Below, piece after piece: positions 1 through 64,000 of a stretch of DNA of 64,000 nucleotides (positions are counted from its first letter, which is position 1; each line of letters opens with the position of its first letter). The stretch is from positions 62,001 to 126,000 of the forward strand of contig NZ_PVWN01000007.1 of the NCBI RefSeq assembly GCF_003003885.1, in the 5' to 3' direction. This stretch comes from Chlorogloea sp. CCALA 695. Its GTDB lineage: Bacteria > Cyanobacteriota > Cyanobacteriia > Cyanobacteriales > Chroococcidiopsidaceae. Both the position numbers and the translations under genes were made by a program. The notes beneath the pieces were generated by a model. It ran no database searches, was not told the DNA's origin, and saw only the letters and a program-made list of their open reading frames with translations.

Positions 1-418
1 CTTCGACCCGCATCTCTACGCGCCCATCGTCAAGCAAAATTGCCGCGCCACAAGGTACTTCATCGGCTAAAAGATTATAAGTTACACAACTAATACTTTG
101 AGTGCCAAGTATATAATTGCTAGTTAAGGTGAATAGGTCGCCTTTATTTAGTTCTATAGAACCCTTTTCAAACTTACCTAAACGAATTTTTGGCCCTTGC
201 AAGTCTTGCAGAATGCCTACAGGCTGATTTAATTCAAAGGCAATTTGCCGAATTAAACGCACACTCCGTTGATGATCGGCATGAGTACCGTGAGAAAAGT
301 TAAGCCTAAGAGTAGTTGCACCTGCCTCTATGATTGCTTTTAGCACTTCTGGGCTACTGGTGGCAGGCCCGATTGTAGCGACAATTTTTGTCCGACGTTG
401 AGAATCTCTTGGTTGCAT
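1..418 (-). CDS. pyk: Pyruvate kinase, N-terminal part (cut by window edge)
   Basis: Reading the minus strand from an ATG at 416-418 gives a protein starting MQPRDSQRRTKIVATIGPAT, followed by LRLNFSHG and LQDLQGPKIR. These are the classic N-terminal blocks of pyruvate kinase, which makes pyruvate and ATP from phosphoenolpyruvate and ADP at the end of glycolysis. NFSHG carries residues for ATP/K+ binding, and GPKIR leads into the mobile B domain. About 139 codons are visible and the rest lies beyond position 1. Cyanobacteria often carry two pyruvate kinases, and I cannot tell which this is. The upstream gene crtR is divergent. Confidence 0.93.
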   Translation of the reverse strand, partial: MQPRDSQRRTKIVATIGPATSSPEVLKAIIEAGATTLRLNFSHGTHADHQRSVRLIRQIAFELNQPVGILQDLQGPKIRLGKFEKGSIELNKGDLFTLTSNYILGTQSISCVTYNLLADEVPCGAAILLDDGRVEMRVE

Positions 419-636
419 GGAGCCTAATTTTGTAAAAAGGGACAAGGGCAGATAAAAGGGCTAAGGCAAATTTTATTTAACTTTGGTTTTTCTTTACTGC
501 CGTCAAAGCTTGCTTGCAGCCTTACTGTAATGTGTTTTGTGCCATTTTGCTCCGCAATTATATCGTCATTAGGCTACGTCTATAGAGATAACAAGGGTGA
601 CTTGTACGAAACAAAACTTTATCATCTTAATTAGGT

Positions 637-650
637 CTACTATTTAGTAG
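637..650. promoter_or_regulatory. Dyad upstream of crtR (candidate operator)
   Basis: CTACTA-TT-TAGTAG is a perfect 6-bp inverted repeat about 30 bases before the crtR start, next to its ribosome binding site. It could be a regulator site or a small 5'-UTR hairpin. No matching regulator is identifiable, so this is only a candidate. Confidence 0.3.
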
Positions 651-679
651 GTGAAAATTAATTATTCAAGGAGTCAACG

Positions 680-1600
680 ATGCTAATGTCGGAGGCAAAG
701 AAGCCACTGACAACTGTTCCTAGGGAGTTTCTCAGCCCTCCAGGCGATCGCAACCCTACTTTAGCAATGTTTGTAGCGGCAATTAGCGCGATCGCACTAT
801 CCAATTTTGGTTACTGGCTTTGGGAATGGCCTCACTGGTGTTGTTTTATAACTAATACGATTTCTCTACATATTTGCGGCACGGTAATTCATGATGCGTG
901 TCATAAATCTGCCCACCGTAACCCGTTGGTTAATTCTATTTTGGGTCATGGTAGCGCCTTGCTACTCGCTTTTGCTTTCCCGGTATTTACGCGGGTACAT
1001 TTGCAGCATCACGCCAATGTCAACGATCCAGAAAACGATCCCGATCATTTTGTCTCTACCGCCGGGCCTTTATGGCTAATTCCCGTGCGGTTTTTGTACC
1101 ATGAAATATTTTTCTTTAAACGTCAACTTTGGCAAAAACAAGAATTATGGGAATGGTTTTTTAGTCGCGCCCTAGTGGCATTTATTTTCTACATCTCGAT
1201 TCAATACCACTTTTTGGGCTATATTCTCAATTTTTGGTTTATTCCTACGGCTATAGTAGGTTTGGCTTTGGGGTTCTTTTTTGATTATTTGCCTCATCGT
1301 CCCCATCAAGAACGCGATCGCTGGAAAAATGCCAGAGTTTACCCCGGTAAAGTTCTCAATATTTTAATCATGGGGCAGAACTACCACTTAATTCATCATT
1401 TATGGCCCTCTATTCCTTGGTACAACTATCAAAATGCTTATTATGCCACTAAGCCGCTTTTAGATGCTAAAGGTTGCTACCAAACTTCTGGGTTGCTGCA
1501 ACAAAGAGACTTTTGGAGCTTTATTTACGATATTTTTATTGGTATTCACCCCCACAAAAAAGCCGTAACCCTAGAGCAAAAAGAGGTTGCACCACAATAA
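680..1600 (+). CDS. crtR: Beta-carotene hydroxylase CrtR (fatty-acid-desaturase superfamily)
   Basis: Membrane di-iron hydroxylase that adds 3-hydroxyl groups to beta-ionone rings. In cyanobacteria it makes zeaxanthin and takes part in myxoxanthophyll synthesis. The 306-residue length is usual for CrtR. The histidine boxes are all present: HDACH at 71-75 with H79, HLQHH at 107-111, HRPH at 206-209 and HLIHH at 236-240. Hydrophobic membrane segments lie between them. An AAGGAG six bases before the ATG supports this start; a second in-frame ATG two codons later is possible. It converges on the chorismate mutase gene, with four bases between the stops. It links functionally to cruF/cruG elsewhere in the window. 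Distinguished from the related ketolase CrtW by overall sequence feel, so the function call is strong but made by recognition. Confidence 0.9.
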   Translation: MLMSEAKKPLTTVPREFLSPPGDRNPTLAMFVAAISAIALSNFGYWLWEWPHWCCFITNTISLHICGTVIHDACHKSAHRNPLVNSILGHGSALLLAFAFPVFTRVHLQHHANVNDPENDPDHFVSTAGPLWLIPVRFLYHEIFFFKRQLWQKQELWEWFFSRALVAFIFYISIQYHFLGYILNFWFIPTAIVGLALGFFFDYLPHRPHQERDRWKNARVYPGKVLNILIMGQNYHLIHHLWPSIPWYNYQNAYYATKPLLDAKGCYQTSGLLQQRDFWSFIYDIFIGIHPHKKAVTLEQKEVAPQ

Positions 1601-1604
1601 GGGA

Positions 1605-2003
1605 TTACCCGATTGGAGAGAATAGTTGAGGAGGAGACATCCAATCAGGACGTAAGTTTTGCGCCTCACGCAGGTAAGTATGGCAAACTTTATTGTGATT
1701 AGCGGAAATATTGACCAGAATCAGAAAGCGGATGCAGCGCTGCAAACTACCTTCAACGTGCATCTGCTGAACATCTAACATGGGTACATTGTCCCAGTAG
1801 GGACGGTGACGGGCGATCGCGGCGGGAAAAATTGCATCCAAATCGCGGGTAACAGAGAAAGTTACACTCACAATTTCTGTGGGATCTAGTTGATTTCTTG
1901 CTTCTGTCTCATCCAATAGTTCTGCTACCGCCTCTGTAATTGCCTCAACGGTGTTTTCTGTAGCCGTTGTTGCTCCACGAATCGCCCGAAGTCGCCACTC
2001 CAC
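1605..2003 (-). CDS. aroH: Chorismate mutase, AroH type
   Basis: Converts chorismate to prephenate for phenylalanine and tyrosine synthesis. The protein matches the trimeric Bacillus-type AroH fold in length (about 132 residues) and motifs: RAIRGATT at the N-terminus with the substrate-binding arginine, the VEGSLQRCIR block with the catalytic Glu and Arg, and HTYLREAQNLRPD at the end. The start is best placed at a GTG (2001-2003), giving MEWRLRAIRGATT. AGGAGG lies eight bases upstream of it, while the TTG two codons earlier would sit only two bases from that site. It stands alone between crtR (convergent) and sppA (same strand). Confidence 0.9.
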   Translation of the reverse strand: MEWRLRAIRGATTATENTVEAITEAVAELLDETEARNQLDPTEIVSVTFSVTRDLDAIFPAAIARHRPYWDNVPMLDVQQMHVEGSLQRCIRFLILVNISANHNKVCHTYLREAQNLRPDWMSPPQLFSPIG

Positions 2004-2094
2004 AAACAAATCCTCCTGTATAGCCTTTAGGGTTTTTGTTGTAATATTAGCTGTTTTTTGGGTAGATGAAGGATTAATATTTTTCTACTTCAAT

Positions 2095-2940
2095 TTAAGG
2101 TCGGTACATCCATAGTGGTAAACCACTGGTCGCTAGTTCAAACTCTAGCCAATCATTGCCCAGCGATAAACCAGATATTCCTAAGTTACCGATTAAGGTT
2201 GCGTTACCCGCTTGATTATTTAGCAAACGACTTAAAAATGGCTTGCGCTCTTCCAAGGTGTAGCACTTTGTTTTCTCAGGGTCAAGTCCTACTAATTCGG
2301 CCGCCCAACGTCTAGCGTCTTCCTCTGTACCTAATCTATCGACAACACCTAACTCTACAGCTTGTTGTCCGGTAAAAATTCGCCCGTCGGCAAAAGTTTT
2401 GACTTTTTCAACGCTTAAATTGCGTCCTTCGGCTACAGTTTCCACAAATTGTAGGTAACTTGTGTCAATTAATTCTTGTAATATCTGCTGTTCTGGCTCG
2501 GTTAATTGGCGGTCAAAGGCTAAAATATCTTTATAAGGGCCAGACTTAATTACCTTAAACGATACGCCAATTTTTTCTAGCAATCTTTCTATATTATTGC
2601 CGCGCAGAATTACGCCGATGCTTCCGGTAATTGTGCCGGGGTTTGCCATAATATAGTCTGCGCCCACGCCGATATAAACGCCACCAGAAGCGGAAATATT
2701 GCCGAAACTAGCAACAATTTTGACCTTTTCTCGGAGTTTTTTCAAGGCGCTATAAATTTCTTGGGAATCTCCCACCGTCCCGCCAGGGCTATCAATGCGG
2801 AGTAACAAAGCTGGAAAGCGCCTTTCTTCAACAGTTTTGAGGGCTTTTAATACTTGAACGCGGGTGTTAGATGCGATCGCCCCTGTAATTTCAATCCGGG
2901 CAATTTGTTTTTGAAAACGAGGCTTAAAGGGCCAAATCAT
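2095..2940 (-). CDS. sppA: Signal peptide peptidase SppA-like S49 serine protease
   Basis: S49-family protease with a Ser/Lys dyad. Ser85 in NISASGG and Lys137 in SGPYKD fit the catalytic pair, and RIDSPGG (48-54) and GSIGV (106-110) are the usual oxyanion/core blocks. At 281 residues it is the short single-domain form. There is no convincing N-terminal membrane anchor, so it may be cytosolic or peripheral, unlike the long SppA1. Probable role is degradation of cleaved signal peptides or membrane-associated peptides; in cyanobacteria SppA paralogs have been tied to light acclimation. It follows the kinase gene on the same strand with a gap of about 120 bases. Confidence 0.9.
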   Translation of the reverse strand: MIWPFKPRFQKQIARIEITGAIASNTRVQVLKALKTVEERRFPALLLRIDSPGGTVGDSQEIYSALKKLREKVKIVASFGNISASGGVYIGVGADYIMANPGTITGSIGVILRGNNIERLLEKIGVSFKVIKSGPYKDILAFDRQLTEPEQQILQELIDTSYLQFVETVAEGRNLSVEKVKTFADGRIFTGQQAVELGVVDRLGTEEDARRWAAELVGLDPEKTKCYTLEERKPFLSRLLNNQAGNATLIGNLGISGLSLGNDWLEFELATSGLPLWMYRP

Positions 2941-3063
2941 GAGCAGTCAAACCAGAAATTAAAAGGGATTATGGTATCAAGCGTTGTTATTGCTGTCAAT
3001 TAGTAAACGCTGTCCTTATCTAGTTTGCCTTATTTAGGGCGGCTATTGCTTGGCAAGGGGGTT

Positions 3064-4977
3064 TTATCGCTGCCAAATTTTAATTGTGTGATCTTTGCTA
3101 CTGCTAATTAAATTATTGCTACTGGAATCTGTCGTTAAGGCTAAAACCCAGTCTGAATGTCCAGATAATTTGTGCTGCAATTTACCGCTTTTTATATCCC
3201 ATAATTTAATAGTAGGTTCAATACCAGAACTTGCTAACTGCTGTCCGTCGTTGCTAAAAACTACAGTAACAATGCGATCGCTATGTCCTGGCAACGTCTG
3301 CAATAGTTTTCCGGTGTTGGGATTCCAAATATAAATAGTTTTATCCCAACTACCACTAGCAAGTTGCGTACCATCAGGGCTATAAGCAACTGTTCTCACA
3401 GCATCAGTATGTTTGTTAATAGTCCGAATTAGTTTACCCGTTGACAAATTCCACAGCTTGATAGTTTTATCTCTGCTACCAGTGGCAAAAGTTTGTTTGT
3501 CAGGACTAAGCGCAATAGAGAAAATTCTACTACTATGCGCCGACTCAATGGTCTTAGCTGCACCCGTGCGTAAATTCCAAATATTGATACTACCGTCTTC
3601 ACTGGCGCTAATTAAGGTTTTGCCATCAGGATCGATCGCCACCGACCAAACAGGGCTAGAATGACCGGAAAATGTGCTAATTAGCTTTCCTTCAGGTAAG
3701 TTCCATAGCTTGATTTTTGTGTCTCCACTACCACTAGCTAAAATCCGTCCATCCGCACTCATTGCCAAAGATCGAATAGTGTCTTTGTGTCCTGTTAGAG
3801 TACGCTGCAACTGACCTGTAGCAACATTCCACACCTTGATAGTGCGGTCTTGACTACCACTTGCCAAAACCTGCCCATTGGCACTAATCGCCGTCGCCCA
3901 AACAGGTTGAGAATGACTTAGTATTTTGGCTAAGGTAAGATTTTTGACTTTGCTAGTGGTTTTAAATAAGTTGTATTGTTTGCTTGGTGCTGGTGCTGGT
4001 GCTGGGGGGGATTTGAATAAATAATAGCCACCGATAGTTAAACTCATCGCCAAACCAACGGCTAAAACTGTCAAGAGTTGGAGATTTTTGGGTTTTGTTT
4101 TAACTGGTGGTAGGACTTGTATAAGTGAAGGAGGCGCTTTGACTTGTAAAGCTTGAATTACCTCCGTTGCAGACTGGTAACGCTCTTTGAAGTGGTAGCG
4201 TACCATGTTGTTGATAATAGTTGCTAGGCGATCGCTAACTTTAGCGTGGTGCTGCCACAACATCTCTCCAGTGTCATGATCTTCTAGTATTTGGGTAGGA
4301 TCTAATCCCGTTAGGGCTTGAATTGCGATCGCACCTAACGCATAGATATCACTATTAGGGCGCGGTGAACCTCTTTCCTGTTCTGGGGGAGTATAACCTA
4401 CTGTCCCGATGGCAATTGTAGCAGCGATCCCGAAAGCATAATTGGTAGAGGTTTTGCCTCCAGTCGTAATTACTTGCGTCCAAGCCTGCTTAACGGCTCC
4501 GAAGTCGATTAAAATTAACTTATTGTCTTGCTCTCTTCTGATTAAATTGCTAGGTTTGATGTCTCGATGAATTAATCCTTGGCGGTGGATATATTCTAAA
4601 ATTTCTAATACTTCTTGTAGTAGTTCGGTAACTTGGCTTTCACTCCAACGCACACCCGGATGTAATTCCTCAGTGAGGGGATGTCCGACAATTAATTCTT
4701 GAACTAAGTAAAACTCCTTATCTTCTTCAAAATGAGCTAGAAGTTGAGGAACTCTGTCATAACTGCCTAATTTTTTTAAAGCTTCAGCTTCTCGTTCTAG
4801 CAACCTGTCAAGGGTTGGGAGATAGTTTGTAAAACTCGGTACAAGTTTAAGTTGTTTGATAACGCAAGCTGGATTATCAGCAACAGAGATATCTTTTGCT
4901 AGATAAGTTTGACAAAACCCTCCAGAACTAAGGGTATCGATAATTTGATAGCGTCCTCTGAGTACTTTGCCTAGCAT
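3064..4977 (-). CDS. Serine/threonine protein kinase with C-terminal WD40 propeller
   Basis: Hanks-type kinase domain at about 8-280: ATP-binding Lys41, catalytic HRDIKPSN (137-144), DFG (158-160) and PPEQ in place of APE (197-200). One hydrophobic segment (about 301-320) and a Pro/Ala linker follow. Seven WD40 repeats then run from about 345 to 637, each ending in a KLWN/IYIWN-like strand. This architecture is common in filamentous cyanobacteria. The propeller is probably a binding or sensing module on the far side of the membrane. The glycine loop is weak (SSGGFCQTY), which is usual for this subfamily. Substrate unknown. It is divergent from the alcohol dehydrogenase gene. Confidence 0.9.
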   Translation of the reverse strand: MLGKVLRGRYQIIDTLSSGGFCQTYLAKDISVADNPACVIKQLKLVPSFTNYLPTLDRLLEREAEALKKLGSYDRVPQLLAHFEEDKEFYLVQELIVGHPLTEELHPGVRWSESQVTELLQEVLEILEYIHRQGLIHRDIKPSNLIRREQDNKLILIDFGAVKQAWTQVITTGGKTSTNYAFGIAATIAIGTVGYTPPEQERGSPRPNSDIYALGAIAIQALTGLDPTQILEDHDTGEMLWQHHAKVSDRLATIINNMVRYHFKERYQSATEVIQALQVKAPPSLIQVLPPVKTKPKNLQLLTVLAVGLAMSLTIGGYYLFKSPPAPAPAPSKQYNLFKTTSKVKNLTLAKILSHSQPVWATAISANGQVLASGSQDRTIKVWNVATGQLQRTLTGHKDTIRSLAMSADGRILASGSGDTKIKLWNLPEGKLISTFSGHSSPVWSVAIDPDGKTLISASEDGSINIWNLRTGAAKTIESAHSSRIFSIALSPDKQTFATGSRDKTIKLWNLSTGKLIRTINKHTDAVRTVAYSPDGTQLASGSWDKTIYIWNPNTGKLLQTLPGHSDRIVTVVFSNDGQQLASSGIEPTIKLWDIKSGKLQHKLSGHSDWVLALTTDSSSNNLISSSKDHTIKIWQR

Positions 4978-5096
4978 CGCCCTTATTACTAATCTATTTG
5001 ATTTTACTTGCTAAGTGTTGGTTACGTATCTTTCTTGCGGTGCAACAGTTGCCCTAACTTTTGCTAAAGTCTAAAGTTGCTGGGTAAGAGGAAATT

Positions 5097-6143
5097 ATGA
5101 AAGCACAGGTATTTAGAGGCGTTAATCAACTGAGTTATGAAGAATTGCCTGTACCAACTCTCGCCGATGATGAGGTTTTGGTTCAAGTTCACGTGGTGGG
5201 ATTATGTCAGTCAGATATCAAAAAGATTCTTTATCCCCTGTTTGAACCACCGCGTATTTTTGGGCATGAAATGGCGGGAGTTATTGCTAAAGTAGGTAAT
5301 AATGTTACAGATTGGCAGGTAGGCGCGCGTGTAGTTGTCATGCACCATATTCCGTGTATGCGTTGTCAATACTGCCTTCATGACAATTTTTCGATGTGCG
5401 ATGTTTACAAAAATATCTCCACTACGGCGGGTTTTAATGCTAGTGGCGGCGGTTTTGCTGAATATGTCAAAGTTCCCGGTCATATTGTCCGTAATGGTGG
5501 TTTAATACCGATACCCGATCGCGTTACCTTTGAACAAGCAAGTTTTGTAGAACCGACTAATTGCTGTCTCAAGGCAGTAAAAAAAGCCCAAATTTCTCCC
5601 GGCGATACGGTGCTTGTGACTGGTGCGGGCCCTATTGGCTTGATGTTTATCATGTTAATTAAGTATTTTGGTGGGAGAGCAATTTCTACAGATTTAATTC
5701 CTTCTCGCTTAGAAAAAGCCTTAAGTGTAGGCGCTGAAGCTGCTTTTGATGCCCTTGATCCTAATTTAACTGCTAATATATTAGCCTTAACTGATGGTAT
5801 GGGCGTTGATACTACTTTGCTTGCTGTACCTAGCGACAAAGCTTTTTTTCAAGCTCTTGATTGTACTCGTCGTGGCGGCAAAATTCTGTTTTTTGCGGAG
5901 TTTCCTGATCAATTAGAGATTCCGATTAATCCCAATGTTCTCTACCGCCGAGAAATTGATTTAATGGGTAGTTATAGTTCTTCTTATCGCTTGCAAAGTC
6001 TGGCTGTGGATATTGTTTTTAATCAACGAATTGATGTTAATGCACTCATAAGCGATCGCTTTTCTTTGCAAGAACTTCCGGCGGCGGTTACTAGAGCAAC
6101 TTCTCCACAAAGCGATACTTTGAAGATTTTGATCTATCCTTAA
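5097..6143 (+). CDS. Zinc-dependent medium-chain alcohol/polyol dehydrogenase
   Basis: MDR-family NAD(P)-dependent dehydrogenase of the sorbitol/threonine dehydrogenase type, 348 residues. Visible features: catalytic zinc ligands C37 and H57-E58 (GHEMAG) and E152 (VEPTNC); four structural-zinc cysteines at 87, 90, 93 and 101; Rossmann motif TGAGPIG at 175-181. The substrate cannot be read from the sequence; a sugar alcohol or amino alcohol is plausible. The gene stands alone and is followed by a terminator-like hairpin, so it is probably monocistronic. Conservation of all zinc ligands argues for an active enzyme. Confidence 0.85.
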   Translation: MKAQVFRGVNQLSYEELPVPTLADDEVLVQVHVVGLCQSDIKKILYPLFEPPRIFGHEMAGVIAKVGNNVTDWQVGARVVVMHHIPCMRCQYCLHDNFSMCDVYKNISTTAGFNASGGGFAEYVKVPGHIVRNGGLIPIPDRVTFEQASFVEPTNCCLKAVKKAQISPGDTVLVTGAGPIGLMFIMLIKYFGGRAISTDLIPSRLEKALSVGAEAAFDALDPNLTANILALTDGMGVDTTLLAVPSDKAFFQALDCTRRGGKILFFAEFPDQLEIPINPNVLYRREIDLMGSYSSSYRLQSLAVDIVFNQRIDVNALISDRFSLQELPAAVTRATSPQSDTLKILIYP

Positions 6144-6193
6144 CTACCCAGTTATTAATTATTGTGAGAATCTATCTTTGGGTAGGTTTTTTT
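6144..6193 (+). terminator. Probable Rho-independent terminator after the dehydrogenase
   Basis: CTACCCA (6144-6150) pairs with TGGGTAG (6179-6185) across a long loop and is followed at once by GTTTTTTT. The position directly after the dehydrogenase stop and the T-run support termination. The long loop lowers confidence. Confidence 0.5.
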
Positions 6194-6270
6194 GCTTGAG
6201 CGTAAAATGATTGCAGTTTAATTTTATCATCTATCTAACGATAGATATTTTTTGTTGAACTTTAATATTT

Positions 6271-6642
6271 ATGAATCCATCTTCTCCTACACGCGGACAA
6301 TTAGAAAGAACGCTATCCCAGCGTATTGAATCTTTGTACCGCTCTCAATTAGAACACAAACCAAGTAAAGTAGTATGCCAAATTTTTGATGAAAAAATCG
6401 CAATTATTCTTGAAGATTCTATCACTCAACCAGAACAAATCTTAGTTAATAATGGTCAACAGGAGTTAGCAGAAAAAGTACGTTCTGAGCTAGATGAGGC
6501 TCTCCAGCCACAACTAAAAGCATTAATTGAAGAAATAGTTGGAGTCAGCGTAATTGACTTACTCAGTAATGCTAAATTAGAGACTGGGCGTAGTGCTACT
6601 ATTGCTATCTTGGCAGAATCGCCGCAATTTCGCAGCCCATAG
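6271..6642 (+). CDS. DUF2294 domain protein
   Basis: Small 123-residue soluble protein. The layout RGQLERTLSQRIESLYRSQL, then KVVCQIFDEKIAIILEDSIT, then a helical middle and GVSVIDLLSNAKLETGRSAT fits DUF2294, annotated in databases as a Na+-translocating decarboxylase-like domain with no proven function. There is no signal peptide or membrane segment. It is isolated between the dehydrogenase and a convergent receiver-domain gene, so context gives no clue. The ATG at 6271 is the only good start; no clear ribosome binding site precedes it. Confidence 0.7.
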   Translation: MNPSSPTRGQLERTLSQRIESLYRSQLEHKPSKVVCQIFDEKIAIILEDSITQPEQILVNNGQQELAEKVRSELDEALQPQLKALIEEIVGVSVIDLLSNAKLETGRSATIAILAESPQFRSP

Positions 6643-6754
6643 TATCAACAATAGAGCTTTGGATCTTAAGTTTTTGGTCTTATAGTTTTATTGAGTAAGC
6701 TAGACTATAACACCTAATACCTAACATCTAAATTCTCTAATCTAAAATGTTCAA

Positions 6755-7159
6755 CTAAGATATATATCTACGAATCATAGCTTCTAATTCATCAATTATA
6801 TAAGGCTTAATAATACAGTCTTCACAACCTGCTTTCGCAAACCGCTCTCGATCTTCATTTCTTGCCATAGCAGTAACTGCAATTATTAAAATTTCTTTTG
6901 TCTGGGGATCTTGCTTGAGATAATTAGCAACTTCTATTCCGCTCAAATCCGGCAACATCATGTCTAATAAAATTAATTTTGGCTTGTAAGTTTGCGCCAT
7001 AATTATAGCACTCTCACCATCAATTGCTGTAATAAAACAGCAATTCATAATTAATAATAATTCGCTGATTAATTGTAAATTGTCTTCGTTATCATCTACT
7101 GCTAAAATCAATGATTGGATGTCGCCAGTAACGCTACTAGAAAAATCTTGAAAACTCAT
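6755..7159 (-). CDS. Single-domain CheY-like response regulator
   Basis: Receiver domain alone, 134 residues from the ATG at 7157-7159 (a TTG five codons upstream is less likely). The acidic pair DD at 22-23, phospho-acceptor D66 in LILLDMMLPDLSG, T96 in AVTAMA and K118 in IIKPY are all present, so it should be phosphorylated by a histidine kinase. With no output domain it probably relays a signal by protein contact, as CheY/PatA-type or hybrid-kinase partners do. No kinase lies next to it. It converges with the DUF2294 gene. Confidence 0.88.
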   Translation of the reverse strand: MSFQDFSSSVTGDIQSLILAVDDNEDNLQLISELLLIMNCCFITAIDGESAIIMAQTYKPKLILLDMMLPDLSGIEVANYLKQDPQTKEILIIAVTAMARNEDRERFAKAGCEDCIIKPYIIDELEAMIRRYIS

Positions 7160-7174
7160 AATTATTTGAAGCAA

Positions 7175-7666
7175 AGTCGTAGAGAAACTAGCCTAAACTA
7201 AAAGGCAACATGATTATTTTGTTAATCCTACGACGAGGCATTCCCCAAACGGCTGCGATGGCGCTTGCAATGAACTGGCTCGTAATTACTCTAGCAGGTT
7301 GCGGTTTTTGAACTAATAATATTGATAGCAAGCTAACTAAAGTAAGTAACTTTAGTAATTTTACCTTTAATTGGCAATTAATTAAATATTTGGGCTTTTG
7401 TGCCTAAATAAAGCTTTAAGTAAGCATTTAATAGCTAAAATGGGTAAAATCTCTCGATATTATTAATTTCAGGTAGTAATTGTTTAAAATAGCGATTATC
7501 GCTTGCAGAATTGGCTAAACTCAGATATGCTTACCTTTCTAAGCTTATTTGATAAGAGATTGCGATAGCGCAAGCGCGCCCGGTAACGGGCTTCGCATTT
7601 TACGACTTGACAAATTAAAGATTTTATTTTTTTATTTGTATAGGGCTACGGTCTAGGCTAAAGCTA
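7175..7666. other. Intergenic stretch without a clear gene
   Basis: About 490 bases separate two minus-strand genes. The stretch is AT-rich apart from a GC-rich hairpin element at 7562-7602. A 33-codon plus-strand ORF at 7210-7311 is present but unsupported. I see no tRNA-like fold. Confidence 0.5.
7562..7602. repeat. Dispersed hairpin repeat, copy A
   Basis: A roughly 41-base element that recurs at 24294-24334 with about four mismatches. Its core gcgcgcccggtaacgggctt can fold as GCCCG-GTAA-CGGGC, followed by ttcgcatttt. Both copies are intergenic, like a REP element or a mobile terminator. Confidence 0.6.
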
Positions 7667-8227
7667 TCAATTTTTATTTAAAGCTAAGATTTTTGCGGCT
7701 TCTTGCAAAAGCTCGTTATGCTCTGTTTGCAGCACTTGTAATCTCTGAGAAATTTCTGCTAATCTCTGCTGTGAATTTTGAGGAACAATAGTATTTGGCT
7801 CTTTATCCGAAACATTTTTATTAGTAAATTTCTGCCGAATACTCAACCAACCAAGTTTAAATCCATTGCTAATTAGCTTAAATGGTGCTTGTAGAAGCGA
7901 TAAACCAACTATTTCTAGCAAGCGATTAACTGCTTTAAATATACTAAGAGCGATCGCAATTAGCAATACTATGATTACAAAGCTAATAAGTGGGTGGTCA
8001 ATTGCCCATATTATATTATTTATTATCCGAAATACTACTGGGTGAGCCTGTAGCCAATTATTAAGGGAAGAAGTAATCGCCTTTTGCATTGCGGCGGAGG
8101 ATTTATCTGTTAATAGTTGAGTTGCAGCTTGAAAATTGGTTGTAGTAGCAGGGAAAAAATCTTTTGTTTGTTTCCATCTGACAACGGTTGCTCCAAGTAA
8201 GCAATTGATTTGCAGTGCAAGGTTCAT
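7667..8227 (-). CDS. Hypothetical protein with one membrane segment
   Basis: I do not recognise this 186-residue protein. One strong hydrophobic stretch lies near residues 80-100 (HPLISFVIIVLLIAIALSIF). An amphipathic region follows, with a helical Gln/Leu-rich C-terminus (QRLAEISQRLQVLQTEHNEL) likely to form a short coiled coil. This looks like a membrane-anchored protein with a cytosolic oligomerisation tail. It is divergent from the amine oxidase pseudogene, with only 41 bases between the starts, so the two may have shared a promoter region. Confidence 0.6.
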   Translation of the reverse strand: MNLALQINCLLGATVVRWKQTKDFFPATTTNFQAATQLLTDKSSAAMQKAITSSLNNWLQAHPVVFRIINNIIWAIDHPLISFVIIVLLIAIALSIFKAVNRLLEIVGLSLLQAPFKLISNGFKLGWLSIRQKFTNKNVSDKEPNTIVPQNSQQRLAEISQRLQVLQTEHNELLQEAAKILALNKN

Positions 8228-8268
8228 ATTTGATAGATTGATATTTTTGGCGAGGGATAACTAAATCT

Positions 8269-9855
8269 ATGGCTAAAAGTAAATTACTTAGTTCGCTAAG
8301 ACAAGCTTATAATATTGCCCACATTTCGATAAAAAGCGGTATTCCTACCGATGAAATAATTGCTACCTTTGCTTTTAAAACTACTCGCCGCCGTTTTTTG
8401 GATGGGGGATTGGCTGTAGCTAGTGCGCTGAGTACCGCTATTTTCAACTATAGACAGGAAGCGATCGCAAAAACTACATCTAAAGTGTTAATTGTCGGTG
8501 GAGGAATTGCAGGTTTAAGGGCGGGTTAACGTCTCCAGCAAGCGGGAGTACCCGTAGATATTAGAGTAGCTTGGGTGGACGAATTAGAACGACGTATAAT
8601 TTGGGTACAGACATTCCGGCGGAAATGGGAGGAGAATTTTTTGATAGCAGTCATAAAAACTTGTTAGGTTTAGCTAAAGAGTTAGGTTTAAAAACTGTAG
8701 ACTTACAAACTAGCGATAAAGGGTTAGAAACAGAGGTATGGTATTGTGAGAATCGCAAAATAACTCAAAAAGAAATTATTGATTGGTTTGTATCTCTAGC
8801 AGAGAAATTAGAAAGAGATTTAGTAGCAATAGGCGATGGGGATATTAATTATCGAGTTGCTAGTTTAGATGCTAAAAAAGTTCGATAGATTATCGATTAC
8901 AAAGTATTTAGAAACGGTTTCTATTGAACCAATTTTAAAAAAATGTTGGTTATTGCTTATACTACAAAATACGGTAGAGAAGCATCAGAACAATCATGTT
9001 TGAATTTGCTATTTTTGATTGGTACGCAAACTGATAAATTTCAGCTTTACGGTGAAAGTGACGAACGCTATCAAATGGCAGGCGGTAACGAGCAAATAAT
9101 TCAACGATTAGCTAAGTTATTGAATAATTCTATACAAACTCAAATGGTGCTAGAGTCTATTCGTACTTTGTCTGATGGACGTTATCGAGTTAGTTTGCGT
9201 AGTGGTTGGAAAACTTTTACTCGCACCTACGAGCGAATTTTGCTTACTTTGCCTTTTATGGCTTTACGCCAAGTATCTATAAGTAAGGTAAATTTGCCAC
9301 CAATCAAACGTAGGGCGATCGCGCGATTGGGTTATGGTAATAGTGCGAAACTAATTACTAGCTATAGTAAGCGCCTATGGCAAGAGAAATATCAATCAAA
9401 CGCTGCTATTTTTACTGATTTGGAGTTTCAAAGTACCTGGGAATCTAGTCATTATGTTTCACGTTCTCGAAGATTAATTACTAACTTTACTGGTGGTAAA
9501 TATAGCGCATTTTTAAGCACAATACCGCCAGAAAGTCAAGCCAAAAAATTAGTAAGTCAATTAAATAGGATATTTCCAGGAATTAGCGATGTCCGCCTTG
9601 CAAGTCAAGTAATTCGCGCTTATTGATTGGGATAACCCTATTTTCAGGGTTCTTATTCGGGTTATTTTAGTTGGGCAATGGACGAGTATCGCCGGAGCAA
9701 AAAAAGAGCGGGTAGGGAATTTATTTGTTGCTGGCGAACATTGTTCACTAGAGGCGCAAGGTTATATGGAGGGGGGTTGTGCAAGTGGTGAAGAAGCGGC
9801 GAGGGAAATCTTGCAAGACTTGGGAGTGAATAGCTCGAAATTCGATCCCCCCTAA
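8269..9855 (+). pseudogene. Flavin amine oxidase (monoamine/L-amino-acid oxidase type), decayed
   Basis: The pieces together spell a Tat-exported FAD amine oxidase: a twin-arginine signal (TTRRRFLDGGLAVASAL) near the N-terminus, the dinucleotide fold VLIVGGGIAGL, then GGRIRTTY, EMGGEFFDSSH, GREASEQSCLNLL, and a C-terminal LFVAGEHCSLEAQGYMEGG. They lie in different frames. A TAA at 8527-8529 replaces an expected aromatic codon. The frame shifts at about 8555-8570, then in A-runs near 8875 and 8940, then near 9640 and again near 9700. With six or so lesions it cannot make the enzyme. The final stop lies inside a GATCCCCCCTAACCCCCC repeat. Decay is inferred; homopolymer sequencing error could explain some lesions but hardly all. 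Confidence 0.88.
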
Positions 9856-9880
9856 CCCCCCTTGAAAAAGGGGGGAAAAT
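9845..9880. repeat. GATCCCCCCTAACCCCCC dispersed repeat, copy 1
   Basis: gatcccccctaaccccccttgaaaaaggggggaaaata holds an inverted repeat (CCCCCCTT / AAGGGGGG type). It lies at the pseudogene end and just downstream of ilvD, which is on the minus strand, where the G/C hairpin could act as a transcription terminator. Related copies occur at 42666, 52806 and 53000. Confidence 0.75.
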
Positions 9881-9889
9881 AAAGACTGT

Positions 9890-11575
9890 TTAACCTAGGT
9901 TTAAGTCTGTTACTGCGCCGATACTGCTAGAAGATACAAGCTGGGCATATTTTGCCAATACGCCCCGATTGTAGCGGGGTTTGGGTGGTAGCCACTGGGC
10001 GCGACGAGTTGCTAATTCTGCTTCATCTACGTGCAGGTTTAACGAACGCGCAGGAGCATCAATGGTTATTGTGTCATTTTCACGCACAAGAGCGATCGCG
10101 CCGCCAACAAAAGCCTCTGGTGCAACGTGACCGACAACCATACCATAAGTACCGCCAGAAAAGCGCCCGTCGGTAATTAAACCTACAGAATCACCTAAAC
10201 CAGCGCCAATAATTGCCGAAGTTGGGGCGAGCATTTCGCGCATTCCGGGGCCGCCTTTGGGACCTTCGTAGCGAATTACAATTACATCTCCGGCGACAAT
10301 ATCCCCGGCTAAAATTGCCTTTAAGCAAGCTTCTTCAGAATCAAACACACGGGCGCGACCAGTAATAATAGGTTTTTTTACTCCAGTAATCTTGGCAACT
10401 GCCCCCTCGGTGGCTAAATTACCCCGGAGAATGGCTAAATGACCTTGGGCGTACATAGGATTATCCCAAGGACGAATTACATCTTGGTCAGGGCGGGGCG
10501 TTTCGGGAATATCTGCTAGTATTTCAGCAATGGTTTGTCCGCTAATTGTTAAAGCATCTCCGTGTAATAGGTTATGCGCTAACAGCATTTTCATAACTTG
10601 AGGAATACCGCCCGATTGGTGTAAGTCGGTAGCAACGTATTTACCGCTAGGTTTAAGATCGCAAATTACGGGTACACGGGCGCGGATAGTTTCAAAATCA
10701 TCTAAAGATAACTCTACTCCCGCCGAATGTGCGATCGCCATCATGTGCAAAACGGCATTTGTCGAACCACCCACCGCCATAATTACAGAAATTGCATTTT
10801 CAAAAGCTTTACGGGTAAGAATTTGTCTGGGTAATATTTGCTGACGAATCGCATCAACTAATACAAAAGCTGACTTTTCGGCACTACTCGCTTTTTCCTC
10901 ATCTTCCGCCGCCATAGTGGACGAATAGGGTAAACTCATTCCCATCGCTTCAATGGCGCTTGACATGGTATTAGCTGTAAACATACCGCCACAGGAACCC
11001 GCTCCAGGGCAAGCTTTGCGCTCAATTTCGAGTAATTCCCCTTCGTCAATTTTCCCGGCACTATACTGTCCTACAGCCTCAAAAGAACTAACAATGGTTA
11101 AATCGCGCCCGTTGTGATGACCGGGTTTAATTGTGCCACCATAAACAAAAATAGCGGGAATATTCATACGAGCGATCGCAATCATTGCCCCCGGCATATT
11201 TTTATCACAACCACCAATGGCTAACACTCCGTCCATACTTTGCCCAGTGCAAGCGGTTTCTATGGAGTCGGCGATTACTTCGCGCGATACGAGGGAATAT
11301 TTCATACCCTCGGTTCCCATCGAGATCCCGTCGCTAATAGTTATTGTGCCAAACATTTGCGGCATGGCGGCAGCATTTCGCAGCGCAACTTCTGCTCTAA
11401 CAGCAAGCTTATTTATCCCCATATTGCAGGGTGTGATAGTGCTGTAGCCGTTAGCAAGTCCCACAATTGGTTTAGTAAAATCTTCGTCTGTAAAGCCTAC
11501 AGCACGCAACATGGCTCGATTAGGCGATCGCGCTGTACCTTGAGTTACAACTTGACTTTTAAGATTATCGGGCAT
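9890..11575 (-). CDS. ilvD: Dihydroxy-acid dehydratase IlvD
   Basis: Fe-S enzyme of branched-chain amino acid and pantothenate synthesis. It dehydrates 2,3-dihydroxy-isovalerate and its methylvalerate homolog to the 2-oxo acids. The 561-residue length is typical. Cluster ligands and signatures are visible: ITPCNMG near 50, GGCDKNMPG near 120, and [17 protein letters not shown] near 190. The C-terminal block [19 protein letters not shown] is also conserved. It stands alone rather than in an ilv operon, as is usual in cyanobacteria. Valine-pyruvate aminotransferase (avtA), which uses the product of this pathway, lies about 4 kb away. The ATG at 11573-11575 gives [10 protein letters not shown], a standard N-terminus. 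Confidence 0.97.
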
Positions 11576-11668
11576 TTTTATATCCTTTTTTCTATAACTT
11601 CATTTGGTTAGTTTATTATATTTGTCCTTTGGTGTTGTGGGATGCGATCGCACTTTTTTGTTTATGAC

Positions 11669-11695
11669 AAAAAAGCTAGAGGACTCCCCCAGCTT
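11669..11695 (-). terminator. Rho-independent terminator after the first PEP-CTERM gene
   Basis: On the minus strand AGCTGGGGGA pairs with TCCTCTAGCT (two G-T pairs) around a one-base to three-base loop, and is followed by TTTTTT. It lies about 25 bases past the stop of the PEP-CTERM gene at 11719. Confidence 0.7.
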
Positions 11696-11718
11696 CTTTA
11701 GAAGATTTATTTAGTTAT

Positions 11719-12897
11719 TTACACTTTTACTTTCTGTTTGGATCTTTTCCGTAAGAAACCAGCACCTGCACTAAAAGCTAGTACGCCTAGCATTGTTGTG
11801 GGTTCGGGAACGGGTGTTAAAAGGAAAGCACGGGAGGAGGTTTGAGGGTCGCTGCCACCAAAATAACCATTGACAGCGATTTGCCCTTGTTCGTTAATGC
11901 TTATAGCCTCAGTAAAGACAAAATTCCCACCATCAGCAATCAAATCGTTGAGATCGAACATCGTGTTTTCATCGAACAGGAAAGCACGAATATCTCCATC
12001 GGCGAGTTCCGAGGAGCCAACAACTTGACCTAATTCATTGATAGCATTAGCTGTACTAAAGTCCCCGCCTAAAGTGCCAAGATCGTCGGTTTCTGCGTTA
12101 ATGTCGCTATTAGCCGCAGTACGAAAAGCATGAGTTTCACCGTCCGTTGTTGTAGAATTACCAACAACTTGACCTAAGTTGTTGACATCAATAGCACCAC
12201 TGGAGGAACCGCCTAGAGTTTCCAGATCGTCAGTTGCTGAGTTAATGACACTATTAGGTGCTGTACGAAAAGCACGAGTTTGATTGTCAGTAGTTGATGA
12301 ACTGCCAACGACTTGACCTAACTCATTAATACCATTGCCACGACTGCCTACACCGCCAAGAGAACCTAGATCGATTACAGTATTAGAGTTTTCTACACGC
12401 ACAGCATTAATAACTTCTCGCTGACTGCAACCAAAATTACAACCAGCCACTAAAGCTCTACCAGCTATTTGACCTAAATCGTTAATTGCATTCATCTCCA
12501 ATACAGGGAAAAGACTATCTGTGAGCAGACCGTTAATGTCCGTGCGGACACCAGACGAGAGCCTCGATCCACCAATTCCAGTAGCAACAACCTGACCTGA
12601 GTTATTAATGTCATTAGAAAGAGTTATGAAGTCAACAGTAATGCTATCGGTTGCTGGGTTAATTGGGCTATTGGGCGCAGTGCGAAAGGTTACAACGTCA
12701 AATGCGCTAAATGACTCGCCGACAACTTGACCCAAATCATTGAGTCCTGTGGCAAAAACAGTGTCACCTGCAAAAACAGTGCCAAGGTCGAGGACTGAAT
12801 ATAATGTTGCTGCCGATACAGAGTGCGGAAAAGATGTGGCTATTCCTAGCGCTAGAGCTGTTAGGGCAAGGCTCCGTTGATTGCTGATTAATTTCAT
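11719..12897 (-). CDS. HAF-repeat PEP-CTERM surface protein 1
   Basis: Secreted protein of 392 residues with a signal peptide (about 1-29, ending VSAA), roughly seven repeats of about 50 residues, and a PEP-CTERM sorting tail. Each repeat carries an IN-LGQVVG core and a DDLGTLGG/FRTAPNS block (HAF family). The tail is VPEPTTMLGVLAFSAGAGFL followed by RKRSKQK. PEP-CTERM proteins are cut and attached or released by exosortase at the cell surface, and are linked with exopolysaccharide formation. No exosortase gene is in this window. The neighbouring gene at 13081 is a paralog. Adhesive or matrix role is inference only. Confidence 0.85.
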   Translation of the reverse strand: MKLISNQRSLALTALALGIATSFPHSVSAATLYSVLDLGTVFAGDTVFATGLNDLGQVVGESFSAFDVVTFRTAPNSPINPATDSITVDFITLSNDINNSGQVVATGIGGSRLSSGVRTDINGLLTDSLFPVLEMNAINDLGQIAGRALVAGCNFGCSQREVINAVRVENSNTVIDLGSLGGVGSRGNGINELGQVVGSSSTTDNQTRAFRTAPNSVINSATDDLETLGGSSSGAIDVNNLGQVVGNSTTTDGETHAFRTAANSDINAETDDLGTLGGDFSTANAINELGQVVGSSELADGDIRAFLFDENTMFDLNDLIADGGNFVFTEAISINEQGQIAVNGYFGGSDPQTSSRAFLLTPVPEPTTMLGVLAFSAGAGFLRKRSKQKVKV

Positions 12898-13080
12898 AGT
12901 TGTACTGATATGGAGGTATCACTATGGCAGATGAAAACCCTGGATAGGTTTCAAAGCGATCGAGTCAAATAATTATTATTAGCTAGATTTACCATGCCTT
13001 TGCAGCCAGTAAATCTAGCTAATAATAGCCGTGGCTCAATTATGCTTATTTGGGGGCGATCGCCTAGGAGTATTCAGTCC

Positions 13081-14256
13081 CTATGCTTTGATCTTTTGTT
13101 TAGCTCTTTTACGCAAAAAGCCAGCACCAGCACCAAAAGCTAGTACGCCTAACATCGTTGTTGGTTCGGGAACTGGTGTTAAAAGAAAAGCACGGGAGGT
13201 TCCAGTAGCAGTAAAAAAGCCAGTAGCAGCAATTTGTCCGCTCTCGTTAATGCCTCTAGCGCTTGTCAGTACAAAGCCATTGCCATTGATTAGGGTATTG
13301 AGGTCAAATAGATCGGTTCCATCGTATACAAAAGCGCGACTTCTCCCGTCGGCTAGTTCCGAATCACCAACTACTAATCCCGACTCGTTGATGCTATAAG
13401 CGATACTAAAGTCACCACCAAGGGTTCCGAGATCGTCGCTGGCATCTATTGTACTGTTGGCATCGGTAAGAAAAGCGCGAGTTTCACCATTAGCTGTAGT
13501 TGAACTGCCAATAACTTGACCTAAATCGTTGATATCTGTAGCCGAGCTAAAATCACCGCCAAGGGTTCCTAAGTCATCAGTTGCCGAATTAATCACACTA
13601 CTAGGGGCAGTACGAAAGGCACGAGTTTCACCGCTAGCCGTCTCTGAACTACCCACAACCTGTCCTGAATTATTGATACCGTTACCAGCGCTGAATGTAC
13701 CGCCAAGAGTGCCTAAGTCAATAAATCCAGCATCATCAGGATTTACAAGTACAGCATGATAAATTGGCGAGGTGGTAGAAGGATCGGTGACTAAGCCTCT
13801 GCCAGCAACTTGACTCAATTCATTGATGTCGTTAGCAGTAAGAATGCCTATACCACTTCCAGGCTCTGCGACGTAACCATTTGGTGATGTTCGGTAGGAA
13901 AGTGTAAACCTAGTAAAAGCTTCAACTGTGCCAACGACTTGACCTGAATTATTTATAGCATTAGCAGTAGTCTCTCCCTGTACACCACCAACATTGTCTG
14001 TTGTTATATCGATGGGACTATTAGGAGCGGTACGGAAAGCCTGCCTGCCACTAAATATATTGGGTGAAACGCCGATAACTTGACCTAAATCATTAATGCC
14101 TGTAGCTGCACTGTAATCGTTAGGATTTCCTGTAATTGTCCCCAGGTCAAGGACATTGTAAAAAGTGGCTGCGGCGGCAGGTAGGGAAGTAGTTAGTCCG
14201 ACGAAGGAAAATGCTGTCAATGCTAGGCTGATTGAACCAATACTATGTAATTTCAT
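13081..14256 (-). CDS. HAF-repeat PEP-CTERM surface protein 2
   Basis: Paralog of the protein encoded just downstream at 11719-12897, with the same order: signal peptide, seven IN-xxGQVVG repeats of about 50 residues, and the tail VPEPTTMLGVLAFGAGAGFL plus RKRAKQK. I place the start at the ATG 14254-14256 (MKLHSIGSISLALTAF), which yields a clean signal peptide and matches MKLISNQRSLALTAL of the paralog; the longer frame from 14292 adds a charged stretch. The 182-base gap between the two genes has no obvious terminator, so co-transcription is possible. The pair probably arose by gene duplication. Confidence 0.83.
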   Translation of the reverse strand: MKLHSIGSISLALTAFSFVGLTTSLPAAAATFYNVLDLGTITGNPNDYSAATGINDLGQVIGVSPNIFSGRQAFRTAPNSPIDITTDNVGGVQGETTANAINNSGQVVGTVEAFTRFTLSYRTSPNGYVAEPGSGIGILTANDINELSQVAGRGLVTDPSTTSPIYHAVLVNPDDAGFIDLGTLGGTFSAGNGINNSGQVVGSSETASGETRAFRTAPSSVINSATDDLGTLGGDFSSATDINDLGQVIGSSTTANGETRAFLTDANSTIDASDDLGTLGGDFSIAYSINESGLVVGDSELADGRSRAFVYDGTDLFDLNTLINGNGFVLTSARGINESGQIAATGFFTATGTSRAFLLTPVPEPTTMLGVLAFGAGAGFLRKRAKQKIKA

Positions 14257-14500
14257 GCTCTGTTTTTGCTTGAGTAAGTGGCGATCGCGCAATTAATGTT
14301 TCAACAGCAACTTTAAATTGTAAAGAGTGCCGGGTAGAGCCGCCCTGTAGCTAGTAAGTAGTTATGACTAGCAGCAGCTTGACACAGCTTTTGAGGGACT
14401 AAATCTACCTAATGAGAGTTTTAATCCTCTGCTAAGTTTATTGGTGCTTTGGAAATTTTTTTGTTGAAGTGCGTTTGTGATTCAGATATAAGAAATATTT

Positions 14501-15124
14501 ATGTCTAATGTAGCGATCGCATGGAAGTTTTGGATATTGTGGGTGCTAGTTTGTTTCGGAAGCGGATTTGGGTGTTTTATTTTAGGTTTACTGATATTTA
14601 CTAGCCGCAATCAAAACAGTTTAAGTCTATTTGTCGGTTTAAGTATAGTTGGAATACTTTGGGTAACTCCGCAATATCTATTGCTAAAAAACTATACTCC
14701 GATTAATGGTATCTGGGTTTTAGTAACTGCTGCTGGCATGATTGCTAGTTTATATGTTGCACAATTTGTATTCGCAGTCTTAGACAGAAATTTAGGTTGG
14801 GCGGTAATAGGTGCTGTAGCCGCTATATTTCAGTATTTTGTTTTAAGACAGCATTTTTTACTATCCAGCGCGTGGATACTAGCAAGTGGTGCGGGTGTAG
14901 CTGTGAGCGTAGCTACAGGAGAGATTGTATTTAGAGTTGTATCTAAAGCCATCGAATCACCTGTGACTGGAAGCGGTGGAGGACTTAGCGCTCTAGCTGA
15001 AGCAACATCAGTCCTTATTTACAGTTCCCTTGTAACCGGAGTTGTAGCTTTAGCTATTTATGGAGCTATTACAGGTGGAGCTTTAATCTGGCTACTACGC
15101 ACGCCGAAAATAACTATCATTTAA
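14501..15124 (+). CDS. Hypothetical multi-pass membrane protein
   Basis: I do not recognise a named family. The 207-residue protein is almost wholly hydrophobic, with about six membrane segments separated by short polar turns, and a glycine/serine-rich loop (SPVTGSGGGLSALAEA) before the last one. Aromatic turns such as GWAVIGAVAAIFQYFVLRQH recall cyanobacterial membrane proteins of unknown function. No catalytic motif or metal site is visible. It precedes avtA on the same strand after 121 bases. Nothing in context suggests a role. Confidence 0.7.
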   Translation: MSNVAIAWKFWILWVLVCFGSGFGCFILGLLIFTSRNQNSLSLFVGLSIVGILWVTPQYLLLKNYTPINGIWVLVTAAGMIASLYVAQFVFAVLDRNLGWAVIGAVAAIFQYFVLRQHFLLSSAWILASGAGVAVSVATGEIVFRVVSKAIESPVTGSGGGLSALAEATSVLIYSSLVTGVVALAIYGAITGGALIWLLRTPKITII

Positions 15125-15245
15125 GCGACTAAATGAAGATAACTGTTTAAAATTACTGTTATATAACTTACAACTGTCTGTGGTTAAAATCAGAATTTAC
15201 TACCAGACAGCCGCAACTTGTCAAAACTAATCCTATTTAATTATT

Positions 15246-16541
15246 ATGAAACCCGCCCTTACTAAAATTGGTACTCAAATGTCAACCCTGACTGGTGTTA
15301 GGGCAATTATGAAAGACATTGTAGAAACCCTGCAAGCAAGTAACGGGCAAGAATTTATTAATTTGAGTGCGGGAAATCCGTTAATTTTGCCCCAAGTAGA
15401 GCAACTATGGCGCGATTGTACCGCCGAATTATTAGCAAGTTCTGAATATGGCGAAGTTGTTTGTCGTTATGGCTCAAGTCAGGGTTACGCGCCTTTAATT
15501 GAGGCGATCGCCAATGACTTCAATCGCCGCTACAATCTCAACTTAAGCAGTCGCAATATTTTAATTACTCCCGGTAGTCAATCGCTGTACTTTTACGCGG
15601 CTAATGTCTTTGGTGGCTATACGTCAAGCGGCGCTCTCAAACAAATTGTTTTCCCCTTAAGTCCCGACTATACAGGCTACGGCGGTGTTAGTTTAACGCC
15701 TGAAGCTCTCAAAGCCTACAAACCAAGGCTCGATATTGATGAAGCTAATCATCAATTTAAGTACCGTCCCGATTTTAGTCAGTTAGAAATTAATGAAAGT
15801 ACAGGTTGTGTGATTTTCTCGCGTCCTTGCAATCCTACGGGTAATGTGATGACAGATGACGAGGTGAAAAAAATTGCCCACTTAGCTGCACATTACAGCG
15901 TACCTGTTTTCATTGATTCTGCCTACGGGCCACCTTTTCCGGCGTTGAACTTTACCGAATTTACGCCTATATTTGGCGATAATATTGTCCATTGTATGAG
16001 CTTGTCTAAAGCTGGATTACCAGGAGAAAGAATTGGAATTGCGATCGCTGATGAGCAGATAATTCAGGTGCTAGAATCTTTCCAGACAAATATGTGCATT
16101 CATCCATCGCGCTATGGACAAGCGATCGCTGCCCGTGCTATAGATTCAGGTGCGCTTGCAGCTATTGCCACAACTATTATTCGCCCCTTTTATCAAAATA
16201 AGTTTTTAGTTTTAGAAGAAACATTAAACCAAGCAATGCCTAAAAACTTACCTTGGTTACTCCATCGCGGCGAAGGGGCAATTTTTGCCTGGTTGTGGTT
16301 TGAAGATTTGCCAATTACTGATTGGGAATTTTATCAGCAACTCAAGCAAGTAGGGGTAATTGTCGTCCCTGGAAGTACGTTTTTTCCTGGGTTACATGAA
16401 GAATGGGCGCACAAGCAGCAATGTCTGCGAATTAGCCTCACCGCCAGCGATGCAGACATCAAAACGGGAATGGAGCGTTTAGCTAAAGTTACTGAGCAAG
16501 TGTATCAAAAAGTAAGTAATGGTGTTAGTTGTCAGTTATGA
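15246..16541 (+). CDS. avtA: Valine-pyruvate aminotransferase AvtA
   Basis: PLP-dependent class I/II aminotransferase that exchanges amino groups among valine, alanine and their keto acids. Motifs: INLSAGNPLILPQ (38-50), RYGSSQGY (74-81), ITPGSQSLYF (107-116), SRPCNPTGN (192-200) with the PLP-phenol Asn, FIDSAYG (222-228), and SLSKAGLPGERIG with the Schiff-base lysine at 255. The 431-residue length and the GLPGERIG context fit AvtA rather than aspartate aminotransferase. The stop overlaps the next ATG as ATGA, so rimM is translationally coupled. Substrate range is inferred from the family. Confidence 0.9.
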   Translation: MKPALTKIGTQMSTLTGVRAIMKDIVETLQASNGQEFINLSAGNPLILPQVEQLWRDCTAELLASSEYGEVVCRYGSSQGYAPLIEAIANDFNRRYNLNLSSRNILITPGSQSLYFYAANVFGGYTSSGALKQIVFPLSPDYTGYGGVSLTPEALKAYKPRLDIDEANHQFKYRPDFSQLEINESTGCVIFSRPCNPTGNVMTDDEVKKIAHLAAHYSVPVFIDSAYGPPFPALNFTEFTPIFGDNIVHCMSLSKAGLPGERIGIAIADEQIIQVLESFQTNMCIHPSRYGQAIAARAIDSGALAAIATTIIRPFYQNKFLVLEETLNQAMPKNLPWLLHRGEGAIFAWLWFEDLPITDWEFYQQLKQVGVIVVPGSTFFPGLHEEWAHKQQCLRISLTASDADIKTGMERLAKVTEQVYQKVSNGVSCQL

Positions 16542-17164
16542 GTAAAAAAAATATTGTAGTAAAACCTGATAACTTAAAACTTCCCAATGTAAAAGCCAAA
16601 ACTTCTTACTTAAAACTCCCCGATGGCTGGCTGCAAATAGGTAAAATTGTTGCCGCGCAAGGCTTACAAGGGGAATTGAGAGTTTATCCCGATTCGGACT
16701 TCCCCGAACGATTTGTAGTTCCTGGTACGCGGTGGTTGTTACGCTTTCAAGAGGAGGAACCGCAGAGCATTGAGTTGATGCACGGACGCTATATTGAAGG
16801 AAAAGGCTTGTATGCGATCGCCCTATCAGGAATAACTACCCGCAATCAAGCAGAAGATTTACGCGGTAGCTTGTTACTTGTAAAAGAGAGCGATCGCCCA
16901 ACTTTAGGCGAAGATGAGTATCATGTACTAGATTTAATTGGTTTAGAGGTATTTAACCAACTAACCCAAGCCGTTGTCGGTAAGGTTGTAGATGTGATTG
17001 CGGCGGGTAATGATTTACTAGAAGTGCAACCTGTGGCAGAAATAGACAAACCTCAAGCAAAAAATCTCTTGATTCCCTTTGTAAAGGCGATCGCTCCTGT
17101 CGTCGATTTAGAAACTGGGCGAATTGAAATTATCCCCCCATCTGGTTTATTAGAGCTTAGTTAG
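16538..17164 (+). CDS. rimM: Ribosome maturation factor RimM
   Basis: Factor that helps assemble the 30S head by binding ribosomal protein S19. The N-terminal barrel shows WLQIGKIVAAQGLQGELRV and LRGSLLLV; the PRC-barrel half shows YHVLDLIGLEVF, GKVVDVIAAGNDLLEV and LLIPFVKAIAPVVDLETGRI. The start is the ATG at 16538, overlapping the avtA stop (ATGA); a TTG three codons upstream is less likely. The 20-30 residue basic N-terminal extension before the barrel is a common cyanobacterial variation. The usual partners rpsP/trmD/rplS are not adjacent. Confidence 0.93.
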   Translation: MSKKNIVVKPDNLKLPNVKAKTSYLKLPDGWLQIGKIVAAQGLQGELRVYPDSDFPERFVVPGTRWLLRFQEEEPQSIELMHGRYIEGKGLYAIALSGITTRNQAEDLRGSLLLVKESDRPTLGEDEYHVLDLIGLEVFNQLTQAVVGKVVDVIAAGNDLLEVQPVAEIDKPQAKNLLIPFVKAIAPVVDLETGRIEIIPPSGLLELS

Positions 17165-17209
17165 AAGGTTTGGCGCTAACTTATTGCTCAAATTACCATC
17201 AACAATTAA

Positions 17210-17235
17210 TAAGGCGGCTAAAAATAGCCGCCTTA
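17210..17235. terminator. Bidirectional hairpin terminator
   Basis: TAAGGCGGCTA-AAAA-TAGCCGCCTTA is a perfect 11-bp stem between the converging rimM and the secreted-protein gene at 17245. T-runs are weak on both sides. The position between two convergent stops is the main support. Confidence 0.75.
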
Positions 17236-17244
17236 TTAGTTAAA

Positions 17245-17889
17245 TTACCACAGCGCTCTTACAGGGCGGTTTGCTGGAGTTGATTGAACCGTTGTACTAG
17301 TGCTTTCAGTGGTGGTTCTTGTAGGGTCACTGCTAACATCTGGTTCAGTAGTAATTGTCGAAGTAGTCGATTCGGTGCTGGTTGAAGTTCTACCTACTTG
17401 ACTGCTAGTAGCTTCTGTACCTGTTGTAGTAGTGCTTGCTTGAGCTACAGTAATATTTGAAGCCATTGAGCTAGTATCTAGAGTAGCGGAAATTTGCATT
17501 CCTTCACGCAAATTCAGACGTTGTAAATCTGCTCTTGACACCATCATTTGCTTGGTCATTCCGTCAGCCATTTCTATGGTTACGGTTTCCCCTTCAATAC
17601 TTCTGATCGTCCCACTTACCATACCCGTAGTAGTTTCCGTCGAGCTTGGGGTTGACTGCTGCATCTGCATTTGGTTGGAATCTGGCGTTGATTGATTCTC
17701 CATCTGCATTGGAGTCGGTACAGGCTGAGTATTAGTTCTGCTTGGGGTTTGTGGCGTGTTCATATCCATCTGATTTTGCATCCCACCAGTACCACTTGCT
17801 GGGTCTGTTTGAGCGCTAACCGGATTCGTTGATAACATTGATGCCAACATTAAAAGCATTGCTCCAGGCAACAATTTGAGTTGTAACAT
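17245..17889 (-). CDS. Secreted Thr/Ser/Gln-rich hypothetical protein
   Basis: From the ATG at 17887-17889 the protein starts MLQLKLLPGAMLLMLASML and has a signal peptide cut near NPVSA-QT. An ORF from 17940 would add 17 charged residues. The body is low-complexity, rich in Met/Gln/Pro/Thr, around a compact core at about 105-165 (MVSGTIRSIEGETVTIEMAD ... ISATLDTSS) that resembles a small beta-barrel of the kind found in periplasmic DUFs. The tail is another Thr/Ser run. It is probably periplasmic or surface-exposed. Function unknown. Confidence 0.65.
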   Translation of the reverse strand: MLQLKLLPGAMLLMLASMLSTNPVSAQTDPASGTGGMQNQMDMNTPQTPSRTNTQPVPTPMQMENQSTPDSNQMQMQQSTPSSTETTTGMVSGTIRSIEGETVTIEMADGMTKQMMVSRADLQRLNLREGMQISATLDTSSMASNITVAQASTTTTGTEATSSQVGRTSTSTESTTSTITTEPDVSSDPTRTTTESTSTTVQSTPANRPVRALW

Positions 17890-18188
17890 ACTTTTTATAT
17901 CCTCAGTTTGATATGATTTTTTCATCGCACCTAGTAACAACTTTAAGGTTTAGTTAATAGCTGAGCTAACTAGCTGCTCCACCTAAATCTAAGATTTTAT
18001 GCAAAATATCAAATCTACCTATGTATATATATTATTAAATCTTTTCTATAGAGGTTTTCTTTATATTTAGATATAAAAAATAGCTTGATCTAGACCTAAA
18101 ATTATGTAAGTGTAATTACATAGATCGAGATAAGTCTAAAATGAATTTAGATAGTTTGAGAAGTTTAAAAAAATGAGGCAATATTTGA

Positions 18189-18731
18189 GTGAAATTTAAT
18201 TTATTATCTGCAATCTCAATGCTATTGGGAGCAGCAATATTAGTAGTAAATAACCCCCAGCCTATTACCGCAGAACCCATTGAATCAGTTACAAACAAGC
18301 CGAGCAATTCGCACTTTACTTTATCGCCAGCAAGTAATACAGAGACAACAAATTTAGTTTTAAAGTTGAGCGATCGCCGAGTATATTTATATCAAGGAAA
18401 TAAACTCACAAACAGCTATCCAGTAGCCATCGGTAAAGCTGGCTGGGAAACTCCTGTAGGTAGTTATAAAGTGATGGAAATGCAAAGAGATCCAATTTGG
18501 CAACATCCCTGGACAGGTAAATTAGTTCCTCCTGGAGCAAAAAACCCTTTAGGTGCTAGATGGATCGGGTTTTGGACAGATGGCAAAAATTTTATTGGCT
18601 TCCACGGTACTCCTCAAGAAAACCTGCTCGGACAAGCAGTGTCTCATGGCTGCGTGAGAATGCGTAATCAAGATATTTTGGCGCTTTACGCCCAAGTAGA
18701 TGTTGGTACGCCCGTAACAGTCAAACCTTGA
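18189..18731 (+). CDS. L,D-transpeptidase, YkuD domain
   Basis: Periplasmic enzyme of 180 residues that makes 3-3 peptidoglycan crosslinks or attaches proteins to peptidoglycan. An N-terminal hydrophobic segment (about 4-20) is a signal or anchor. The YkuD domain spans about 56-180: LVLKLSDRRVYLYQ, ETPVGSYKV, FIGFHGT with H139, and SHGCVRM at 152-158 with the catalytic Cys155. The start is GTG at 18189; no in-frame ATG precedes the signal sequence. A short dyad (TATGTAA/TTACATA, 18103-18122) lies upstream. All catalytic residues are present. Confidence 0.9.
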   Translation: MKFNLLSAISMLLGAAILVVNNPQPITAEPIESVTNKPSNSHFTLSPASNTETTNLVLKLSDRRVYLYQGNKLTNSYPVAIGKAGWETPVGSYKVMEMQRDPIWQHPWTGKLVPPGAKNPLGARWIGFWTDGKNFIGFHGTPQENLLGQAVSHGCVRMRNQDILALYAQVDVGTPVTVKP

Positions 18732-18843
18732 CCCGGTAAAAGGTATGCTAGTTAGAAATAGCAATACTTGTAAAGATAAATATTTACGGCTATTGGATCT
18801 AAAATAGCTGGAATTGCCCAGGCGCTACGGACGTGAGAAACGC

Positions 18844-19860
18844 ATGAATCAAGAACAACTGAATAATGCTTTTACTCTCTTTCTAAGTTTGCTCGTAGAA
18901 GCAATGCCTTTTTTACTTTTGGGGGTTTTATTCTCTGGACTGCTGCTATTATTTGTCAACGAAGGTCAGTTAGCCGCAAAAATGCCCAAAAATCCGTTAT
19001 TAGGAGCAATAGCGGGCAGTTTAATTGGTTTTTTGTTTCCGGTATGCGAATGCGGTAACGTACCCGTAGCTCGACGGTTGCTATTGCAAGGAGTACCCAC
19101 CCCTGTAGCTGTGGGGTTTTTACTCGCCGCACCGACTATTAACCCGATTGTAATTTGGGCAACGTGGACGGCTTTTCGAGATCAGCCCGAAATTGTTGTG
19201 CTGCGTGTGGTATTTTCGTTAGCGATCGCTATTATTATCGGTTGGGTATTTAGCGCTGGAGCCGATCTAAGTGCAATTATGCAACCAGAAATCGCCAATA
19301 ATTGGCAAAAGCCGCCTGTAGAAACTGAAGAATTTATCTCACCCTTGCTACAATCGGGGACTTATTTATTAGCTGGAGCAGAGCAACCAATCAGAATGGA
19401 TGCTACGGTAATGCAGGCGCAATTAGCGGCTACTGCTCTAAGTAAACCCTTAGCTTATAAACTGCGGTTGTTATTAGATAATACGGTGCAGGAATTACGA
19501 GAATTGGGAGCCGTATTAGTAATTGGTAGTGCGATCGCCGCGATCGTTCAAGTAGCTGTCCCCCGCGAAGCAATCCTCGCCCTTGGTAATAGTCCAATTA
19601 CGTCAATTCTTGCCATGATGCTACTAGCTTTGGTAGTATCGATTTGCTCTACGGTAGACTCATTTTTTGCGCTTTCCTTTGCTTCAGTATTTACCAGTGG
19701 CTCTTTATTGGCATTTTTAGTATTTGGCCCCATGATTGACTTAAAAAGTTTGGGGTTAATGTTATCAATATTTAAGCCGAGGGCGGTGTTTTACTTATTC
19801 GCCTTAGCCGCGCAGCTAACATTTTTCTTTACTTTACTCGTCAACTTATATATTGTTTAG
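18844..19860 (+). CDS. UPF0718/DUF318 family permease
   Basis: Membrane protein of about 338 residues with some eight to ten hydrophobic segments and two half-domains. It carries the family signature FPVCECGNVPVARRLL near residue 70, with a matching STVDSFFALSFASVF in the second half. This is the YraQ/ArsP-like permease group, linked in some bacteria to arsenical or metal-related export. The cysteines of CECGN may be functional. I use the ATG at 18844 (MNQEQLNNAF); a TTG ten codons earlier has no support. The next gene, 15 bases on, is its usual TIGR03943 partner, so the two form an operon. Substrate unknown. Confidence 0.83.
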   Translation: MNQEQLNNAFTLFLSLLVEAMPFLLLGVLFSGLLLLFVNEGQLAAKMPKNPLLGAIAGSLIGFLFPVCECGNVPVARRLLLQGVPTPVAVGFLLAAPTINPIVIWATWTAFRDQPEIVVLRVVFSLAIAIIIGWVFSAGADLSAIMQPEIANNWQKPPVETEEFISPLLQSGTYLLAGAEQPIRMDATVMQAQLAATALSKPLAYKLRLLLDNTVQELRELGAVLVIGSAIAAIVQVAVPREAILALGNSPITSILAMMLLALVVSICSTVDSFFALSFASVFTSGSLLAFLVFGPMIDLKSLGLMLSIFKPRAVFYLFALAAQLTFFFTLLVNLYIV

Positions 19861-19875
19861 TTTTTCCTTTCGCTA

Positions 19876-20631
19876 ATGACTGCAATTAAAAAACTGCGAA
19901 ACTATTTACTACCTTGGCTAGATGTATTTGCGATCGCTGCTTGGGGTATTCTCATGCTGCGATACTGGCATACAGGCAAACTTAACTTGCTGATTCACCG
20001 TAATTATTTTTGGCTAGTCATTTCTGGCGGCATTGGCTTATCAATTATTAGTAGCTTAAAAGCCTTAGATTTATTACGAAAGCGCAGAAATATCCCGAAC
20101 ACCCAGCATCTTACCTTGTTTCCACCAGGCTTTAGTAGCGCCTTACTGCTCTCGACAGCGATTTTAGGCTTAGTTATTACCCCCCGCGTTTTTGCCAGCC
20201 AGACCGCACTCCAGCGCGGCGTAACCGATGTTTTACAAGCAACCCGCAGTCAACCCCAATCTTTTCGCTCCTCCGTAAGATCCGACGAGCGGAGTTTGAT
20301 AGATTGGGTACGGACTCTTAATGTCTATCCCGAACCTGATGCCTATACTGGGCAAAAAGTCAAGGTACAAGGTTTTGTTATTCATCCCTCAGAATTCCCC
20401 CCAGAATACTTATTGCTATCGCGGTTTGTAATTACTTGTTGTGCGGCGGATGCTTATCCAGTAGGACTACCAGTAAAACTTACCCAAAATCGTCAAACTT
20501 ACCCTCAAGATAGTTGGTTGGAAGTAGAAGGAGAAATGATTACCCAAGACTTGCAAAACAAGCGCCAATTAACTATTCAAGCAAGTAATCTTAGACCAAT
20601 TCAAGAACCACAGAATCCCTACGAATACTAA
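19876..20631 (+). CDS. TIGR03943 (DUF1980) permease-partner protein
   Basis: Protein of 251 residues with two to three N-terminal membrane segments (about 10-95), a linker and a soluble beta-rich domain. The domain includes KVQGFVIHP, FVITCCAADAYPVGLPV and SWLEVEGEM, the conserved core of TIGR03943, which pairs with UPF0718 permeases (YcgQ beside YcgR in Bacillus). The adjacent cysteines in CCAAD may bind a ligand or metal. The 15-base gap to the permease gene supports a two-component transporter. It ends two bases from the stop of the convergent oxygenase gene. Confidence 0.8.
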   Translation: MTAIKKLRNYLLPWLDVFAIAAWGILMLRYWHTGKLNLLIHRNYFWLVISGGIGLSIISSLKALDLLRKRRNIPNTQHLTLFPPGFSSALLLSTAILGLVITPRVFASQTALQRGVTDVLQATRSQPQSFRSSVRSDERSLIDWVRTLNVYPEPDAYTGQKVKVQGFVIHPSEFPPEYLLLSRFVITCCAADAYPVGLPVKLTQNRQTYPQDSWLEVEGEMITQDLQNKRQLTIQASNLRPIQEPQNPYEY

Positions 20632-20632
20632 A

Positions 20633-21229
20633 TTAATGAAATAGCCAGCTAGTAAAAGCATACTTGCAGCCTTCCTTTACTGGTAAAGATTGATGCGGGT
20701 GAGTGTAATAAGAAGGAAATACTAAGACGCTACCTTTTTGAGGCTTGAATTTCAAGTTTTGGCGGTCAAAAAATGTCTCCCCGCCAGTAAAATCATCATT
20801 AAGATAGCCAACAATACTTACATCTCTAGTTGGTACTCCTTGAGACGCTTCATCGCGGCGACTAGCTAACAGCAAATTATCAATATGGCGTTTATAAAAC
20901 TGCCCTGGCTGGTAGCGTAAAATTGAACAAGTTTCTATTTGAGAAAACTTTACTCTATAGTTTTGGTAAAGTGTTTCCTGAATTAAATAAATACGATTTA
21001 ATAATAGTTGGTTAGTTGATTGTAATAAAGAATTAGTTTCACCCAAATACAGTAATTCATTACTACGCACTTGAGTTTCTACCTTTGTAAGCTCAATTCC
21101 AGCCGTTTGAAACTGACAGCAATCGGCAACTTGGATAATATGGTTGCATAGAGATATATCAAGTAATTGCTCAAATAATAAAATGTCTGCGCCTAAGTCA
21201 GTTACAGACCAAGCATCGGTAGAAATCAT
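20633..21229 (-). CDS. 2-oxoglutarate/Fe(II) oxygenase, prolyl 4-hydroxylase type
   Basis: Protein of 198 residues with the double-stranded beta-helix iron site: H115-x-D117 (RHIDN), a distal histidine (H179 in YTHPHQSLPV) and the 2-oxoglutarate lysine K189. GYLNDDFTGGETFF and GSVLVFPSYYTH are typical of the P4Hc family. Such enzymes hydroxylate prolyl or other residues or small molecules; the substrate is unknown here. The N-terminal 90 residues are helical and family-specific. It converges with the TIGR03943 gene. Confidence 0.85.
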   Translation of the reverse strand: MISTDAWSVTDLGADILLFEQLLDISLCNHIIQVADCCQFQTAGIELTKVETQVRSNELLYLGETNSLLQSTNQLLLNRIYLIQETLYQNYRVKFSQIETCSILRYQPGQFYKRHIDNLLLASRRDEASQGVPTRDVSIVGYLNDDFTGGETFFDRQNLKFKPQKGSVLVFPSYYTHPHQSLPVKEGCKYAFTSWLFH

Positions 21230-21314
21230 AGATTAAATATAATGTATATCCTAAATTTATAACCCCTTCTTAATTAGCTTGAAGAAAAGATTAAGTAAGC
21301 TCAGAAAATATTAC

Positions 21315-21359
21315 CTATTACATTTTATCCACCCCAAAGAATAGGATAAAATGTAATAG
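21315..21359 (-). terminator. Long perfect hairpin after the DUF4142 gene
   Basis: CTATTACATTTTATCC (21315-21330) pairs perfectly over 16 bp with GGATAAAATGTAATAG (21344-21359) across a 13-base loop. It begins six bases past the DUF4142 stop and precedes the oxygenase gene on the same strand. There is no T-run, so it may be an mRNA 3'-end stabiliser rather than a true terminator. Confidence 0.5.
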
Positions 21360-21364
21360 CTAAG

Positions 21365-22075
21365 TTAATTAGAACCCGGACGACGATTTGATGAATTAGA
21401 GCGATCGCCTGTTATATCTTGGGCGTGCTGCAAATGTTTTTGCACTACGGGGAGAGTTTTAGCCGCAAAACTTTTTACGTCTGGATCTTGACCGCGTGCT
21501 ACTTGACGCTCAAACAGTTGTGCTTGTTCTGTATGGCTTTTTAATCCGGCTTCTTTCATGTACTCTTGATCAAATTTCGCTCCTGAAAGCTTTGATAGTT
21601 TTTGTTTCAGATCCTCATTTTTTTTACCTATGGTAGTTGGCAAAGTTACACCTTTTTGTTTTGCCAAAGCCTTAAGTTCGTTGTTTGCTTTTGTATGTTC
21701 TACAACCATGCGGCGCGCATACTCTTTAACAACGTTGCTAGAAGCTTTCTGCGTAGCTATTTTTCCAAATGCTACTTCTGCCATTCCCCCTTGAGCCGCT
21801 TCAACCATAAACTGTTTGTCAAACTGACTTAAACTAGATCGAACGCCTGGATTTGTAGGTGTAGTTGGAGTTGGAGTAGGTGAGCTAAGAGGTGAGGGAG
21901 TTGTAGTAGGTGTAGTTGGAGTTGGAGTAGGTGAGCTAAAAGGTGAGGGAGTTGTAGTAGGTGTAGTTGGAGTTGTAGTAGGTGAGGGAGATTGCGCTAT
22001 TGAGGCATACTCCAAAGATGCAATTAATCCTACTGCTACAAATGCAGCCATCACAAAGTTGCGTTTGATCGTCAT
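21365..22075 (-). CDS. Secreted DUF4142 protein with Pro/Thr repeat linker
   Basis: Signal peptide (about 1-28, MTIKRNFVMAAFVAVGLIAS), then a Thr/Pro/Ser linker (about 30-78), then a ferritin-like all-helical DUF4142 domain (about 83-225). The domain motifs are DKQFMVEAAQGGMAEVAFGK, EYARRMVVEHTKANNEL and DQEYMKEAGLKSHTEQAQLF. The domain is usually periplasmic or outer-membrane, of unproven function, often stress-linked. The linker is encoded by tandem 51-base repeats, so its length may vary between strains. The C-terminus is basic (RSNSSNRRPGSN). Confidence 0.83.
   Translation of the reverse strand: MTIKRNFVMAAFVAVGLIASLEYASIAQSPSPTTTPTTPTTTPSPFSSPTPTPTTPTTTPSPLSSPTPTPTTPTNPGVRSSLSQFDKQFMVEAAQGGMAEVAFGKIATQKASSNVVKEYARRMVVEHTKANNELKALAKQKGVTLPTTIGKKNEDLKQKLSKLSGAKFDQEYMKEAGLKSHTEQAQLFERQVARGQDPDVKSFAAKTLPVVQKHLQHAQDITGDRSNSSNRRPGSN
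21859..21990. repeat. 51-bp tandem repeats inside the DUF4142 gene
   Basis: Two full units (21859-21909, 21910-21960) differ by one base, and a partial third follows. Each encodes 17 residues of Pro/Thr/Ser linker, so slippage would keep the frame. Confidence 0.85.
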
Positions 22076-22355
22076 AGTTTTACCTAAAAAATTCGAGATT
22101 CTTGTGTTAAATAACTGTATCGGTCATAAGGAGCGATCGCATTTGCTAACTATTTTAGGTATGGTCTTTACAATGGTAAAAACTATCACCCTTTTACTAG
22201 ATAGCTAACATCTATGAACCACGTACCTGACTCTATTAGCGATCCCCTGGTAGTTAGCATCCTCTGTCTAGGGGTGAGTTTAGATATAAAAATATAGTTT
22301 TTAATTACCTACAGTGATACTTAACAAGCTGTATAGGTTAATTTTGAGGTAATAA

Positions 22356-23855
22356 ATGTCCCTAAATAATAAATCATTTTTTCAACAGCTAGATCGCGTG
22401 GCGATTTCCTTAATTGCTCTACTGGCTCTACTAACATTGCTAGTTCTATTTCAAGGCGATGCGATCGCGCCGCGCGTCCGAGATTTTAGCTGGCAAAATA
22501 AACAAGTTGGGGCAGAAGATACGGCTTTTTATCTTAACTTCACTCGTCCGATGAATACCAAAAGTGTAGAAGAAAATCTGCAAATAGATCCGGCTTTACC
22601 AGGTAAAATTAGCTGGGCTGGGCGCAAGATGGCTTATACATTACTATCCCCACCTGCTTACGGGACTACTTACCAAGTGCAGTTAAATAGTGCAAAAGAC
22701 AGGTTCTCTCTAGCCGACGATAACACGTCTATTCAATCCTTTAAAGGCGTTTTTAGTAGCCGCGATCGCGCCTTTGCTTATTTGGGTGTAGAAGGAGAAG
22801 AATTAGGTAGGTTAATTGTTTACAATCTTACCGGGCAACGTAAAACTATCCTTACTCCCAAAGATTTAGTTGTAGGTGATTTTCAGCCTTACCCCACAGG
22901 CAACAAAATTCTTTTTTCTGCTACCGAACGATTTAGCGATCGCTCTCAAGGTTTGCCCCCGTCTCAGTTATACACTGTTACTACAGGGATTGCCCCCGAT
23001 CCGACCTCAAAAAACAATCCTCCTTTGGGCAGAGTTGAATTAGTTTTAAGTAGCAAAGATTACCAAAACTTAAAGTTTGATTTGTCCGCCGATGGCAAAA
23101 TTATCTTAGTGCAGCGCGTAAGTAAAAAAAATCCTGGGGATTTTGGGCTGTGGATACTACGTAATGGCACGGGCAATAAACCCCCCAAAGCGCAATTATT
23201 GCAAAGCCAACCAGGAGGAGATTTTATAATTACCCCCGATAGTAGCGCTGTAGCCGTTGCTCAAGGGCAAGGAGTAGCACTTTTGGCTTTGCAAGAAGCT
23301 ACTAAACCTTTAGACTTTTTGCCCAAATTTGGCATGGTGTTAAACTTTGCCGCCGATGGCACTAAAGCGGCAATGGTGCGCTTCAATTCTGATTACACGC
23401 GATCGCTCTTTTTAGTAGACAACAAAGGCGGGCAAAAAGAACTGCTGCGTACTACTGGCTCTATTAATAGCTGTTTATTTCATCCTGTACTCCCAAATCT
23501 CTACTGTATGTTGACGCAGTTAATTGAAGCAGAAGTTTATCAAGAGCAGCCTTATTTAGCAGCCATTGACCTTAATTCTGGCAAGCAAACGCCCTTAATA
23601 GTTATGCCCGAACAAAGAGACGTACAAATTAGTTTATCTCCTGATGGTTTGGCTATACTACTAGACCAAATTGAGACTAACCCAAATGATAGTTCGCCTC
23701 AAATCAATATTCCCCGCACTAATGATGGTGAGGCGATTGCTACCAGTCGTCTATGGTTAGCGCCTTTATTTGCTCCCTCTGTATCCACAACCTCCCCCTC
23801 GATCCAAGCAGAGCAATTACCTCTACCAGGTTTTCATCCTCGCTGGCTACCTTAG
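22356..23855 (+). CDS. Membrane-anchored Ig-like plus beta-propeller-like protein
   Basis: Hypothetical protein of 499 residues. One N-terminal membrane helix (about 13-32) anchors a large extracytoplasmic part. Residues about 38-115 resemble an Ig-like SbsA/Big_5 domain (TAFYLNFTRPMNTKSVEENL ... AYGTTYQVQL). The rest has repeated beta blocks (LSADGKIILVQR, ITPDSSAVAVAQG, FAADGTKAAMVRF, LSPDGLAILLDQ) like a TolB/WD-type propeller. No catalytic motif is seen. It is probably periplasmic, and a role in envelope binding is a guess. It converges with the small gene at 23859, with three bases between stops. Confidence 0.7.
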   Translation: MSLNNKSFFQQLDRVAISLIALLALLTLLVLFQGDAIAPRVRDFSWQNKQVGAEDTAFYLNFTRPMNTKSVEENLQIDPALPGKISWAGRKMAYTLLSPPAYGTTYQVQLNSAKDRFSLADDNTSIQSFKGVFSSRDRAFAYLGVEGEELGRLIVYNLTGQRKTILTPKDLVVGDFQPYPTGNKILFSATERFSDRSQGLPPSQLYTVTTGIAPDPTSKNNPPLGRVELVLSSKDYQNLKFDLSADGKIILVQRVSKKNPGDFGLWILRNGTGNKPPKAQLLQSQPGGDFIITPDSSAVAVAQGQGVALLALQEATKPLDFLPKFGMVLNFAADGTKAAMVRFNSDYTRSLFLVDNKGGQKELLRTTGSINSCLFHPVLPNLYCMLTQLIEAEVYQEQPYLAAIDLNSGKQTPLIVMPEQRDVQISLSPDGLAILLDQIETNPNDSSPQINIPRTNDGEAIATSRLWLAPLFAPSVSTTSPSIQAEQLPLPGFHPRWLP

Positions 23856-23858
23856 AGG

Positions 23859-24248
23859 CTATTGACGAGCTTCAATTTCAGTAAAAGTTTGCATTAGCAA
23901 CCGCTTTGCTTGCAATTGCCAGCCCCATTTTTGCACTCTATAAGCTGCGATCGCACCGCCCATTGAAGCTACTAACCCTAAAGGCTGAGAAAACGAAATT
24001 CCTACTAATAAGCCTAATCCGGCAATTCCCCAAAAGGGTAAGGCTACCGTTTGGCGTTGTTGTTCTACAATCCGCCTAATCCAATCCGACTGCATCGAGT
24101 CTTTTAAGGCGGCTATTGTCTGTTTCTGTTCGGCGGCGGATACGGATAAACCAATTTTTCGGCGTAGTTTCTCAATTTTCCGGGCAGTAGTGCTGTATTC
24201 AGTTAATTCGTCTTCTGCCATCAACAGCAGGCGATTTAGTTGCTCCAT
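23859..24248 (-). CDS. Hypothetical small membrane protein
   Basis: Protein of 129 residues. The N-terminal half (1-65) is charged and helical, likely coiled coil (MAEDELTEYSTTARKIEKLR); two hydrophobic segments follow at about 70-105 (PFWGIAGLGLLVGISF, GLVASMGGAIAAYRV), then an amphipathic C-terminus. No family recognised; proteins of this pattern are common in cyanobacteria. Nothing in the context defines a role. Confidence 0.6.
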   Translation of the reverse strand: MEQLNRLLLMAEDELTEYSTTARKIEKLRRKIGLSVSAAEQKQTIAALKDSMQSDWIRRIVEQQRQTVALPFWGIAGLGLLVGISFSQPLGLVASMGGAIAAYRVQKWGWQLQAKRLLMQTFTEIEARQ

Positions 24249-24583
24249 TTGACTAATTGCTCTTTACTTGGATAATTCAGCATAACAAAACCCGCGATAG
24301 TGCAGGCGCGCCCGGTTATGGGCTTCGCATTTTTCCCTTACTTCTTCCTTTATTTTAATTACTAGCTATATATTCATAATTTTCTAAGTAAAATTACGGT
24401 TGACACTCCAATTGATTTATTGTGTAGTTTAATTTAACCGAAAGTTAATTAACAAAGTATTTTAAGAGCAGGTAAATTGAGGAAAGTTAATAATCTCATA
24501 TTTGCTACAAATTTCCAGAAGTATTAAATTGATCGCGCTCATACTGTCAATAGCAACACTTGTAAAAACTAAACTAAATCACA
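24249..24583. other. Intergenic stretch holding hairpin repeat copy B
   Basis: About 335 bases between divergent genes. It holds the hairpin repeat at 24294-24334 and otherwise AT-rich sequence that presumably contains the promoters of the flanking genes. No gene seen. Confidence 0.5.
24294..24334. repeat. Dispersed hairpin repeat, copy B
   Basis: gcgatagtgcaggcgcgccc followed by ggttatgggcttcgcatttt is the partner of the element at 7562-7602. Stem GCCC/GGGC, then a T-rich tail. See copy A. Confidence 0.6.
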
Positions 24584-25723
24584 ATGAATGAAGTTAAAAG
24601 CTATCAAAACAGAGCCTTAGAAGAACTAATGAATTATGTAAAATCCATAGCAGAAATTGAAACTAATATAAGGTGTGACGATTCCCAAAAGCAAGTCATA
24701 CATGGGAATAAAGATAAAAACCGGGGATTAGAAGAATTAATGAATTATGTAAAATCTGTAGCGGAAATTGAAACTAATGTAATTTACAGCGATTTACCCA
24801 ATCAAATTATGCCTATCCAGAACCAAGTAATAGAAGGAGAATTTGCAGCAATCGATCCAGAAACTCCGCAACAAGCTAATCGTTCTTTGGTGTTAGGAGA
24901 AAATAAAGAAATCATTTCACCATCAAATACAACTAATTCGATAGCTTTAATTGAAGATTTGTACTTATCAAATGCTAACTTAGTTGAGCGAGTAACCTAT
25001 TTAAGCAGTGCGATCGCCAAGTTTCATCAAGATTTAGAATCTTACAAAGTCCAATTCCATGCAGCGTCATCAAAACTGAGCGCCCAAAATCAAGAAATAG
25101 AAGCCAATCATCAAACTATTCAAACGCAGACTAGCTCAATTGAAAAGCTAACAACAGAACTTGCGATCGCTAAAGAATTGATAACTCAAGTGCAAGCAGA
25201 TTACAATGAACAATCTCATCAACTAGCAGCAAAAAAAGATAACTGTCGAGACTTGCGGACTCGTTTAAATCGAGAGCAGCAGCACAGTTTGCAACTCAAA
25301 GCTGCTTTAGAAAAATGTCTAGAAGTACCCCCCACAAGCTACCAATTAGCGGAGGAAACAGGCGACCAATCTATTAGCTTTACGCCCAAAGCACCGTCAA
25401 TTAAGCCTTGGACGACCCAAGCAAGAGGCGGAGGTAATCCGATAGATTTAACTTGGGAGCCTCAACTCCCAAGTCAAAATAACTTAGATAGCGATCGCCC
25501 ACCAATGGTATCTCCAGAACATTTAGAGCTATTTAGCAGCTTAATGGCGGAGGACGAGGTACAGGCTGAAATCGCACCGGAAGCTGACATAAAGCCCGTA
25601 GCATCACCCATAAACACACCAGTTAAGACTCACACATCGCCCTCGCTGGTTGTGTATCCCTCTCGTCCTCCCAAAGGGCGAAAATCTCTAGCATCTATTG
25701 AATTGCCCAATTTTGTTTCCTGA
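24584..25723 (+). CDS. Coiled-coil protein with duplicated 21-residue N-terminal motif
   Basis: Unrecognised protein of 379 residues with no signal peptide. The motif N-R-(A/G)-LEELMNYVKS-(I/V)-AEIETN occurs twice, at about 9-29 and 46-66. A central region (about 118-250) is Gln/Glu/Lys/Leu-rich with heptad spacing, a long coiled coil (LSAQNQEIEANHQTIQTQTS). The C-terminal 120 residues are Pro/Ser-rich and disordered, ending in a basic-then-hydrophobic motif (PPKGRKSLASIELPNFVS) that may be a docking peptide. This looks like a scaffold or adaptor. It converges with the polysaccharide cluster, so a link to it is not implied. Confidence 0.65.
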   Translation: MNEVKSYQNRALEELMNYVKSIAEIETNIRCDDSQKQVIHGNKDKNRGLEELMNYVKSVAEIETNVIYSDLPNQIMPIQNQVIEGEFAAIDPETPQQANRSLVLGENKEIISPSNTTNSIALIEDLYLSNANLVERVTYLSSAIAKFHQDLESYKVQFHAASSKLSAQNQEIEANHQTIQTQTSSIEKLTTELAIAKELITQVQADYNEQSHQLAAKKDNCRDLRTRLNREQQHSLQLKAALEKCLEVPPTSYQLAEETGDQSISFTPKAPSIKPWTTQARGGGNPIDLTWEPQLPSQNNLDSDRPPMVSPEHLELFSSLMAEDEVQAEIAPEADIKPVASPINTPVKTHTSPSLVVYPSRPPKGRKSLASIELPNFVS

Positions 25724-25729
25724 ATAAAG

Positions 25730-26869
25730 CTAGGTTTTGACTAATTTGCTCAAAAGTTGAGCAATCTGTTTGTTGATAGCTGCAACATCAAATCTTTGAA
25801 TTGCTTGCAAATTTGCGGCTTGAGCCATCTTGGCACTTTGTTCTGGTTGAGCAATACAATTATTAATCGCGGCGGCTAAATCCATTGCATCACCCGGTGT
25901 AACTAGCCAGCCTGTTTTACCCGATTCTATTAATTCTTGAGCGCCCCCAGCTTGGGTAGCAACTACGGGCGTACCACACAACATTGCTTCAACAATAACC
26001 CGCCCAAAGGGTTCGGCAACTGTTGAAGTGTGAGTAACTAAATTGCAAGCAGCCATCAGCGAATTAACATCGTCTCGAAAACCTAAAAATTTAACTCGAT
26101 TTTCTAATTTTAATTCGGTAACTTGGGCGTGTAACTGCTGCACGTAATCTTGTTCGCCAAATAGCGCCTCACCAACTAAAAGTGCGGTGACATTTTCTGG
26201 ACAACTGGTCAGAGCCTCAAGTAGTATATGCTGCCCTTTCCAAGGCGACAAGCGGCTAAAGTGTCCCACCAAAAACCGATCTTTATCTATACCCAACTGT
26301 TGTTTGAGGTCGGTGGCGGGTTGTTGGTACAAAGCTAAGTCGAAGCCATTGTAAACAAATTCCACAATATCTTTTCGCCCCCCGGCGGCGATAAAAGCAT
26401 CTTGACTTGCTTGAGAATTGGCAATAACCAAAGCTGCACGGTTAGCCAAAGTTACAGCAATTCGGCGGTTCGTCGCACTAAAGTGATCTAAAGACAAAAT
26501 ATCGTGCAGGTGATACACCAAAGGACGACGACTTAGAAAACTTGCGATCGCACCCACTACTAGAGCTTTTTGAGTATTAGCATAAATTAAATCGTAGTCA
26601 CGACTCAAGGTAGCAACACGATTAATTAACGGTAATAGTTGCTTTACACTACCCAAGCCCTGAGCCAAACTGCTTTCTTTACGTACTTCAATAGCCTTAG
26701 TCGCCAACACCTGCACAGGAATATGCTGTTTTTCTAACAACTGTTTAAACGTCCCGTCCGCAAACAACCCCACCAAACAATTATCTCGGTAGGGTTTGGC
26801 AATATCTACTAAACAAAGTTCCGCACCCCCTGGCTTACCGCTTTGGTCTAAAAACAAAATTCTGGTCAC
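25730..26869 (-). CDS. Glycosyltransferase family 4 (GT-B)
   Basis: Retaining GT-B glycosyltransferase of 379 residues. The N-terminal GKPGGAELCLVDIA acceptor loop and the C-terminal nucleotide-sugar site EPFGRVIVEAMLCGTPVVAT (E-x7-E motif) are clear, as is VGHFSRLSPWKGQHILLEAL. The start is GTG at 26867-26869, overlapping the upstream GT2 stop as GTGA, so translation is coupled. It is the last gene of the minus-strand glycosyltransferase run. Sugar donor and acceptor unknown. Confidence 0.88.
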   Translation of the reverse strand: MTRILFLDQSGKPGGAELCLVDIAKPYRDNCLVGLFADGTFKQLLEKQHIPVQVLATKAIEVRKESSLAQGLGSVKQLLPLINRVATLSRDYDLIYANTQKALVVGAIASFLSRRPLVYHLHDILSLDHFSATNRRIAVTLANRAALVIANSQASQDAFIAAGGRKDIVEFVYNGFDLALYQQPATDLKQQLGIDKDRFLVGHFSRLSPWKGQHILLEALTSCPENVTALLVGEALFGEQDYVQQLHAQVTELKLENRVKFLGFRDDVNSLMAACNLVTHTSTVAEPFGRVIVEAMLCGTPVVATQAGGAQELIESGKTGWLVTPGDAMDLAAAINNCIAQPEQSAKMAQAANLQAIQRFDVAAINKQIAQLLSKLVKT

Positions 26870-27852
26870 TTGGCTACACCCAAAAATTGCCGCGCTATAG
26901 TCTGGGGAGTATAGCTCAAAGTTAAAGCAGCCAAGGTACGGAGACTAAATTTTTGTTTGGCGATCGCATTAAGTAAATAAGGTCTTGCTTCAGCTACTTG
27001 TCCCGCTCGTAATAAACCAATGCCTAAAGTTGTATTTGCATGGGCTAGTTCTTGTTCAAAGTGAGGTTTAAATTCCTGAAGAACTGGATCTTCACTAAAA
27101 GTTTTAGAACAAAAAATTCCTGCTTTACCTTTACGAATTTTCGCTTGAACGTTTTTGCTGCCGCTAATCACATTTTCTGATTGTTCGTGTACGCGGTAAA
27201 AAGCTAATTTTTCTGGATGATAATAAGCACCCTGACCGCTACGGCAAACAAGATAAGTCATATAATAATCCCAGAAAACTCCAGCTTCGTAAAGTTTATC
27301 CCATTGGACTGAATTTTTACGCATAACTGCCGCCGAGGCGCTAAATACTGCTTTATCTATTAAACCAAGTTTATGAAAAGGTTTATAAATTCCTGCTTCT
27401 AAATTCTCTCGTTTTTCTCTCTGGGTATGTTCCCCAGTCGTTTTTTGGTTGATTTCCCCATCACTATCAATTACATAGTAATCACAGAAAGCTAACACTA
27501 CATCTGGGTTCGCTTCTAAATGGGGAATAAGTTGTTCTAAAAAATCTTTTTGCCATCTATCATCATCATTTAAACTGGCAACATACTTACCCTTTGATTC
27601 TGCAAAAGCATAAGTAGTATTTAATCCTACACCTAAATTTGTCTCGTTACGTCTCAACCGCAGCCTCGGATCGTTAAAAGAATCGATGAGTGCTTGGGGA
27701 TTTTCGCTACTAAAATCATCAGAAACAATGATTTCAATATTTTTATAGGTCTGTTGTACGACACTTGAAATCGCCTCTTTCAAGTAGGCTTGGCGATTGT
27801 AGGTTGGGATCACAACACTGACTAAAGGTTCTCGCTCGTCAACTACAGCCAC
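26866..27852 (-). CDS. Glycosyltransferase family 2 (GT-A)
   Basis: 328 residues. The GT-A fold is shown by VSVVIPTYNRQAYLKEAISS, IIVSDDFSSEN and the metal-binding NDDDRW. About 100 C-terminal residues are helical (TLGIGLLRAGQVAEARPYLL), resembling a small TPR-like region. GTG start at 27850-27852. It overlaps the downstream GT4 by four bases. It likely adds one sugar to a lipid-linked repeat unit on the cytoplasmic face; linkage unknown. The 190-base gap to the GT2 upstream contains no clear terminator. Confidence 0.88.
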   Translation of the reverse strand: MAVVDEREPLVSVVIPTYNRQAYLKEAISSVVQQTYKNIEIIVSDDFSSENPQALIDSFNDPRLRLRRNETNLGVGLNTTYAFAESKGKYVASLNDDDRWQKDFLEQLIPHLEANPDVVLAFCDYYVIDSDGEINQKTTGEHTQREKRENLEAGIYKPFHKLGLIDKAVFSASAAVMRKNSVQWDKLYEAGVFWDYYMTYLVCRSGQGAYYHPEKLAFYRVHEQSENVISGSKNVQAKIRKGKAGIFCSKTFSEDPVLQEFKPHFEQELAHANTTLGIGLLRAGQVAEARPYLLNAIAKQKFSLRTLAALTLSYTPQTIARQFLGVAK

Positions 27853-28042
27853 TGTTTATAATCCTCTTACTTTAGTTCTGATTATTCACCTAACGATTCT
27901 TTAACATCTTATCCAACTTTTCTCCAGAAAATCTTGATGTTTTGATAAAGTCTGTGGAATTATTTAGGCAATGGCAAAAATTCCTAGAAAATATTATAGT
28001 AACTTTTGAAGCTCGGCGATCGCATTTTCCGAGCGGTGATAA

Positions 28043-28993
28043 TTATTTATTAACTAATACTTTTTGACGCTGGCGCACAAATCTAGTTAATTTATGATAA
28101 ATTTCTTTATTTACTTTACTTTTTACCAAAGTCAGCAGTTTTAGACGTAGGTAGTTTTTGGTGTATTGTAATTGAGGGTAGTATTTAATAGCCTGATTGG
28201 AAAAATCCCTTGCTCCTCTGTAGTCTTCGTTTTCTAAAGATTTCCAAGCTATATAAAGATTCATGCGCCCATAAGTTTTAGCTCTTATAGCTAATACTTC
28301 TTGAGGTACAAAATCAAACATTTTTTCGATTAGTCTATCAAAATCTGGTAAAATCTCTTGGGAATTTTTTGATGAATTTTTTGAGTGTTGTCTGTAGTAC
28401 ACTAAAGTTTCTTCAATTAACCCAAAATCATAGTCTGCAGCTATCCGCGTCCACATTTCCCAATCTTCGCCAAAACGCAAAGTTGGATCGAATAATCCTA
28501 CTTTGTCAAAGCAGGCTCGACGTACCATAGGGATGCTACCACAGGGAATTAAGCTAATTTCAATTAGTTTTTTTCTGATATTTCCTTGTTTAAAGTCAAT
28601 CTTAACTTCTGCTCCGGGGTTTCCCTGCTCATCAGTCAACATCATCCACGTAGCTACTAATCCTACGGTAGGATTATCGTCTAAAAATTGTGCTTGTCTT
28701 TCTATTTTTGTCCTTTTCCACAAATCGTCAGCATCTAAAAATGTTATATAATCGCCACTGGCTTTACTAATTGCTAAATTTCTAGCAGTGGAAACACCTT
28801 GATGGGACTGGGAAATAAACTTAACGCGCTCGTCCGTTAAACCATTAGCCCACTGAACTATATTGTCTGAGCTACCATCATCAACAATTAGCACTTCAAA
28901 GTCAATAAAAGTTTGCTGCAACGCTGACTTTAAGGTATCTGGTAAATAAGTCATTGCATTATAGGCAGGAATAATTACAGAAACTTTAGGCAT
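28043..28993 (-). CDS. Glycosyltransferase family 2 (GT-A)
   Basis: 316 residues, with PKVSVIIPAYNAMTYLPDTL at the N-terminus, VLIVDDGSSDN and the DxD-type FLDADDLW near residue 88. RFGEDWEMWTRIA supplies the ED-W acceptor/catalytic motif common in polysaccharide GT2 enzymes. The C-terminal region is basic. It resembles the next gene upstream (29293), suggesting duplication and divergence within the cluster. Donor and acceptor unknown. Confidence 0.9.
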   Translation of the reverse strand: MPKVSVIIPAYNAMTYLPDTLKSALQQTFIDFEVLIVDDGSSDNIVQWANGLTDERVKFISQSHQGVSTARNLAISKASGDYITFLDADDLWKRTKIERQAQFLDDNPTVGLVATWMMLTDEQGNPGAEVKIDFKQGNIRKKLIEISLIPCGSIPMVRRACFDKVGLFDPTLRFGEDWEMWTRIAADYDFGLIEETLVYYRQHSKNSSKNSQEILPDFDRLIEKMFDFVPQEVLAIRAKTYGRMNLYIAWKSLENEDYRGARDFSNQAIKYYPQLQYTKNYLRLKLLTLVKSKVNKEIYHKLTRFVRQRQKVLVNK

Positions 28994-29292
28994 AAGATAG
29001 CTCTCTGTTATAAAATACAGCTTTTGAAATTAAATTTGCGCTATAACTAAGTAGTCATACTTAGTTAAAATTTAGTAGTTAGCTAAAAATTACGGAATTT
29101 TCAATTTATTACGTAAGTTAACGGTAGTAATATGTAAATAAATCTTGCATTTTTATTTAGTAAGAAACAACATATAAAGTTTGTGCAAGTTAATTATGAA
29201 GATTGCATAAAAATACTTAGGAGTGGTTAAGAGCGATCGCTTTTACGCTCAAGCCAGGGCTATTCTTCTTTGAAGAATCAATTATTAATGTT

Positions 29293-30231
29293 TCACCATT
29301 CGATTGTATTTTGATAAAATGGTAATAAATTTGCTGTAATAACCTTAGACAAAAGGTATAGTTTTAACCTACCTGACTGCAACAAAGATGAGTCTTGTTT
29401 GAGATAGTTAAACAGTACCTTAGCTGCTTTTAAACCTCTTTGACGTTTTACGCTGTCTTGTAATACTTTAGACATTAAAAACTTGTACAAAAAGCCCAAA
29501 GCTTCTTTTTTGAGGTAATGCAAAGATTTCGGTGCTTGGTTGTAAGCTCTTTCAATAACTTGCAAAGAGGCTATTTCCATTTTAGAAATATTGGTAGACA
29601 TAGAGGAAGGAGATATTCGGTATAAAACTTGAGGACGAGGCACAACCACAAATTCATACAAAGCTGACAATCGCAGCCACATATCCCAATCTTCTGCGGA
29701 ATTTAGGGATTCATCAAATCCACCTATTTGAGTCAAAGATTGGGCGCGGATTAAAGTATTAGAACCACAAGCTAAGAAATTACCGACTAAAAGCCGTTCA
29801 TAGATATTCCCACTATAGGAAGTATAAGAAGCTGGTCTTAAGAATTGCCCATATTCATCAATATGGTCAGTCCAGCTATAAGCAACAGCAGCTTGTGGGC
29901 TTTGTTGCAAAGCTTCTAATTGTGACTCTAATTTATCATTAGTCCAAAGATCGTCAGCATCTAAGAAAGCAATAAATTCACCGCAAGCACGGGCAAAACC
30001 GCGATTACGACTTGCAGACAAACCAGCATTTGCATAAGAAAATACTTTTATTTTCGGATCTTGAATGCTATTAATAACTGCTAAAGTATCATCAGTAGAA
30101 CCATCGTTGATCGCAATTATTTCAAAACTTTGATAAGTCTGCTGCAAAACCGATTCAATCGTTTCTTTAATTGTTTTTGCACCATTATAAACTGGAATAA
30201 CTACAGAGATAATTGGCGTACTGTTAATCAT
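29293..30231 (-). CDS. Glycosyltransferase family 2 (GT-A)
   Basis: 312 residues, ISVVIPVYNGAKTIKETIES, IAINDGSTDDT, AFLDADDLW and SAEDWDMWLRLS, the same arrangement as the protein encoded at 28043. The ATG overlaps the TGA of the upstream GT4 gene (ATGA), so these two are translationally coupled. In Nostoc the HEP island also has glycosyltransferase genes beside hepC/hepA, and the arrangement here is similar. Sugar specificity unknown. Confidence 0.9.
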   Translation of the reverse strand: MINSTPIISVVIPVYNGAKTIKETIESVLQQTYQSFEIIAINDGSTDDTLAVINSIQDPKIKVFSYANAGLSASRNRGFARACGEFIAFLDADDLWTNDKLESQLEALQQSPQAAVAYSWTDHIDEYGQFLRPASYTSYSGNIYERLLVGNFLACGSNTLIRAQSLTQIGGFDESLNSAEDWDMWLRLSALYEFVVVPRPQVLYRISPSSMSTNISKMEIASLQVIERAYNQAPKSLHYLKKEALGFLYKFLMSKVLQDSVKRQRGLKAAKVLFNYLKQDSSLLQSGRLKLYLLSKVITANLLPFYQNTIEW

Positions 30232-31397
30232 AATACACCCTGAATTAATTTTTTAGCTGTTTGCCCAGCGACCGACCAATTTAAGCGACTTTGATATTCG
30301 TTAAATGAAGAATGGGCTAATTGTTTGTAATCTTTGTAATTGTTCATCAGTGAGGCAATGTAATTACAGTATTCAGCAATATTTGCATTTAGGGAAAATG
30401 TTTTGCCATTTAGATCGTGCTTGATTAAAGTTGGAATCCCTCCTACTTGCGTACCAATACAAGGTAGTCCAAAGGAATTAGCTTCACAAAAAACGTGCGG
30501 AGAAAAGTCTGCTCTCGAAGGCAAAACCAAAAAATGAGCTTCAGCAAATAGCTTATTAATTTTATTTAAGCCTTCCCGTGTATACTTGGAGATAAAACCT
30601 AACTTTTTCACGTAACTAGGTAAAAGAGCTTCACCTTCAGGTTTACAACCAACTACAGTTAATTCCGTTTCTATTCCCCTAGAGTTCAATTCCTCAGCTA
30701 TCTTAAAGGCGATATCTCCACCCTTTCTAATCCAGTCCACGCCGATAAATAGTAGCTTGCAGCATTCGTTGTTTTTTGCTTCTACTATATTGTTGATATC
30801 CTCGAAGTCGCGATTAGTCTCTAAATTAGCTCCCCAAGGAACTACCGCAACTTTAGCAGGATCGATGCGATAGGTTTCAATGGCTGTTTGAGCCGCCCAA
30901 TCTGACAAAAAAATCAATAACGCGCATCTTTCTAATGCCAGCTTTTCCATCGCATATAAGCGATCACGAGTTTCCGCCGCTAAGTTACTCAACCAAGGAT
31001 AAAAATCGATAGATGCACATAGTGGTGCATCTGTCCACAGTACAATCGGCTGCTTGCATTCAAGGTGACCAAGAGGAATGCTATTCTCTGGACACAGCAC
31101 CACATTGGAGTTAAATTTAGCCAGTTTCGGCAACACTTGAGCGCTGTATTTTTCTAGGATTGATGGTTCTAAAAAGTAGAAATAGTCTTTGTTGAATAGC
31201 TTTTGATTCAAGTGCCACTTCAATTTATGCCTAAATGATGGCTTAATTTCTTCTAACGGGCCGAGATAATCTAGGTGTGTAGATTGAGACTCTAAGGTTT
31301 TAGCTAAATGATAGCCTGCACCGCAAAGACCAGCTTTCTGTTTAGACCACCTCGCTGAATTTAGAACATCGTAGCTAGTCAAATAGGCTATTCGCAT
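30228..31397 (-). CDS. Glycosyltransferase family 4 (GT-B)
   Basis: 389 residues, MRIAYLTSYDVLNSARWSKQ at the N-terminus, LLFIGVDWIRKGGDIAFKIA in the nucleotide-binding half, and FSPHVFCEANSFGLPCIGTQ as the E-x7-type donor site (first Glu replaced by His/Val context, a divergent form). It heads the glycosyltransferase run downstream of the hepA terminator, so a promoter probably lies in 31398-31649. Overlaps the following GT2 by four bases. Specificity unknown. Confidence 0.87.
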   Translation of the reverse strand: MRIAYLTSYDVLNSARWSKQKAGLCGAGYHLAKTLESQSTHLDYLGPLEEIKPSFRHKLKWHLNQKLFNKDYFYFLEPSILEKYSAQVLPKLAKFNSNVVLCPENSIPLGHLECKQPIVLWTDAPLCASIDFYPWLSNLAAETRDRLYAMEKLALERCALLIFLSDWAAQTAIETYRIDPAKVAVVPWGANLETNRDFEDINNIVEAKNNECCKLLFIGVDWIRKGGDIAFKIAEELNSRGIETELTVVGCKPEGEALLPSYVKKLGFISKYTREGLNKINKLFAEAHFLVLPSRADFSPHVFCEANSFGLPCIGTQVGGIPTLIKHDLNGKTFSLNANIAEYCNYIASLMNNYKDYKQLAHSSFNEYQSRLNWSVAGQTAKKLIQGVL

Positions 31398-31704
31398 AAA
31401 TATATACTTTTCCTATCTAGTAATTACTAACTATTGCCAATTTTTACAAACTTACTTTAATCATGTTAGTGTCCGTCTTACTAATTTGGTTTGACAATAA
31501 CTTAGATATAATTGTTACTTTAGAGAAGAAAAACAAACTAATATACTTACAAATAGTAGAGTTTAACTGTCAATCAGTCTAAAGTAAGAACTACTGAGAA
31601 AATAAAAGTTAGGTGAGGCTCTTGAGCGTTAAACATTAATAAAAAATAACCGAGGTAGAAAATGCTTTCTACCTCGGCAGTTAAAATTTAATTGTGTTTA
31701 ATGT
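31398..31704. other. Gap between HepA-like exporter and glycosyltransferase genes
   Basis: About 307 bases. It contains a strong terminator next to the exporter gene and AT-rich sequence likely to hold the promoter of the downstream glycosyltransferase operon. No gene or RNA recognised. Confidence 0.5.
31644..31677 (-). terminator. Strong Rho-independent terminator after the HepA-like gene
   Basis: A perfect 12-bp stem CCGAGGTAGAAA/TTTCTACCTCGG with a four-base loop, followed on the minus strand by TTATTTTTTATT. It separates the hepC-hepA transcript from the glycosyltransferase genes. Confidence 0.9.
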
Positions 31705-33555
31705 CTAACTTTTTTGACCTAACTCATTTTGCATTTTGTGATAGTCCCATAACTTGCCGCGCTGAAGGAGTAATTCTTGATAAGCTCCCTGTTCGACGAT
31801 TTTGCCGTGTTCCAAGACTACAACTTTATCAGCTTTGGCAATAGTTGATAAGCGGTGAGCGATCGCAATTACCGTTCGTCCTACAGATAATTTTTCCAAT
31901 GATTCTTGAATTAATCGCTCTGATACAGAGTCAAGGGCGCTAGTTGCTTCGTCCAGAATGAGAATTTCTGGATTGCGTAGCAAGGCGCGCGCGATCGCAA
32001 TTCTTTGCCTCTGACCCCCCGATAGCCGCACTCCGCGATCGCCCAGTTGAGTATCAAAGCCTTCAGGCATCTCTAAAATAAATTCAAGAGCGTTGGCAAG
32101 TTGTGCGGCGCGTTCTACTTCTTGTTGAGTTACAGCTTCTAGCCCGTAAGCAATATTATTGAATACTGAACTATTAAAAATAAAGGTATCTTGACTAACA
32201 ACGGCCATCCGATGGCGGATAGTATTAATATCATAGTCGCGTAAATCCACGCCATCGTAAGATACCTGACCTTGGGTAGCGTCGTAGAAGCGAGGAATTA
32301 AATCGGCTAAAGTAGTCTTACCTGCACCGGAGGAACCGACTAAAGCCGTAGTCTGTCCTTTTCTAATAGTTAAAGTAATATTATTCAGCACTAAAGCGCC
32401 CATCTCGTAGGAAAAGTCTACCGACCTAAATTCAATAGCTTGCTTTAAGCCTGTAAATTCCCGCGTCCCATTGATTAAATATTTTTTATCGTCAGTTTTC
32501 AGCAGTCGCATAACGTTAGCAATTGAGCCACCAAAACTACTTATCAAAGCTCTATTACCATTCATCTCATGAATAGAGGGGACAATCCGAAACAATGTAA
32601 ACAAAAACGTTAATAAAGAAGCTACTTGCAGAGTTCCGTTAGCAACAAACACCGTGATGGCGATAATAATCATGCTTACTAAAACTGTAGTAGCGGCTCC
32701 TTCAGCCAGTGGTCTAACTATTGCTAGACCTAAAGTTGCTTTAATCGTACTATGCACCACATCGTTACTAGCTTTGTAATAGCGCACTCGTTCAAACTCT
32801 TGAGTACCAGAAGCTTGAACAGTACGAATTCCATTAATAAACTCAATAGCTCTAGAAGTAAACCGCCCGTTTGCTTTAGAAACGACAAAACTAGCTTCTC
32901 TAACCCGCTTGTTCAACGCCGATAACCCGACGGCCAACAGGGTAAATAAAGCGATCGCAATCAGTGATAGCTGCCAGGACAGTTGAAACATTATTAGTGA
33001 ATAAACTGCCAAGGTTAATCCTTTAGTAAATAAGAACGCACTTAATCCAAAAGCTTGTTGCAGTCTAGAAATTTCCCCAGTAATCGTATTAATTAGTTCC
33101 CCGGAATGACTGGTAGAAAAATAGCTTAAACTTAGTGATTGCAGTTGTTCAAAAATTCTTTTTCTCAGTCTATCTACCAAATTTAGCTGCGTCATTTCTA
33201 TGTAAACTTGAGCTAAATAGTTAAAAGCTGCTCGAATCCAAGTAGCAGCGAGTATCAGTGCCGATACGCGATACAACCGCTCCGTCGAGGGTTTATCTAT
33301 CCCTAAAATTGATAGATCGAACCATTGCCAACCCGTTTGTATTGGCGGTAGGTCAGGATTGACTAAGCTTTGTAAAAAAGCTAACAAAAACCCTAGTCCA
33401 AAACCTTCAAAAGCTGCCGCACCTATGGCGAAAACAAGGGCTAAAATTGCTATTTTATGAAAATACTTAAATTCTCTCAAAATTAAATAGTTATCTTTCC
33501 AGAAAGTAGTAGCTTTGAGTGAACGGCGGAACGGAGCGGTAAGATTAAAACCCAT
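31705..33555 (-). CDS. hepA: HepA-like ABC exporter (fused permease and ATPase)
   Basis: Type I ABC half-exporter, 616 residues. Membrane domain at about 30-340 with six helices; nucleotide-binding domain with Walker A GSSGAGKTT at 407, signature LSGGQRQR at 511, Walker B LILDEATSAL near 533 and the H-loop histidine in IAHRLST near 567. Length, N-terminus and the neighbouring sugar transferase match HepA of Nostoc, which is needed to lay down the heterocyst envelope polysaccharide. It probably works as a homodimer exporting a lipid-linked glycan or its precursor. The HepA name rests on recognition and synteny; a general polysaccharide/lipid exporter is the alternative. Confidence 0.8.
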   Translation of the reverse strand: MGFNLTAPFRRSLKATTFWKDNYLILREFKYFHKIAILALVFAIGAAAFEGFGLGFLLAFLQSLVNPDLPPIQTGWQWFDLSILGIDKPSTERLYRVSALILAATWIRAAFNYLAQVYIEMTQLNLVDRLRKRIFEQLQSLSLSYFSTSHSGELINTITGEISRLQQAFGLSAFLFTKGLTLAVYSLIMFQLSWQLSLIAIALFTLLAVGLSALNKRVREASFVVSKANGRFTSRAIEFINGIRTVQASGTQEFERVRYYKASNDVVHSTIKATLGLAIVRPLAEGAATTVLVSMIIIAITVFVANGTLQVASLLTFLFTLFRIVPSIHEMNGNRALISSFGGSIANVMRLLKTDDKKYLINGTREFTGLKQAIEFRSVDFSYEMGALVLNNITLTIRKGQTTALVGSSGAGKTTLADLIPRFYDATQGQVSYDGVDLRDYDINTIRHRMAVVSQDTFIFNSSVFNNIAYGLEAVTQQEVERAAQLANALEFILEMPEGFDTQLGDRGVRLSGGQRQRIAIARALLRNPEILILDEATSALDSVSERLIQESLEKLSVGRTVIAIAHRLSTIAKADKVVVLEHGKIVEQGAYQELLLQRGKLWDYHKMQNELGQKS

Positions 33556-33579
33556 AGGTGTCTAAATAGTAATAATGAA

Positions 33580-34392
33580 TTAGTTGAGGCTACCAGAGAA
33601 AATTTTGGGCATAGCTTGGAGCAAAATACTTAAGTCTTTGTCCAGCGACCAACGGTCGAGATAGTTGCTGTGAATAGCACTAATGCTATCTATGGCTAGA
33701 TTTGGTTTGATTTCAGGTATTCCTGTGAGACCTGGTAATGCATTAAGCTGTTTTGGTTGCAAGGAAGTAGCTTCGGCTAAAGTCCAAGGACTAGCCCCCA
33801 CTATACTCATTTCGCCGCGCAAAACATTAAATAATTGGGGCAGATTTTGCCAGTAATTGCGATCGCCTGGGGGTAAAAAATTAAACTTTAGTAATTCAAA
33901 AATTCGACCACGTTTCCCTACACGCCATTGTTTCCTAAACACTGGAGTTTGAGGCGATTTTACCCACTGCAAAACAATCAAGCCCAAAATTATTGGACTG
34001 AGGACTAAAAGTAAAATCCCTGCCGTTAAAAAGTCGCAAATTCGCTTTAACTGCCAACGAAAAGGGTATAAGCAAGGCAGTTTTTGAGCCTTCCCAGCCC
34101 TTAAAAATATCATTTTTTTAGCTTGCTTGCAGCCCTCCGCCCAGATAGTTAGATTTGCCGCACCCAGGGCAGGATCTATTTGGACTAACTTTACTGGCGA
34201 CTTTTGCAAGCATTGAACCAACCTTTGTTCGCCAGCGACTTCTAGATTTACTTGATGGGGTTGTAGCTTTTGTGCCTTGACTATTAGCTGCTTTTGTTGC
34301 CACTTTAAAGTCCAGCCAATAAGTTTAGGTTCTGGTTGTTGGGCATTTACCAGCAGGTAAGTGGGTAGATTAGGAAGATTAGAAATTAACAT
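33580..34392 (-). CDS. hepC: HepC-like sugar transferase (WcaJ/RfbP type)
   Basis: 270 residues. The N-terminal 110 residues form a family-specific soluble region. One membrane helix (about 117-140, RICDFLTAGILLLVLSPIIL) is followed by the bacterial sugar transferase domain with FRKQWRVGKRGRIFELLKFN, LPQLFNVLRGEMSIVGASPW and LPGLTGIPEIKPNL. These are initiating phosphoglycosyltransferase motifs. The length and place directly upstream of the HepA-like gene (24-base gap) match HepC. It probably loads the first sugar phosphate onto undecaprenyl phosphate, although the short catalytic domain lacks some usual motifs. Confidence 0.78.
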   Translation of the reverse strand: MLISNLPNLPTYLLVNAQQPEPKLIGWTLKWQQKQLIVKAQKLQPHQVNLEVAGEQRLVQCLQKSPVKLVQIDPALGAANLTIWAEGCKQAKKMIFLRAGKAQKLPCLYPFRWQLKRICDFLTAGILLLVLSPIILGLIVLQWVKSPQTPVFRKQWRVGKRGRIFELLKFNFLPPGDRNYWQNLPQLFNVLRGEMSIVGASPWTLAEATSLQPKQLNALPGLTGIPEIKPNLAIDSISAIHSNYLDRWSLDKDLSILLQAMPKIFSGSLN

Positions 34393-34868
34393 CGTATGGC
34401 GATCGCCTTTTTCATGATTGTTACAAAAACAATAATTCAGGACAAACTAAATCTTACTCCTACTCCAATGAGCCTTGCTTATCCCTACTTCAGATTTGGC
34501 TTTTTCAGCTTTCTAAAAATGTCCAAAAAATCAGCTAATACTCTAATTCAATGCTCAATTTTATTTTTTTTAACAATCTTTCCATCTAAGTTTATCTTAC
34601 TAAATCAAGCTTTTACTAACTAAAATTACTTAGCCTACCGTTTCTTTACAGATTCTTTACTTCTAACATTACTAACTGCGTAGGATTGCCTAAAAAATTT
34701 GTACAGATAGCAACATCTTTTACAGCTATTCGGCGATTTTAGAGTGTGTCAAAATATTTACAGCCGACAATGCTTACTACCGCAGACTATAATTTGCTGT
34801 TATTGAGTTTGTTTTCTCCGTGCTGACTATTTTTAATATCAGAAAACTATCCAGGCAAGCTACAGTTT
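34393..34868. other. Gap between tyrosine-kinase and HepC-like genes
   Basis: About 475 bases of AT-rich sequence upstream of the hepC-like gene. It probably holds that gene's promoter. A plus-strand ORF at 34396-34623 is judged spurious. No RNA gene or strong hairpin is seen. Confidence 0.45.
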
Positions 34869-37091
34869 TTATTCCCAACCTTGTTGTAGAACTACGCCTT
34901 GATCTTTTTGAGAACTTATATAGCTAGTCTGTCCATTAGCATGATTTGCCACAACGCCGATGGTATTTAACTTACTGAGCATTGCTGTAGCTTGAGTAAG
35001 TTCAGTGCGGGTTACTTTACCCATACGCGAAACTAACAATACACCGCTACAAAATGATGCTGCCAAGATAGCATCAACCATACCCAAAACTGGCGGAGCA
35101 TCGACAAGAATTAAATCGTAAGTATCCTCAAATTTTGCCATCAATTCCCCCATTCTTTGGGAGCTTAAGAGATTCGCTGAGTCTGTGGGTACAGGCCCTG
35201 CCGTCAAAATATCAATATAAGCCCCAGAGGATTGAATACCTGTATGATTTGGGACGTTAGCATCGCTTTCTAGTAGGGTTGAAAGTCCTTGCTCGTTGGG
35301 TAAATTCAGCATTTGATGTAGATTAGGATGACGTAAATCTGCGTCTATCAAAAGTACCCGTTGATGTAAACGAGCCGCACTTAGAGCTAACCCCAAGGCT
35401 AAAGTTGACTTTCCTTCGCCAGCTAGGGCGGAGGTGATCATAATCGACCTTAAAGATGATTCTGTTGTATTTAGTAACTGGATATTTTTATAAATTAGAT
35501 CTAGTGATGCCCAGGATGGAGGCCAGTTACTAACTTGAACTGTCCAAGGCTCTAAAATTTTTGGTTTGCCAAAAGGTAAACTCACAATTGGTTCGCTGGC
35601 TTTAGATTGGGGTAATTCTGGGGTCATACCTAATAACGGTATAGAGACTTGTTTCTCTAATTCATCTGAAGTATGTACTGCATCGTCCATAACTTCACGG
35701 AGGAAGGCTGCGACACCACCCAGCATCAACCCTGCTACTAAACCTAGCAGCAAGTTCTGTGTAACATTTGGGCCTATTTGCAGCCCTAGCAAGGGTTGTT
35801 CTAAAGCTTGCCATTCAAAGCCGCCTCTGGCAATTTCCAGACTCAACTCCTGTTGCGCTCTCAAGAGTTGCTGCAACTTCTCGCGGTTGATTTGCACCAA
35901 CGGAATTAGACGATTGTACTCGGCTATTTGGGCTGGAAAACGGTTGAATTGGTTGCGTAAGTTTTGCTCGCTCTTTGCCAAGCTAACATCTTGGGCTTGC
36001 AAAGCACTAAGCAGCGTTTGGACTTCTGCCAATTGACCTGTCAAATTAATATCTATTCCTGTTCTTTGCCCTTGAGATAAAAAATTAGAATTTGCTGCGT
36101 TTAGTTGTGCCGCATCTGCGCCGACAACTCGCCCTTGTTCTGATTGCAACAAAGCTTGCTGGGTTTGGCGCAGTTCGACTAATTTCTGCACCCCAGGGTC
36201 GGCATCGGTGTAAGTTCCACGTCTAGCCGCTAACAGTAAATCTGTTCTTTGTAGCTCGTTGAGCAGCGTTTGATAGCGTGGCGATTGGCTTAAACGCGAT
36301 GAGGCTAAAGCCGTTTGCGGACTGCTACCTACTTGTTGTTGCAACACTTTGTAGCGGGCTTCGGTATCTTGAAACTGAGCGCGGAGAGTCTGACGTTGCT
36401 GGACTACAGAATTTAAAGAATTATTGATAGTAGCAGCTTGTAGCTCAGGATCGATTAAATTTTGATTGGTACGAAAGTCTCTTAACAGATTTTCCGATTC
36501 CTCAACTTGTTTGCGGACTCCAGGAATTTGCTCGTTAATAAATTGCAATCCTTTTTTCAACCGTTGCTCTTGCTGTTCTCGGTTGTAGGCTTGATAAACT
36601 TTGTAAATAGTTTGTAGAACTTTTTGAGTTTTTACCGGATCGTTGGCAATATAATTTGCTTCAACAATTTTGGTGTATTTGGCATCGCTATCTTCTTCAA
36701 CTAATGGAGCCAAAAGTAGGGATTTTTTAACCTCTTTAATCGTTATAGTTGGATACTCAGGCTTAAGCAAGTCTACGGCTCTTTGAATGAGTAAGGCACT
36801 ACGCATGACGTTAATTTGAGTTGCGTAGTCTATCTCAATGTTTGTATCGGAAAATTCTGCTTCTGCTTGCGGTTGAACATCTTTCCTCCCCTTGTAGTTA
36901 GCTTCGATCAAAATTTGCATCGTACTTTGGTAGGTAGGTTCCGCCGTCAAGCTCACAACGGTAGCTATCGATAAGACTCCAGCTAATACACTCAACAACC
37001 AATAGCGGCGGCGACTTAAAACTGCAAACAGTTGTCCATAACCTGGATCGTTTTCTACCGCCATGTTATTGTTTTCAATTACTTTAGCCAT
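34869..37091 (-). CDS. Polysaccharide chain-length/BY-kinase protein (Wzc-like)
   Basis: 740 residues. A Wzz-type domain is flanked by membrane helices at about 30-50 and 445-467, with a long coiled coil between (about 190-430). A CpsD/BY-kinase ATPase domain follows: Walker A AGEGKST at 557-563, A' VLLIDADLRHP near 580 and Walker B LILVDAPP near 660. It controls chain length and export of capsule or exopolysaccharide. The C-terminal tail has only one tyrosine (YISS, near 724), not the usual tyrosine cluster, so autophosphorylation may be reduced or absent. It sits between the upstream GT4 gene and hepC. Confidence 0.9.
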   Translation of the reverse strand: MAKVIENNNMAVENDPGYGQLFAVLSRRRYWLLSVLAGVLSIATVVSLTAEPTYQSTMQILIEANYKGRKDVQPQAEAEFSDTNIEIDYATQINVMRSALLIQRAVDLLKPEYPTITIKEVKKSLLLAPLVEEDSDAKYTKIVEANYIANDPVKTQKVLQTIYKVYQAYNREQQEQRLKKGLQFINEQIPGVRKQVEESENLLRDFRTNQNLIDPELQAATINNSLNSVVQQRQTLRAQFQDTEARYKVLQQQVGSSPQTALASSRLSQSPRYQTLLNELQRTDLLLAARRGTYTDADPGVQKLVELRQTQQALLQSEQGRVVGADAAQLNAANSNFLSQGQRTGIDINLTGQLAEVQTLLSALQAQDVSLAKSEQNLRNQFNRFPAQIAEYNRLIPLVQINREKLQQLLRAQQELSLEIARGGFEWQALEQPLLGLQIGPNVTQNLLLGLVAGLMLGGVAAFLREVMDDAVHTSDELEKQVSIPLLGMTPELPQSKASEPIVSLPFGKPKILEPWTVQVSNWPPSWASLDLIYKNIQLLNTTESSLRSIMITSALAGEGKSTLALGLALSAARLHQRVLLIDADLRHPNLHQMLNLPNEQGLSTLLESDANVPNHTGIQSSGAYIDILTAGPVPTDSANLLSSQRMGELMAKFEDTYDLILVDAPPVLGMVDAILAASFCSGVLLVSRMGKVTRTELTQATAMLSKLNTIGVVANHANGQTSYISSQKDQGVVLQQGWE

Positions 37092-37131
37092 AACTTTTAC
37101 TCCAATATTAATAACTGATCACACTTGATAA

Positions 37132-38220
37132 CTAAGCGTTTTGGCATACTTCGGCAATTACTCGATCTACTTGGTTAAAGAAAGCAAGTTCTGAAAAATT
37201 AGAAATCGCCCAATCGCGAATGTCTTGATAATTCCAGTTAATTTCCTGTGCTTTTAACAGTGCGCTTTGGAGCGCATCGGGTGTTTGCTTAGGAAAAAAT
37301 ACTCCCGTTTTTCCTGGTACTTGCGTGTCTAATACACCCCCAGCACCATAGGCAATTACTGGGGTTCCACTAGCATTTGCTTCTATGGGTACTAACCCAT
37401 AATCTTCTAGGGCGGCTACAATTACCGAGCGGGCTTGAGCCATTAAACTTGATCTTTCGCTGTCTGTTACATGACCTAAAAATTTGATGTTACTTAAAGC
37501 TTTAGCCTCTAAGCGTAACTTCTCTGGCCCATTGCCAATAATTAATAAGGGCCATCCCAACCAATTGAAGGCTTCAACAATTACATCAATACGTTTATAA
37601 CTAATTAATCGGGCGGACGCTAGGTAGTAATCTTTTTTGGTGTCGGAAAATTCAAAATTGTTAGTACCGATGGGATAATTAATCACTACAGCTTGCTTAC
37701 CATAATTTTGCCGAATCCGCCCAGCTACGGTACTAGAATTAGCAATGTAATAATCTGGCTCTTGAGCATACTTTAAGTCTACTTTTCTCATTGCGCCAAA
37801 AATCGGTTCTAATACCGGGGCAAAATAGCGGTAATCTGCGTACTCTCGCAAATAAGTTTTTGTATCCCATAAAAACCTTGTGACGTTATGACAAAAACAA
37901 ATGTGCTTGGCTTTAGGGTTTTTGCGAACTGCTTTGGCGAAACTGGTGGTACTACTAATAATTAAGTCGTATGCTTGTAAGTCTAGAGCGCGGAAAGCTG
38001 GAAAATATAGAGGTGCTAACAGTCTAAAATACTTAGCCGCTCTTGGTATTTTTTGCAGAAAAGTTGTATTAACTAAACGTCCTTCTAAATCGATACTATT
38101 TTCTGGATCGTAGATCGATGTAAAAATATCGGCATCGGGATAATGCTTACAAAGTAGCTCAAAAACTCGCTCTGCGCCCCCGGGCTGTGTTAAGTAATCG
38201 TGGACTAGAGCAATTTTCAT
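37132..38220 (-). CDS. Glycosyltransferase family 4, WbaZ-like
   Basis: 362 residues, starting MKIALVHDYLTQPGGAERVF with the GGAE acceptor loop. IGNGPEKLRLEA and the donor-site region VAALEDYGLVPIEANASGTP carry the E-x7-E pattern. FCHNVTRFLWD is typical of the WbaZ/mannosyltransferase-like subgroup. It is the first gene of the minus-strand polysaccharide region, with a 40-base gap to the Wzc-like gene, so they are probably co-transcribed. A HepB equivalent is possible but not established. Confidence 0.87.
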   Translation of the reverse strand: MKIALVHDYLTQPGGAERVFELLCKHYPDADIFTSIYDPENSIDLEGRLVNTTFLQKIPRAAKYFRLLAPLYFPAFRALDLQAYDLIISSTTSFAKAVRKNPKAKHICFCHNVTRFLWDTKTYLREYADYRYFAPVLEPIFGAMRKVDLKYAQEPDYYIANSSTVAGRIRQNYGKQAVVINYPIGTNNFEFSDTKKDYYLASARLISYKRIDVIVEAFNWLGWPLLIIGNGPEKLRLEAKALSNIKFLGHVTDSERSSLMAQARSVIVAALEDYGLVPIEANASGTPVIAYGAGGVLDTQVPGKTGVFFPKQTPDALQSALLKAQEINWNYQDIRDWAISNFSELAFFNQVDRVIAEVCQNA

Positions 38221-38692
38221 ATAATTAAAAAATCTAAGTATTATTGCGGAGTTGGGGAATTTGAGTCTAATCTTAGTTATATTTGTCTGGACAGCACCGC
38301 AGTAAGCTTTGTTACTTTCGTTTCGGTGGCACCTAAGTATTCACTGCTCATAATACTTAGAGACGAGCTTCTAATTTAATTCACAAGATATTACCTGTAC
38401 CTAGAGATAGAAGTGCTTGTAATACTTAATAAATTCTTGGTCACCAAAGCTCGAATTTTCAATAACTTAAGGGACGGCTAAATTGCCCTACCTATTTATT
38501 TATAAGCAACATCTACGGCTTAATTTACATATTACTGTAAAGAGTTTGTAATGAAACTGTAAAATCACAGATTTTATTAAGATTTTTTCAAGCCATTCTA
38601 AGATATCTAGGTGAAAATACTAATATTAATCTGCCTGCACTGAGGTTTATGTGGTATCCTTGACGATCTGTTGCAGATTTTGGCATTGCAGT
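38221..38692. other. Divergent promoter region of the polysaccharide cluster and rnhA
   Basis: About 470 bases between the divergent GT4 and rnhA genes. AT-rich, with no clear ORF or hairpin. Length suggests complex regulation of the polysaccharide operon, but no operator is identified. Confidence 0.4.
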
Positions 38693-39613
38693 ATGTCTTC
38701 TTCCAGCACAATTCAAAGTGTCTATACCGATGGAGCTTGTACAGGCAATCCTGGCCCTGGGGGTTGGGGTGTAGTGGTTTATTATACAGATAACTCAGTG
38801 CGCGAGTTTGGTGGTAATGAAAAACAGACTACCAACAATCGGATGGAAATGCAGGCAGCGATCGCTGCATTAAGCTTTTTAACAGAAAATCAACCAAAAG
38901 AACCCATTACCCTTTATACCGACAGTGAATATTTAATTAAAGGTGTAACTCAGTGGGTGAAAAATTGGAAGAAAAAAGGTTGGAAAACTGCTCAAGGGAA
39001 GCCTGTACTCAATCAAGACCTGTGGGAAAACCTCGACCAATTAAACAGTAAATTGGTATTGTGGCAACACGTGCGGGGTCATGCGGGAAATGTGGGGAAC
39101 GAACGCTGCGATGCGATCGCGCGAGCTTTTGCTAATAACAAAACTATATCCTTGCAATCAGGAAAACAAAATCTACCAAAGGAACCACATAAAAAAATAG
39201 GTGTACCTTTAACAGAATTAATTGAGGAGAAGGGCGACAATGCCATAACTGACCAAACCATTCAACCATTGCCTTTAGTGGCAAAAATGACAAATATGGA
39301 TTTACCTGCCTCTTTAAATACTCATGCAGAGGAACTGCCCCGCGAGATCAAAGTAGGACAATTACGCCACTTGATCGATACACTACGAATCGCCGAAGAA
39401 ATCGCTACTAAAGGCTACCTAATTACAAGCTCGGAACTCGCCGATTTGATGGATGTTCACGCCAGCGCCGTTACCAGTCGCGGAGACGAATGGCGCTGGC
39501 GTAATTGGATTGTGTCTAGGGTAAGACGAGAAGGCAATCAAATTTTGTGGGAATTAGAACGGGGAGATGAGGTTACGACGACTGGCTATAACTCCGACCC
39601 CGCCACTGAGTAG
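38693..39613 (+). CDS. rnhA: Ribonuclease HI with C-terminal winged-helix-like extension
   Basis: Removes RNA from RNA-DNA hybrids. The RNase H domain fills the first ~145 residues with all four acidic residues in context: YTDGACTGNPGPGG, NNRMEMQAAI, LYTDSEYLI and RGHAGNVGNERCDAIA. The extra ~150 residues include an unstructured linker and then a compact region (TSSELADLMDVHASAVTSRG, NWIVSRVRREGNQILWELER) that reads like a helix-turn-helix. Start taken at ATG 38693 (MSSSSTIQ); a GTG 14 codons earlier adds an unlikely Cys-rich lead. The last 41 bases overlap the convergent cruG gene. Confidence 0.92.
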   Translation: MSSSSTIQSVYTDGACTGNPGPGGWGVVVYYTDNSVREFGGNEKQTTNNRMEMQAAIAALSFLTENQPKEPITLYTDSEYLIKGVTQWVKNWKKKGWKTAQGKPVLNQDLWENLDQLNSKLVLWQHVRGHAGNVGNERCDAIARAFANNKTISLQSGKQNLPKEPHKKIGVPLTELIEEKGDNAITDQTIQPLPLVAKMTNMDLPASLNTHAEELPREIKVGQLRHLIDTLRIAEEIATKGYLITSSELADLMDVHASAVTSRGDEWRWRNWIVSRVRREGNQILWELERGDEVTTTGYNSDPATE

Positions 39614-40760
39614 GAGTACGGTTAGCAGACAAGAAGATTCTTAGTACCGCTAAAGGATCGGCTAATGGAGAAAGCCAAAACAACCAGCCGCCAGAGGCTG
39701 TCGAAAAATCGTAAGCCGAAGCAACTGCTAGTAACAATGCCCAACGAATAACTAAAAGAAAGGTATTTAATCCTAATAACAGCAGGGGTAAAAGAGTCGA
39801 AGGCGGTATGAAGCAAAAGTACAGGGCAACAAACAAAGGTAATGCTTGCACCGATAGCAATAGCCATAAATCGCCCCAAACTTGAGCCATTGATGACGCA
39901 TCTTTAAGATCGAGCGATCGCCCCCATTCTTTCCAAGTTTCCAAAGCTCCCTCATACATCCGCACCTTAAGGACTTTAGACCCATCTAAAAAGCCGACTT
40001 TGAAGCCTTGGGCGGCGATATTTCTCGCCAAGGTAACATCATCACAAAAGGACGCTTTCGCGCTGGTATAGCCCCCTACGGCTGCCAAAACTGAGCGACG
40101 GCATAAAAAACATTGTCCGTTTGCCATTACTCGTTCGGCAATGTCGCTATCAACTCCCGCACTTTCAAATCTATAGAGTAAAGTCATTAAAAGTGCGGGT
40201 TGCAACCAACACTCCCCAGGATATTTGAGTACAAATTGCGGCGACAAGGATACTAAATCGTAACCTTCGGCATTGGCAACGTTAACTAATCCGGCAATTA
40301 ACCCAGCTTTGGGCTGAGTATCTGCATCCATGCCCAAAATCCACTGACTTTGGGCGGAACTCTGCATAAAGCCACTATGTAAAGCCCAAGGACGACCTAC
40401 CCAACCGGGCGGTAAAGCCTCATCATTTATTAACCGAAAGCGCGGATCTTTTTGGCTTGCAGCTTTGACAAGTTCTGGCGTTCCATCTTTAGAGTAGCTG
40501 TCTACAATGGTAATTTCTCGCACTTCGTAACTTTGCTGACTTAACCCTGCCAAACAGGGACTAATCCGTTCGGCTTCATTCAGCGTTGGTACTACTACGC
40601 TGACCGTAGCTAATAGTTCTGGTGTCCCTTTGCCAGGTTGAATCGGCGCATGACGACTCGCTCCTTTTACCAGCCGCGACAGCAAAACTGCCGTAGCTGG
40701 TAGTTGAATTAGTAATAGTCCAAAAGCAAGCCCACTTTCTACAGTCAACCAGTCACTCAC
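39573..40760 (-). CDS. cruG: Carotenoid 2'-O-glycosyltransferase CruG
   Basis: GT2-family membrane enzyme, 395 residues, that adds the sugar to 2'-hydroxylated carotenoids in myxoxanthophyll (myxol glycoside) synthesis. An N-terminal helix (about 10-30), GT-A domain with VSVVVPTLNEAERISPCLAG, ITIVDSYSKDGT and ILGMDADTQP, then several C-terminal helices (about 290-370). The pairing with cruF, 20 bases upstream, is the known cyanobacterial arrangement and the strongest evidence for this name. GTG start at 40758-40760. The 3' end overlaps rnhA. Confidence 0.85.
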   Translation of the reverse strand: MSDWLTVESGLAFGLLLIQLPATAVLLSRLVKGASRHAPIQPGKGTPELLATVSVVVPTLNEAERISPCLAGLSQQSYEVREITIVDSYSKDGTPELVKAASQKDPRFRLINDEALPPGWVGRPWALHSGFMQSSAQSQWILGMDADTQPKAGLIAGLVNVANAEGYDLVSLSPQFVLKYPGECWLQPALLMTLLYRFESAGVDSDIAERVMANGQCFLCRRSVLAAVGGYTSAKASFCDDVTLARNIAAQGFKVGFLDGSKVLKVRMYEGALETWKEWGRSLDLKDASSMAQVWGDLWLLLSVQALPLFVALYFCFIPPSTLLPLLLLGLNTFLLVIRWALLLAVASAYDFSTASGGWLFWLSPLADPLAVLRIFLSANRTPTQWRGRSYSQSS

Positions 40761-40780
40761 AATGTGTTGTCCAATAATAA

Positions 40781-41686
40781 TTACTTGTAAGCAACTTGTT
40801 TGACGGGTATTACAGTCAGGTTATTGTTAATGTCTGCTGTTGTCTCTCCTGGAGTTGCCATATTCCAAAGGGCGATCGCCGGAATTACACCCACAACCAC
40901 CCCTAACAATACAGGAATCCAATAACCCGCCGCACAACTCATCACTGCCGCGAAGATAAAGTTAGTTAAGTAAACTATTAAAGGTACGGTTAATTGCGGT
41001 TTTTGTAGTTTGGCAATTGGTGTAGTTTTCCACAATAAAGCGGCTACGCTCATAAATAAAGCGCTAGTCCCAAACCAGCCAGCATAGTTTTTATAAGGCG
41101 TACCAAAAAATGCCCCGGGTTCTTCCCAAAACCAAAAGGGAACGGCCGTTTGACTCATGGCGGGTTCTAAAGCAAAGTCCCAAGAAGTAAAAATTGCCGC
41201 ACCCAATGCGATCGCACCTAAATGCCGTAACAATGTAGGTTTTTGGTCTACCTTTAACCCTACTCGTGCCAGCAAGTAGGCTGCTAATCCCACATAAAAC
41301 CAAGACAACGGAATTGTAAACGGTACTAACCCAGCAATTTTATAACCCAAACCGCTTAGATAACTATAGTCACCAAAAGGAAAACCTATACTTGTTCCAA
41401 GTAATTCGCTACCTAAAGATATAACAATTGTCGGCAGCATAAATAATAGCCAAGCTTTAACGCCTAACTGCCTATAGGCATAAATCGATACCGCAGCTAT
41501 TCCTAGTAAAATATCTGATACTCCACCACCTGCCATACTCAATTGAAAAGCTGTTTGTCCCACGCTTCCCAAGTTTGTAATTACCTCGGCGTGAGGTACG
41601 ACTAACAATAAACCTGCTAGTCCAAAAACTTTTGCCAAAATATGACCGCCTAAGCAGAAGCGCTCTGCTCTAACAAGTTGCTGCAT
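40781..41686 (-). CDS. cruF: Carotenoid 1',2'-hydratase CruF (DUF422 family)
   Basis: Integral membrane protein of 301 residues with about seven to eight helices that hydrates the psi end of gamma-carotene, a step toward myxoxanthophyll. Motifs: LGTSIGFPFGDYSYLSGLGY near 95-115, PFTIPLSWFYVGLAAYLLAR near 117-140, SWDFALEPAMS near 165-175 and PYKNYAGWFGTSALFM near 195. These are the conserved acidic and aromatic blocks of DUF422. With cruG downstream it forms a two-gene operon. crtR, at the left of the window, acts in the same pathway. Confidence 0.88.
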   Translation of the reverse strand: MQQLVRAERFCLGGHILAKVFGLAGLLLVVPHAEVITNLGSVGQTAFQLSMAGGGVSDILLGIAAVSIYAYRQLGVKAWLLFMLPTIVISLGSELLGTSIGFPFGDYSYLSGLGYKIAGLVPFTIPLSWFYVGLAAYLLARVGLKVDQKPTLLRHLGAIALGAAIFTSWDFALEPAMSQTAVPFWFWEEPGAFFGTPYKNYAGWFGTSALFMSVAALLWKTTPIAKLQKPQLTVPLIVYLTNFIFAAVMSCAAGYWIPVLLGVVVGVIPAIALWNMATPGETTADINNNLTVIPVKQVAYK

Positions 41687-41876
41687 GAAAACTCCCTAAC
41701 AATATTTGACACTCCAAAAGCATCTTTATCAGTTTACAAATCTTTAAGAGAATATTGTAATTATTTTCTTAATTTAGTGCGATCGCCATCAATTAATTTT
41801 ATTTTCCTCAAAGGTACGGTCAGCTTAAAACAATTCCTAGATAAATTAAACTATATATTGACAATTGCAAAAAATA

Positions 41877-42308
41877 ATGCTATCAAAAATACCTTGGCTG
41901 GCTTTAACTCTACTTTTAGCTACGAACACTACTCTCGGCGGGTTTTTAGCTGCTTGGCACGAGCATTGGTCAGTTTGGGTAGTAGTTGCCCTAGTTATTT
42001 TGTTGATAGCAGCAATGTTATCTTGTTCGTGGGCAACCATCCGCGATAGCTTTGCTCATTTACTTGCTTCAGACTTGAGAGCATTTATAGTTGCGGTGCT
42101 GATTTCTTTATTGGGTGTACTGATTGTTTTTTGGTTACACACCCTTGCTCATTTTTTAGTGATTGTTTGTGCTTTTTTGTTAGTCAAGATAGATATGCAG
42201 GCAGCTAATTTTAGCGATCGCCAAATCTTTAGAACTATATGTTTTACATCTATGTTGGGTTTATTGCTAGGTAGAGCAACGGAGTATTTAATCTCAATCT
42301 TATTTTGA
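41877..42308 (+). CDS. Hypothetical multi-pass membrane protein
   Basis: Protein of 143 residues from the ATG at 41877 (MLSKIPWLALTLLLATNTTL); a TTG four codons earlier is less likely. Four to five hydrophobic helices fill it, with one charged patch near residues 105-115 (KIDMQAANFSDRQIFR). No family recognised. It is divergent from cruF and ends in a strong bidirectional terminator shared with rpmA, so it appears to be a single-gene transcript. Confidence 0.7.
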   Translation: MLSKIPWLALTLLLATNTTLGGFLAAWHEHWSVWVVVALVILLIAAMLSCSWATIRDSFAHLLASDLRAFIVAVLISLLGVLIVFWLHTLAHFLVIVCAFLLVKIDMQAANFSDRQIFRTICFTSMLGLLLGRATEYLISILF

Positions 42309-42313
42309 AAGTA

Positions 42314-42350
42314 AAAAACTAGGCTAATAAAAAACTAGCCTAGTTTTTTA
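42314..42350. terminator. Bidirectional terminator between membrane-protein gene and rpmA
   Basis: AAAAAACTAGGCTA and TAGCCTAGTTTTTT form a perfect 14-bp stem with a nine-base loop. T-runs serve both strands. It sits between two convergent stops. Confidence 0.93.
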
Positions 42351-42363
42351 ATTGTATTGCTGA

Positions 42364-42633
42364 CTAAGCCGCAGCTAAGACTGGAGCATATACACTTACT
42401 TTTTTGCGGTCTTTGCCTTTCCTTTCAAAAGTTACAACCCCATCAATTAGCGCAAACAAAGTATCATCGCTACCGATTCCTACATTGTTACCGGGGTGAA
42501 ATTTTGTACCGCGCTGACGCACAAGAATATTGCCTGCACGTACAACTTGACCGCCGTAACGTTTGACTCCCAACCTTTGGGCGTTTGAATCGCGCCCGTT
42601 CCGGGTACTACCTGTTCCTTTCTTATGAGCCAT
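42364..42633 (-). CDS. rpmA: 50S ribosomal protein L27
   Basis: 89 residues, beginning [20 protein letters not shown] and continuing [41 protein letters not shown]: the universal L27 sequence. L27 contacts the peptidyl transferase centre through its N-terminal tail. It follows rplU on the same strand, the usual order, but a 98-base spacer with a GATCCCCCC hairpin repeat lies between them. Confidence 0.98.
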
Positions 42634-42665
42634 GATTCCTCTTTTTTTACTAAAAAAACTAGGGA

Positions 42666-42695
42666 GATCCCCCCTTAAAAAGGGGAGAAATATTT
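42666..42695. repeat. GATCCCCCC dispersed repeat, copy 2 (shortened), in the rplU-rpmA spacer
   Basis: gatccccccttaaaaagggg followed by agaaatattt. The CCCC/GGGG stem lies between rplU and rpmA, where it could slow transcription or set the ratio of the two proteins. It lacks the TAACCCCCC block of the other copies. Confidence 0.6.
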
Positions 42696-42731
42696 AAAGC
42701 ACACCGACAAGCAAAATTTGAAAACGTCCTC

Positions 42732-43118
42732 TTATTCTGCTTCCGGTTGATTTGGTGTTTCCACCATTGGGGTATCAGTTTCGGGAGCCGTAAACACTGC
42801 ACCATTAAAACTAATGGAGTTAATCATTAGTCTAGTCACTTCTTGACGATGCCCCCGCTTTTTGCGAGTTTTCTTTTTGGGCTTCATCTTGTAAACAAGG
42901 ATTTTGCGCGCCCGGAAGTGCCGCATTATCGTACCTTCTACCGTTGCACCCTCAACAAAAGGCTGTCCGATAGTTATGTCGTTATCGTTATTAACTAATA
43001 AAACTGTTTCTAAAGTCAACGTTTCTTCAGGTTCAAGATGCAGTAATTCAATGTCGTAAAAGCGACCTGGCTCAACTCGTAGTTGTTTGCCGCCCGTTTC
43101 AATGATTGCGTAAGTCAT
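42732..43118 (-). CDS. rplU: 50S ribosomal protein L21
   Basis: 128 residues: [40 protein letters not shown] and [11 protein letters not shown] are diagnostic. The C-terminal ~25 residues ([16 protein letters not shown]) are a short acidic extension seen in many cyanobacterial L21s. It heads the rplU-rpmA operon and is divergent from polA. Confidence 0.97.
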
Positions 43119-43268
43119 GGGATGATTTGTAAGTTTGCCGTACAGGTAGCTGGTTTTTTTAGATAAATTCCAGCATTTGCCACGTGTCTACCCGATCCGA
43201 GCAGAAATTAGACAGCCGATCTAGCATTATATAAGACTAACTGAATATTTGTAAATCTATAACTTATT

Positions 43269-46172
43269 ATGTATAACACTTCAACTCGCCCGATATTTAT
43301 TTTAGTTGACGGACATTCTTTAGCTTTTCGGTCGTATTTTGCCTTTGCTAAAGGACGGGATGGCGGGTTAAAAACAACTACAGGCATTCCTACCAGTGTT
43401 TGTTTTGGTTTTCTTAAAGCATTATTAGAAGTAATGAGCGTCCAGAAACCTGAAGCAATGGCGATCGCATTTGATTTGGGTTTACCGACTTTTCGCCACG
43501 AAGCCGACGATACTTATAAAGCCGATCGTCCTGGTACACCAGAAGATTTTGTCCCCGACTTAAAGAATTTGCACGAATTGTTAGAAGGCTTGAGTATCCC
43601 AATTTTAACGGCTCCAGGTTATGAAGCTGACGATATTTTGGGTACATTGGCGATGCAAATGAGCGCGGTGGGGTATGAAGTAAAAATTCTGACAGGCGAT
43701 CGCGATTTATTTCAACTTGTCGATCCCCAAAAGCACATTGGAGTTTTATATCTCAGCACCACTTTTATACAACGTGGCGGTACTGGCCCTAGCGACTTTG
43801 GTAGCGAGCAAGTCCAAGAAAAGCTAGGAGTTTTACCCTCGCAAGTAGTTGACTTTAAAGCATTGTGTGGCGATAAATCCGATAATATTCCTGGTGTGCG
43901 AGGAATTGGCGAAAAAACTGCCGTTCAATTATTGACAACTTATAATAATCTCGATCAAATTTACGCTTCTATAGAGCAAATTAAAGGCGCTACGCAAAAG
44001 AAGCTAGTAGAAGGTAAAGAAGACGCTTACCACTCGCGTTTTATGGCGCAAATTGTGCTGAATGTACCTGTAGAACTTCAGTTAGAAGACTGCAAACTTA
44101 CGGGTTTTGACAGTAGTAAATTAGAGCCAATTTTAGAAAAGCTAGAATTTAAGACCTTTTTAGGCAAAGTTAATCAAATCCAACAGCGATTTGGTGGCGT
44201 TGTCGAGGAAAAACCCGCCACAGCTTCTCCCGTTGTTGAAGAACCGGAGTTTGCCAGCGATGACTTGTGGTTTTTTAGCGCCGCCGATACCGCCAGTGCC
44301 AAGCAGCAACTAATCTCGCCCATTACACCACAAATTATTGATACCCAAGCTAAGTTAAGGCAATTAATCGAGAGATTGCAAACTTTTACAGACACTAATA
44401 CCCCCGTTGCATGGGATACGGAAACCACAGATTTAGAGCCAAGAGACGCGCAATTGGTCGGAATTGGTTGTTGTTGGGGTAGCGAAACAACAGAGATGGC
44501 TTACATCCCTCTTGGACATAAAGCTGGGGCAAATTTAGATACCGCTACTGTACTAAATGAATTGAGAAGCATTTTAGAAAGTAACGATTATCCTAAATCA
44601 TTGCAAAATGCTAAATTTGACCGCTTAGTTTTGCATTGTCAGGGCATAAATCTAGCTGGAGTCGTGTTTGATACGATGCTGGCAAGTTATGTTTTAGATC
44701 CAGATAGCAGCCACAATTTAAGCGATTTAAGCCAAAAGTATTTAGGGATAACTGCGAAAAGCTATACAGAGTTAGTCCCCAAAGGTCAAACAATTGCCGA
44801 CATTGACATTCCTGCCGTTGCTGACTATTGCGGGATGGATGTTCATTGTACGTTTAAATTAGTACCCAAACTTAGAGCCGAATTAGCCAAAGTACCCAAT
44901 TTACACAAGTTGCTAATAGACGTAGAGCAACCTTTAGAGCCTGTTTTGGCGCAAATAGAGTATGACGGAATACGGATTGATTCAGAATACCTAAAAGAGC
45001 TTTCAGACAAGTTAGAGCAAGATTTAGCAGCTTTAGAAATTCAAGCTTACGCCGCCGCCGGAGAAAAGTTTAATTTAGGTTCGCCCAAACAGTTGAGTGT
45101 ATTATTGTTTGACAAACTCAACTTAGATCGCAAAAAGTCGCGGAAGATTGCTACAGGTTATTCTACCGATGCAGCAACTTTAGAAAAATTGCAAGGGGAT
45201 CACGCCGTAGTTGATGCACTTTTAGAATACAGAACTTTATCTAAACTGAAATCTACCTATGTTGATGCCCTTCCCGCGCTAGTACGCACTGATACGGGGC
45301 GCTTGCATACTAATTTTAACCAAACCGTCACCTCTACTGGGCGCTTATCTTCTTCTAATCCCAACTTGCAAAATATCCCAATTCGGACAGCTTTTAGTCG
45401 GCTAATTCGTAAAGGTTTTATTCCCGAAACTGGCTGGTTGATGGTAGCGGCGGATTATTCACAAATTGAGTTGCGAATTTTGGCGCATTTATGCCAAGAA
45501 CCGATATTAGTTGAAGCGTACCAAGGTAACGAGGATATTCATACTGTTACAGCACGATTGTTGTTTGAAAAAGATACCGTTACACCCGATGAGCGGAGAC
45601 TGGCGAAAACTATCAATTTTGGCGTAATTTATGGGATGGGCGCTCAAAGGTTTGCTAGAGAAACTGGGATGAAAGCCACTGAAGGTAAGGTTTTTATTGA
45701 GAAATTTAACCAAACTTACCCGATGGTTTTTGCTTATTTGCAAACAATGCAACAACAAGCGATCGCAAATGGTTATGTAGAAACAATTTTTGGTCGTCGT
45801 CGTTACTTTAATTTTACAAGCGATCGCCTCCGCAAGTTGCATAACTCCAAAATTGAAGACATTAACCTAGATGAAATTCGCGGTTTGACAGCTAATGATG
45901 CAGGGTTATTAAGGGCGGCGGCTAATGCACCCATCCAAGGATCGAGCGCTGATATTATCAAAGTGGCAATGATTCAACTGCACGATATTTTAAAAAATTA
46001 CCAAGCGCGAATACTGTTGCAAGTTCACGACGAATTAGTATTTGAAGTTCCATCCGATGAGTGGGAAAACTTGCAGATTCAAATTAAATCGACAATGGAA
46101 AATGCGGTAAAACTCAGTGTTCCTTTAATGGTTGATGTTCGTGCGGGTAATAATTGGATGGAAACAAAATGA
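43269..46172 (+). CDS. polA: DNA polymerase I
   Basis: 967 residues. 5'-3' exonuclease domain (about 1-300) with ILVDGHSLAFRSYFAF, APGYEADDILGT and GDKSDNIPGV. Proofreading exonuclease domain (about 350-540) with intact ExoI AWDTETTDLE, ExoII NAKFDRLVL and ExoIII YCGMDVHCT, so 3'-5' proofreading should be active. Polymerase domain with DYSQIELRILAHL, RRLAKTINFGVIYGMG and QVHDELVFE. It functions in Okazaki fragment processing and repair. The stop overlaps the next ATG (ATGA), coupling it to the Rpn-family gene, an unusual partner. Confidence 0.97.
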   Translation: MYNTSTRPIFILVDGHSLAFRSYFAFAKGRDGGLKTTTGIPTSVCFGFLKALLEVMSVQKPEAMAIAFDLGLPTFRHEADDTYKADRPGTPEDFVPDLKNLHELLEGLSIPILTAPGYEADDILGTLAMQMSAVGYEVKILTGDRDLFQLVDPQKHIGVLYLSTTFIQRGGTGPSDFGSEQVQEKLGVLPSQVVDFKALCGDKSDNIPGVRGIGEKTAVQLLTTYNNLDQIYASIEQIKGATQKKLVEGKEDAYHSRFMAQIVLNVPVELQLEDCKLTGFDSSKLEPILEKLEFKTFLGKVNQIQQRFGGVVEEKPATASPVVEEPEFASDDLWFFSAADTASAKQQLISPITPQIIDTQAKLRQLIERLQTFTDTNTPVAWDTETTDLEPRDAQLVGIGCCWGSETTEMAYIPLGHKAGANLDTATVLNELRSILESNDYPKSLQNAKFDRLVLHCQGINLAGVVFDTMLASYVLDPDSSHNLSDLSQKYLGITAKSYTELVPKGQTIADIDIPAVADYCGMDVHCTFKLVPKLRAELAKVPNLHKLLIDVEQPLEPVLAQIEYDGIRIDSEYLKELSDKLEQDLAALEIQAYAAAGEKFNLGSPKQLSVLLFDKLNLDRKKSRKIATGYSTDAATLEKLQGDHAVVDALLEYRTLSKLKSTYVDALPALVRTDTGRLHTNFNQTVTSTGRLSSSNPNLQNIPIRTAFSRLIRKGFIPETGWLMVAADYSQIELRILAHLCQEPILVEAYQGNEDIHTVTARLLFEKDTVTPDERRLAKTINFGVIYGMGAQRFARETGMKATEGKVFIEKFNQTYPMVFAYLQTMQQQAIANGYVETIFGRRRYFNFTSDRLRKLHNSKIEDINLDEIRGLTANDAGLLRAAANAPIQGSSADIIKVAMIQLHDILKNYQARILLQVHDELVFEVPSDEWENLQIQIKSTMENAVKLSVPLMVDVRAGNNWMETK

Positions 46173-47098
46173 TCGACCATGACCGCTTATTTAAAGAACT
46201 CATTAGTACATTTTTTGTAGAGTTCTTAGAGTTATTTATCCCAGAAATATTAACTTATTTAGATCGAGATTCTATTACTTTTTTAGATAAGGAAATATTT
46301 ACAGATATAACTGCGGGTGAAAGGTACGAAGCCGATCTAATTGTTAAAGCTAAGTTTCGCTCTCAAGAATCTTTTTTCTTGATTCATATAGAAAATCAAG
46401 CACAACAACAAACGGACTTTAGCAAGCGGATGTTTCGGTATTTCTCACGTTTATATGAAAAATTCGATTTACCTATTTATCCAGTGGTTTTGTTTTCTTA
46501 TAAGTATCCCAAAACTATAGAGCCAAACTGCCATCAAGTAGCATTTCCTAATAAAGTAGTTTTAAATTTTAACTACGATGTCATCCAACTAAATCAACTG
46601 AATTGGCGCGACTTTGTGCAACAAGCTAATCCCGTTGCTAGTGCATTAATGGCAAAAATGAACATAGCAGATGGCGATCGCCCAAAAGTAAAGCTAGAAT
46701 GTTTACGGTTACTTGCAACATTGCGTCTAAATCCAGCAAAAATGCAATTAATATCTGGGTTTATCGACAGTTATTTGCAGTTAAATGCTCAAGAAAAGCA
46801 GCTTTTTCAAGCTGAAGTTGATAAAATTGAACCAACCCAAAAGGAGGCAACAATGAAAATAGTTACTAGCTGGATGAGAGAAGGAATTGAGCAAGGACTT
46901 GTACAAGGAAAGCAATCAGAAGCCTTATCTCTAGTTACACGCCAGCTTACTCGAAGAATTGGAACTGTTACGCCCGAATTGCAACAGCGTATTGAGCAAC
47001 TACAACTTACTCAGTTAGAAGATTTAGCAGAAGAATTGTTAGACTTTTCTGAAGTAGCAGATTTAGAAGCTTGGCTGCAACAAATTTCTGTTGAATAA
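46169..47098 (+). CDS. Rpn-family PD-(D/E)XK nuclease with DUF4351 tail
   Basis: 309 residues from the ATG that overlaps the polA stop. The PD-(D/E)XK core is in the N-terminal half: D56 in EADLIVK and E75-x-Q77 in IHIENQ, followed by RMFRYFSRLYEKF. This is the Rpn/YhgA-like (recombination-promoting nuclease, putative transposase) family. The C-terminus (about 250-309) is a DUF4351 helix pair (PELQQRIEQLQLTQLEDLAE). A perfect AAGGAGG lies five bases before an in-frame ATG at 46853, so the last 81 residues can be made separately. In E. coli Rpn genes such an internal product (RpnS) blocks the toxic full-length nuclease. Confidence 0.85.
   Translation: MIDHDRLFKELISTFFVEFLELFIPEILTYLDRDSITFLDKEIFTDITAGERYEADLIVKAKFRSQESFFLIHIENQAQQQTDFSKRMFRYFSRLYEKFDLPIYPVVLFSYKYPKTIEPNCHQVAFPNKVVLNFNYDVIQLNQLNWRDFVQQANPVASALMAKMNIADGDRPKVKLECLRLLATLRLNPAKMQLISGFIDSYLQLNAQEKQLFQAEVDKIEPTQKEATMKIVTSWMREGIEQGLVQGKQSEALSLVTRQLTRRIGTVTPELQQRIEQLQLTQLEDLAEELLDFSEVADLEAWLQQISVE
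46842..46855 (+). promoter_or_regulatory. Internal ribosome binding site and start inside the Rpn gene
   Basis: AGGAGG (46842-46847), five bases, then in-frame ATG at 46853. It fits an independent 81-residue C-terminal product (46853-47098). The equivalent spacing is kept in the duplicated copy (GGAG 47151-47154, ATG 47161). Confidence 0.6.
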
Positions 47099-47160
47099 TT
47101 GTCAGCTTTTATTTACGAATTGAAGTTGATAAAATTGAACCAAGAAAACAGGAGACTACA

Positions 47161-47394
47161 ATGGAAATAGTTACTAGCTGGATGGAGAAAGGAATTGAGC
47201 AAGGAAAGCAATCTGAAGCTTTATCTCTAATTAAGCGTCTACTTCCTCGTAAAATTGGTGCATTTACGCCCGAATTGCAACAGCGCATTGAGCAATTACA
47301 ACTTACTCAGCTAGAAGATTTAGCAGAAGCATTGTTAAATTTTTCTGAGATAGCAGATTTAGAAGCTTGGCTGCAACAAATTTCTGTTGAATAA
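47161..47394 (+). CDS. Small DUF4351 protein, duplicated tail of the Rpn gene
   Basis: 77 residues (MEIVTSWMEKGIEQGKQSEA ...) nearly identical to the last 81 of the Rpn protein, with a four-residue deletion. GGAG lies six bases before the ATG. The frame is kept open despite divergence, suggesting it is or was expressed. It has no nuclease domain. A role as an antitoxin or modulator of the full-length nuclease is inference; a decaying remnant of duplication is the alternative. Confidence 0.65.
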   Translation: MEIVTSWMEKGIEQGKQSEALSLIKRLLPRKIGAFTPELQQRIEQLQLTQLEDLAEALLNFSEIADLEAWLQQISVE

Positions 47395-47404
47395 TTGCCA
47401 GCTT

Positions 47405-47683
47405 TTATTTACGAACATCGTTAAAAGAGAAATCATCCTCATCAAAGTCATCATCGCTATTTCTTTTAGCACCAGCCAAACTCCACAATGGTTGAATCAG
47501 CGCCATTAAAACTATACCTACACCGACACTGAAAGCGATCGCTAAAAAAAATGGGATTTGAATAGATGTAAAGGTGAAAAACTTTAAAGATATTGGTGTA
47601 ACGTTCTTTAACGAAAGAATTGCGATCGCAGTTACCCAAGTAGCCACAATTAAAGCAGCAATTAAATTAGCTATAGTTTTCAT
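47405..47683 (-). CDS. LapA-domain (DUF1049) membrane protein
   Basis: 92 residues from the ATG at 47681-47683 (MKTIANLIAALIVATWVTAI). Two membrane helices (about 4-24 and 40-62) flank a short LKNVTPISLKFF turn, the DUF1049/LapA pattern seen in lipopolysaccharide-assembly protein A. The tail is acidic (SDDDFDEDDFSF). In E. coli LapA affects LPS assembly; the cyanobacterial role is unproven. Upstream is the phosphomannomutase gene on the same strand, 50 bases away. Confidence 0.72.
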   Translation of the reverse strand: MKTIANLIAALIVATWVTAIAILSLKNVTPISLKFFTFTSIQIPFFLAIAFSVGVGIVLMALIQPLWSLAGAKRNSDDDFDEDDFSFNDVRK

Positions 47684-47734
47684 TTTTACCAATAATTAGC
47701 GATTAGCTGTTATTTTAGCTAATCGCCAATCTAA

Positions 47735-49174
47735 CTAAACTCCTACAGGTTTCAACTGACTAATCAGTTTTTCCATTTGGGAAGCTATGTTGTTTTGTTG
47801 CTCTACAGAATGAGTTTCTAAGTAGACGCGCATCAGTGGTTCAGTTCCCGAAGGACGCAACAGCACCCAGCTACCATCTTCTAAATACAGCTTAATGCCG
47901 TCTTTACGTCCAACTTCTTTAACCTTAACTCCCGCAATATCTGAGGGTGGGTTTTTAGTAAAAGACTCAATAGTTGCAGCTTTGTGGGCATCATCTAAAT
48001 GCAAGTCTAAACGCTGATTGTACAATGGGCCACCCGCTTCGGCGATTACTTCCTCTACTAGCTGACTTAAAGGTTTACCTTCGTAAGCAATTACTTCTGC
48101 TACTAGCATATCTGCCAAAATTCCGTCTTTTTCAGGAATATGCCCGATTACGCTCAATCCTCCCGATTCTTCACCGCCAATTAATACGGCTGTTTCCCGC
48201 ATTTTTTCGCCGATGTACTTAAAGCCTACCGCCGTCTCGTAAATATCTAAGCCGTACTTAGCCGCGAGATTGTCGAGTAAATGAGTAGTCGCCACTGTGC
48301 GAACAATTGCCCCAGTTTTGCCGCGATTTTTGCTCAAATGACGCGCTAACAAGAGTAAAACAGTGTTGGGCGATAGCATATTGCCTTGTTCGTCAATAAC
48401 ACCAAAGCGATCGCTATCTCCATCGGTTGCTACCCCAATATCTGCGCCATCTCTTTTCACAGCTTCTGCAAGCTCTACTAGCTGCTCTCCTTTGGGTTCG
48501 GGCATTCCCCCCCCAAACAACACATCGCGGTAGGTGTGGAAGCTTTCTATCTCACAACCACAGTGTTCTAGAACGGTGTCTAAATAGCCGCGAGAGGTTG
48601 AATAGAGTGCATCATACTTTACCTTCAAGTGAGCGCTACGAATCTTCTCTACATCAATTAGGGTATAGATAAATTTGAGATACTCTGGTTTGGGGTCAAA
48701 AGTAGAGATTTTGGCGCTAAAATTGCCATTAACGGGCGTATCTGCAGAGCTTTCAATATTCGCTACAATCGTATCGGTAATTTCTGGGGTAGCGGGGCCT
48801 GCGTAGTCGGGTATATATTTAATTCCGCAGTAAGGGGCGGGATTATGACTAGCAGTAAACATTAATGCCCCTGCAGAATTGAGAAGACGGGCATTGTAAG
48901 CAATTACAGGGGTCGGACAATCACGATCGCAAATCTTAACAGTCCAGCCTAACTCTGCCAATACTTCAGCAGCAGTGTAAGCGAACTTATCGGCTTGAAA
49001 GCGCGTATCGTAAGCCACGAGAACGGGGCGGTCTTTGGTGTAGGCGGTTTCGAGGTAAAAAGCGATCGCTCTAGTTACTTTCCGCACATTAGGAAAAGTA
49101 AAGTCATCGGCAATTATTCCTCGCCATCCATCTGTACCAAACTTAATTTGATTAGAATTGCTAATACTGCTCAT
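47735..49174 (-). CDS. Phosphoglucomutase/phosphomannomutase family enzyme
   Basis: 479 residues of the alpha-D-phosphohexomutase family. The four conserved sites are present: phosphoserine loop TASHNPAPYCGIKY, metal loop DGDSDRFG, sugar-specificity loop GGEESGG and phosphate-binding RPSGTEPLMRVYLE. It interconverts hexose 1- and 6-phosphates, supplying GDP-mannose, ADP/UDP-glucose or related precursors, which the nearby polysaccharide cluster would need. Glucose versus mannose preference cannot be told from GGEESGG alone (GEXSG is compatible with both). Confidence 0.9.
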   Translation of the reverse strand: MSSISNSNQIKFGTDGWRGIIADDFTFPNVRKVTRAIAFYLETAYTKDRPVLVAYDTRFQADKFAYTAAEVLAELGWTVKICDRDCPTPVIAYNARLLNSAGALMFTASHNPAPYCGIKYIPDYAGPATPEITDTIVANIESSADTPVNGNFSAKISTFDPKPEYLKFIYTLIDVEKIRSAHLKVKYDALYSTSRGYLDTVLEHCGCEIESFHTYRDVLFGGGMPEPKGEQLVELAEAVKRDGADIGVATDGDSDRFGVIDEQGNMLSPNTVLLLLARHLSKNRGKTGAIVRTVATTHLLDNLAAKYGLDIYETAVGFKYIGEKMRETAVLIGGEESGGLSVIGHIPEKDGILADMLVAEVIAYEGKPLSQLVEEVIAEAGGPLYNQRLDLHLDDAHKAATIESFTKNPPSDIAGVKVKEVGRKDGIKLYLEDGSWVLLRPSGTEPLMRVYLETHSVEQQNNIASQMEKLISQLKPVGV

Positions 49175-49331
49175 CCTTTGCCACTCAAGGAAGTGTTTAT
49201 CATTAATAGTACAGGAAGCTTCTCCTTTTTCGGTGTAGCTAAGAAATAGGAAGTGCTGGGCATTTCTCTACAACTATTCCTGTAAACGCGCGATCGCGCA
49301 TTTTGGGCGATTTATTCACCGCAAGTAAGTA

Positions 49332-50156
49332 ATGTTTATTCTTGGGCGACCTTTTGCCAGCTATCATCTATGGTCATTAGTTGCCCCGGCGGTGGGACAA
49401 GAGCGTTGGCATTGTCAAATGAAGCGGGGCTTTATTAAGGCGCGGCAAAAAGATCCTATAGTTAAAGAGCTTTTAGCCCACGCGACACCACCGCAGCGTA
49501 TTGGAATTTTGGCGCAAAAGGGTGTTTATGAGTTTCATCACCGTAGCGAGTTATTAAGCCAGCCAGACGGGGTAGAAAAAGTTGCCCAGTTGCTTAAGTT
49601 GAACAAATCAACGGAGGAAGTGCAGCAGCGTGTAATTCAAATTTTAAAAAATTATCACCATGCTCCGCTACTAGAAGGTAAGCATATTGTCCAGTTAACG
49701 CGCGGTGATGAGGGGTTTCCGCGTCCAATTTCAATTAAACAAGTGGAGTATCCTTTTCGGCTCTATGCGGCGATGGACTGCATTTTTAGCGAAAATGGTA
49801 GCAGGCTACATATTATAGATTTTAAAACGGGTAAGTCAGCTTTCGATCAAAGGCAAGCTTTAGTATATTTAGTTGCTGCTCGTTATTTGTATCCTCATAA
49901 TTATGCCGTCGCCTCTTTTTATAATTTAGAACACTGCAAAAAGTCGGTGTTAATAACGGTTAGTTCTAGTCAACTAGATACAATTGAAAATCAGTTAGCC
50001 CAAGTTGCTCAAAAGCATCAGCAAGATTTACGCCGCTACGAACAGAAACCTGTTAATTTTAGTAAGATTTTTCCGCCGAATCCTGGCAATCACTGCCGTT
50101 ACTGCGCGTTTAATTCAATTTGTGAATTTTCTGGCTTTAAGCAAATTGGGGAATAG
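49332..50156 (+). CDS. PD-(D/E)XK nuclease with predicted Fe-S cysteine cluster
   Basis: 274 residues. RecB/Cas4-like nuclease core: D149 in AAMDCIF and D163-x-K165 in HIIDFKTGK. Three C-terminal cysteines at 255, 258 and 264 (NHCRYCAFNSIC) with one N-terminal cysteine (C28 in RWHCQM) fit the iron-staple arrangement of AddB/Cas4/Dna2. The DNA role (repair or nucleic acid processing) is inferred. There is no CRISPR or cas gene nearby. Start ATG 49332. It sits between the mutase and rsmI genes. Confidence 0.75.
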   Translation: MFILGRPFASYHLWSLVAPAVGQERWHCQMKRGFIKARQKDPIVKELLAHATPPQRIGILAQKGVYEFHHRSELLSQPDGVEKVAQLLKLNKSTEEVQQRVIQILKNYHHAPLLEGKHIVQLTRGDEGFPRPISIKQVEYPFRLYAAMDCIFSENGSRLHIIDFKTGKSAFDQRQALVYLVAARYLYPHNYAVASFYNLEHCKKSVLITVSSSQLDTIENQLAQVAQKHQQDLRRYEQKPVNFSKIFPPNPGNHCRYCAFNSICEFSGFKQIGE

Positions 50157-50171
50157 GCGATCGCACTTTAC

Positions 50172-51029
50172 CTAAGTTTCATCTATCACAATACTTAAAG
50201 CAACCTGATAAAGTTCTTGGCGAGAATGGGCTGTAACTTTTGCTAGTTGACGGCTGGCTTGCGACCTAGATACCTTTTGTAGCATGATTGCTTTCAACTC
50301 CGATTCAATTTCTATAGCCGAAAGGTAGGGTAAAGCTGTGGGTGTACCTGCTACAAGTAGGGTATATTCGCCTTGGGGTTCTTTGTTTTTTAATTGAGTC
50401 GCCGCTTCCTCTAAAGTTCCCCGCCAAAATTCTTCATACAATTTAGTCAATTCCCGCGCTAAAACGATTTTTCGTTCTATTCCTAATACTTTTGTCAAAT
50501 CTTTGATTGTTTGTTGCAAGCGGTGAGGAGATTCGTAAATAATTATTGTCCGTGCTTCGGAGGCTAAAGAATCTAAGCGACTTATTCTTTCTTGTCCTTT
50601 TACGGGCAAAAACCCCTCAAATATAAACCTATCGGAGGGTAAACCACTGGCGCTAACGGCTGTAGTTACCGCACTAACTCCAGGAATGGGGACTACAGGG
50701 ATATTGGCTTCAATGCAAGCAATTACTAATTCGTAGCCAGGATCGGAGATTCCGGGCATTCCAGCATCTGTTACTAAAGCGATCGCTTTTCCTGTAGTTA
50801 AATGCTCTAATATCTCAGGGTGGCGGCTGTGGCGGTTGTGGTCGTGGTAGCTAATTTGCGGCGCTTTTACTTGAAAATGATGCAATAATTTACCTGTATG
50901 GCGAGTGTCTTCGGCGGCAATTAAATCGACATTTTGCAAAACTCGCACGGCGCGATAGGTAATATCTTCTAGGTTGCCTATGGGTGTACCAACTATGTAA
51001 AGTGTTCCTGGTTGGGGTTCGGTAGGCAT
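50172..51029 (-). CDS. rsmI: 16S rRNA 2'-O-ribose C1402 methyltransferase RsmI
   Basis: 285 residues, SAM-dependent tetrapyrrole-methylase fold. GTLYIVGTPIGNLEDITYRA near the N-terminus, LIAAEDTRHTGKLLHHF, ALVTDAGMPGISDPGY and ESPHRLQQTIKDL are the RsmI signatures. It methylates the ribose of C1402 in the decoding centre. The ATG at 51027-51029 is only nine bases from the start of the divergent PfkB gene. Confidence 0.95.
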   Translation of the reverse strand: MPTEPQPGTLYIVGTPIGNLEDITYRAVRVLQNVDLIAAEDTRHTGKLLHHFQVKAPQISYHDHNRHSRHPEILEHLTTGKAIALVTDAGMPGISDPGYELVIACIEANIPVVPIPGVSAVTTAVSASGLPSDRFIFEGFLPVKGQERISRLDSLASEARTIIIYESPHRLQQTIKDLTKVLGIERKIVLARELTKLYEEFWRGTLEEAATQLKNKEPQGEYTLLVAGTPTALPYLSAIEIESELKAIMLQKVSRSQASRQLAKVTAHSRQELYQVALSIVIDET

Positions 51030-51038
51030 GGTTGTAAA

Positions 51039-51911
51039 ATGAAGGGCGATCGCACGTATAGAGGATTATTTGTTGGCTTAGTAACTGTAGACTTTGTTTA
51101 CTTAGCTACTTCTGCTCCTAAAAGCAACCAAAAAATTGTTGCTTCTGATTATACTGTTTCTGCTGGTGGCCCGGCGACCAATGCTGCCGCAACTTTTAGT
51201 TATTTAGGCAATGAAGCAAATTTATTAGGTGTAGTGGGGACTCATCCTACTACCGAACTTATTAAAGCAGATTTGGCAAATTGTCGGGTAAAACTGCACG
51301 ATCTTGTACCTAATACAACGCAAGTACCCCCGGTATCTTCGGTTATTATCACTCAAGAGACGGGAGAAAGAGCGGTAGTTTCGATTAATGCGGTGAAAAC
51401 TCAAGTATCTAACCATGCCTATACAGACATTTTGAGTAATATTGATATTGTGCTGATTGATGGGCATCAAAGGGAAGTGGGAAATGCGATCGCGCGGGAA
51501 GCTAAAATTAAAAACATTCCTGTAGTAATTGATGGCGGTAGTTGGAAGCAGGGATTTGAGGATATTTTACCTAGTGTTGATTACGCAATTTGCTCGGCTA
51601 ATTTTCATCCCCCCAACTGTAATAATAGCGAACAAGTATTTGCTTATCTGTCTGCTTTTGGCATTTCTAATATTGCGATTACTCATGGCGAACAACCGAT
51701 ACAATACTTGAGTAACAATAAAATTTACACTATAGACGTTCCTACCGTTAAAATTATTGATAGTTTAGGTGCTGGTGATATTTTTCACGGAGCTTTTTGT
51801 CATTTTATATTGTTTAAAAGTTTTGTTGAGGCTTTAACCCAAGCGTCCCTAATTGCGGCGGCTTCTTGCCAAGCTTTCGGTACTCGGCGTTGGATGAATA
51901 TTAAAGGATAA
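51039..51911 (+). CDS. PfkB-family carbohydrate kinase
   Basis: 290 residues from ATG 51039. The fold is marked by SAGGPATNAAATFSYLG near 45-60 and IDSLGAGDIFHGAF near 240-255, with the catalytic Asp of GAGD. Family members phosphorylate ribose, fructose, adenosine or other sugars and nucleosides; the substrate cannot be read here. An ORF extends upstream to 51012 but would overlap rsmI. It ends three bases before the CysQ-like gene, so the two are co-transcribed. Confidence 0.85.
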   Translation: MKGDRTYRGLFVGLVTVDFVYLATSAPKSNQKIVASDYTVSAGGPATNAAATFSYLGNEANLLGVVGTHPTTELIKADLANCRVKLHDLVPNTTQVPPVSSVIITQETGERAVVSINAVKTQVSNHAYTDILSNIDIVLIDGHQREVGNAIAREAKIKNIPVVIDGGSWKQGFEDILPSVDYAICSANFHPPNCNNSEQVFAYLSAFGISNIAITHGEQPIQYLSNNKIYTIDVPTVKIIDSLGAGDIFHGAFCHFILFKSFVEALTQASLIAAASCQAFGTRRWMNIKG

Positions 51912-51914
51912 ATA

Positions 51915-52778
51915 ATGAAAGAACTATTAGATATTTTAGAACTTGCGCGTTCTATTGGTTGGGGTGCATCTTACATTTTACGCTCTTATTATCATGGCGA
52001 AATTAACGATGGTAACTTAGACATTCAAGATAAAAAAGATGGCCCAGTGACGGCGGCGGATATTGCTGTTAATCACTACATTTTAGATAGATTAAAAACT
52101 AATTTGGGCGAAGAAGATTTTGGGTATATTAGCGAAGAAACTTATAAATTGCATTCAAAGCAGTTGACGCAATCTTATGTATGGATTATCGATCCCTTGG
52201 ATGGGACAAGAGATTTTATTGATAAAACTGGGGAATATGCAATTCATATTGCTTTAGTTAAAAACCATCGTCCAATACTCGCTGTAGTGGCTTATCCTGA
52301 AGCTGAAAAGTTGTATTATGCAACTCTTGGTAAGGGAGCTTTTGTAGAAACTATTGATGGAAAAATATCGCCTATAAAGGTTTCTGAACGTAACGTAGTT
52401 GAAAGTTTAGCTTTAGTTGTTAGCCGTACTCATAGAGATGAAAGATTAAATTATCTCCTGCAAACTTTGCCTTGTAAAGAGCGGAAATATGTAGGGAGTG
52501 TAGGTTGTAAAATTGCTAATATTATCGAGCAAAAAGCAGATATATATATTTCTCTTTCTGGGAAATCTGCGCCTAAAGACTGGGATATGGCAGCACCCGA
52601 ACTAATATTAACCGAAGCTGGCGGACAATTTACTCATTTTAATGGTACGCCTCTAAAATACAATCAAGGTGATGTAAATCAATGGGGTGGTTTGCTTGCT
52701 AGTAATGGCAATTGTCATCAAGAGCTTTGCACTGAATCGGAGAAGATTTTAGCAGAATTTGATAGTAGAGATAATTAG
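51915..52778 (+). CDS. CysQ/inositol-monophosphatase-like phosphatase
   Basis: 287 residues of the Mg2+-dependent inositol monophosphatase superfamily: GPVTAADIAVNHYIL, ISEET, WIIDPLDGTRDFI (metal-binding DPLDGT), and WDMAAPELILTEAGG at the C-terminal site. Closest in feel to 3'(2'),5'-bisphosphate nucleotidase, which clears PAP from sulfate assimilation. The tight gap after a sugar kinase might instead suggest a sugar phosphate substrate. Substrate not determined. Confidence 0.85.
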   Translation: MKELLDILELARSIGWGASYILRSYYHGEINDGNLDIQDKKDGPVTAADIAVNHYILDRLKTNLGEEDFGYISEETYKLHSKQLTQSYVWIIDPLDGTRDFIDKTGEYAIHIALVKNHRPILAVVAYPEAEKLYYATLGKGAFVETIDGKISPIKVSERNVVESLALVVSRTHRDERLNYLLQTLPCKERKYVGSVGCKIANIIEQKADIYISLSGKSAPKDWDMAAPELILTEAGGQFTHFNGTPLKYNQGDVNQWGGLLASNGNCHQELCTESEKILAEFDSRDN

Positions 52779-53082
52779 GTTTTAGGTTGTAAAAATGTTT
52801 CTAGAGATCCCCCCCAACCCCCCCTTTTTTAAGGGGGGAGAATATTTTTAGAAAGGGAGAGTTAAATGATTGGCTATTGACGAATAAATTTCAAAATAGC
52901 CTTTTAAAGAAATAACTTCAAAGGACGAGTTAAAAATCTTTTGATTAATATGTAATAGTCTCACTCTTGTTTAAAAAGGGTGATAAGCAAGATATTCCCC
53001 CCCCTTTTTAAGGGGGGTTAGGGGGGATCTCTGAGGAGCGCAAGTTACCAATTAAACCTTTTAAAACGTCCTCTCAAACTAA
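52779..53082. other. Intergenic stretch holding a MITE-like inverted-repeat element
   Basis: About 300 bases that hold no gene. They contain two inverted copies of the GATCCCCCC repeat and AT-rich sequence between them. Confidence 0.6.
52803..53036. mobile_element. MITE-like element bounded by ~40-bp inverted repeats
   Basis: Left end 52803-52846 (agagatccccccccaacccc ...) and right end 52991-53033, reversed, share agagatcccccc..aacccccctt..aaggggg..gaatat. They flank about 145 bases of AT-rich sequence with no ORF. This resembles a non-autonomous miniature element. Two independent insertions of one repeat is the alternative; no transposase was seen. Confidence 0.55.
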
Positions 53083-53970
53083 TTAAATTTCAGCTACGGC
53101 TCTCTCAATCAAACGACGCGCTAAAGTTTGAGTACCCGTATGTTCGTAATAATTGGTACTAACATCAATAAAGGCGGCTAGGTAATCTAACTTATCGTCA
53201 GCAATAGTTGCAAATTTCTGTAAGTTACCTACAACTTTTTGCGGTGTTAAATTGCGAGAAGTAACTAAGTTACTCATCCAACCTTTTACCGAGTCAAAAC
53301 TTTGATTGATAAAGTTAAGTTTTCCAGCAGAATTACCACCAGGAATCTCGCTATTGATACCTTGGAAAGTAGCACTTTTTTCTAAATCTTGGGGGGTTGT
53401 GTGACTTAGATTAGATTGCACTTTAAGGATAAAATCTGGGCCCAAGGGGATTAAACCATCGACGCAAACTAAAGCAACCATCCGCATCAACGACTCGCCA
53501 CTATAATCAGCTAAAGAGCTAACAAAATCGCCAATGCTATCGCCGGGAATACCGTTAATTTGACAAAAAGCAACTAATTCCGCCACTAATTTAAGCGTCA
53601 AATCTATTGTTTGAGCTTTGTCAGCTTTAGGAGTAAGTTTGTTTAAAAAACCTAAAAGCGGGATAGATTCACCAACTTTATTAGCTAAAGCGGCTGCACC
53701 TAGCGCTTTATCTGTGCTATCTACAGTTTGATAAAGCCACATTGCTCTTTGATAGCCTTGCGAACGATCATTGTATAAGAAAACTGCCCTTTCACCAATT
53801 TGTTGAATCAAACTTTCGTCAGTTTCACCTGTTACAGTCCGAATTGTATTTTCAAAACCGACTAAGTTATTCCATTGTCCTGGTACAACAAAGTCAAGAC
53901 CTCGTAACATAGAAACAGTGAAGTTGCTTGTTGGTAGCTCATTAACCAACTCAAAAATAGCTTTGCTCAC
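53083..53970 (-). CDS. Conserved hypothetical soluble protein
   Basis: 295 residues without signal peptide, membrane segment or catalytic motif that I recognise. The sequence is mainly helical (LRGLDFVVPGQWNNLVGFEN ... DLTLKLVAELVAFCQINGIP ... SGESLMRMVALVCVDGLIPL). GTG start at 53968-53970, with GGAG seven bases upstream overlapping a HIP1 site. It reads like a conserved cyanobacterial protein. The next genes are a lipoprotein and a methyltransferase, which give no clue. Confidence 0.7.
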   Translation of the reverse strand: MSKAIFELVNELPTSNFTVSMLRGLDFVVPGQWNNLVGFENTIRTVTGETDESLIQQIGERAVFLYNDRSQGYQRAMWLYQTVDSTDKALGAAALANKVGESIPLLGFLNKLTPKADKAQTIDLTLKLVAELVAFCQINGIPGDSIGDFVSSLADYSGESLMRMVALVCVDGLIPLGPDFILKVQSNLSHTTPQDLEKSATFQGINSEIPGGNSAGKLNFINQSFDSVKGWMSNLVTSRNLTPQKVVGNLQKFATIADDKLDYLAAFIDVSTNYYEHTGTQTLARRLIERAVAEI

Positions 53971-54031
53971 GATCGCTCTCCAATTTTTTACTAAATATTT
54001 GGGGTAGAAAAGATTTGTTTTTCCTTGTCGC

Positions 54032-54550
54032 CTAAAGTTTTTCTATCCCTCGAAGATTAAACTTTTTCAACCACGCTTGGCGATCGCTTTCAGTAAATGT
54101 CGCATCGCGGGAGGAGATTTTTACTTGGTAGCGATCGCCTACTAACAGCGCCGTACTATTTTTACCTTGAGTAACGGCGGGATAGCCACCAATTTTTAGA
54201 CTGCTGTTTTGAAACTTAGCGCTAGGATTTGCAACACCAATAGTCCCTTGAGTATCGGAAATTGACAGCACAGCTACATCTTTACCGCCTTTTTTCAACT
54301 TAGCTTCAGCAAAGCCTTTTTTCTCTTGGGTATAAACTCGCTCAAAGCCTGCTTGAGTACCGGGAAAAAATCTATTAAAGCTGCTTCCTTGAGTTGCATC
54401 TTTAGCAACGGCTAAACCAGTTTTTTTCTGAGTGCTTTCTTGCTGTGCTTGGTCAAAACGTGTGGGTGCTGCGGTTGCACAAGCGGTTACTAGCAGCATT
54501 ACCGAAACCAACAAAGCCGCTACAATTCTACGGGCATTACGAACTATCAT
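54032..54550 (-). CDS. Predicted lipoprotein, hypothetical
   Basis: 172 residues. N-terminal basic residues, hydrophobic stretch and lipobox LVTAC (Cys near residue 24) mark a lipid-anchored protein. The mature part has KGFAEAKLKKGGKDVAVLSI and AVTQGKNSTALLVGDRYQVK, a beta-rich domain of unknown function that appears widespread in cyanobacteria. Located between two other minus-strand genes, 61 bases upstream of the hypothetical at 53083. Confidence 0.75.
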   Translation of the reverse strand: MIVRNARRIVAALLVSVMLLVTACATAAPTRFDQAQQESTQKKTGLAVAKDATQGSSFNRFFPGTQAGFERVYTQEKKGFAEAKLKKGGKDVAVLSISDTQGTIGVANPSAKFQNSSLKIGGYPAVTQGKNSTALLVGDRYQVKISSRDATFTESDRQAWLKKFNLRGIEKL

Positions 54551-54613
54551 TATTTGCCTCCTAAAGGCTTATTGGAGCGATTATTACCGTTACTTCGACA
54601 ACAATTGTTTTAA

Positions 54614-55258
54614 CTAACTTCTGTATGCAATTACAGCATAGAAAGGATCGCCTCCCCCCGCACCTAACCACTGGAGTAAATTAGGCGCGCTACTTTGACG
54701 GCTAACTACTTCTGGTGCGCTAAACCCTGGTACAGACTGGAAGTAACTTTTGACTAATTCTACGCGGCTAGTTTCCGATCCTTCTCGCCAAGCTTGAATT
54801 GCTTTGTCGTAAAACATCCGATTAGAAAAGCTAAATATCGCTACTCCCCCTGGTTTGAGAATCCGGTAAATTTCTGCAAAGACGGCTTCGGGGTACTGCA
54901 AATACTGCACAGAAACGCAGTTAAGTACCGCATCAAACTGATTATCAGTAAAAGGTACCTTGGGATCGGCGTTCAAATTCTGGACTACATAGCTATCTAA
55001 GCGGGGATTTTTTGCTAGTTCCTCGCCGTTAAGCCCGTGTCCTTCGACGCGCGCAAATTTCATTTCATTGGGTAAATGCGATACCCAACTGCTCATCATA
55101 TCTAAAATCTGTGTATCGGGTTTTAAGCGCTTGCGGTACAAGTCGGTAAGTTGGCGAATAAAACCTTCGTCTACATGAGTTACCAGTCGCGGATAGACAT
55201 AAAACTGGCGATCATCGGTATTGTCTAATTTGGTACGTTGATCCGGTCGCAGGGGCAT
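54614..55258 (-). CDS. SAM-dependent methyltransferase, class I
   Basis: 214 residues with a methyltransferase-11 core: ILDMMSSWVSHLP (motif I in a divergent form), ARVEGHGLNGEELAKNPRLD, QFDAVLNCVSVQYLQYPEAV and EIYRILKPGGVAIFSFSNRM. Motif I lacks the usual GxGxG and reads LDMMSSWV, typical of one cyanobacterial group. Substrate unknown. It is divergent from the MarR efflux operon, and the 133-base spacer may be shared regulation. Confidence 0.8.
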   Translation of the reverse strand: MPLRPDQRTKLDNTDDRQFYVYPRLVTHVDEGFIRQLTDLYRKRLKPDTQILDMMSSWVSHLPNEMKFARVEGHGLNGEELAKNPRLDSYVVQNLNADPKVPFTDNQFDAVLNCVSVQYLQYPEAVFAEIYRILKPGGVAIFSFSNRMFYDKAIQAWREGSETSRVELVKSYFQSVPGFSAPEVVSRQSSAPNLLQWLGAGGGDPFYAVIAYRS

Positions 55259-55391
55259 TATTATGAGGTAACGATTAGCTTTACTCTTTCTAGTTTAGAA
55301 AAAATTACGAAATGTAAACTTATTCCGCTAGATTGAGTAAGGCTGACAAAAAAATTAGTTTCAAATAATCAGCACCCTAGTAACTTTGGAA

Positions 55392-55856
55392 ATGCCTTCT
55401 ACGCCTGTTGAGCAACCTATATGTCAGTGGCAGCAAGTTTTAGCTCCCTTTAACATGGGTTATCGAATTAAACTGCTGTCGCAGCTTTTGAGCCGTGCTT
55501 TTTCCGAACGATTAGAGCCTTTTGGTTTAACTCCTTTTCATTGGCTAGTATTGTGCTGTTTGTGGACAGAAGATGGGTTGCCAACTTCAAGTATTGGTGA
55601 CAAGCTGCAACAAGTAGGTGGCACTTTAACTGGCGTACTAGATCGCATGGAAGAACGCCAGCTAATTCGCCGAGAAAGAGATCCGCGCGATCGCCGCATT
55701 TGGCGAATTTGGCTCACAGATGCAGGAAAAGAGCTAGAAGGGGTGTTACCCCCGATTGCTGTAGAGTTGCGCGAACAAGCTATGCAAGGTATTTCCACTG
55801 AAGATCGTGAAAAAATGTCCGATCTTATTGATCGCGCGATCGTTAATATGTCTTAG
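55392..55856 (+). CDS. MarR-family transcriptional regulator
   Basis: 154 residues from ATG 55392 (MPSTPVEQPI). The winged-helix core shows HWLVLCCLWTEDGLPTSSIG, GGTLTGVLDRMEERQLIRRE and RDPRDRRIWRIWLTDAGKEL, the MarR wing signature. It dimerises and usually represses linked efflux genes, releasing DNA when a phenolic or hydrophobic ligand binds. It lies directly before an adaptor and two MFS exporters, so it most likely controls them. Ligand unknown. Confidence 0.92.
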   Translation: MPSTPVEQPICQWQQVLAPFNMGYRIKLLSQLLSRAFSERLEPFGLTPFHWLVLCCLWTEDGLPTSSIGDKLQQVGGTLTGVLDRMEERQLIRRERDPRDRRIWRIWLTDAGKELEGVLPPIAVELREQAMQGISTEDREKMSDLIDRAIVNMS

Positions 55857-55925
55857 TTCTACCCCTAGATGTACTTATAGACTAGCCATTCGATAGGCAC
55901 GTGATCGGTAATTTCTCTGTTGTAA

Positions 55926-55984
55926 TAATATTACGTACGCGAGATAATAGCCTACATATAGTTTTTCGATTTAATATTACGTAC
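55926..55984. promoter_or_regulatory. Paired TAATATTACGTAC repeats (candidate operators)
   Basis: TAATATTACGTAC occurs at 55926-55938 and again at 55972-55984, 46 bases apart, in the spacer before the adaptor gene. Each contains palindromic AATATT and TACGTA cores. They are good candidates for binding of the adjacent MarR protein. Confidence 0.45.
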
Positions 55985-56033
55985 ACTAATTATTTTTGCA
56001 AGTTAAACCTTAAAACCTTTGGAGAAAAATGTT

Positions 56034-57413
56034 ATGGAGAACGAGAATACATCCTTAAACGGCAAAAAGACAGCAGTTTTGACAAAAGAACTAGATAGTC
56101 CTGTGGAGGAGAGCGTCAAGATTAGGACAATTCAAATTTCGCCACCAGAAACCCCACAAATAGAGCAAAAAGCTCAAGTTCCACCAACTAAGGAAAAGGG
56201 AAAACGCAAACCTTTGATTTTGGCGGGTTTGGGTATTGCTGCGATCACCAGCAGTATATTTGGGTATAGGTATTGGCAGCACGCATCTACCCATCAGTCA
56301 ACAGATAACGCTACGGTAACTGGGCATATTTACCAAGTAAGTACAAAAATCCCCGGTACAGTAGAGCAGGTTTTGGTCAGCGACAACCAGTTAGTTAAAA
56401 AAGGACAGCTACTCGTAAAGCTCGATCCTAGAGACTACCAAACAAAACAGTTGCAAGCCCAAGCGGCAATAGAAACGGCTCGTCGTCAAGCAGATACAGC
56501 CCAAGTAAGCATTGGTTTAGCATCGCAAAATGCGCAAGCCCAAACGGCTCAAGCGCAAGGAAATGTCAATAGCGCGAAGTCTTCTATTGCTTCAGCGCAA
56601 GCAGCAGTAAAGGAAGCCAATGCTGGGATTCCTGCCGCCCAAGCCCAAGTAGCGCAAGCACAGGCAAACTTGCAAAGGGCGCAAGCAGATTACAATCGCT
56701 ATCAAGCTTTATTTAAGCAAGGTGCGATCGCACGTCAGCAGTTAGATACAGCTAGAGCCACCTATGAAGTAGCCAGAGCGCAAGTAACCTCTGCCCAGCA
56801 AGGAGTAGCCCAGGCACAAGCAAAACTAGCCCAAGCCCAAGAAGGCGTAACTAACGCACAAGCGCAGTTAGCAGAATCGAGAGGTAAGTTGCAACAAGCA
56901 ACGGCTACGGGCGTACAAACTAACGTCAATAGAAGCCAGTACCAAGCTGCCAAAGCTGCGATCGCTCAATCGCAAGCAAGTCTCAAAGATGCTCAATTGC
57001 AGCTATCGTATATCAATATTACTGCCCCTAGTAGCGGCAGAATTGGGCGTAAATCTGTAGAAATTGGGCAAAGAGTCCAGCCAGGAACGCCGCTAATGTC
57101 GGTGGTGGGCAACGAGTATTGGATAGTTGCTAACTTTAAAGAAACCCAGTTAGAGAAAATGCAGCCCAAGGAGGCAGTAGAAATCAAACTAGATGCTTTC
57201 CCCGATCACACATTTTTAGGGCGGGTAGATAGCATCGCACCAGCCTCCGGCGCTCAATTTGCCTTACTCCCCCCAGATAACGCTACAGGTAACTTTACTA
57301 AAATTGTCCAGCGCGTTCCAGTCAAGATCATCCTTGATGCTCAAAGTATTAAAGGTTATGAATCGCGGATTACTCCGGGAATGTCTGCGGAAGTGGAAGT
57401 AACGACTAATTAG
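56034..57413 (+). CDS. HlyD/EmrA-type membrane fusion adaptor
   Basis: 459 residues from ATG 56034, preceded by GGAG. A cytoplasmic N-terminal tail (about 1-60) and one membrane helix (about 65-83) come first. The HlyD part then follows: lipoyl half-motif GTVEQVLVSDNQLVKKGQLL, a long Ala/Gln-rich coiled-coil hairpin (about 130-290) and the barrel region INITAPSSGRIGRKSVEIGQ. It bridges an inner-membrane MFS pump to the outer membrane. Two MFS genes follow, either of which could use it. The long N-terminal tail is unusual but seen in EmrA relatives. Confidence 0.9.
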   Translation: MENENTSLNGKKTAVLTKELDSPVEESVKIRTIQISPPETPQIEQKAQVPPTKEKGKRKPLILAGLGIAAITSSIFGYRYWQHASTHQSTDNATVTGHIYQVSTKIPGTVEQVLVSDNQLVKKGQLLVKLDPRDYQTKQLQAQAAIETARRQADTAQVSIGLASQNAQAQTAQAQGNVNSAKSSIASAQAAVKEANAGIPAAQAQVAQAQANLQRAQADYNRYQALFKQGAIARQQLDTARATYEVARAQVTSAQQGVAQAQAKLAQAQEGVTNAQAQLAESRGKLQQATATGVQTNVNRSQYQAAKAAIAQSQASLKDAQLQLSYINITAPSSGRIGRKSVEIGQRVQPGTPLMSVVGNEYWIVANFKETQLEKMQPKEAVEIKLDAFPDHTFLGRVDSIAPASGAQFALLPPDNATGNFTKIVQRVPVKIILDAQSIKGYESRITPGMSAEVEVTTN

Positions 57414-57511
57414 GAAAACAGGAAGTTTTATGCTCTTTGCAGTGCTAAACATTCCAGCAGATAGAGGCGATCGCCAGTCACGATTAGCAATCTATAGATG
57501 GAGTGGCAAGC

Positions 57512-58789
57512 ATGACTAAAAAATCAATCAATTTTCCCATTGGCATCCCCGCCTTGAAGTCGCGCAATTATCAACTATTTTTTGCTGGACAAGGTATTTC
57601 CTTAATTGGCACTTGGATGACGCAAGTGGCAACTATTTGGCTCGTGTATCAATTAACTAATTCGGCACTGTTATTGGGAGTAGTTGGTTTTATCGGTCAA
57701 ATTCCTAGCTTGTTTCTATCGCCTTTTGGGGGGGTACTGGTAGATCGCTGGAATACTCGGAAAATATTAGTTACGACTCAAGTATTGGCGATGATTCAGT
57801 CCTTGGCATTAGCTGTACTAGCACTGACACACACAATTAGTATTGGGCATATTATCTTTTTGAGTTTACTTCAAGGCGTAATTAATGCTTTGGATGCTCC
57901 AGCTAGGCAAACTTTTGTCCCAGAAATGATCGAACGCAAAGCAGATTTGGCAAGTGCGATCGCGCTTAATTCTTCGCTAGTAAATGGAGGGAGATTAGTT
58001 GACCCAGCGATCGCGGGGGTAATAATTGCCCGAGTCGGATCGGGCTACTGTTTTTTAATTGATGGACTTAGTTATATTGCCGTAATTGCAGCGCTACTAG
58101 CAATGAGGCTCAAGTCTAAACCTAAAACTACTCCTACGGGCAGCGCCATCGAGCGAGTAAAAGCAGGGTTTGTATATGCCTTTGGCTTTCCTCCCATCCG
58201 CGCGATTTTGCAACTATTAGCATTATTTAGTTTAGTTGCCATGCCCTATGTAACTTTGCTGCCAATTTTTGCAACCAAAATCTTAAAAGGTGATGCTCAT
58301 ACTTTGGGTTTTATTATGGCAGCATCCGGAATTGGTGCGTTGTTTGGTGGGGCGTATTTAAGCACTAGAAAAAGTGTAGTAGGACTTGGCAATGTCATCG
58401 CTTTAGCTCCGGCTGTTTCGGGAGTTGGGATTGTGGCTTTCGGCGTGTCTCGAACGCTCTGGTTTTCCTTACTAATGTGCTTTGTGATTGGCTTAGGTTC
58501 AATTTTGTTAATCTCCTCAAGCAATATACTTATTCAAACTCTGGTTGAAGATGACAAACGCGGTCGCGTCATGAGTATATTCACAATGTCATTTTTAGGG
58601 ATAGTTCCTTTCGGGAATTTATTAGCGGGGATTTCAGCAGAGCGAATTGGGGCAACAAATACTTTGGTAGTAGGGGGGGCGCTTTGCATCGCTGCAACGA
58701 TAATTTTTAGCCAGCAATTGCCTACCTTACGGCGGATAGTCCGCCCCGTTTATCAAAAAATAGGGCTTTTACCAAGTGCGGATGCTTAG
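57512..58789 (+). CDS. MFS exporter, EntS-like
   Basis: 425 residues with twelve predicted helices. The N-terminus (FPIGIPALKSRNYQLFFAGQ, GTWMTQVATIWLVYQLTNSA) and GVLVDRWNTRKILVTTQ between helices 2 and 3 place it with EntS/MFS_3 exporters, often for siderophores or other small molecules. Start ATG 57512; the GTG three codons earlier is less likely. The gap to the adaptor is about 100 bases and it lies in the same operon. Substrate unknown. Confidence 0.88.
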   Translation: MTKKSINFPIGIPALKSRNYQLFFAGQGISLIGTWMTQVATIWLVYQLTNSALLLGVVGFIGQIPSLFLSPFGGVLVDRWNTRKILVTTQVLAMIQSLALAVLALTHTISIGHIIFLSLLQGVINALDAPARQTFVPEMIERKADLASAIALNSSLVNGGRLVDPAIAGVIIARVGSGYCFLIDGLSYIAVIAALLAMRLKSKPKTTPTGSAIERVKAGFVYAFGFPPIRAILQLLALFSLVAMPYVTLLPIFATKILKGDAHTLGFIMAASGIGALFGGAYLSTRKSVVGLGNVIALAPAVSGVGIVAFGVSRTLWFSLLMCFVIGLGSILLISSSNILIQTLVEDDKRGRVMSIFTMSFLGIVPFGNLLAGISAERIGATNTLVVGGALCIAATIIFSQQLPTLRRIVRPVYQKIGLLPSADA

Positions 58790-58890
58790 AAAATACTTTG
58801 AGAGTATATCGATTGGTATTCACTTAATAATTTCAGGTACTAGCAATACACGTCTGTTTTAATCCTCTTAATTTCAATGGAAGTAAACTT

Positions 58891-60480
58891 GTGACTGATA
58901 CAGGTGCAGTTAGACCAACCAAAAATACCATTCAATCGCCTCAAGTTCCCCTCAAAAGCTGGATTGCTGTAGGGGGAGCGATGCTAGGCGCATTTATGGC
59001 AGTGCTAGATATTCAAATTACTAATGCTTCGCTTAAAGACATTCAAGCAGCTTTGGGGGCAACCTTAGAAGAAGGTTCTTGGATTTCTACCGCTTACTTG
59101 GTGGCGGAAATTGTAGTAATTCCGTTAACTGGATGGTTGGCGCGGGTATTCTCTACCCGTTTGTATTTGCTAGCTAATGCGATCGCTTTTATCTTCTTTT
59201 CTGTTTGCTGTGCGTGGGCGTGGAATCTCCCTTCAATGATTGTTTTCCGTGCCTTGCAAGGCTTGGCGGGGGGCGTATTGATCCCCATGGCGTTAACCAT
59301 ACTTTTGACCACCTTACCCCCCGCCAAGCAGCCTATTGGGATGGCAATGTTTGCAATTACGGCGGTATTTGCTCCAGCGATTGGCCCTACTGTGGGAGGA
59401 TGGTTGACAGAAAACTTTAGTTGGCACTACATTTTTTATCTCAATGTGATTCCGGGAATCATGCTGGTAAGCGCGGTTTGGTATGCTGTCAGTCCTCAAC
59501 CCCAACAATTGCACCTGATTAAACAAGGTGATTGGCTTGGGATAGCTTCTATGGCGATTGGCTTGGGGTCGTTGCAAGTAGTTTTAGAAGAAGGAACTCG
59601 TAAAGATTGGTTTAGTTCGCCGTTAATTTTCCGGTTATCTATAATTGCCGCAATTTTCTTAACAGCGTTCTTTTGGATTGAACTTACTCGCAAGCAACCT
59701 TTTATTAATCTGCGTTTGTTAGCAAGGCGTAACTTTGGTTTAGCTAGTATTGTCAATGTCTCTTTGGGGATCGGGTTGTATGGCTCGGTGTATATTTTGC
59801 CCTTGTATTTAGCCCAAATACAGGGTTATAACCCGTTACAAATTGGTGAAGTAATTGCCTGGTTAGGATTGCCTCAATTACTAATTGTGCCTTTAGTGCC
59901 AAAGTTAATGCAGCGCCTTGATAGTCGATTATTAATTGCGATCGGTGTCAGTCTGTTTGCGGTTAGTTGTTTTATGAATTCAACTATGACGCACGATACA
60001 GGTATTGACGAATTAAAATGGTCGCAACTTGTACGAGCGCTCGGACAACCGTTGATTTTTGTACCTTTGACAACGATCGCTACCGCCGGAATTGAAAAAG
60101 AGCAGGCGGGTTCTGCTTCGGGTTTATTTAATATGATGCGTAACTTGGGTGGTTCAATTGGAATTGCGGCTTTAGCAACATTATTGACGAGGAGAGAGCA
60201 ATTTCACTCTAATCGTTTAGGTGACTCGGTTTCGCTGTATGACCCAAATACTCAACAGCGCATCGAGCAGTTGAGTCAGTATTTTATTAGTCGCGGTGCA
60301 GATTTGAGTACAGCGCACGATCGCGCGATCGCAACTATCAGCAACCTTGTCCGCCGAGAAGCTTATATAATGGCTTTCAACGATTGTTTTTACTTTATTG
60401 GCTTTGCGTTGTTGTTGAGTGGGTTAGCCATTATTTTCTTTAAGAAAGCTAAGGCAACTGGCGGCGCGATCGCTCATTAA
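58891..60480 (+). CDS. DHA2-family MFS drug exporter, EmrB/QacA type
   Basis: 529 residues, about fourteen helices. [20 protein letters not shown] in helix 1 and [20 protein letters not shown] at helix 2, plus [20 protein letters not shown], are EmrB signatures. With the HlyD/EmrA adaptor two genes upstream it probably forms a tripartite pump. GTG start at 58891 (about 101 bases after the EntS-like gene). The stop overlaps the convergent PCD gene by four bases. Confidence 0.92.
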
Positions 60481-60824
60481 TTTGCAGCGATTTGGTCAGT
60501 TTTTGCCGCCATAATAAAATCGTTGCGATGCAGTCCACAAATGGCGTGTGTCCACCAAGTTACAGTTACTTTTCCCCATTCAGTTAGTAAAGCGGGGTGA
60601 TGTCCTTCAACTTCGGCGGCTTCACCGACTTTGTTTGTAAAGGCGATCGCGCTAACAAAATCAGGAAACGTATAAGTACGCTCTAAGCGCGGTTGTCCTT
60701 CAACTTCAATCATTTGCCAATCGGGAATTTGTGGCTTAAGTTCGGTTATATCTTGCTCAGTGACGCGGGGTGCATCTTTGTTACAAGCTGTACATTTTTG
60801 TTGGGTGAGATTTTCCATATTCAT
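60477..60824 (-). CDS. Pterin-4a-carbinolamine dehydratase
   Basis: 115 residues. The PCD fold carries EVEGHHPAL (H75-H76-P77) and the later WTHAICGL with H93, which form the dehydratase active site. It recycles tetrahydropterin cofactor or acts in folate/pterin metabolism; in cyanobacteria PCD proteins are sometimes linked to photosynthesis, with the role unclear. A short N-terminal CTAC motif (11-14) is an uncommon addition that could bind metal. No hydroxylase is nearby. Confidence 0.88.
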
Positions 60825-60850
60825 TACTTTAATAGTTTTTACAAGTTTAA

Positions 60851-61252
60851 TTAATTTGCTGTCAATATTTGAAACCCTGCTTGGGAGAAATGATCCTCAA
60901 AAGTTAAAGCTTGATTTACTCCTCTCTCCCGCATCACTATAAAAGAGATACAATCAACCAAACCCCATTTTTTATCTGGATACTTATATAACTCCAAAGA
61001 CTGAGTAAATAAATATGGAGTAATTTTGACAACTTCTACTTCATCTGAAGCCATACACTTTTCAATAAATTCAACTGCTTGTTGCTTATAATTTTTTGCT
61101 AGTGCGTTGCCTATTTCCAATAAAATTGCTTCTGTCATTAGCCAATGAGTCCCCTCAAATTTATCTGCTAAGTCTAAAGCTTTTTGGTGATATTGGTCTT
61201 TTTCGTTAAATAGTGCAAATATAAATCCTGTATCCACGAATATTTCACTCAA
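60851..61252 (-). CDS. PIN-domain ribonuclease, VapC-like toxin candidate
   Basis: 133 residues from a TTG at 61250-61252 ([17 protein letters not shown]), with AGGAG nine bases upstream. The longer frame to 61312 overlaps the upstream gene. PIN acidic residues: D7, E41, D100 (WGLVDCISF) and D120 (TFEDHF). Such proteins are Mg2+-dependent RNases, commonly toxins with a small antitoxin gene upstream. Here the preceding gene is a 301-residue membrane protein whose last 23 residues look like an antitoxin tail, 13 bases away. Confidence 0.85.
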
Positions 61253-61265
61253 TATTCTTTTCTCC

Positions 61266-62171
61266 TCACATATATTTCTCGTAATTAGTAGAGAAATCAG
61301 CAGGAGCATCAATTTTTATTTTTCTCATCTGCGACATAAAACTCTCTTTTTCGTCAGACTGTCCTAGCTTAGGTTTTTGCACATCTTGCTTAACTTGAGC
61401 TTTTTTTAGACAGGACAAGCATTTATTTAATTTGTCTATTTCCGATCTGAAAACTAAGCCATTAACCATACCAACTATTATGGGATAAAGCGCTACTAAT
61501 GGTAATTTTAGTGAAATTAGAAATATATTATTAAAAGACTTAAACCCTTGTTCACCATAAAAATATATTACAATAAAAGTAATTAATATGGGAAATGATA
61601 ATAATACATTGTAGATAACCTTTTCATTAATTTGTGTATTTCTAACTTGTTTTTCTATTTCTATTTCGTAAAGCTTTAATTTTTCTTCTGAAATAATAGT
61701 ATTACGAAGTAATTTAACTGCTGCTTGCTCCATTATAAACTCGTCCCTTATTTTTTCAAAGGTTGTCTTTGTTTGATTTTTGGCACTTGACTTTGCCAAC
61801 GAAATTAATCTCACAAGCTCTTTCAAAGTTGAACCGAAAGCAATAATAATTACTACTGCTTGCATTCCAACAAGAAACAATACTATATTAACTTTGTCTG
61901 CAATTATGATGAGAGGAGCTATGACTGAAAATACAATAATGAAAAAAATTATAGAGCGTTGATTTAATATTCTGTGAATTGGATTTGAGAAAAAATAGTT
62001 TTTTTCAGAAGATTCAGGATGAATAATCTTCAACAAAACATCTATAAATTGCCCGAAATCTTTTTTATATTGTTCTTCTTCATGTTTATCTAAAAATGAA
62101 CTTACAGATTCTTCTAAATTAGATTTATTATTGTCAATTTCGTTTTCAGGCAAATGTGGATTGCTAATCAT
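61266..62171 (-). CDS. Four-helix membrane protein with antitoxin-like C-terminal tail
   Basis: Unrecognised 301-residue protein. Two membrane helices at about 74-113, a charged middle (about 115-185) and two more at about 190-240. The final residues MSQMRKIKIDAPADFSTNYE KYM are soluble and charged and resemble the short N-terminal/linker sequences of cyanobacterial antitoxins that precede PIN toxins. AT-rich compared with neighbours, suggesting possible transfer. It overlaps or nearly touches the PIN gene, implying co-expression. The fused-antitoxin reading is inference. Confidence 0.55.
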   Translation of the reverse strand: MISNPHLPENEIDNNKSNLEESVSSFLDKHEEEQYKKDFGQFIDVLLKIIHPESSEKNYFFSNPIHRILNQRSIIFFIIVFSVIAPLIIIADKVNIVLFLVGMQAVVIIIAFGSTLKELVRLISLAKSSAKNQTKTTFEKIRDEFIMEQAAVKLLRNTIISEEKLKLYEIEIEKQVRNTQINEKVIYNVLLSFPILITFIVIYFYGEQGFKSFNNIFLISLKLPLVALYPIIVGMVNGLVFRSEIDKLNKCLSCLKKAQVKQDVQKPKLGQSDEKESFMSQMRKIKIDAPADFSTNYEKYM

Positions 62172-62307
62172 TTTTATAACTTGAATCCTAAAATAATCTA
62201 AGCTGTTAATGTAAAAAAGTTGTTGAATTTAAGTTTTATATAAACCTAAGAGAAACCTGTAGTTGACAGCACAGATGTATTATACATTGTACTATAAACG
62301 CTGGAAA

Positions 62308-63174
62308 TTAAAATAGTCTAAGTTGCGTAGTAGGATTGTCAATTTCATCCCAAGGTAAGGGCGGAATAGGCACATTATGCTGTTGTAATAGTTGGTGGAA
62401 GTAACGAGCATTATGAGGCGATCGCACTTCCATTGGACAATGAACAAAAAAGTAAATCTGCGTACCTTGACGCAAAGCGCGATCGCAAAAACTAACCCAT
62501 TCTTTTAAATAACTCTGATTAAATTGCTGTTGAGGATGACTAATAAAGCGAATTAAAGTAAAGGGTGCAGTCACGCTAAAGTTTACAGGTAAGTTTGGTT
62601 TACGGCTTTCGCTGTGTAGCTGCGCGTCGTCTGGCGCATTATAAATAGGGCGAGAATCAAGCAAAACTCTACCGATTCCTAGCTTTTCTAAAATAGCTGT
62701 TAGCTTGTTATTATGAGGTTCTTTAAACCAATCAGGATGACGCACTTCTAAAGCAAGTGGTGCTTGATGCGCCCAAGCTTCAAGAAACGTTGTTAAATCA
62801 GTCAGTAATTCTGGACTATAACTAGGAGGAAGTTGAGCAAAAATTACTCCTAGGCGATCGCCTAACGTCTGCATTTGCTCTAAAAAGCTTAACGCGCCAG
62901 CAATAGAAGGTTGCAACAAACCTTGATGAGTTAATAGTTTGGGCAACTTTAAGCAAAACTTAAAACTTGGCGGAGTTTCTGCTATCCAGCGCTTTAAAGT
63001 ATCTTGGTTGGGAATGGCGTAGAAAGTCGTGTTACCTTCAACCGTTGAAAAGACTTCGCTATACAATCGTAAAAATTCGCTGCTACGGCTTTTTGACGGA
63101 TAAAAGTCTCCGACCCAACCTTTGTAAGACCAAACAGCACAACCGATGCGGAAATTCATGTCAAGTAATTCCAT
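62308..63174 (-). CDS. DUF72 family protein
   Basis: 288 residues of the DUF72 TIM-barrel-like family: RIGCAVWSYKGWVGDFYP, FSTVEGNTTFYAIPNQDTLK, FCLKLPKLLTHQ, FAQLPPSYSP, LEVRHPDWF and IYFFVHCPMEVRSPHNARYF. Function is unproven; family members have been suggested to act in DNA or metal-related processes, without a settled reaction. An alternative start is the ATG five codons downstream. It is divergent from the thioesterase gene with 35 bases between starts. Confidence 0.85.
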   Translation of the reverse strand: MELLDMNFRIGCAVWSYKGWVGDFYPSKSRSSEFLRLYSEVFSTVEGNTTFYAIPNQDTLKRWIAETPPSFKFCLKLPKLLTHQGLLQPSIAGALSFLEQMQTLGDRLGVIFAQLPPSYSPELLTDLTTFLEAWAHQAPLALEVRHPDWFKEPHNNKLTAILEKLGIGRVLLDSRPIYNAPDDAQLHSESRKPNLPVNFSVTAPFTLIRFISHPQQQFNQSYLKEWVSFCDRALRQGTQIYFFVHCPMEVRSPHNARYFHQLLQQHNVPIPPLPWDEIDNPTTQLRLF

Positions 63175-63209
63175 AATATTAAGAGAGACAAATTAGGAAT
63201 ATTGAACAA

Positions 63210-63704
63210 GTGTCACAAAATCAGTCTCCCCAACTACTACCCACTGGGGAAATTCAAAATTTGCCCCGATTAGCGTTTGAGAATTGGTTTGAGTATGCAA
63301 TTCGAGCGCACCCCCATCATACAGATTATGCTGGAGTTGTTTGGCATGGCTCTTATCTAACTTGGATGGAAGAAGCAAGAGTAGAATGCTTGCGATCAAT
63401 TGGGATAGAACTTGCTGATTTAGTTGCTTTGGGGTGCGATTTGCCCGTTGTAGAGCTTTCTATTCGTTATCATCGCCCAATTAAATTAGGAATGGCAGCG
63501 ATCGTAAAAACTCGGATGGTAAATGTTAGTGGTGTAAAGATTAATTGGGATTATCAAATTCAATCCCCCAATTTTCAGGATTTATATGTGTCGGCGCAAG
63601 TAACTTTAGTCGCTATAGATCGAGAAAGAGGGAAAATTATGCGCCAATTACCCGAAGCAATGAAAGAAGCTTTAGCCCGATTAGCAGCAATAGGCGAAAA
63701 ATAA
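63210..63704 (+). CDS. 4HBT-type acyl-CoA thioesterase
   Basis: 164 residues with the hotdog-fold HTDYAGVVWHGSYLTWMEEA motif; D39 is the likely catalytic acid. In cyanobacteria relatives of this type hydrolyse DHNA-CoA in phylloquinone synthesis or other acyl-CoAs; I cannot choose between them. GTG start at 63210 (MSQNQSPQLL). The next small gene begins four bases after the stop, so they are co-transcribed. Confidence 0.83.
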   Translation: MSQNQSPQLLPTGEIQNLPRLAFENWFEYAIRAHPHHTDYAGVVWHGSYLTWMEEARVECLRSIGIELADLVALGCDLPVVELSIRYHRPIKLGMAAIVKTRMVNVSGVKINWDYQIQSPNFQDLYVSAQVTLVAIDRERGKIMRQLPEAMKEALARLAAIGEK

Positions 63705-63708
63705 CCGT

Positions 63709-63921
63709 ATGTCATCTCTAGAAAAACGCTTAGAAGCCTTCCGTCAACTACCCTTACGCGCTCAATTGTCTTTAATTAATTCCACCGCTAGTAATGAAGT
63801 TTTGAGCCAAAATCAGGAGTATTTGCAGAGTTTAAACCGCATCCATCAAGAGTGTTTACTCTCTGCAACTCCCGAACAAAAAACTGCTTACGATCGCTTT
63901 ATCAAAAACGCGCCTAACTAA
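63709..63921 (+). CDS. Small conserved hypothetical protein
   Basis: 70 residues, helical and charged (MSSLEKRLEAFRQLPLRAQL ... TPEQKTAYDRFIKNAPN). No signal peptide or motif. Close behind the thioesterase gene. Function unknown. It overlaps the end of a minus-strand partial gene by four bases. Confidence 0.6.
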   Translation: MSSLEKRLEAFRQLPLRAQLSLINSTASNEVLSQNQEYLQSLNRIHQECLLSATPEQKTAYDRFIKNAPN

Positions 63922-64000
63922 GTCCAGTAAAGAATACGGGCTTGAGGAAATCTCTTTTGAATCTCGCCTTCAAAGAAGCGCCGCAGTGCTTTCATAGTAT
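63918..64000 (-). CDS. C-terminal fragment of a minus-strand gene (unidentified)
   Basis: An open frame enters the window at 64000 and ends at TAG (complement of 63918-63920), giving ...MKALRRFFEGEIQKRFPQAR then ILYWT. Open to the edge over 27 codons with no stop. Not recognised. Could be chance. Confidence 0.4.
   Translation of the reverse strand, partial: TMKALRRFFEGEIQKRFPQARILYWT

Follow-up and report, generated by a model that had tools for sequence, protein, structure and literature searches.

A nuclease gene in the cyanobacterium Chlorogloea sp. CCALA 695 contains a candidate translation start within its own reading frame, and the segment that surrounds this start is repeated in tandem. 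This layout raises the question of how many proteins the locus encodes and what the free-standing copy of the tail might do. The locus lies in a window of 64,000 nucleotides (the whole stretch of DNA analysed) from a genome of 5.2 Mb in 168 contigs, referred to here as G000. An earlier note on this DNA had read it as an Rpn nuclease with an intragenic antitoxin and an extra antitoxin copy. The features, in window coordinates, are as follows.

46169 to 47098, + strand: Rpn-like PD-(D/E)XK nuclease gene (“RpnL”), 309 aa (open reading frame, profile matches, invariant residues)
46813 to 47120, + strand: tandem unit 1 (repeat detection, alignment)
46842 to 46847, + strand: Shine-Dalgarno AGGAGG of the internal start (sequence, family-wide test)
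46853 to 47098, + strand: putative intragenic short ORF (“RpnS”, type A), 81 aa, DUF4351 tail (sequence, profile, family-wide test)
46886 to 46909, + strand: IEQG-LVQG, a pair of four-residue repeats within the tail's first helix (alignment; their number varies among relatives)
47121 to 47415, + strand: tandem unit 2, 12 nt shorter (repeat detection, alignment)
47150 to 47154, + strand: Shine-Dalgarno AGGAG of the free copy (sequence)
47161 to 47394, + strand: free-standing tail ORF (“RpnS-prime”, type B), 77 aa, DUF4351, one four-residue repeat fewer

The N-terminal half of the long product matches the Pfam model Transposase_31 with 21.4 bits, just over the cut-off of 21, and the Rpn subfamily model TIGR01784 of NCBIfam with 30.3 bits (E 3.6e-7), under the cut-off of 52.1. 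The predicted catalytic residues of the D...E-x-Q/K motif (D56, E75 and Q77) are unchanged across 18 homologues. Both tails match DUF4351 (PF14261) with 84.2 and 80.6 bits (cut-off 25; E 6e-24 and 8e-23), a domain present in 57 of the 60 related genomes searched. The closest named relatives at the locus are an uncultured Aliterella MAG, A. atlantica CENA595 and Chroococcus sp. CMT-3BRIN-NPC107. A fold search of the full-length predicted model against the PDB gave no significant match, no defence model in a PADLOC search clearly recognised the locus, and a PHROGs search returned one phage transposase family as a weak match. The gene polA lies directly upstream, the nuclease ATG overlapping its TGA stop (ATGA), and polA and the long form may be coupled in their expression. 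The same overlap (46169-46172 in the window) is present in the sister genome G001 and in G002 and G004, and the long ORF has no clear Shine-Dalgarno (SD) sequence. At 49332-50156 there is also a 274-aa ORF with a C-terminal cysteine cluster (CRYCAFNSICEF), which looks like a RecB/Cas4-type PD-(D/E)XK nuclease and occurs as well in L107, a region of G003 (C22), at 5876-6700.

Within the nuclease gene, a perfect AGGAGG stands five bases (CAACA) ahead of an in-frame ATG (46853-46855), as the earlier note had claimed, and 81 codons follow up to the stop at 47096-47098. We scored 97 full-length DUF4351 nuclease genes (<80% identity, nearly all from cyanobacterial loci) for an in-frame ATG with an SD at proper spacing, in a 45-codon window near the start of DUF4351. 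Divergent members are under-represented in this set because it was taken from the best-scoring DUF4351 matches. As a null, synonymous codons were shuffled 200 times within each gene, which keeps both the protein and its codon usage.

Data showed that the junction ATG is preceded by an SD of at least 4 nt in 90 of the 97 genes, against 36.8 expected from the shuffles (maximum 48), and by one of at least 5 nt in 72, against 16.7 expected (maximum 26). Of 297 other in-frame ATGs in these ORFs, 9 are preceded by an SD of at least 4 nt and 2 by one of at least 5 nt, same-size windows farther upstream hold an SD-ATG in 3/97, 0/97 and 1/93 genes, and the long ORFs' own start codons have an SD in just 15 of 92. 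Glu226, whose GAG codon is part of the SD here, and Met229 are unchanged in 18 homologues, some of them from non-cyanobacterial records (Methylovulum and others). The internal SD-ATG is thus conserved beyond amino-acid need, which is strong evidence that the site is kept for translation initiation. We conclude that the gene very likely makes two proteins, a nuclease and a short inhibitor from the internal start. The reading as an Rpn-like nuclease whose gene also encodes a short intragenic product is well supported by this conservation. A promoter scan found no internal promoter-like site above chance. In L107 (3001-3938), the G003 orthologue is frameshifted ahead of the internal start, and its SD-ATG and tail ORF are intact.

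The tandem repeat spans 46813-47415 with a period of 296-308. Where the earlier note had a 306-base unit whose second copy lost 12 bases, the duplication and the 12-base difference hold, but unit 1 measures about 308 and unit 2 about 296 bases. Unit 2 does retain the GGAG-ATG and the open 77-codon frame described there: AGGAG, six bases, the ATG at 47161 and a stop at 47392-47394. The free tail and the tail of the gene share 83% identity. Comparison of the units gave a dN/dS of 0.24 and a dS of 0.35, and type B tails compared between species gave a dN/dS of 0.15; by these substitution rates, purifying selection acts on both units. Since dS is 0.35 between the units and 0.28 between the nuclease halves of G000 and G001, the duplication is at least about as old as the split of these species, and its frame has survived.

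Other cyanobacteria were searched for the tandem tail, as had been suggested, and free tails recur at other loci and in other genera. They stand behind the gene at L005, L032/L120, L044, L047, L073, L115, L118, L121, L122 and L125, most with an SD-ATG, in a list made up partly of loci fetched for looking tandem. An orthologous free tail is common to G057 and G060. By hand count, complete tandem tails occur at 4 loci in 19 fully listed genomes, roughly 5% of DUF4351 loci. The genus itself has two tandem loci in G000 and two in G001, and none was seen in G002 to G005. At the second G000 locus (G000:C51:19000-23000; L138; L005 604-1713) both tails are open and the nuclease half is apparently split by a frameshift; its G001 orthologue (L123) is also tandem, and G003 (L083) has a single tail there. 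At L120/L032 (G021:C25), three free DUF4351 tails, spaced at 350 bp and without clear SD, stand behind one nuclease gene; two of the three are identical in protein. Two DUF4351 domains are fused in a single frame at L185 315-1347 (G022:C99) and L069 1455-2607 (G022:C22), possibly as the in-frame result of a like duplication. Near relatives also come from MAGs labelled Tatlockia (L101), Chthonomonadaceae (L108) and Acidobacteria (L111), the first label being doubtful because L101 resembles G005, a cyanobacterium of the same genus.

Such tails could be debris of duplication, with the internal SD-ATG fortuitous and DUF4351 merely the oligomerisation domain of an ordinary nuclease. Cyanobacteria are less strict in their use of SD sequences, which would leave room for this explanation. 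It would also suit the finding that rpn loci often carry tandem duplications (Zhong et al. 2023, PMC10327210), but it has to contend with an internal start conserved beyond the needs of the protein, with a frame kept under selection since a duplication older by dS than the divergence of the G000 and G001 nuclease halves, and with free tails that carry an SD-ATG at most tandem loci of other genera. We regard debris as very improbable and treat the free tail as a gene in its own right.

The 12 bases absent from unit 2 correspond to one four-residue repeat, the gene tail having IEQG-LVQG and the free copy IEQG. Relatives differ at this site by whole repeats (one more in G004 and in G003, two fewer in G005), the indels that separate gene tails from free tails come in multiples of four residues, and in about 9 of 12 cyanobacterial gene/free pairs (hand count) the two tails are one to three repeats apart. 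E. coli RpnS has four-residue repeats too, sited in the dimerising first helix, and in RpnC one repeat added to a single partner abolished neutralisation (Zhong et al. 2023, PMC10327210). Given this rule and the repeat missing from unit 2, the free copy should mismatch the gene's own product, a prediction made across a large evolutionary distance.

This bears on the earlier suggestion that the free copy raises the dose of antitoxin, in which more of the same inhibitor would lower the chance of free nuclease. The 83% identity of the tails, the free copy's own SD-ATG and the equal repeat numbers at three tandem loci (L005, L047 and L073) speak for it, and a dose role would be allowed in G001, where both tails have the same number of repeats. 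However, repeat number differs at most tandem loci, and unit 2 of G000 lacks one repeat, a mismatch of the size that abolished neutralisation in E. coli RpnC (PMC10327210). Because the missing repeat is the matching element of RpnC, the dose hypothesis is weakened and seems to us rather unlikely; by this analogy, an antitoxin of new or shifted specificity fits better. The other G000 nucleases reach at most 52% in their match to the query and none has a tail close to unit 2, which leaves no evident alternative partner in this genome.

Comparison with the sister genome G001 showed that the two tail types are exchanged. At the same locus, the G001 gene carries the type that is free in G000 (CCAAGAAAACAGGAGACTACAATG...GGATGGAG), and the G001 free copy carries the type of the G000 gene (CCAACCCAAAAGGAGGCAACAATG...GGATGAGAG). 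Crosswise pairing of the G000 and G001 tails is favoured by 15 sites, several of them adjacent and representing perhaps eight independent changes, versus 1 internal site for the orthologous (parallel) pairing. Under the AU test, the orthologous pairing was rejected with p 4e-6 and the species-wise one with p 0.002, and the B-type clade had an SH-aLRT of 99.7 and a UFBoot of 92. The single-copy relatives G003, G004 and G005 have type A in the gene. From these sequences, it is most likely the G001 nuclease that changed its tail, and the simplest history would be an ancestral array of at least three tails resolved differently in each species, or else a series of recombinations between units. The second tandem locus (C51/C329) was considered as a further swap, but its site counts, 4 each for cross and parallel and 6 for within, make it a mosaic, and the claim was dropped.

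The swap is seen in one genome pair, G000 and G001, and G001 is a MAG of 65% completeness. The same order could arise if a B-type tail had been imported into the G001 gene from another strain, in line with the several states that type B shares with the outgroup G002, Aliterella atlantica, or if the MAG had been assembled wrongly. The longest exact match between the units runs 42-47 nt, which is short for modern assembly k-mers and makes misassembly unlikely, and nothing is out of order at the unit edges or in the downstream flank of G001. Import or misassembly is, to our judgement, an unlikely source of the swap.

Taken together, the anatomy of the locus, the conserved internal start, selection on both units and the tail types exchanged in two species point, at a probability of about 0.7, to an Rpn-kind gene-within-gene toxin-antitoxin locus. 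The long product would be a PD-(D/E)XK endonuclease whose helical C-terminal DUF4351 tail mediates oligomerisation. Initiation at the internal AGGAGG-ATG, in the same frame, would yield the 81-residue tail alone, which would pair with the nuclease tail and hold the nuclease inactive. The second unit would be a separately translated tail gene, diverged to type B and one four-residue repeat shorter, most likely acting not as a simple addition to the dose but as an antitoxin of shifted matching and as a reserve for recombination. Through recombination between units, the nuclease would then acquire a new tail together with the intragenic antitoxin that matches it. We tentatively suggest, at less than even odds, that the tandem units form a switching cassette, in which deletion or recombination between them leaves the other type free. 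Translation, neutralisation and a shift of specificity are thus what we infer for the tails; with E. coli as the sole guide, the nuclease may be toxic and have an anti-phage function in defence.

If so, the gene-within-gene principle of Rpn toxin-antitoxins extends to DUF4351 nucleases, on a test of internal starts that uses sequence and is independent of expression data. The exchanged tails offer a concrete model of how a nuclease might alter its antitoxin match without killing its host, and the cassette, if true, would serve to shuffle antitoxin specificities.

With E. coli RpnL/RpnS the locus shares the PD-(D/E)XK half, a variable helical tail, an internal in-frame RBS-ATG and, 8-20 residues past the Met, four-residue repeats in the tail's first helix. 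In contrast, the cyanobacterial tail is a DUF4351 domain, and Pfam makes no DUF4351 call on the E. coli RpnE tail. The predicted tail model is helical (helix 4-31, mean pLDDT 78.5), and its comparison with solved structures, including the three-helix dimer of RpnAS (PDB 7TH0), gave no decisive match and no detectable similarity to solved RpnS. A search of a collection of phage genomes turned up no relative, which within that collection gives no support to a phage-borne decoy antitoxin. RpnS has been described as an intragenic or a separate protein, annotated as DUF4351 in some species, and second, downstream RpnS genes are described for E. coli rpn (Zhong et al. 2023, PMC10327210). That paper was the only mention of DUF4351 found in a literature search of limited reach.

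The extra copy proposed in the earlier note holds up as an ORF under selection that has a start of its own, but copies of this kind were known before, the E. coli rpnE-ypaA locus being alike. As in rpnE-ypaA (RpnE and free RpnES) and in rpnC with downstream rpnCS, a tandem tail duplicate with its own SD-ATG lies directly behind the gene. In E. coli K-12 rpnE, AAAAGGAGAGATTAATG lies inside the gene and the segment recurs directly downstream (ypaA), and both rpnE-ypaA products were detected via tagging (Zhong et al. 2023, PMC10327210). At both loci the gene tail and the free copy differ by 12 nt, the free copy being one repeat longer in K-12 (+12 nt) and one shorter here. No case of a gene and its free copy trading tail types was found in the text of Zhong et al. 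2023 (PMC10327210). The layout is thus known from E. coli, and this analysis adds a test of the internal start across the family of DUF4351 nucleases, along with the exchange of tails. In its shuffling of antitoxin specificity, the putative switching cassette would follow a logic comparable to that of the orphan toxin/immunity modules of polymorphic toxins.

Follow-up and report, generated by a model that had tools for sequence, protein, structure and literature searches.

Organisation of the locus

The stretch analysed here as a whole (hereafter the window) comprises 64,000 nucleotides of Chlorogloea sp. CCALA 695 and carries a locus of two genes on its reverse strand. The first of these (61266..62171, minus strand) is a putative membrane-anchored antitoxin gene of 301 aa, with an N-terminal domain of four predicted transmembrane (TM) segments and a C-terminal antitoxin-type tail, an assignment based on the open reading frame, its relatives and a dN/dS of 0.40. 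The second (60851..61252, minus strand) has a TTG start and encodes a VapC20-like PIN RNase toxin of 133 aa, recognised by Pfam, by PDB sequence matches, and by an AlphaFold2 (AF2) model and Foldseek. Both genes agree with the original prediction of a four-helix protein with a tail, followed by AGGAG and a TTG-start PIN RNase: the 301-aa frame has four hydrophobic segments and ends in ...MSQMRKIKIDAPADFSTNYEKYM before its stop, and the PIN frame (61252-60851, minus strand) is preceded by GAGGAG, which overlaps the TGA of the membrane gene. The stop of the membrane gene and the TTG of the PIN gene lie 13 nt apart, while in the related loci of G016, G574 and G011 (our handles for genomes) the antitoxin gene overlaps the PIN gene. 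A coupled antitoxin gene directly upstream of the toxin, as expected of a VapBC pair, is accordingly present in the window.

The locus is flanked on one side by a DUF72 gene (62308-63174) and on the other by a gene for pterin carbinolamine dehydratase (PCD; 60477-60824, Pfam E 2.2e-30), which adjoins the pair in G000, G005 and G016. In G004 (L119) and G003 (L120) the gap between DUF72 and PCD is occupied by other genes, namely a 365-aa membrane protein, which we take to resemble signal peptidase, and a 134-aa membrane protein; with contents that differ in this way, the interval may serve as a hot spot for insertion. A palindrome, ATGTATTATACAT, is found just 5' of the membrane gene (62275-62287), where it overlaps a promoter-like site; it was dropped as a candidate element because it is absent from the upstream stretch of G005. 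The promoter scan returned 15 sites against 8.2 expected.

The PIN toxin

The window PIN exceeds the Pfam cut-off clearly (39.8 bits versus 23.6; E 8.3e-10), and its AF2 model (pLDDT 87.9) has the VapC fold. Among solved structures Foldseek places it closest to 5wzf, VapC20 (TM 0.86, 30% identity), which ranks first among solved PINs in sequence searches as well (E 1.1e-8; profile E 7.3e-13). VapC20 of M. tuberculosis is a 23S rRNA endonuclease that cuts the sarcin-ricin loop, as stated in the title of the PDB entry.

The acidic residues of the window protein are D7, E46, D100 and E119. In an alignment of 97 PIN homologues the first three columns are nearly invariant (D7 in 95, E46 in 95, D100 in 96), and column 119 is D in 95 of the 97 sequences and E in the window alone, a difference that also sets the window PIN apart from VapC20. 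The acidic set originally named, D7, E41, D100 and D120, holds for D7 and D100; its other two members do not hold, column 41 being a mixture of E, D and Q and column 120 mostly R or K, and their places are taken by E46 and, in the window, E119. PIN homologues occur in 38 of 60 related genomes; a PIN scan of genome contigs gave only 2 loci out of 112 pattern matches.

The C-terminal tail

The last ~27 residues of the membrane protein (residues 275-301, core IKIDAPADFSTN; 61269..61349, minus strand) share homology with small antitoxins of cyanobacteria, namely with their toxin-side C-terminus; the genes for these antitoxins lie directly upstream of homologous PIN genes. These small antitoxins end, with many variants, in the motif [A/G]P-x-D[F/W]-x-x-N-x-[D/E]-x-Y-(L/I)-x-G-E-K, which is found upstream of most of the PIN homologues examined. 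A profile built from 13 small-antitoxin tails, with no membrane protein among its rows, matches the window tail with E 1.5e-13 as the sole match in the whole 5.2-Mb genome, and in whole-genome searches it likewise finds the tails of G016 (E 3.8e-12) and G005 (E 7.7e-11). Antitoxin homologues of the last residues, the search for which the original prediction had proposed, were found in this way, and its suggestion that the tail is a fused antitoxin gains support from this match and from the recurrence of the layout in other genomes. Antitoxin C-terminal segments of such type bind the toxin.

In a survey of the phylum with a 17-row profile that included membrane tails, the tail was present in 55 of the 386 cyanobacterial genomes sampled, and all tail frames listed were of at most 150 aa except that of the window (327) and one weak match, in G125 (E 0.006, model positions 10-21 only), which was taken as chance. 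Long tail-bearing frames in G559, G579 and G590 were rejected as fusions, as they have no PIN match and look like genes run together. Against PDB sequences the best match of the tail profile was at chance level (E 0.33), with no solved complex among them. Two frames of 180-182 aa (L143, G492:C69; L144, G462:C1) carry the tail motif near their N-terminus, followed by an unrelated C-terminal part, and no homologous PIN was seen in the stretches fetched around them.

The membrane domain

By hydropathy (Kyte-Doolittle), the TM segments of the window protein are predicted at residues 73-91 (TM1, 61899..61955), 94-112 (TM2, 61836..61892), 185-203 (TM3, 61563..61619) and 216-234 (TM4, 61470..61526), all on the minus strand. 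The protein consists of two hairpins, split by a loop of 72 residues between TM2 and TM3 (61620..61835, minus strand) that is rich in K/R (14 residues) and predicted to be cytoplasmic, and of a C-terminal stretch of 67 residues. In the window, G005, G016 and G574 proteins alike, the outer loops measure 2-18 aa and K/R residues are found mostly in the long segments. This distribution, together with the short outer loops, would suit a topology in which both termini, and with them the tail, lie in the cytoplasm. A model predicted with AlphaFold from two sequences was discarded (pLDDT 37.5, pTM 0.20).

The small size and N-terminal DNA-binding domain of typical VapB antitoxins are not found here, the protein having 301 aa and four TM segments, with no match to a DNA-binding model in Pfam or NCBIfam. 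It differs in the same respect from VapBC pairs with antitoxins of the DUF2281/COG5559 or AF2212-like type, with which the locus shares the order of antitoxin and toxin, the PIN toxin and the toxin-side tail of the antitoxin: where those pairs have a small N-terminal module, soluble or DNA-binding, a predicted four-TM membrane domain is found here.

Recurrence of the arrangement

Four further cyanobacterial genomes preserve the complete layout of four-TM domain, tail and PIN, two of them in the window's family and two in other families, a recurrence that rules out a local accident as the source of the fusion. In the congener G005 the genes are arranged as in the window (identities of 53% for the membrane protein, 52% for its domain and 67% for the PIN), and G016, of another genus of the same family, encodes a membrane protein of 304 aa with tail and a PIN that is 63% identical. 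A version of 337 aa is found in G574, from another family (the same locus as that of Xenococcaceae cyanobacterium MO_167.B52), and one of 272 aa in G617, likewise outside the family of the window; in G617 and also in G011 only three TM segments pass the hydropathy cut-off, the fourth of G617 being weaker by eye. Two loci are clearly broken: the copy in G014, situated some 2 kb away from PCD, is disrupted, while G009 (L109, G009:C114) retains, without a membrane part, a remnant tail in a frame of about 51 aa and a broken PIN start. A contig labelled as a Tatlockia MAG (JACCVJ010000102.1, L053) encodes the same membrane protein as G005 and looks cyanobacterial, so that its label is probably wrong.

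A four-TM antitoxin lies directly upstream of the toxin in 5 of 99 distinct PIN loci (window, G005, G016, G574 and G617), these loci being mostly best matches and remaining from 114 locus identifiers after removal of 6 without PIN match and of duplicates. The rest have short soluble antitoxins, one soluble fusion of 262 aa, a few frames of 100-193 aa without membrane hairpins, or no call; the loci for which the motif rule gave no clear antitoxin include L155, L159, L163 and L168, where short antitoxins are seen by eye.

In the aligned sequences a conserved toxin-side tail is joined to a conserved, predicted four-TM domain, which stands in place of the N-terminal half of the small antitoxins. 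The window locus and its relatives probably represent a type II toxin-antitoxin pair of VapBC-like kind whose antitoxin would be an integral membrane protein.

State of the window copy

The tail of the window protein stops at NYEKYM. The TGA that ends the frame, the GEKNIE encoded in frame behind it and a further TGA (61245..61268, minus strand) probably mark where the tail used to end, and compare with the RGEKRTD terminus of G005. The window tail lacks these last six residues, removed by the TGA, and by this shortening, together with E119, the copy may be weakened. A stronger claim, that the window pair is decaying, with a tail cut by the TGA and a PIN weakened by the change from D to E at position 119, draws on the same in-frame remnant, on the uniqueness of E119 among the 97 aligned PINs and on the clearly broken loci of G014 and G009. 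Against it, both frames are otherwise open, the YxxGEK end is absent altogether from several small antitoxins, and a Glu at the fourth acidic position can still bind metal. The substitution pattern in a Nei-Gojobori comparison of window and G005 also speaks against decay: dN/dS is 0.38 for the PIN and 0.40 for the membrane protein (0.13 for DUF72 and 0.07 for PCD), and within the latter protein the constraint is strongest in a block of 30 codons in the central loop (0.06) and in a block behind TM4 (0.08). We therefore consider decay unlikely, and it would in any case be compatible with a membrane-bound antitoxin in the family at large, for the study of which G005 or G016 offers a better pair than the window.

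The membrane domain family

The membrane domains of the window and G005 clearly form one family, and the four-TM domains in general look related, as judged from sequence comparison: in block shuffles, the pairs window-G617, G005-G617, G016-G574 and G016-G617 scored above 60 of 60 shuffles and G574-G617 above 57 of 60, whereas for the membrane parts of window-G016, window-G574, G005-G016 and G005-G574, respectively 34, 46, 19 and 34 of 60 shuffles scored as high. Several members share a motif close to [KQ]C[LI]xxLxxA behind TM4. A profile made from the tail-less domains of five members matched 13 of 276 genomes of the order at E 0.01 or better; the matches beyond the members of the model were G535 (5.5e-17), G011 (1.7e-12), G014 (2.3e-5) and G012 (2.9e-5), and five others were weak (0.005-0.008). 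Four-TM domains without tail and without a toxin directly downstream are found in G535 (L225) and G012 (L228), and the domain is for this reason not only an antitoxin part. The weak match in G477 (L233, E 0.008) likewise has neither tail nor adjacent toxin, and upstream of it lies what we take to be a DUF433-like and DUF5615-like pair.

The domain appears modular. In G011 it carries a different tail, which corresponds to positions 33-65 of the 65 of NCBIfam TA_VapB (E 7.2e-12; 45.7 bits, against a full-length cut-off of 60), matches the end of Pfam DUF2281 below cut-off (E 1.1e-4), and is, like the window tail, homologous to known toxin-binding segments. The stop of this antitoxin gene overlaps the ATG of a different PIN, which is shortened to 103 aa and falls just short of the Pfam cut-off (E 2.6e-4, 22.0 bits versus 23.6). 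Conversely, G617 (L170) and G586 (L182) have nearly the same PIN (99 of 104 residues identical) and similar tails, while the N-terminal domain is a membrane domain in the former and a soluble domain of unknown family in the latter.

The copies without tail in G535 and G012 also fit a device with two effectors, in which the four-TM part would be a pore former of the SLATT/DUF4231 type and the tail would recruit the PIN. Further hints in this direction are similarities below threshold, of the G005 protein to SLATT_1 (E 0.038; 14.0 bits versus 41) and of the G535 protein to DUF4231 (E 0.0035; 18.2 bits versus 24.7) and to DUF2721 (E 2e-6; 28.2 bits versus a cut-off of 28.3). As these scores imply, membership of SLATT or DUF4231 is not reached, and the membrane part of no member scanned passes the curated cut-off of any Pfam or NCBIfam model; PADLOC returned nothing for the three proteins tested, which include the membrane proteins of the window and G016. 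On balance, a pore-forming effector appears distinctly improbable. Searches for relatives elsewhere gave no match in plasmids for the membrane proteins of window, G617, G574 and G011, and no relative of the membrane alignment among 239 pattern matches in viral contigs.

Integrity and origin of the fusion

A rival reading takes as the working antitoxin a short peptide translated from an internal ATG (residue 279 or 282); the membrane protein would then be a separate product that happens to include it, and the fusion only apparent. The tails of the window, G005, G016 and G617 do carry a Met at their start, but this position lacks one in G574 (NLFKELKNIKI) and is L or F in several small antitoxins, so that the residue looks structural. 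The frame across the membrane part is moreover under selection, its dN/dS of 0.40 indicating that the membrane ORF is a selected protein, and we regard an internal start as very improbable. That the fusion is a chance read-through or an assembly artefact is scarcely credible, since beyond its rarity among the PIN loci (5 of 99) nothing speaks for it and its recurrence, with a conserved frame in independent assemblies from three families, contradicts it.

A PIN tree of 98 rows, built on few columns, unites the sequences of the window, G005, G016 and broken G014 in one clade (support 95/81) and groups G574 with G617/G586 in a second (97/84). As the four-TM label takes three changes on this tree, a single origin is not established; both one old origin followed by losses or swaps and two origins fit.

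A probable membrane-anchored antitoxin

If the antitoxin is indeed an integral membrane protein, its N-terminus, central loop and tail would lie in the cytoplasm, and the tail would bind and block the PIN and keep it at the membrane. The TM domain would replace the DNA-binding or dimerising half of the small antitoxins, and control would shift from binding of an operator to the fate of a membrane protein, as set by membrane damage, membrane proteases or a halt in synthesis. Once the anchor was lost or cleaved, the PIN would be free to cut RNA, possibly at the sarcin-ricin loop of 23S rRNA as does VapC20. The outer loops are so short that a sensor of external ligands is unlikely; if anything is sensed, it is more likely the membrane itself or its proteases, while the sensing of envelope damage, as originally proposed, is a speculation about the anchor.

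Membrane anti-sigma factors such as RseA and RsiW are released through intramembrane proteolysis. They may serve as an analogy of working, as a membrane protein here, too, would keep a cytosolic effector inactive, and no homology is claimed. A more general reading, which is roughly as likely as not, would make the four-TM domain an interchangeable cyanobacterial antitoxin anchor, mounted on the toxin-binding tails belonging to at least two PIN families where the DNA-binding half would otherwise stand, with the state of the membrane or proteolysis governing release as in the anti-sigma factors.

Several known systems bear comparison. The part available of the catalogue for Synechocystis includes PIN/DUF2281 pairs (PMC4963859). 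In Caulobacter a membrane protein, HigX, is encoded beside the toxin-antitoxin pair higBA, which constitutes its likeness to the present locus, and it is described, in the accessible part of that study, as a transcription factor acting independently of HigBA and not as an antitoxin (PMC13384398). A broad survey of 2009 left out pairs of a membrane protein and Xre on the ground that none of the type II systems detected by then included a membrane component (PMC2701414). Phrase searches of the literature yielded no transmembrane or membrane-bound antitoxin and no membrane-bound PIN toxin in cyanobacteria, which is weak evidence, with most subscription papers and all bioRxiv preprints outside their scope.

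It has long been asked which signals release type II toxins, and an antitoxin built into the membrane would narrow the candidates to membrane damage, membrane potential and membrane proteases. Toxin-antitoxin pairs could then act as switches that respond to the state of the membrane, and the related cyanobacterial genes suggest antitoxins tied to the membrane rather than to DNA. Antitoxin halves would, moreover, be freely swapped, as in G617 and G586, where toxin and tail are kept and the N-terminal domain alone changes. A further replacement of the N-terminal part is seen at L142 (G476:C177, about 580-1368, plus strand), where a frame of 262 aa combines ~200 soluble and probably helical residues with the same type of tail and is followed by a PIN.
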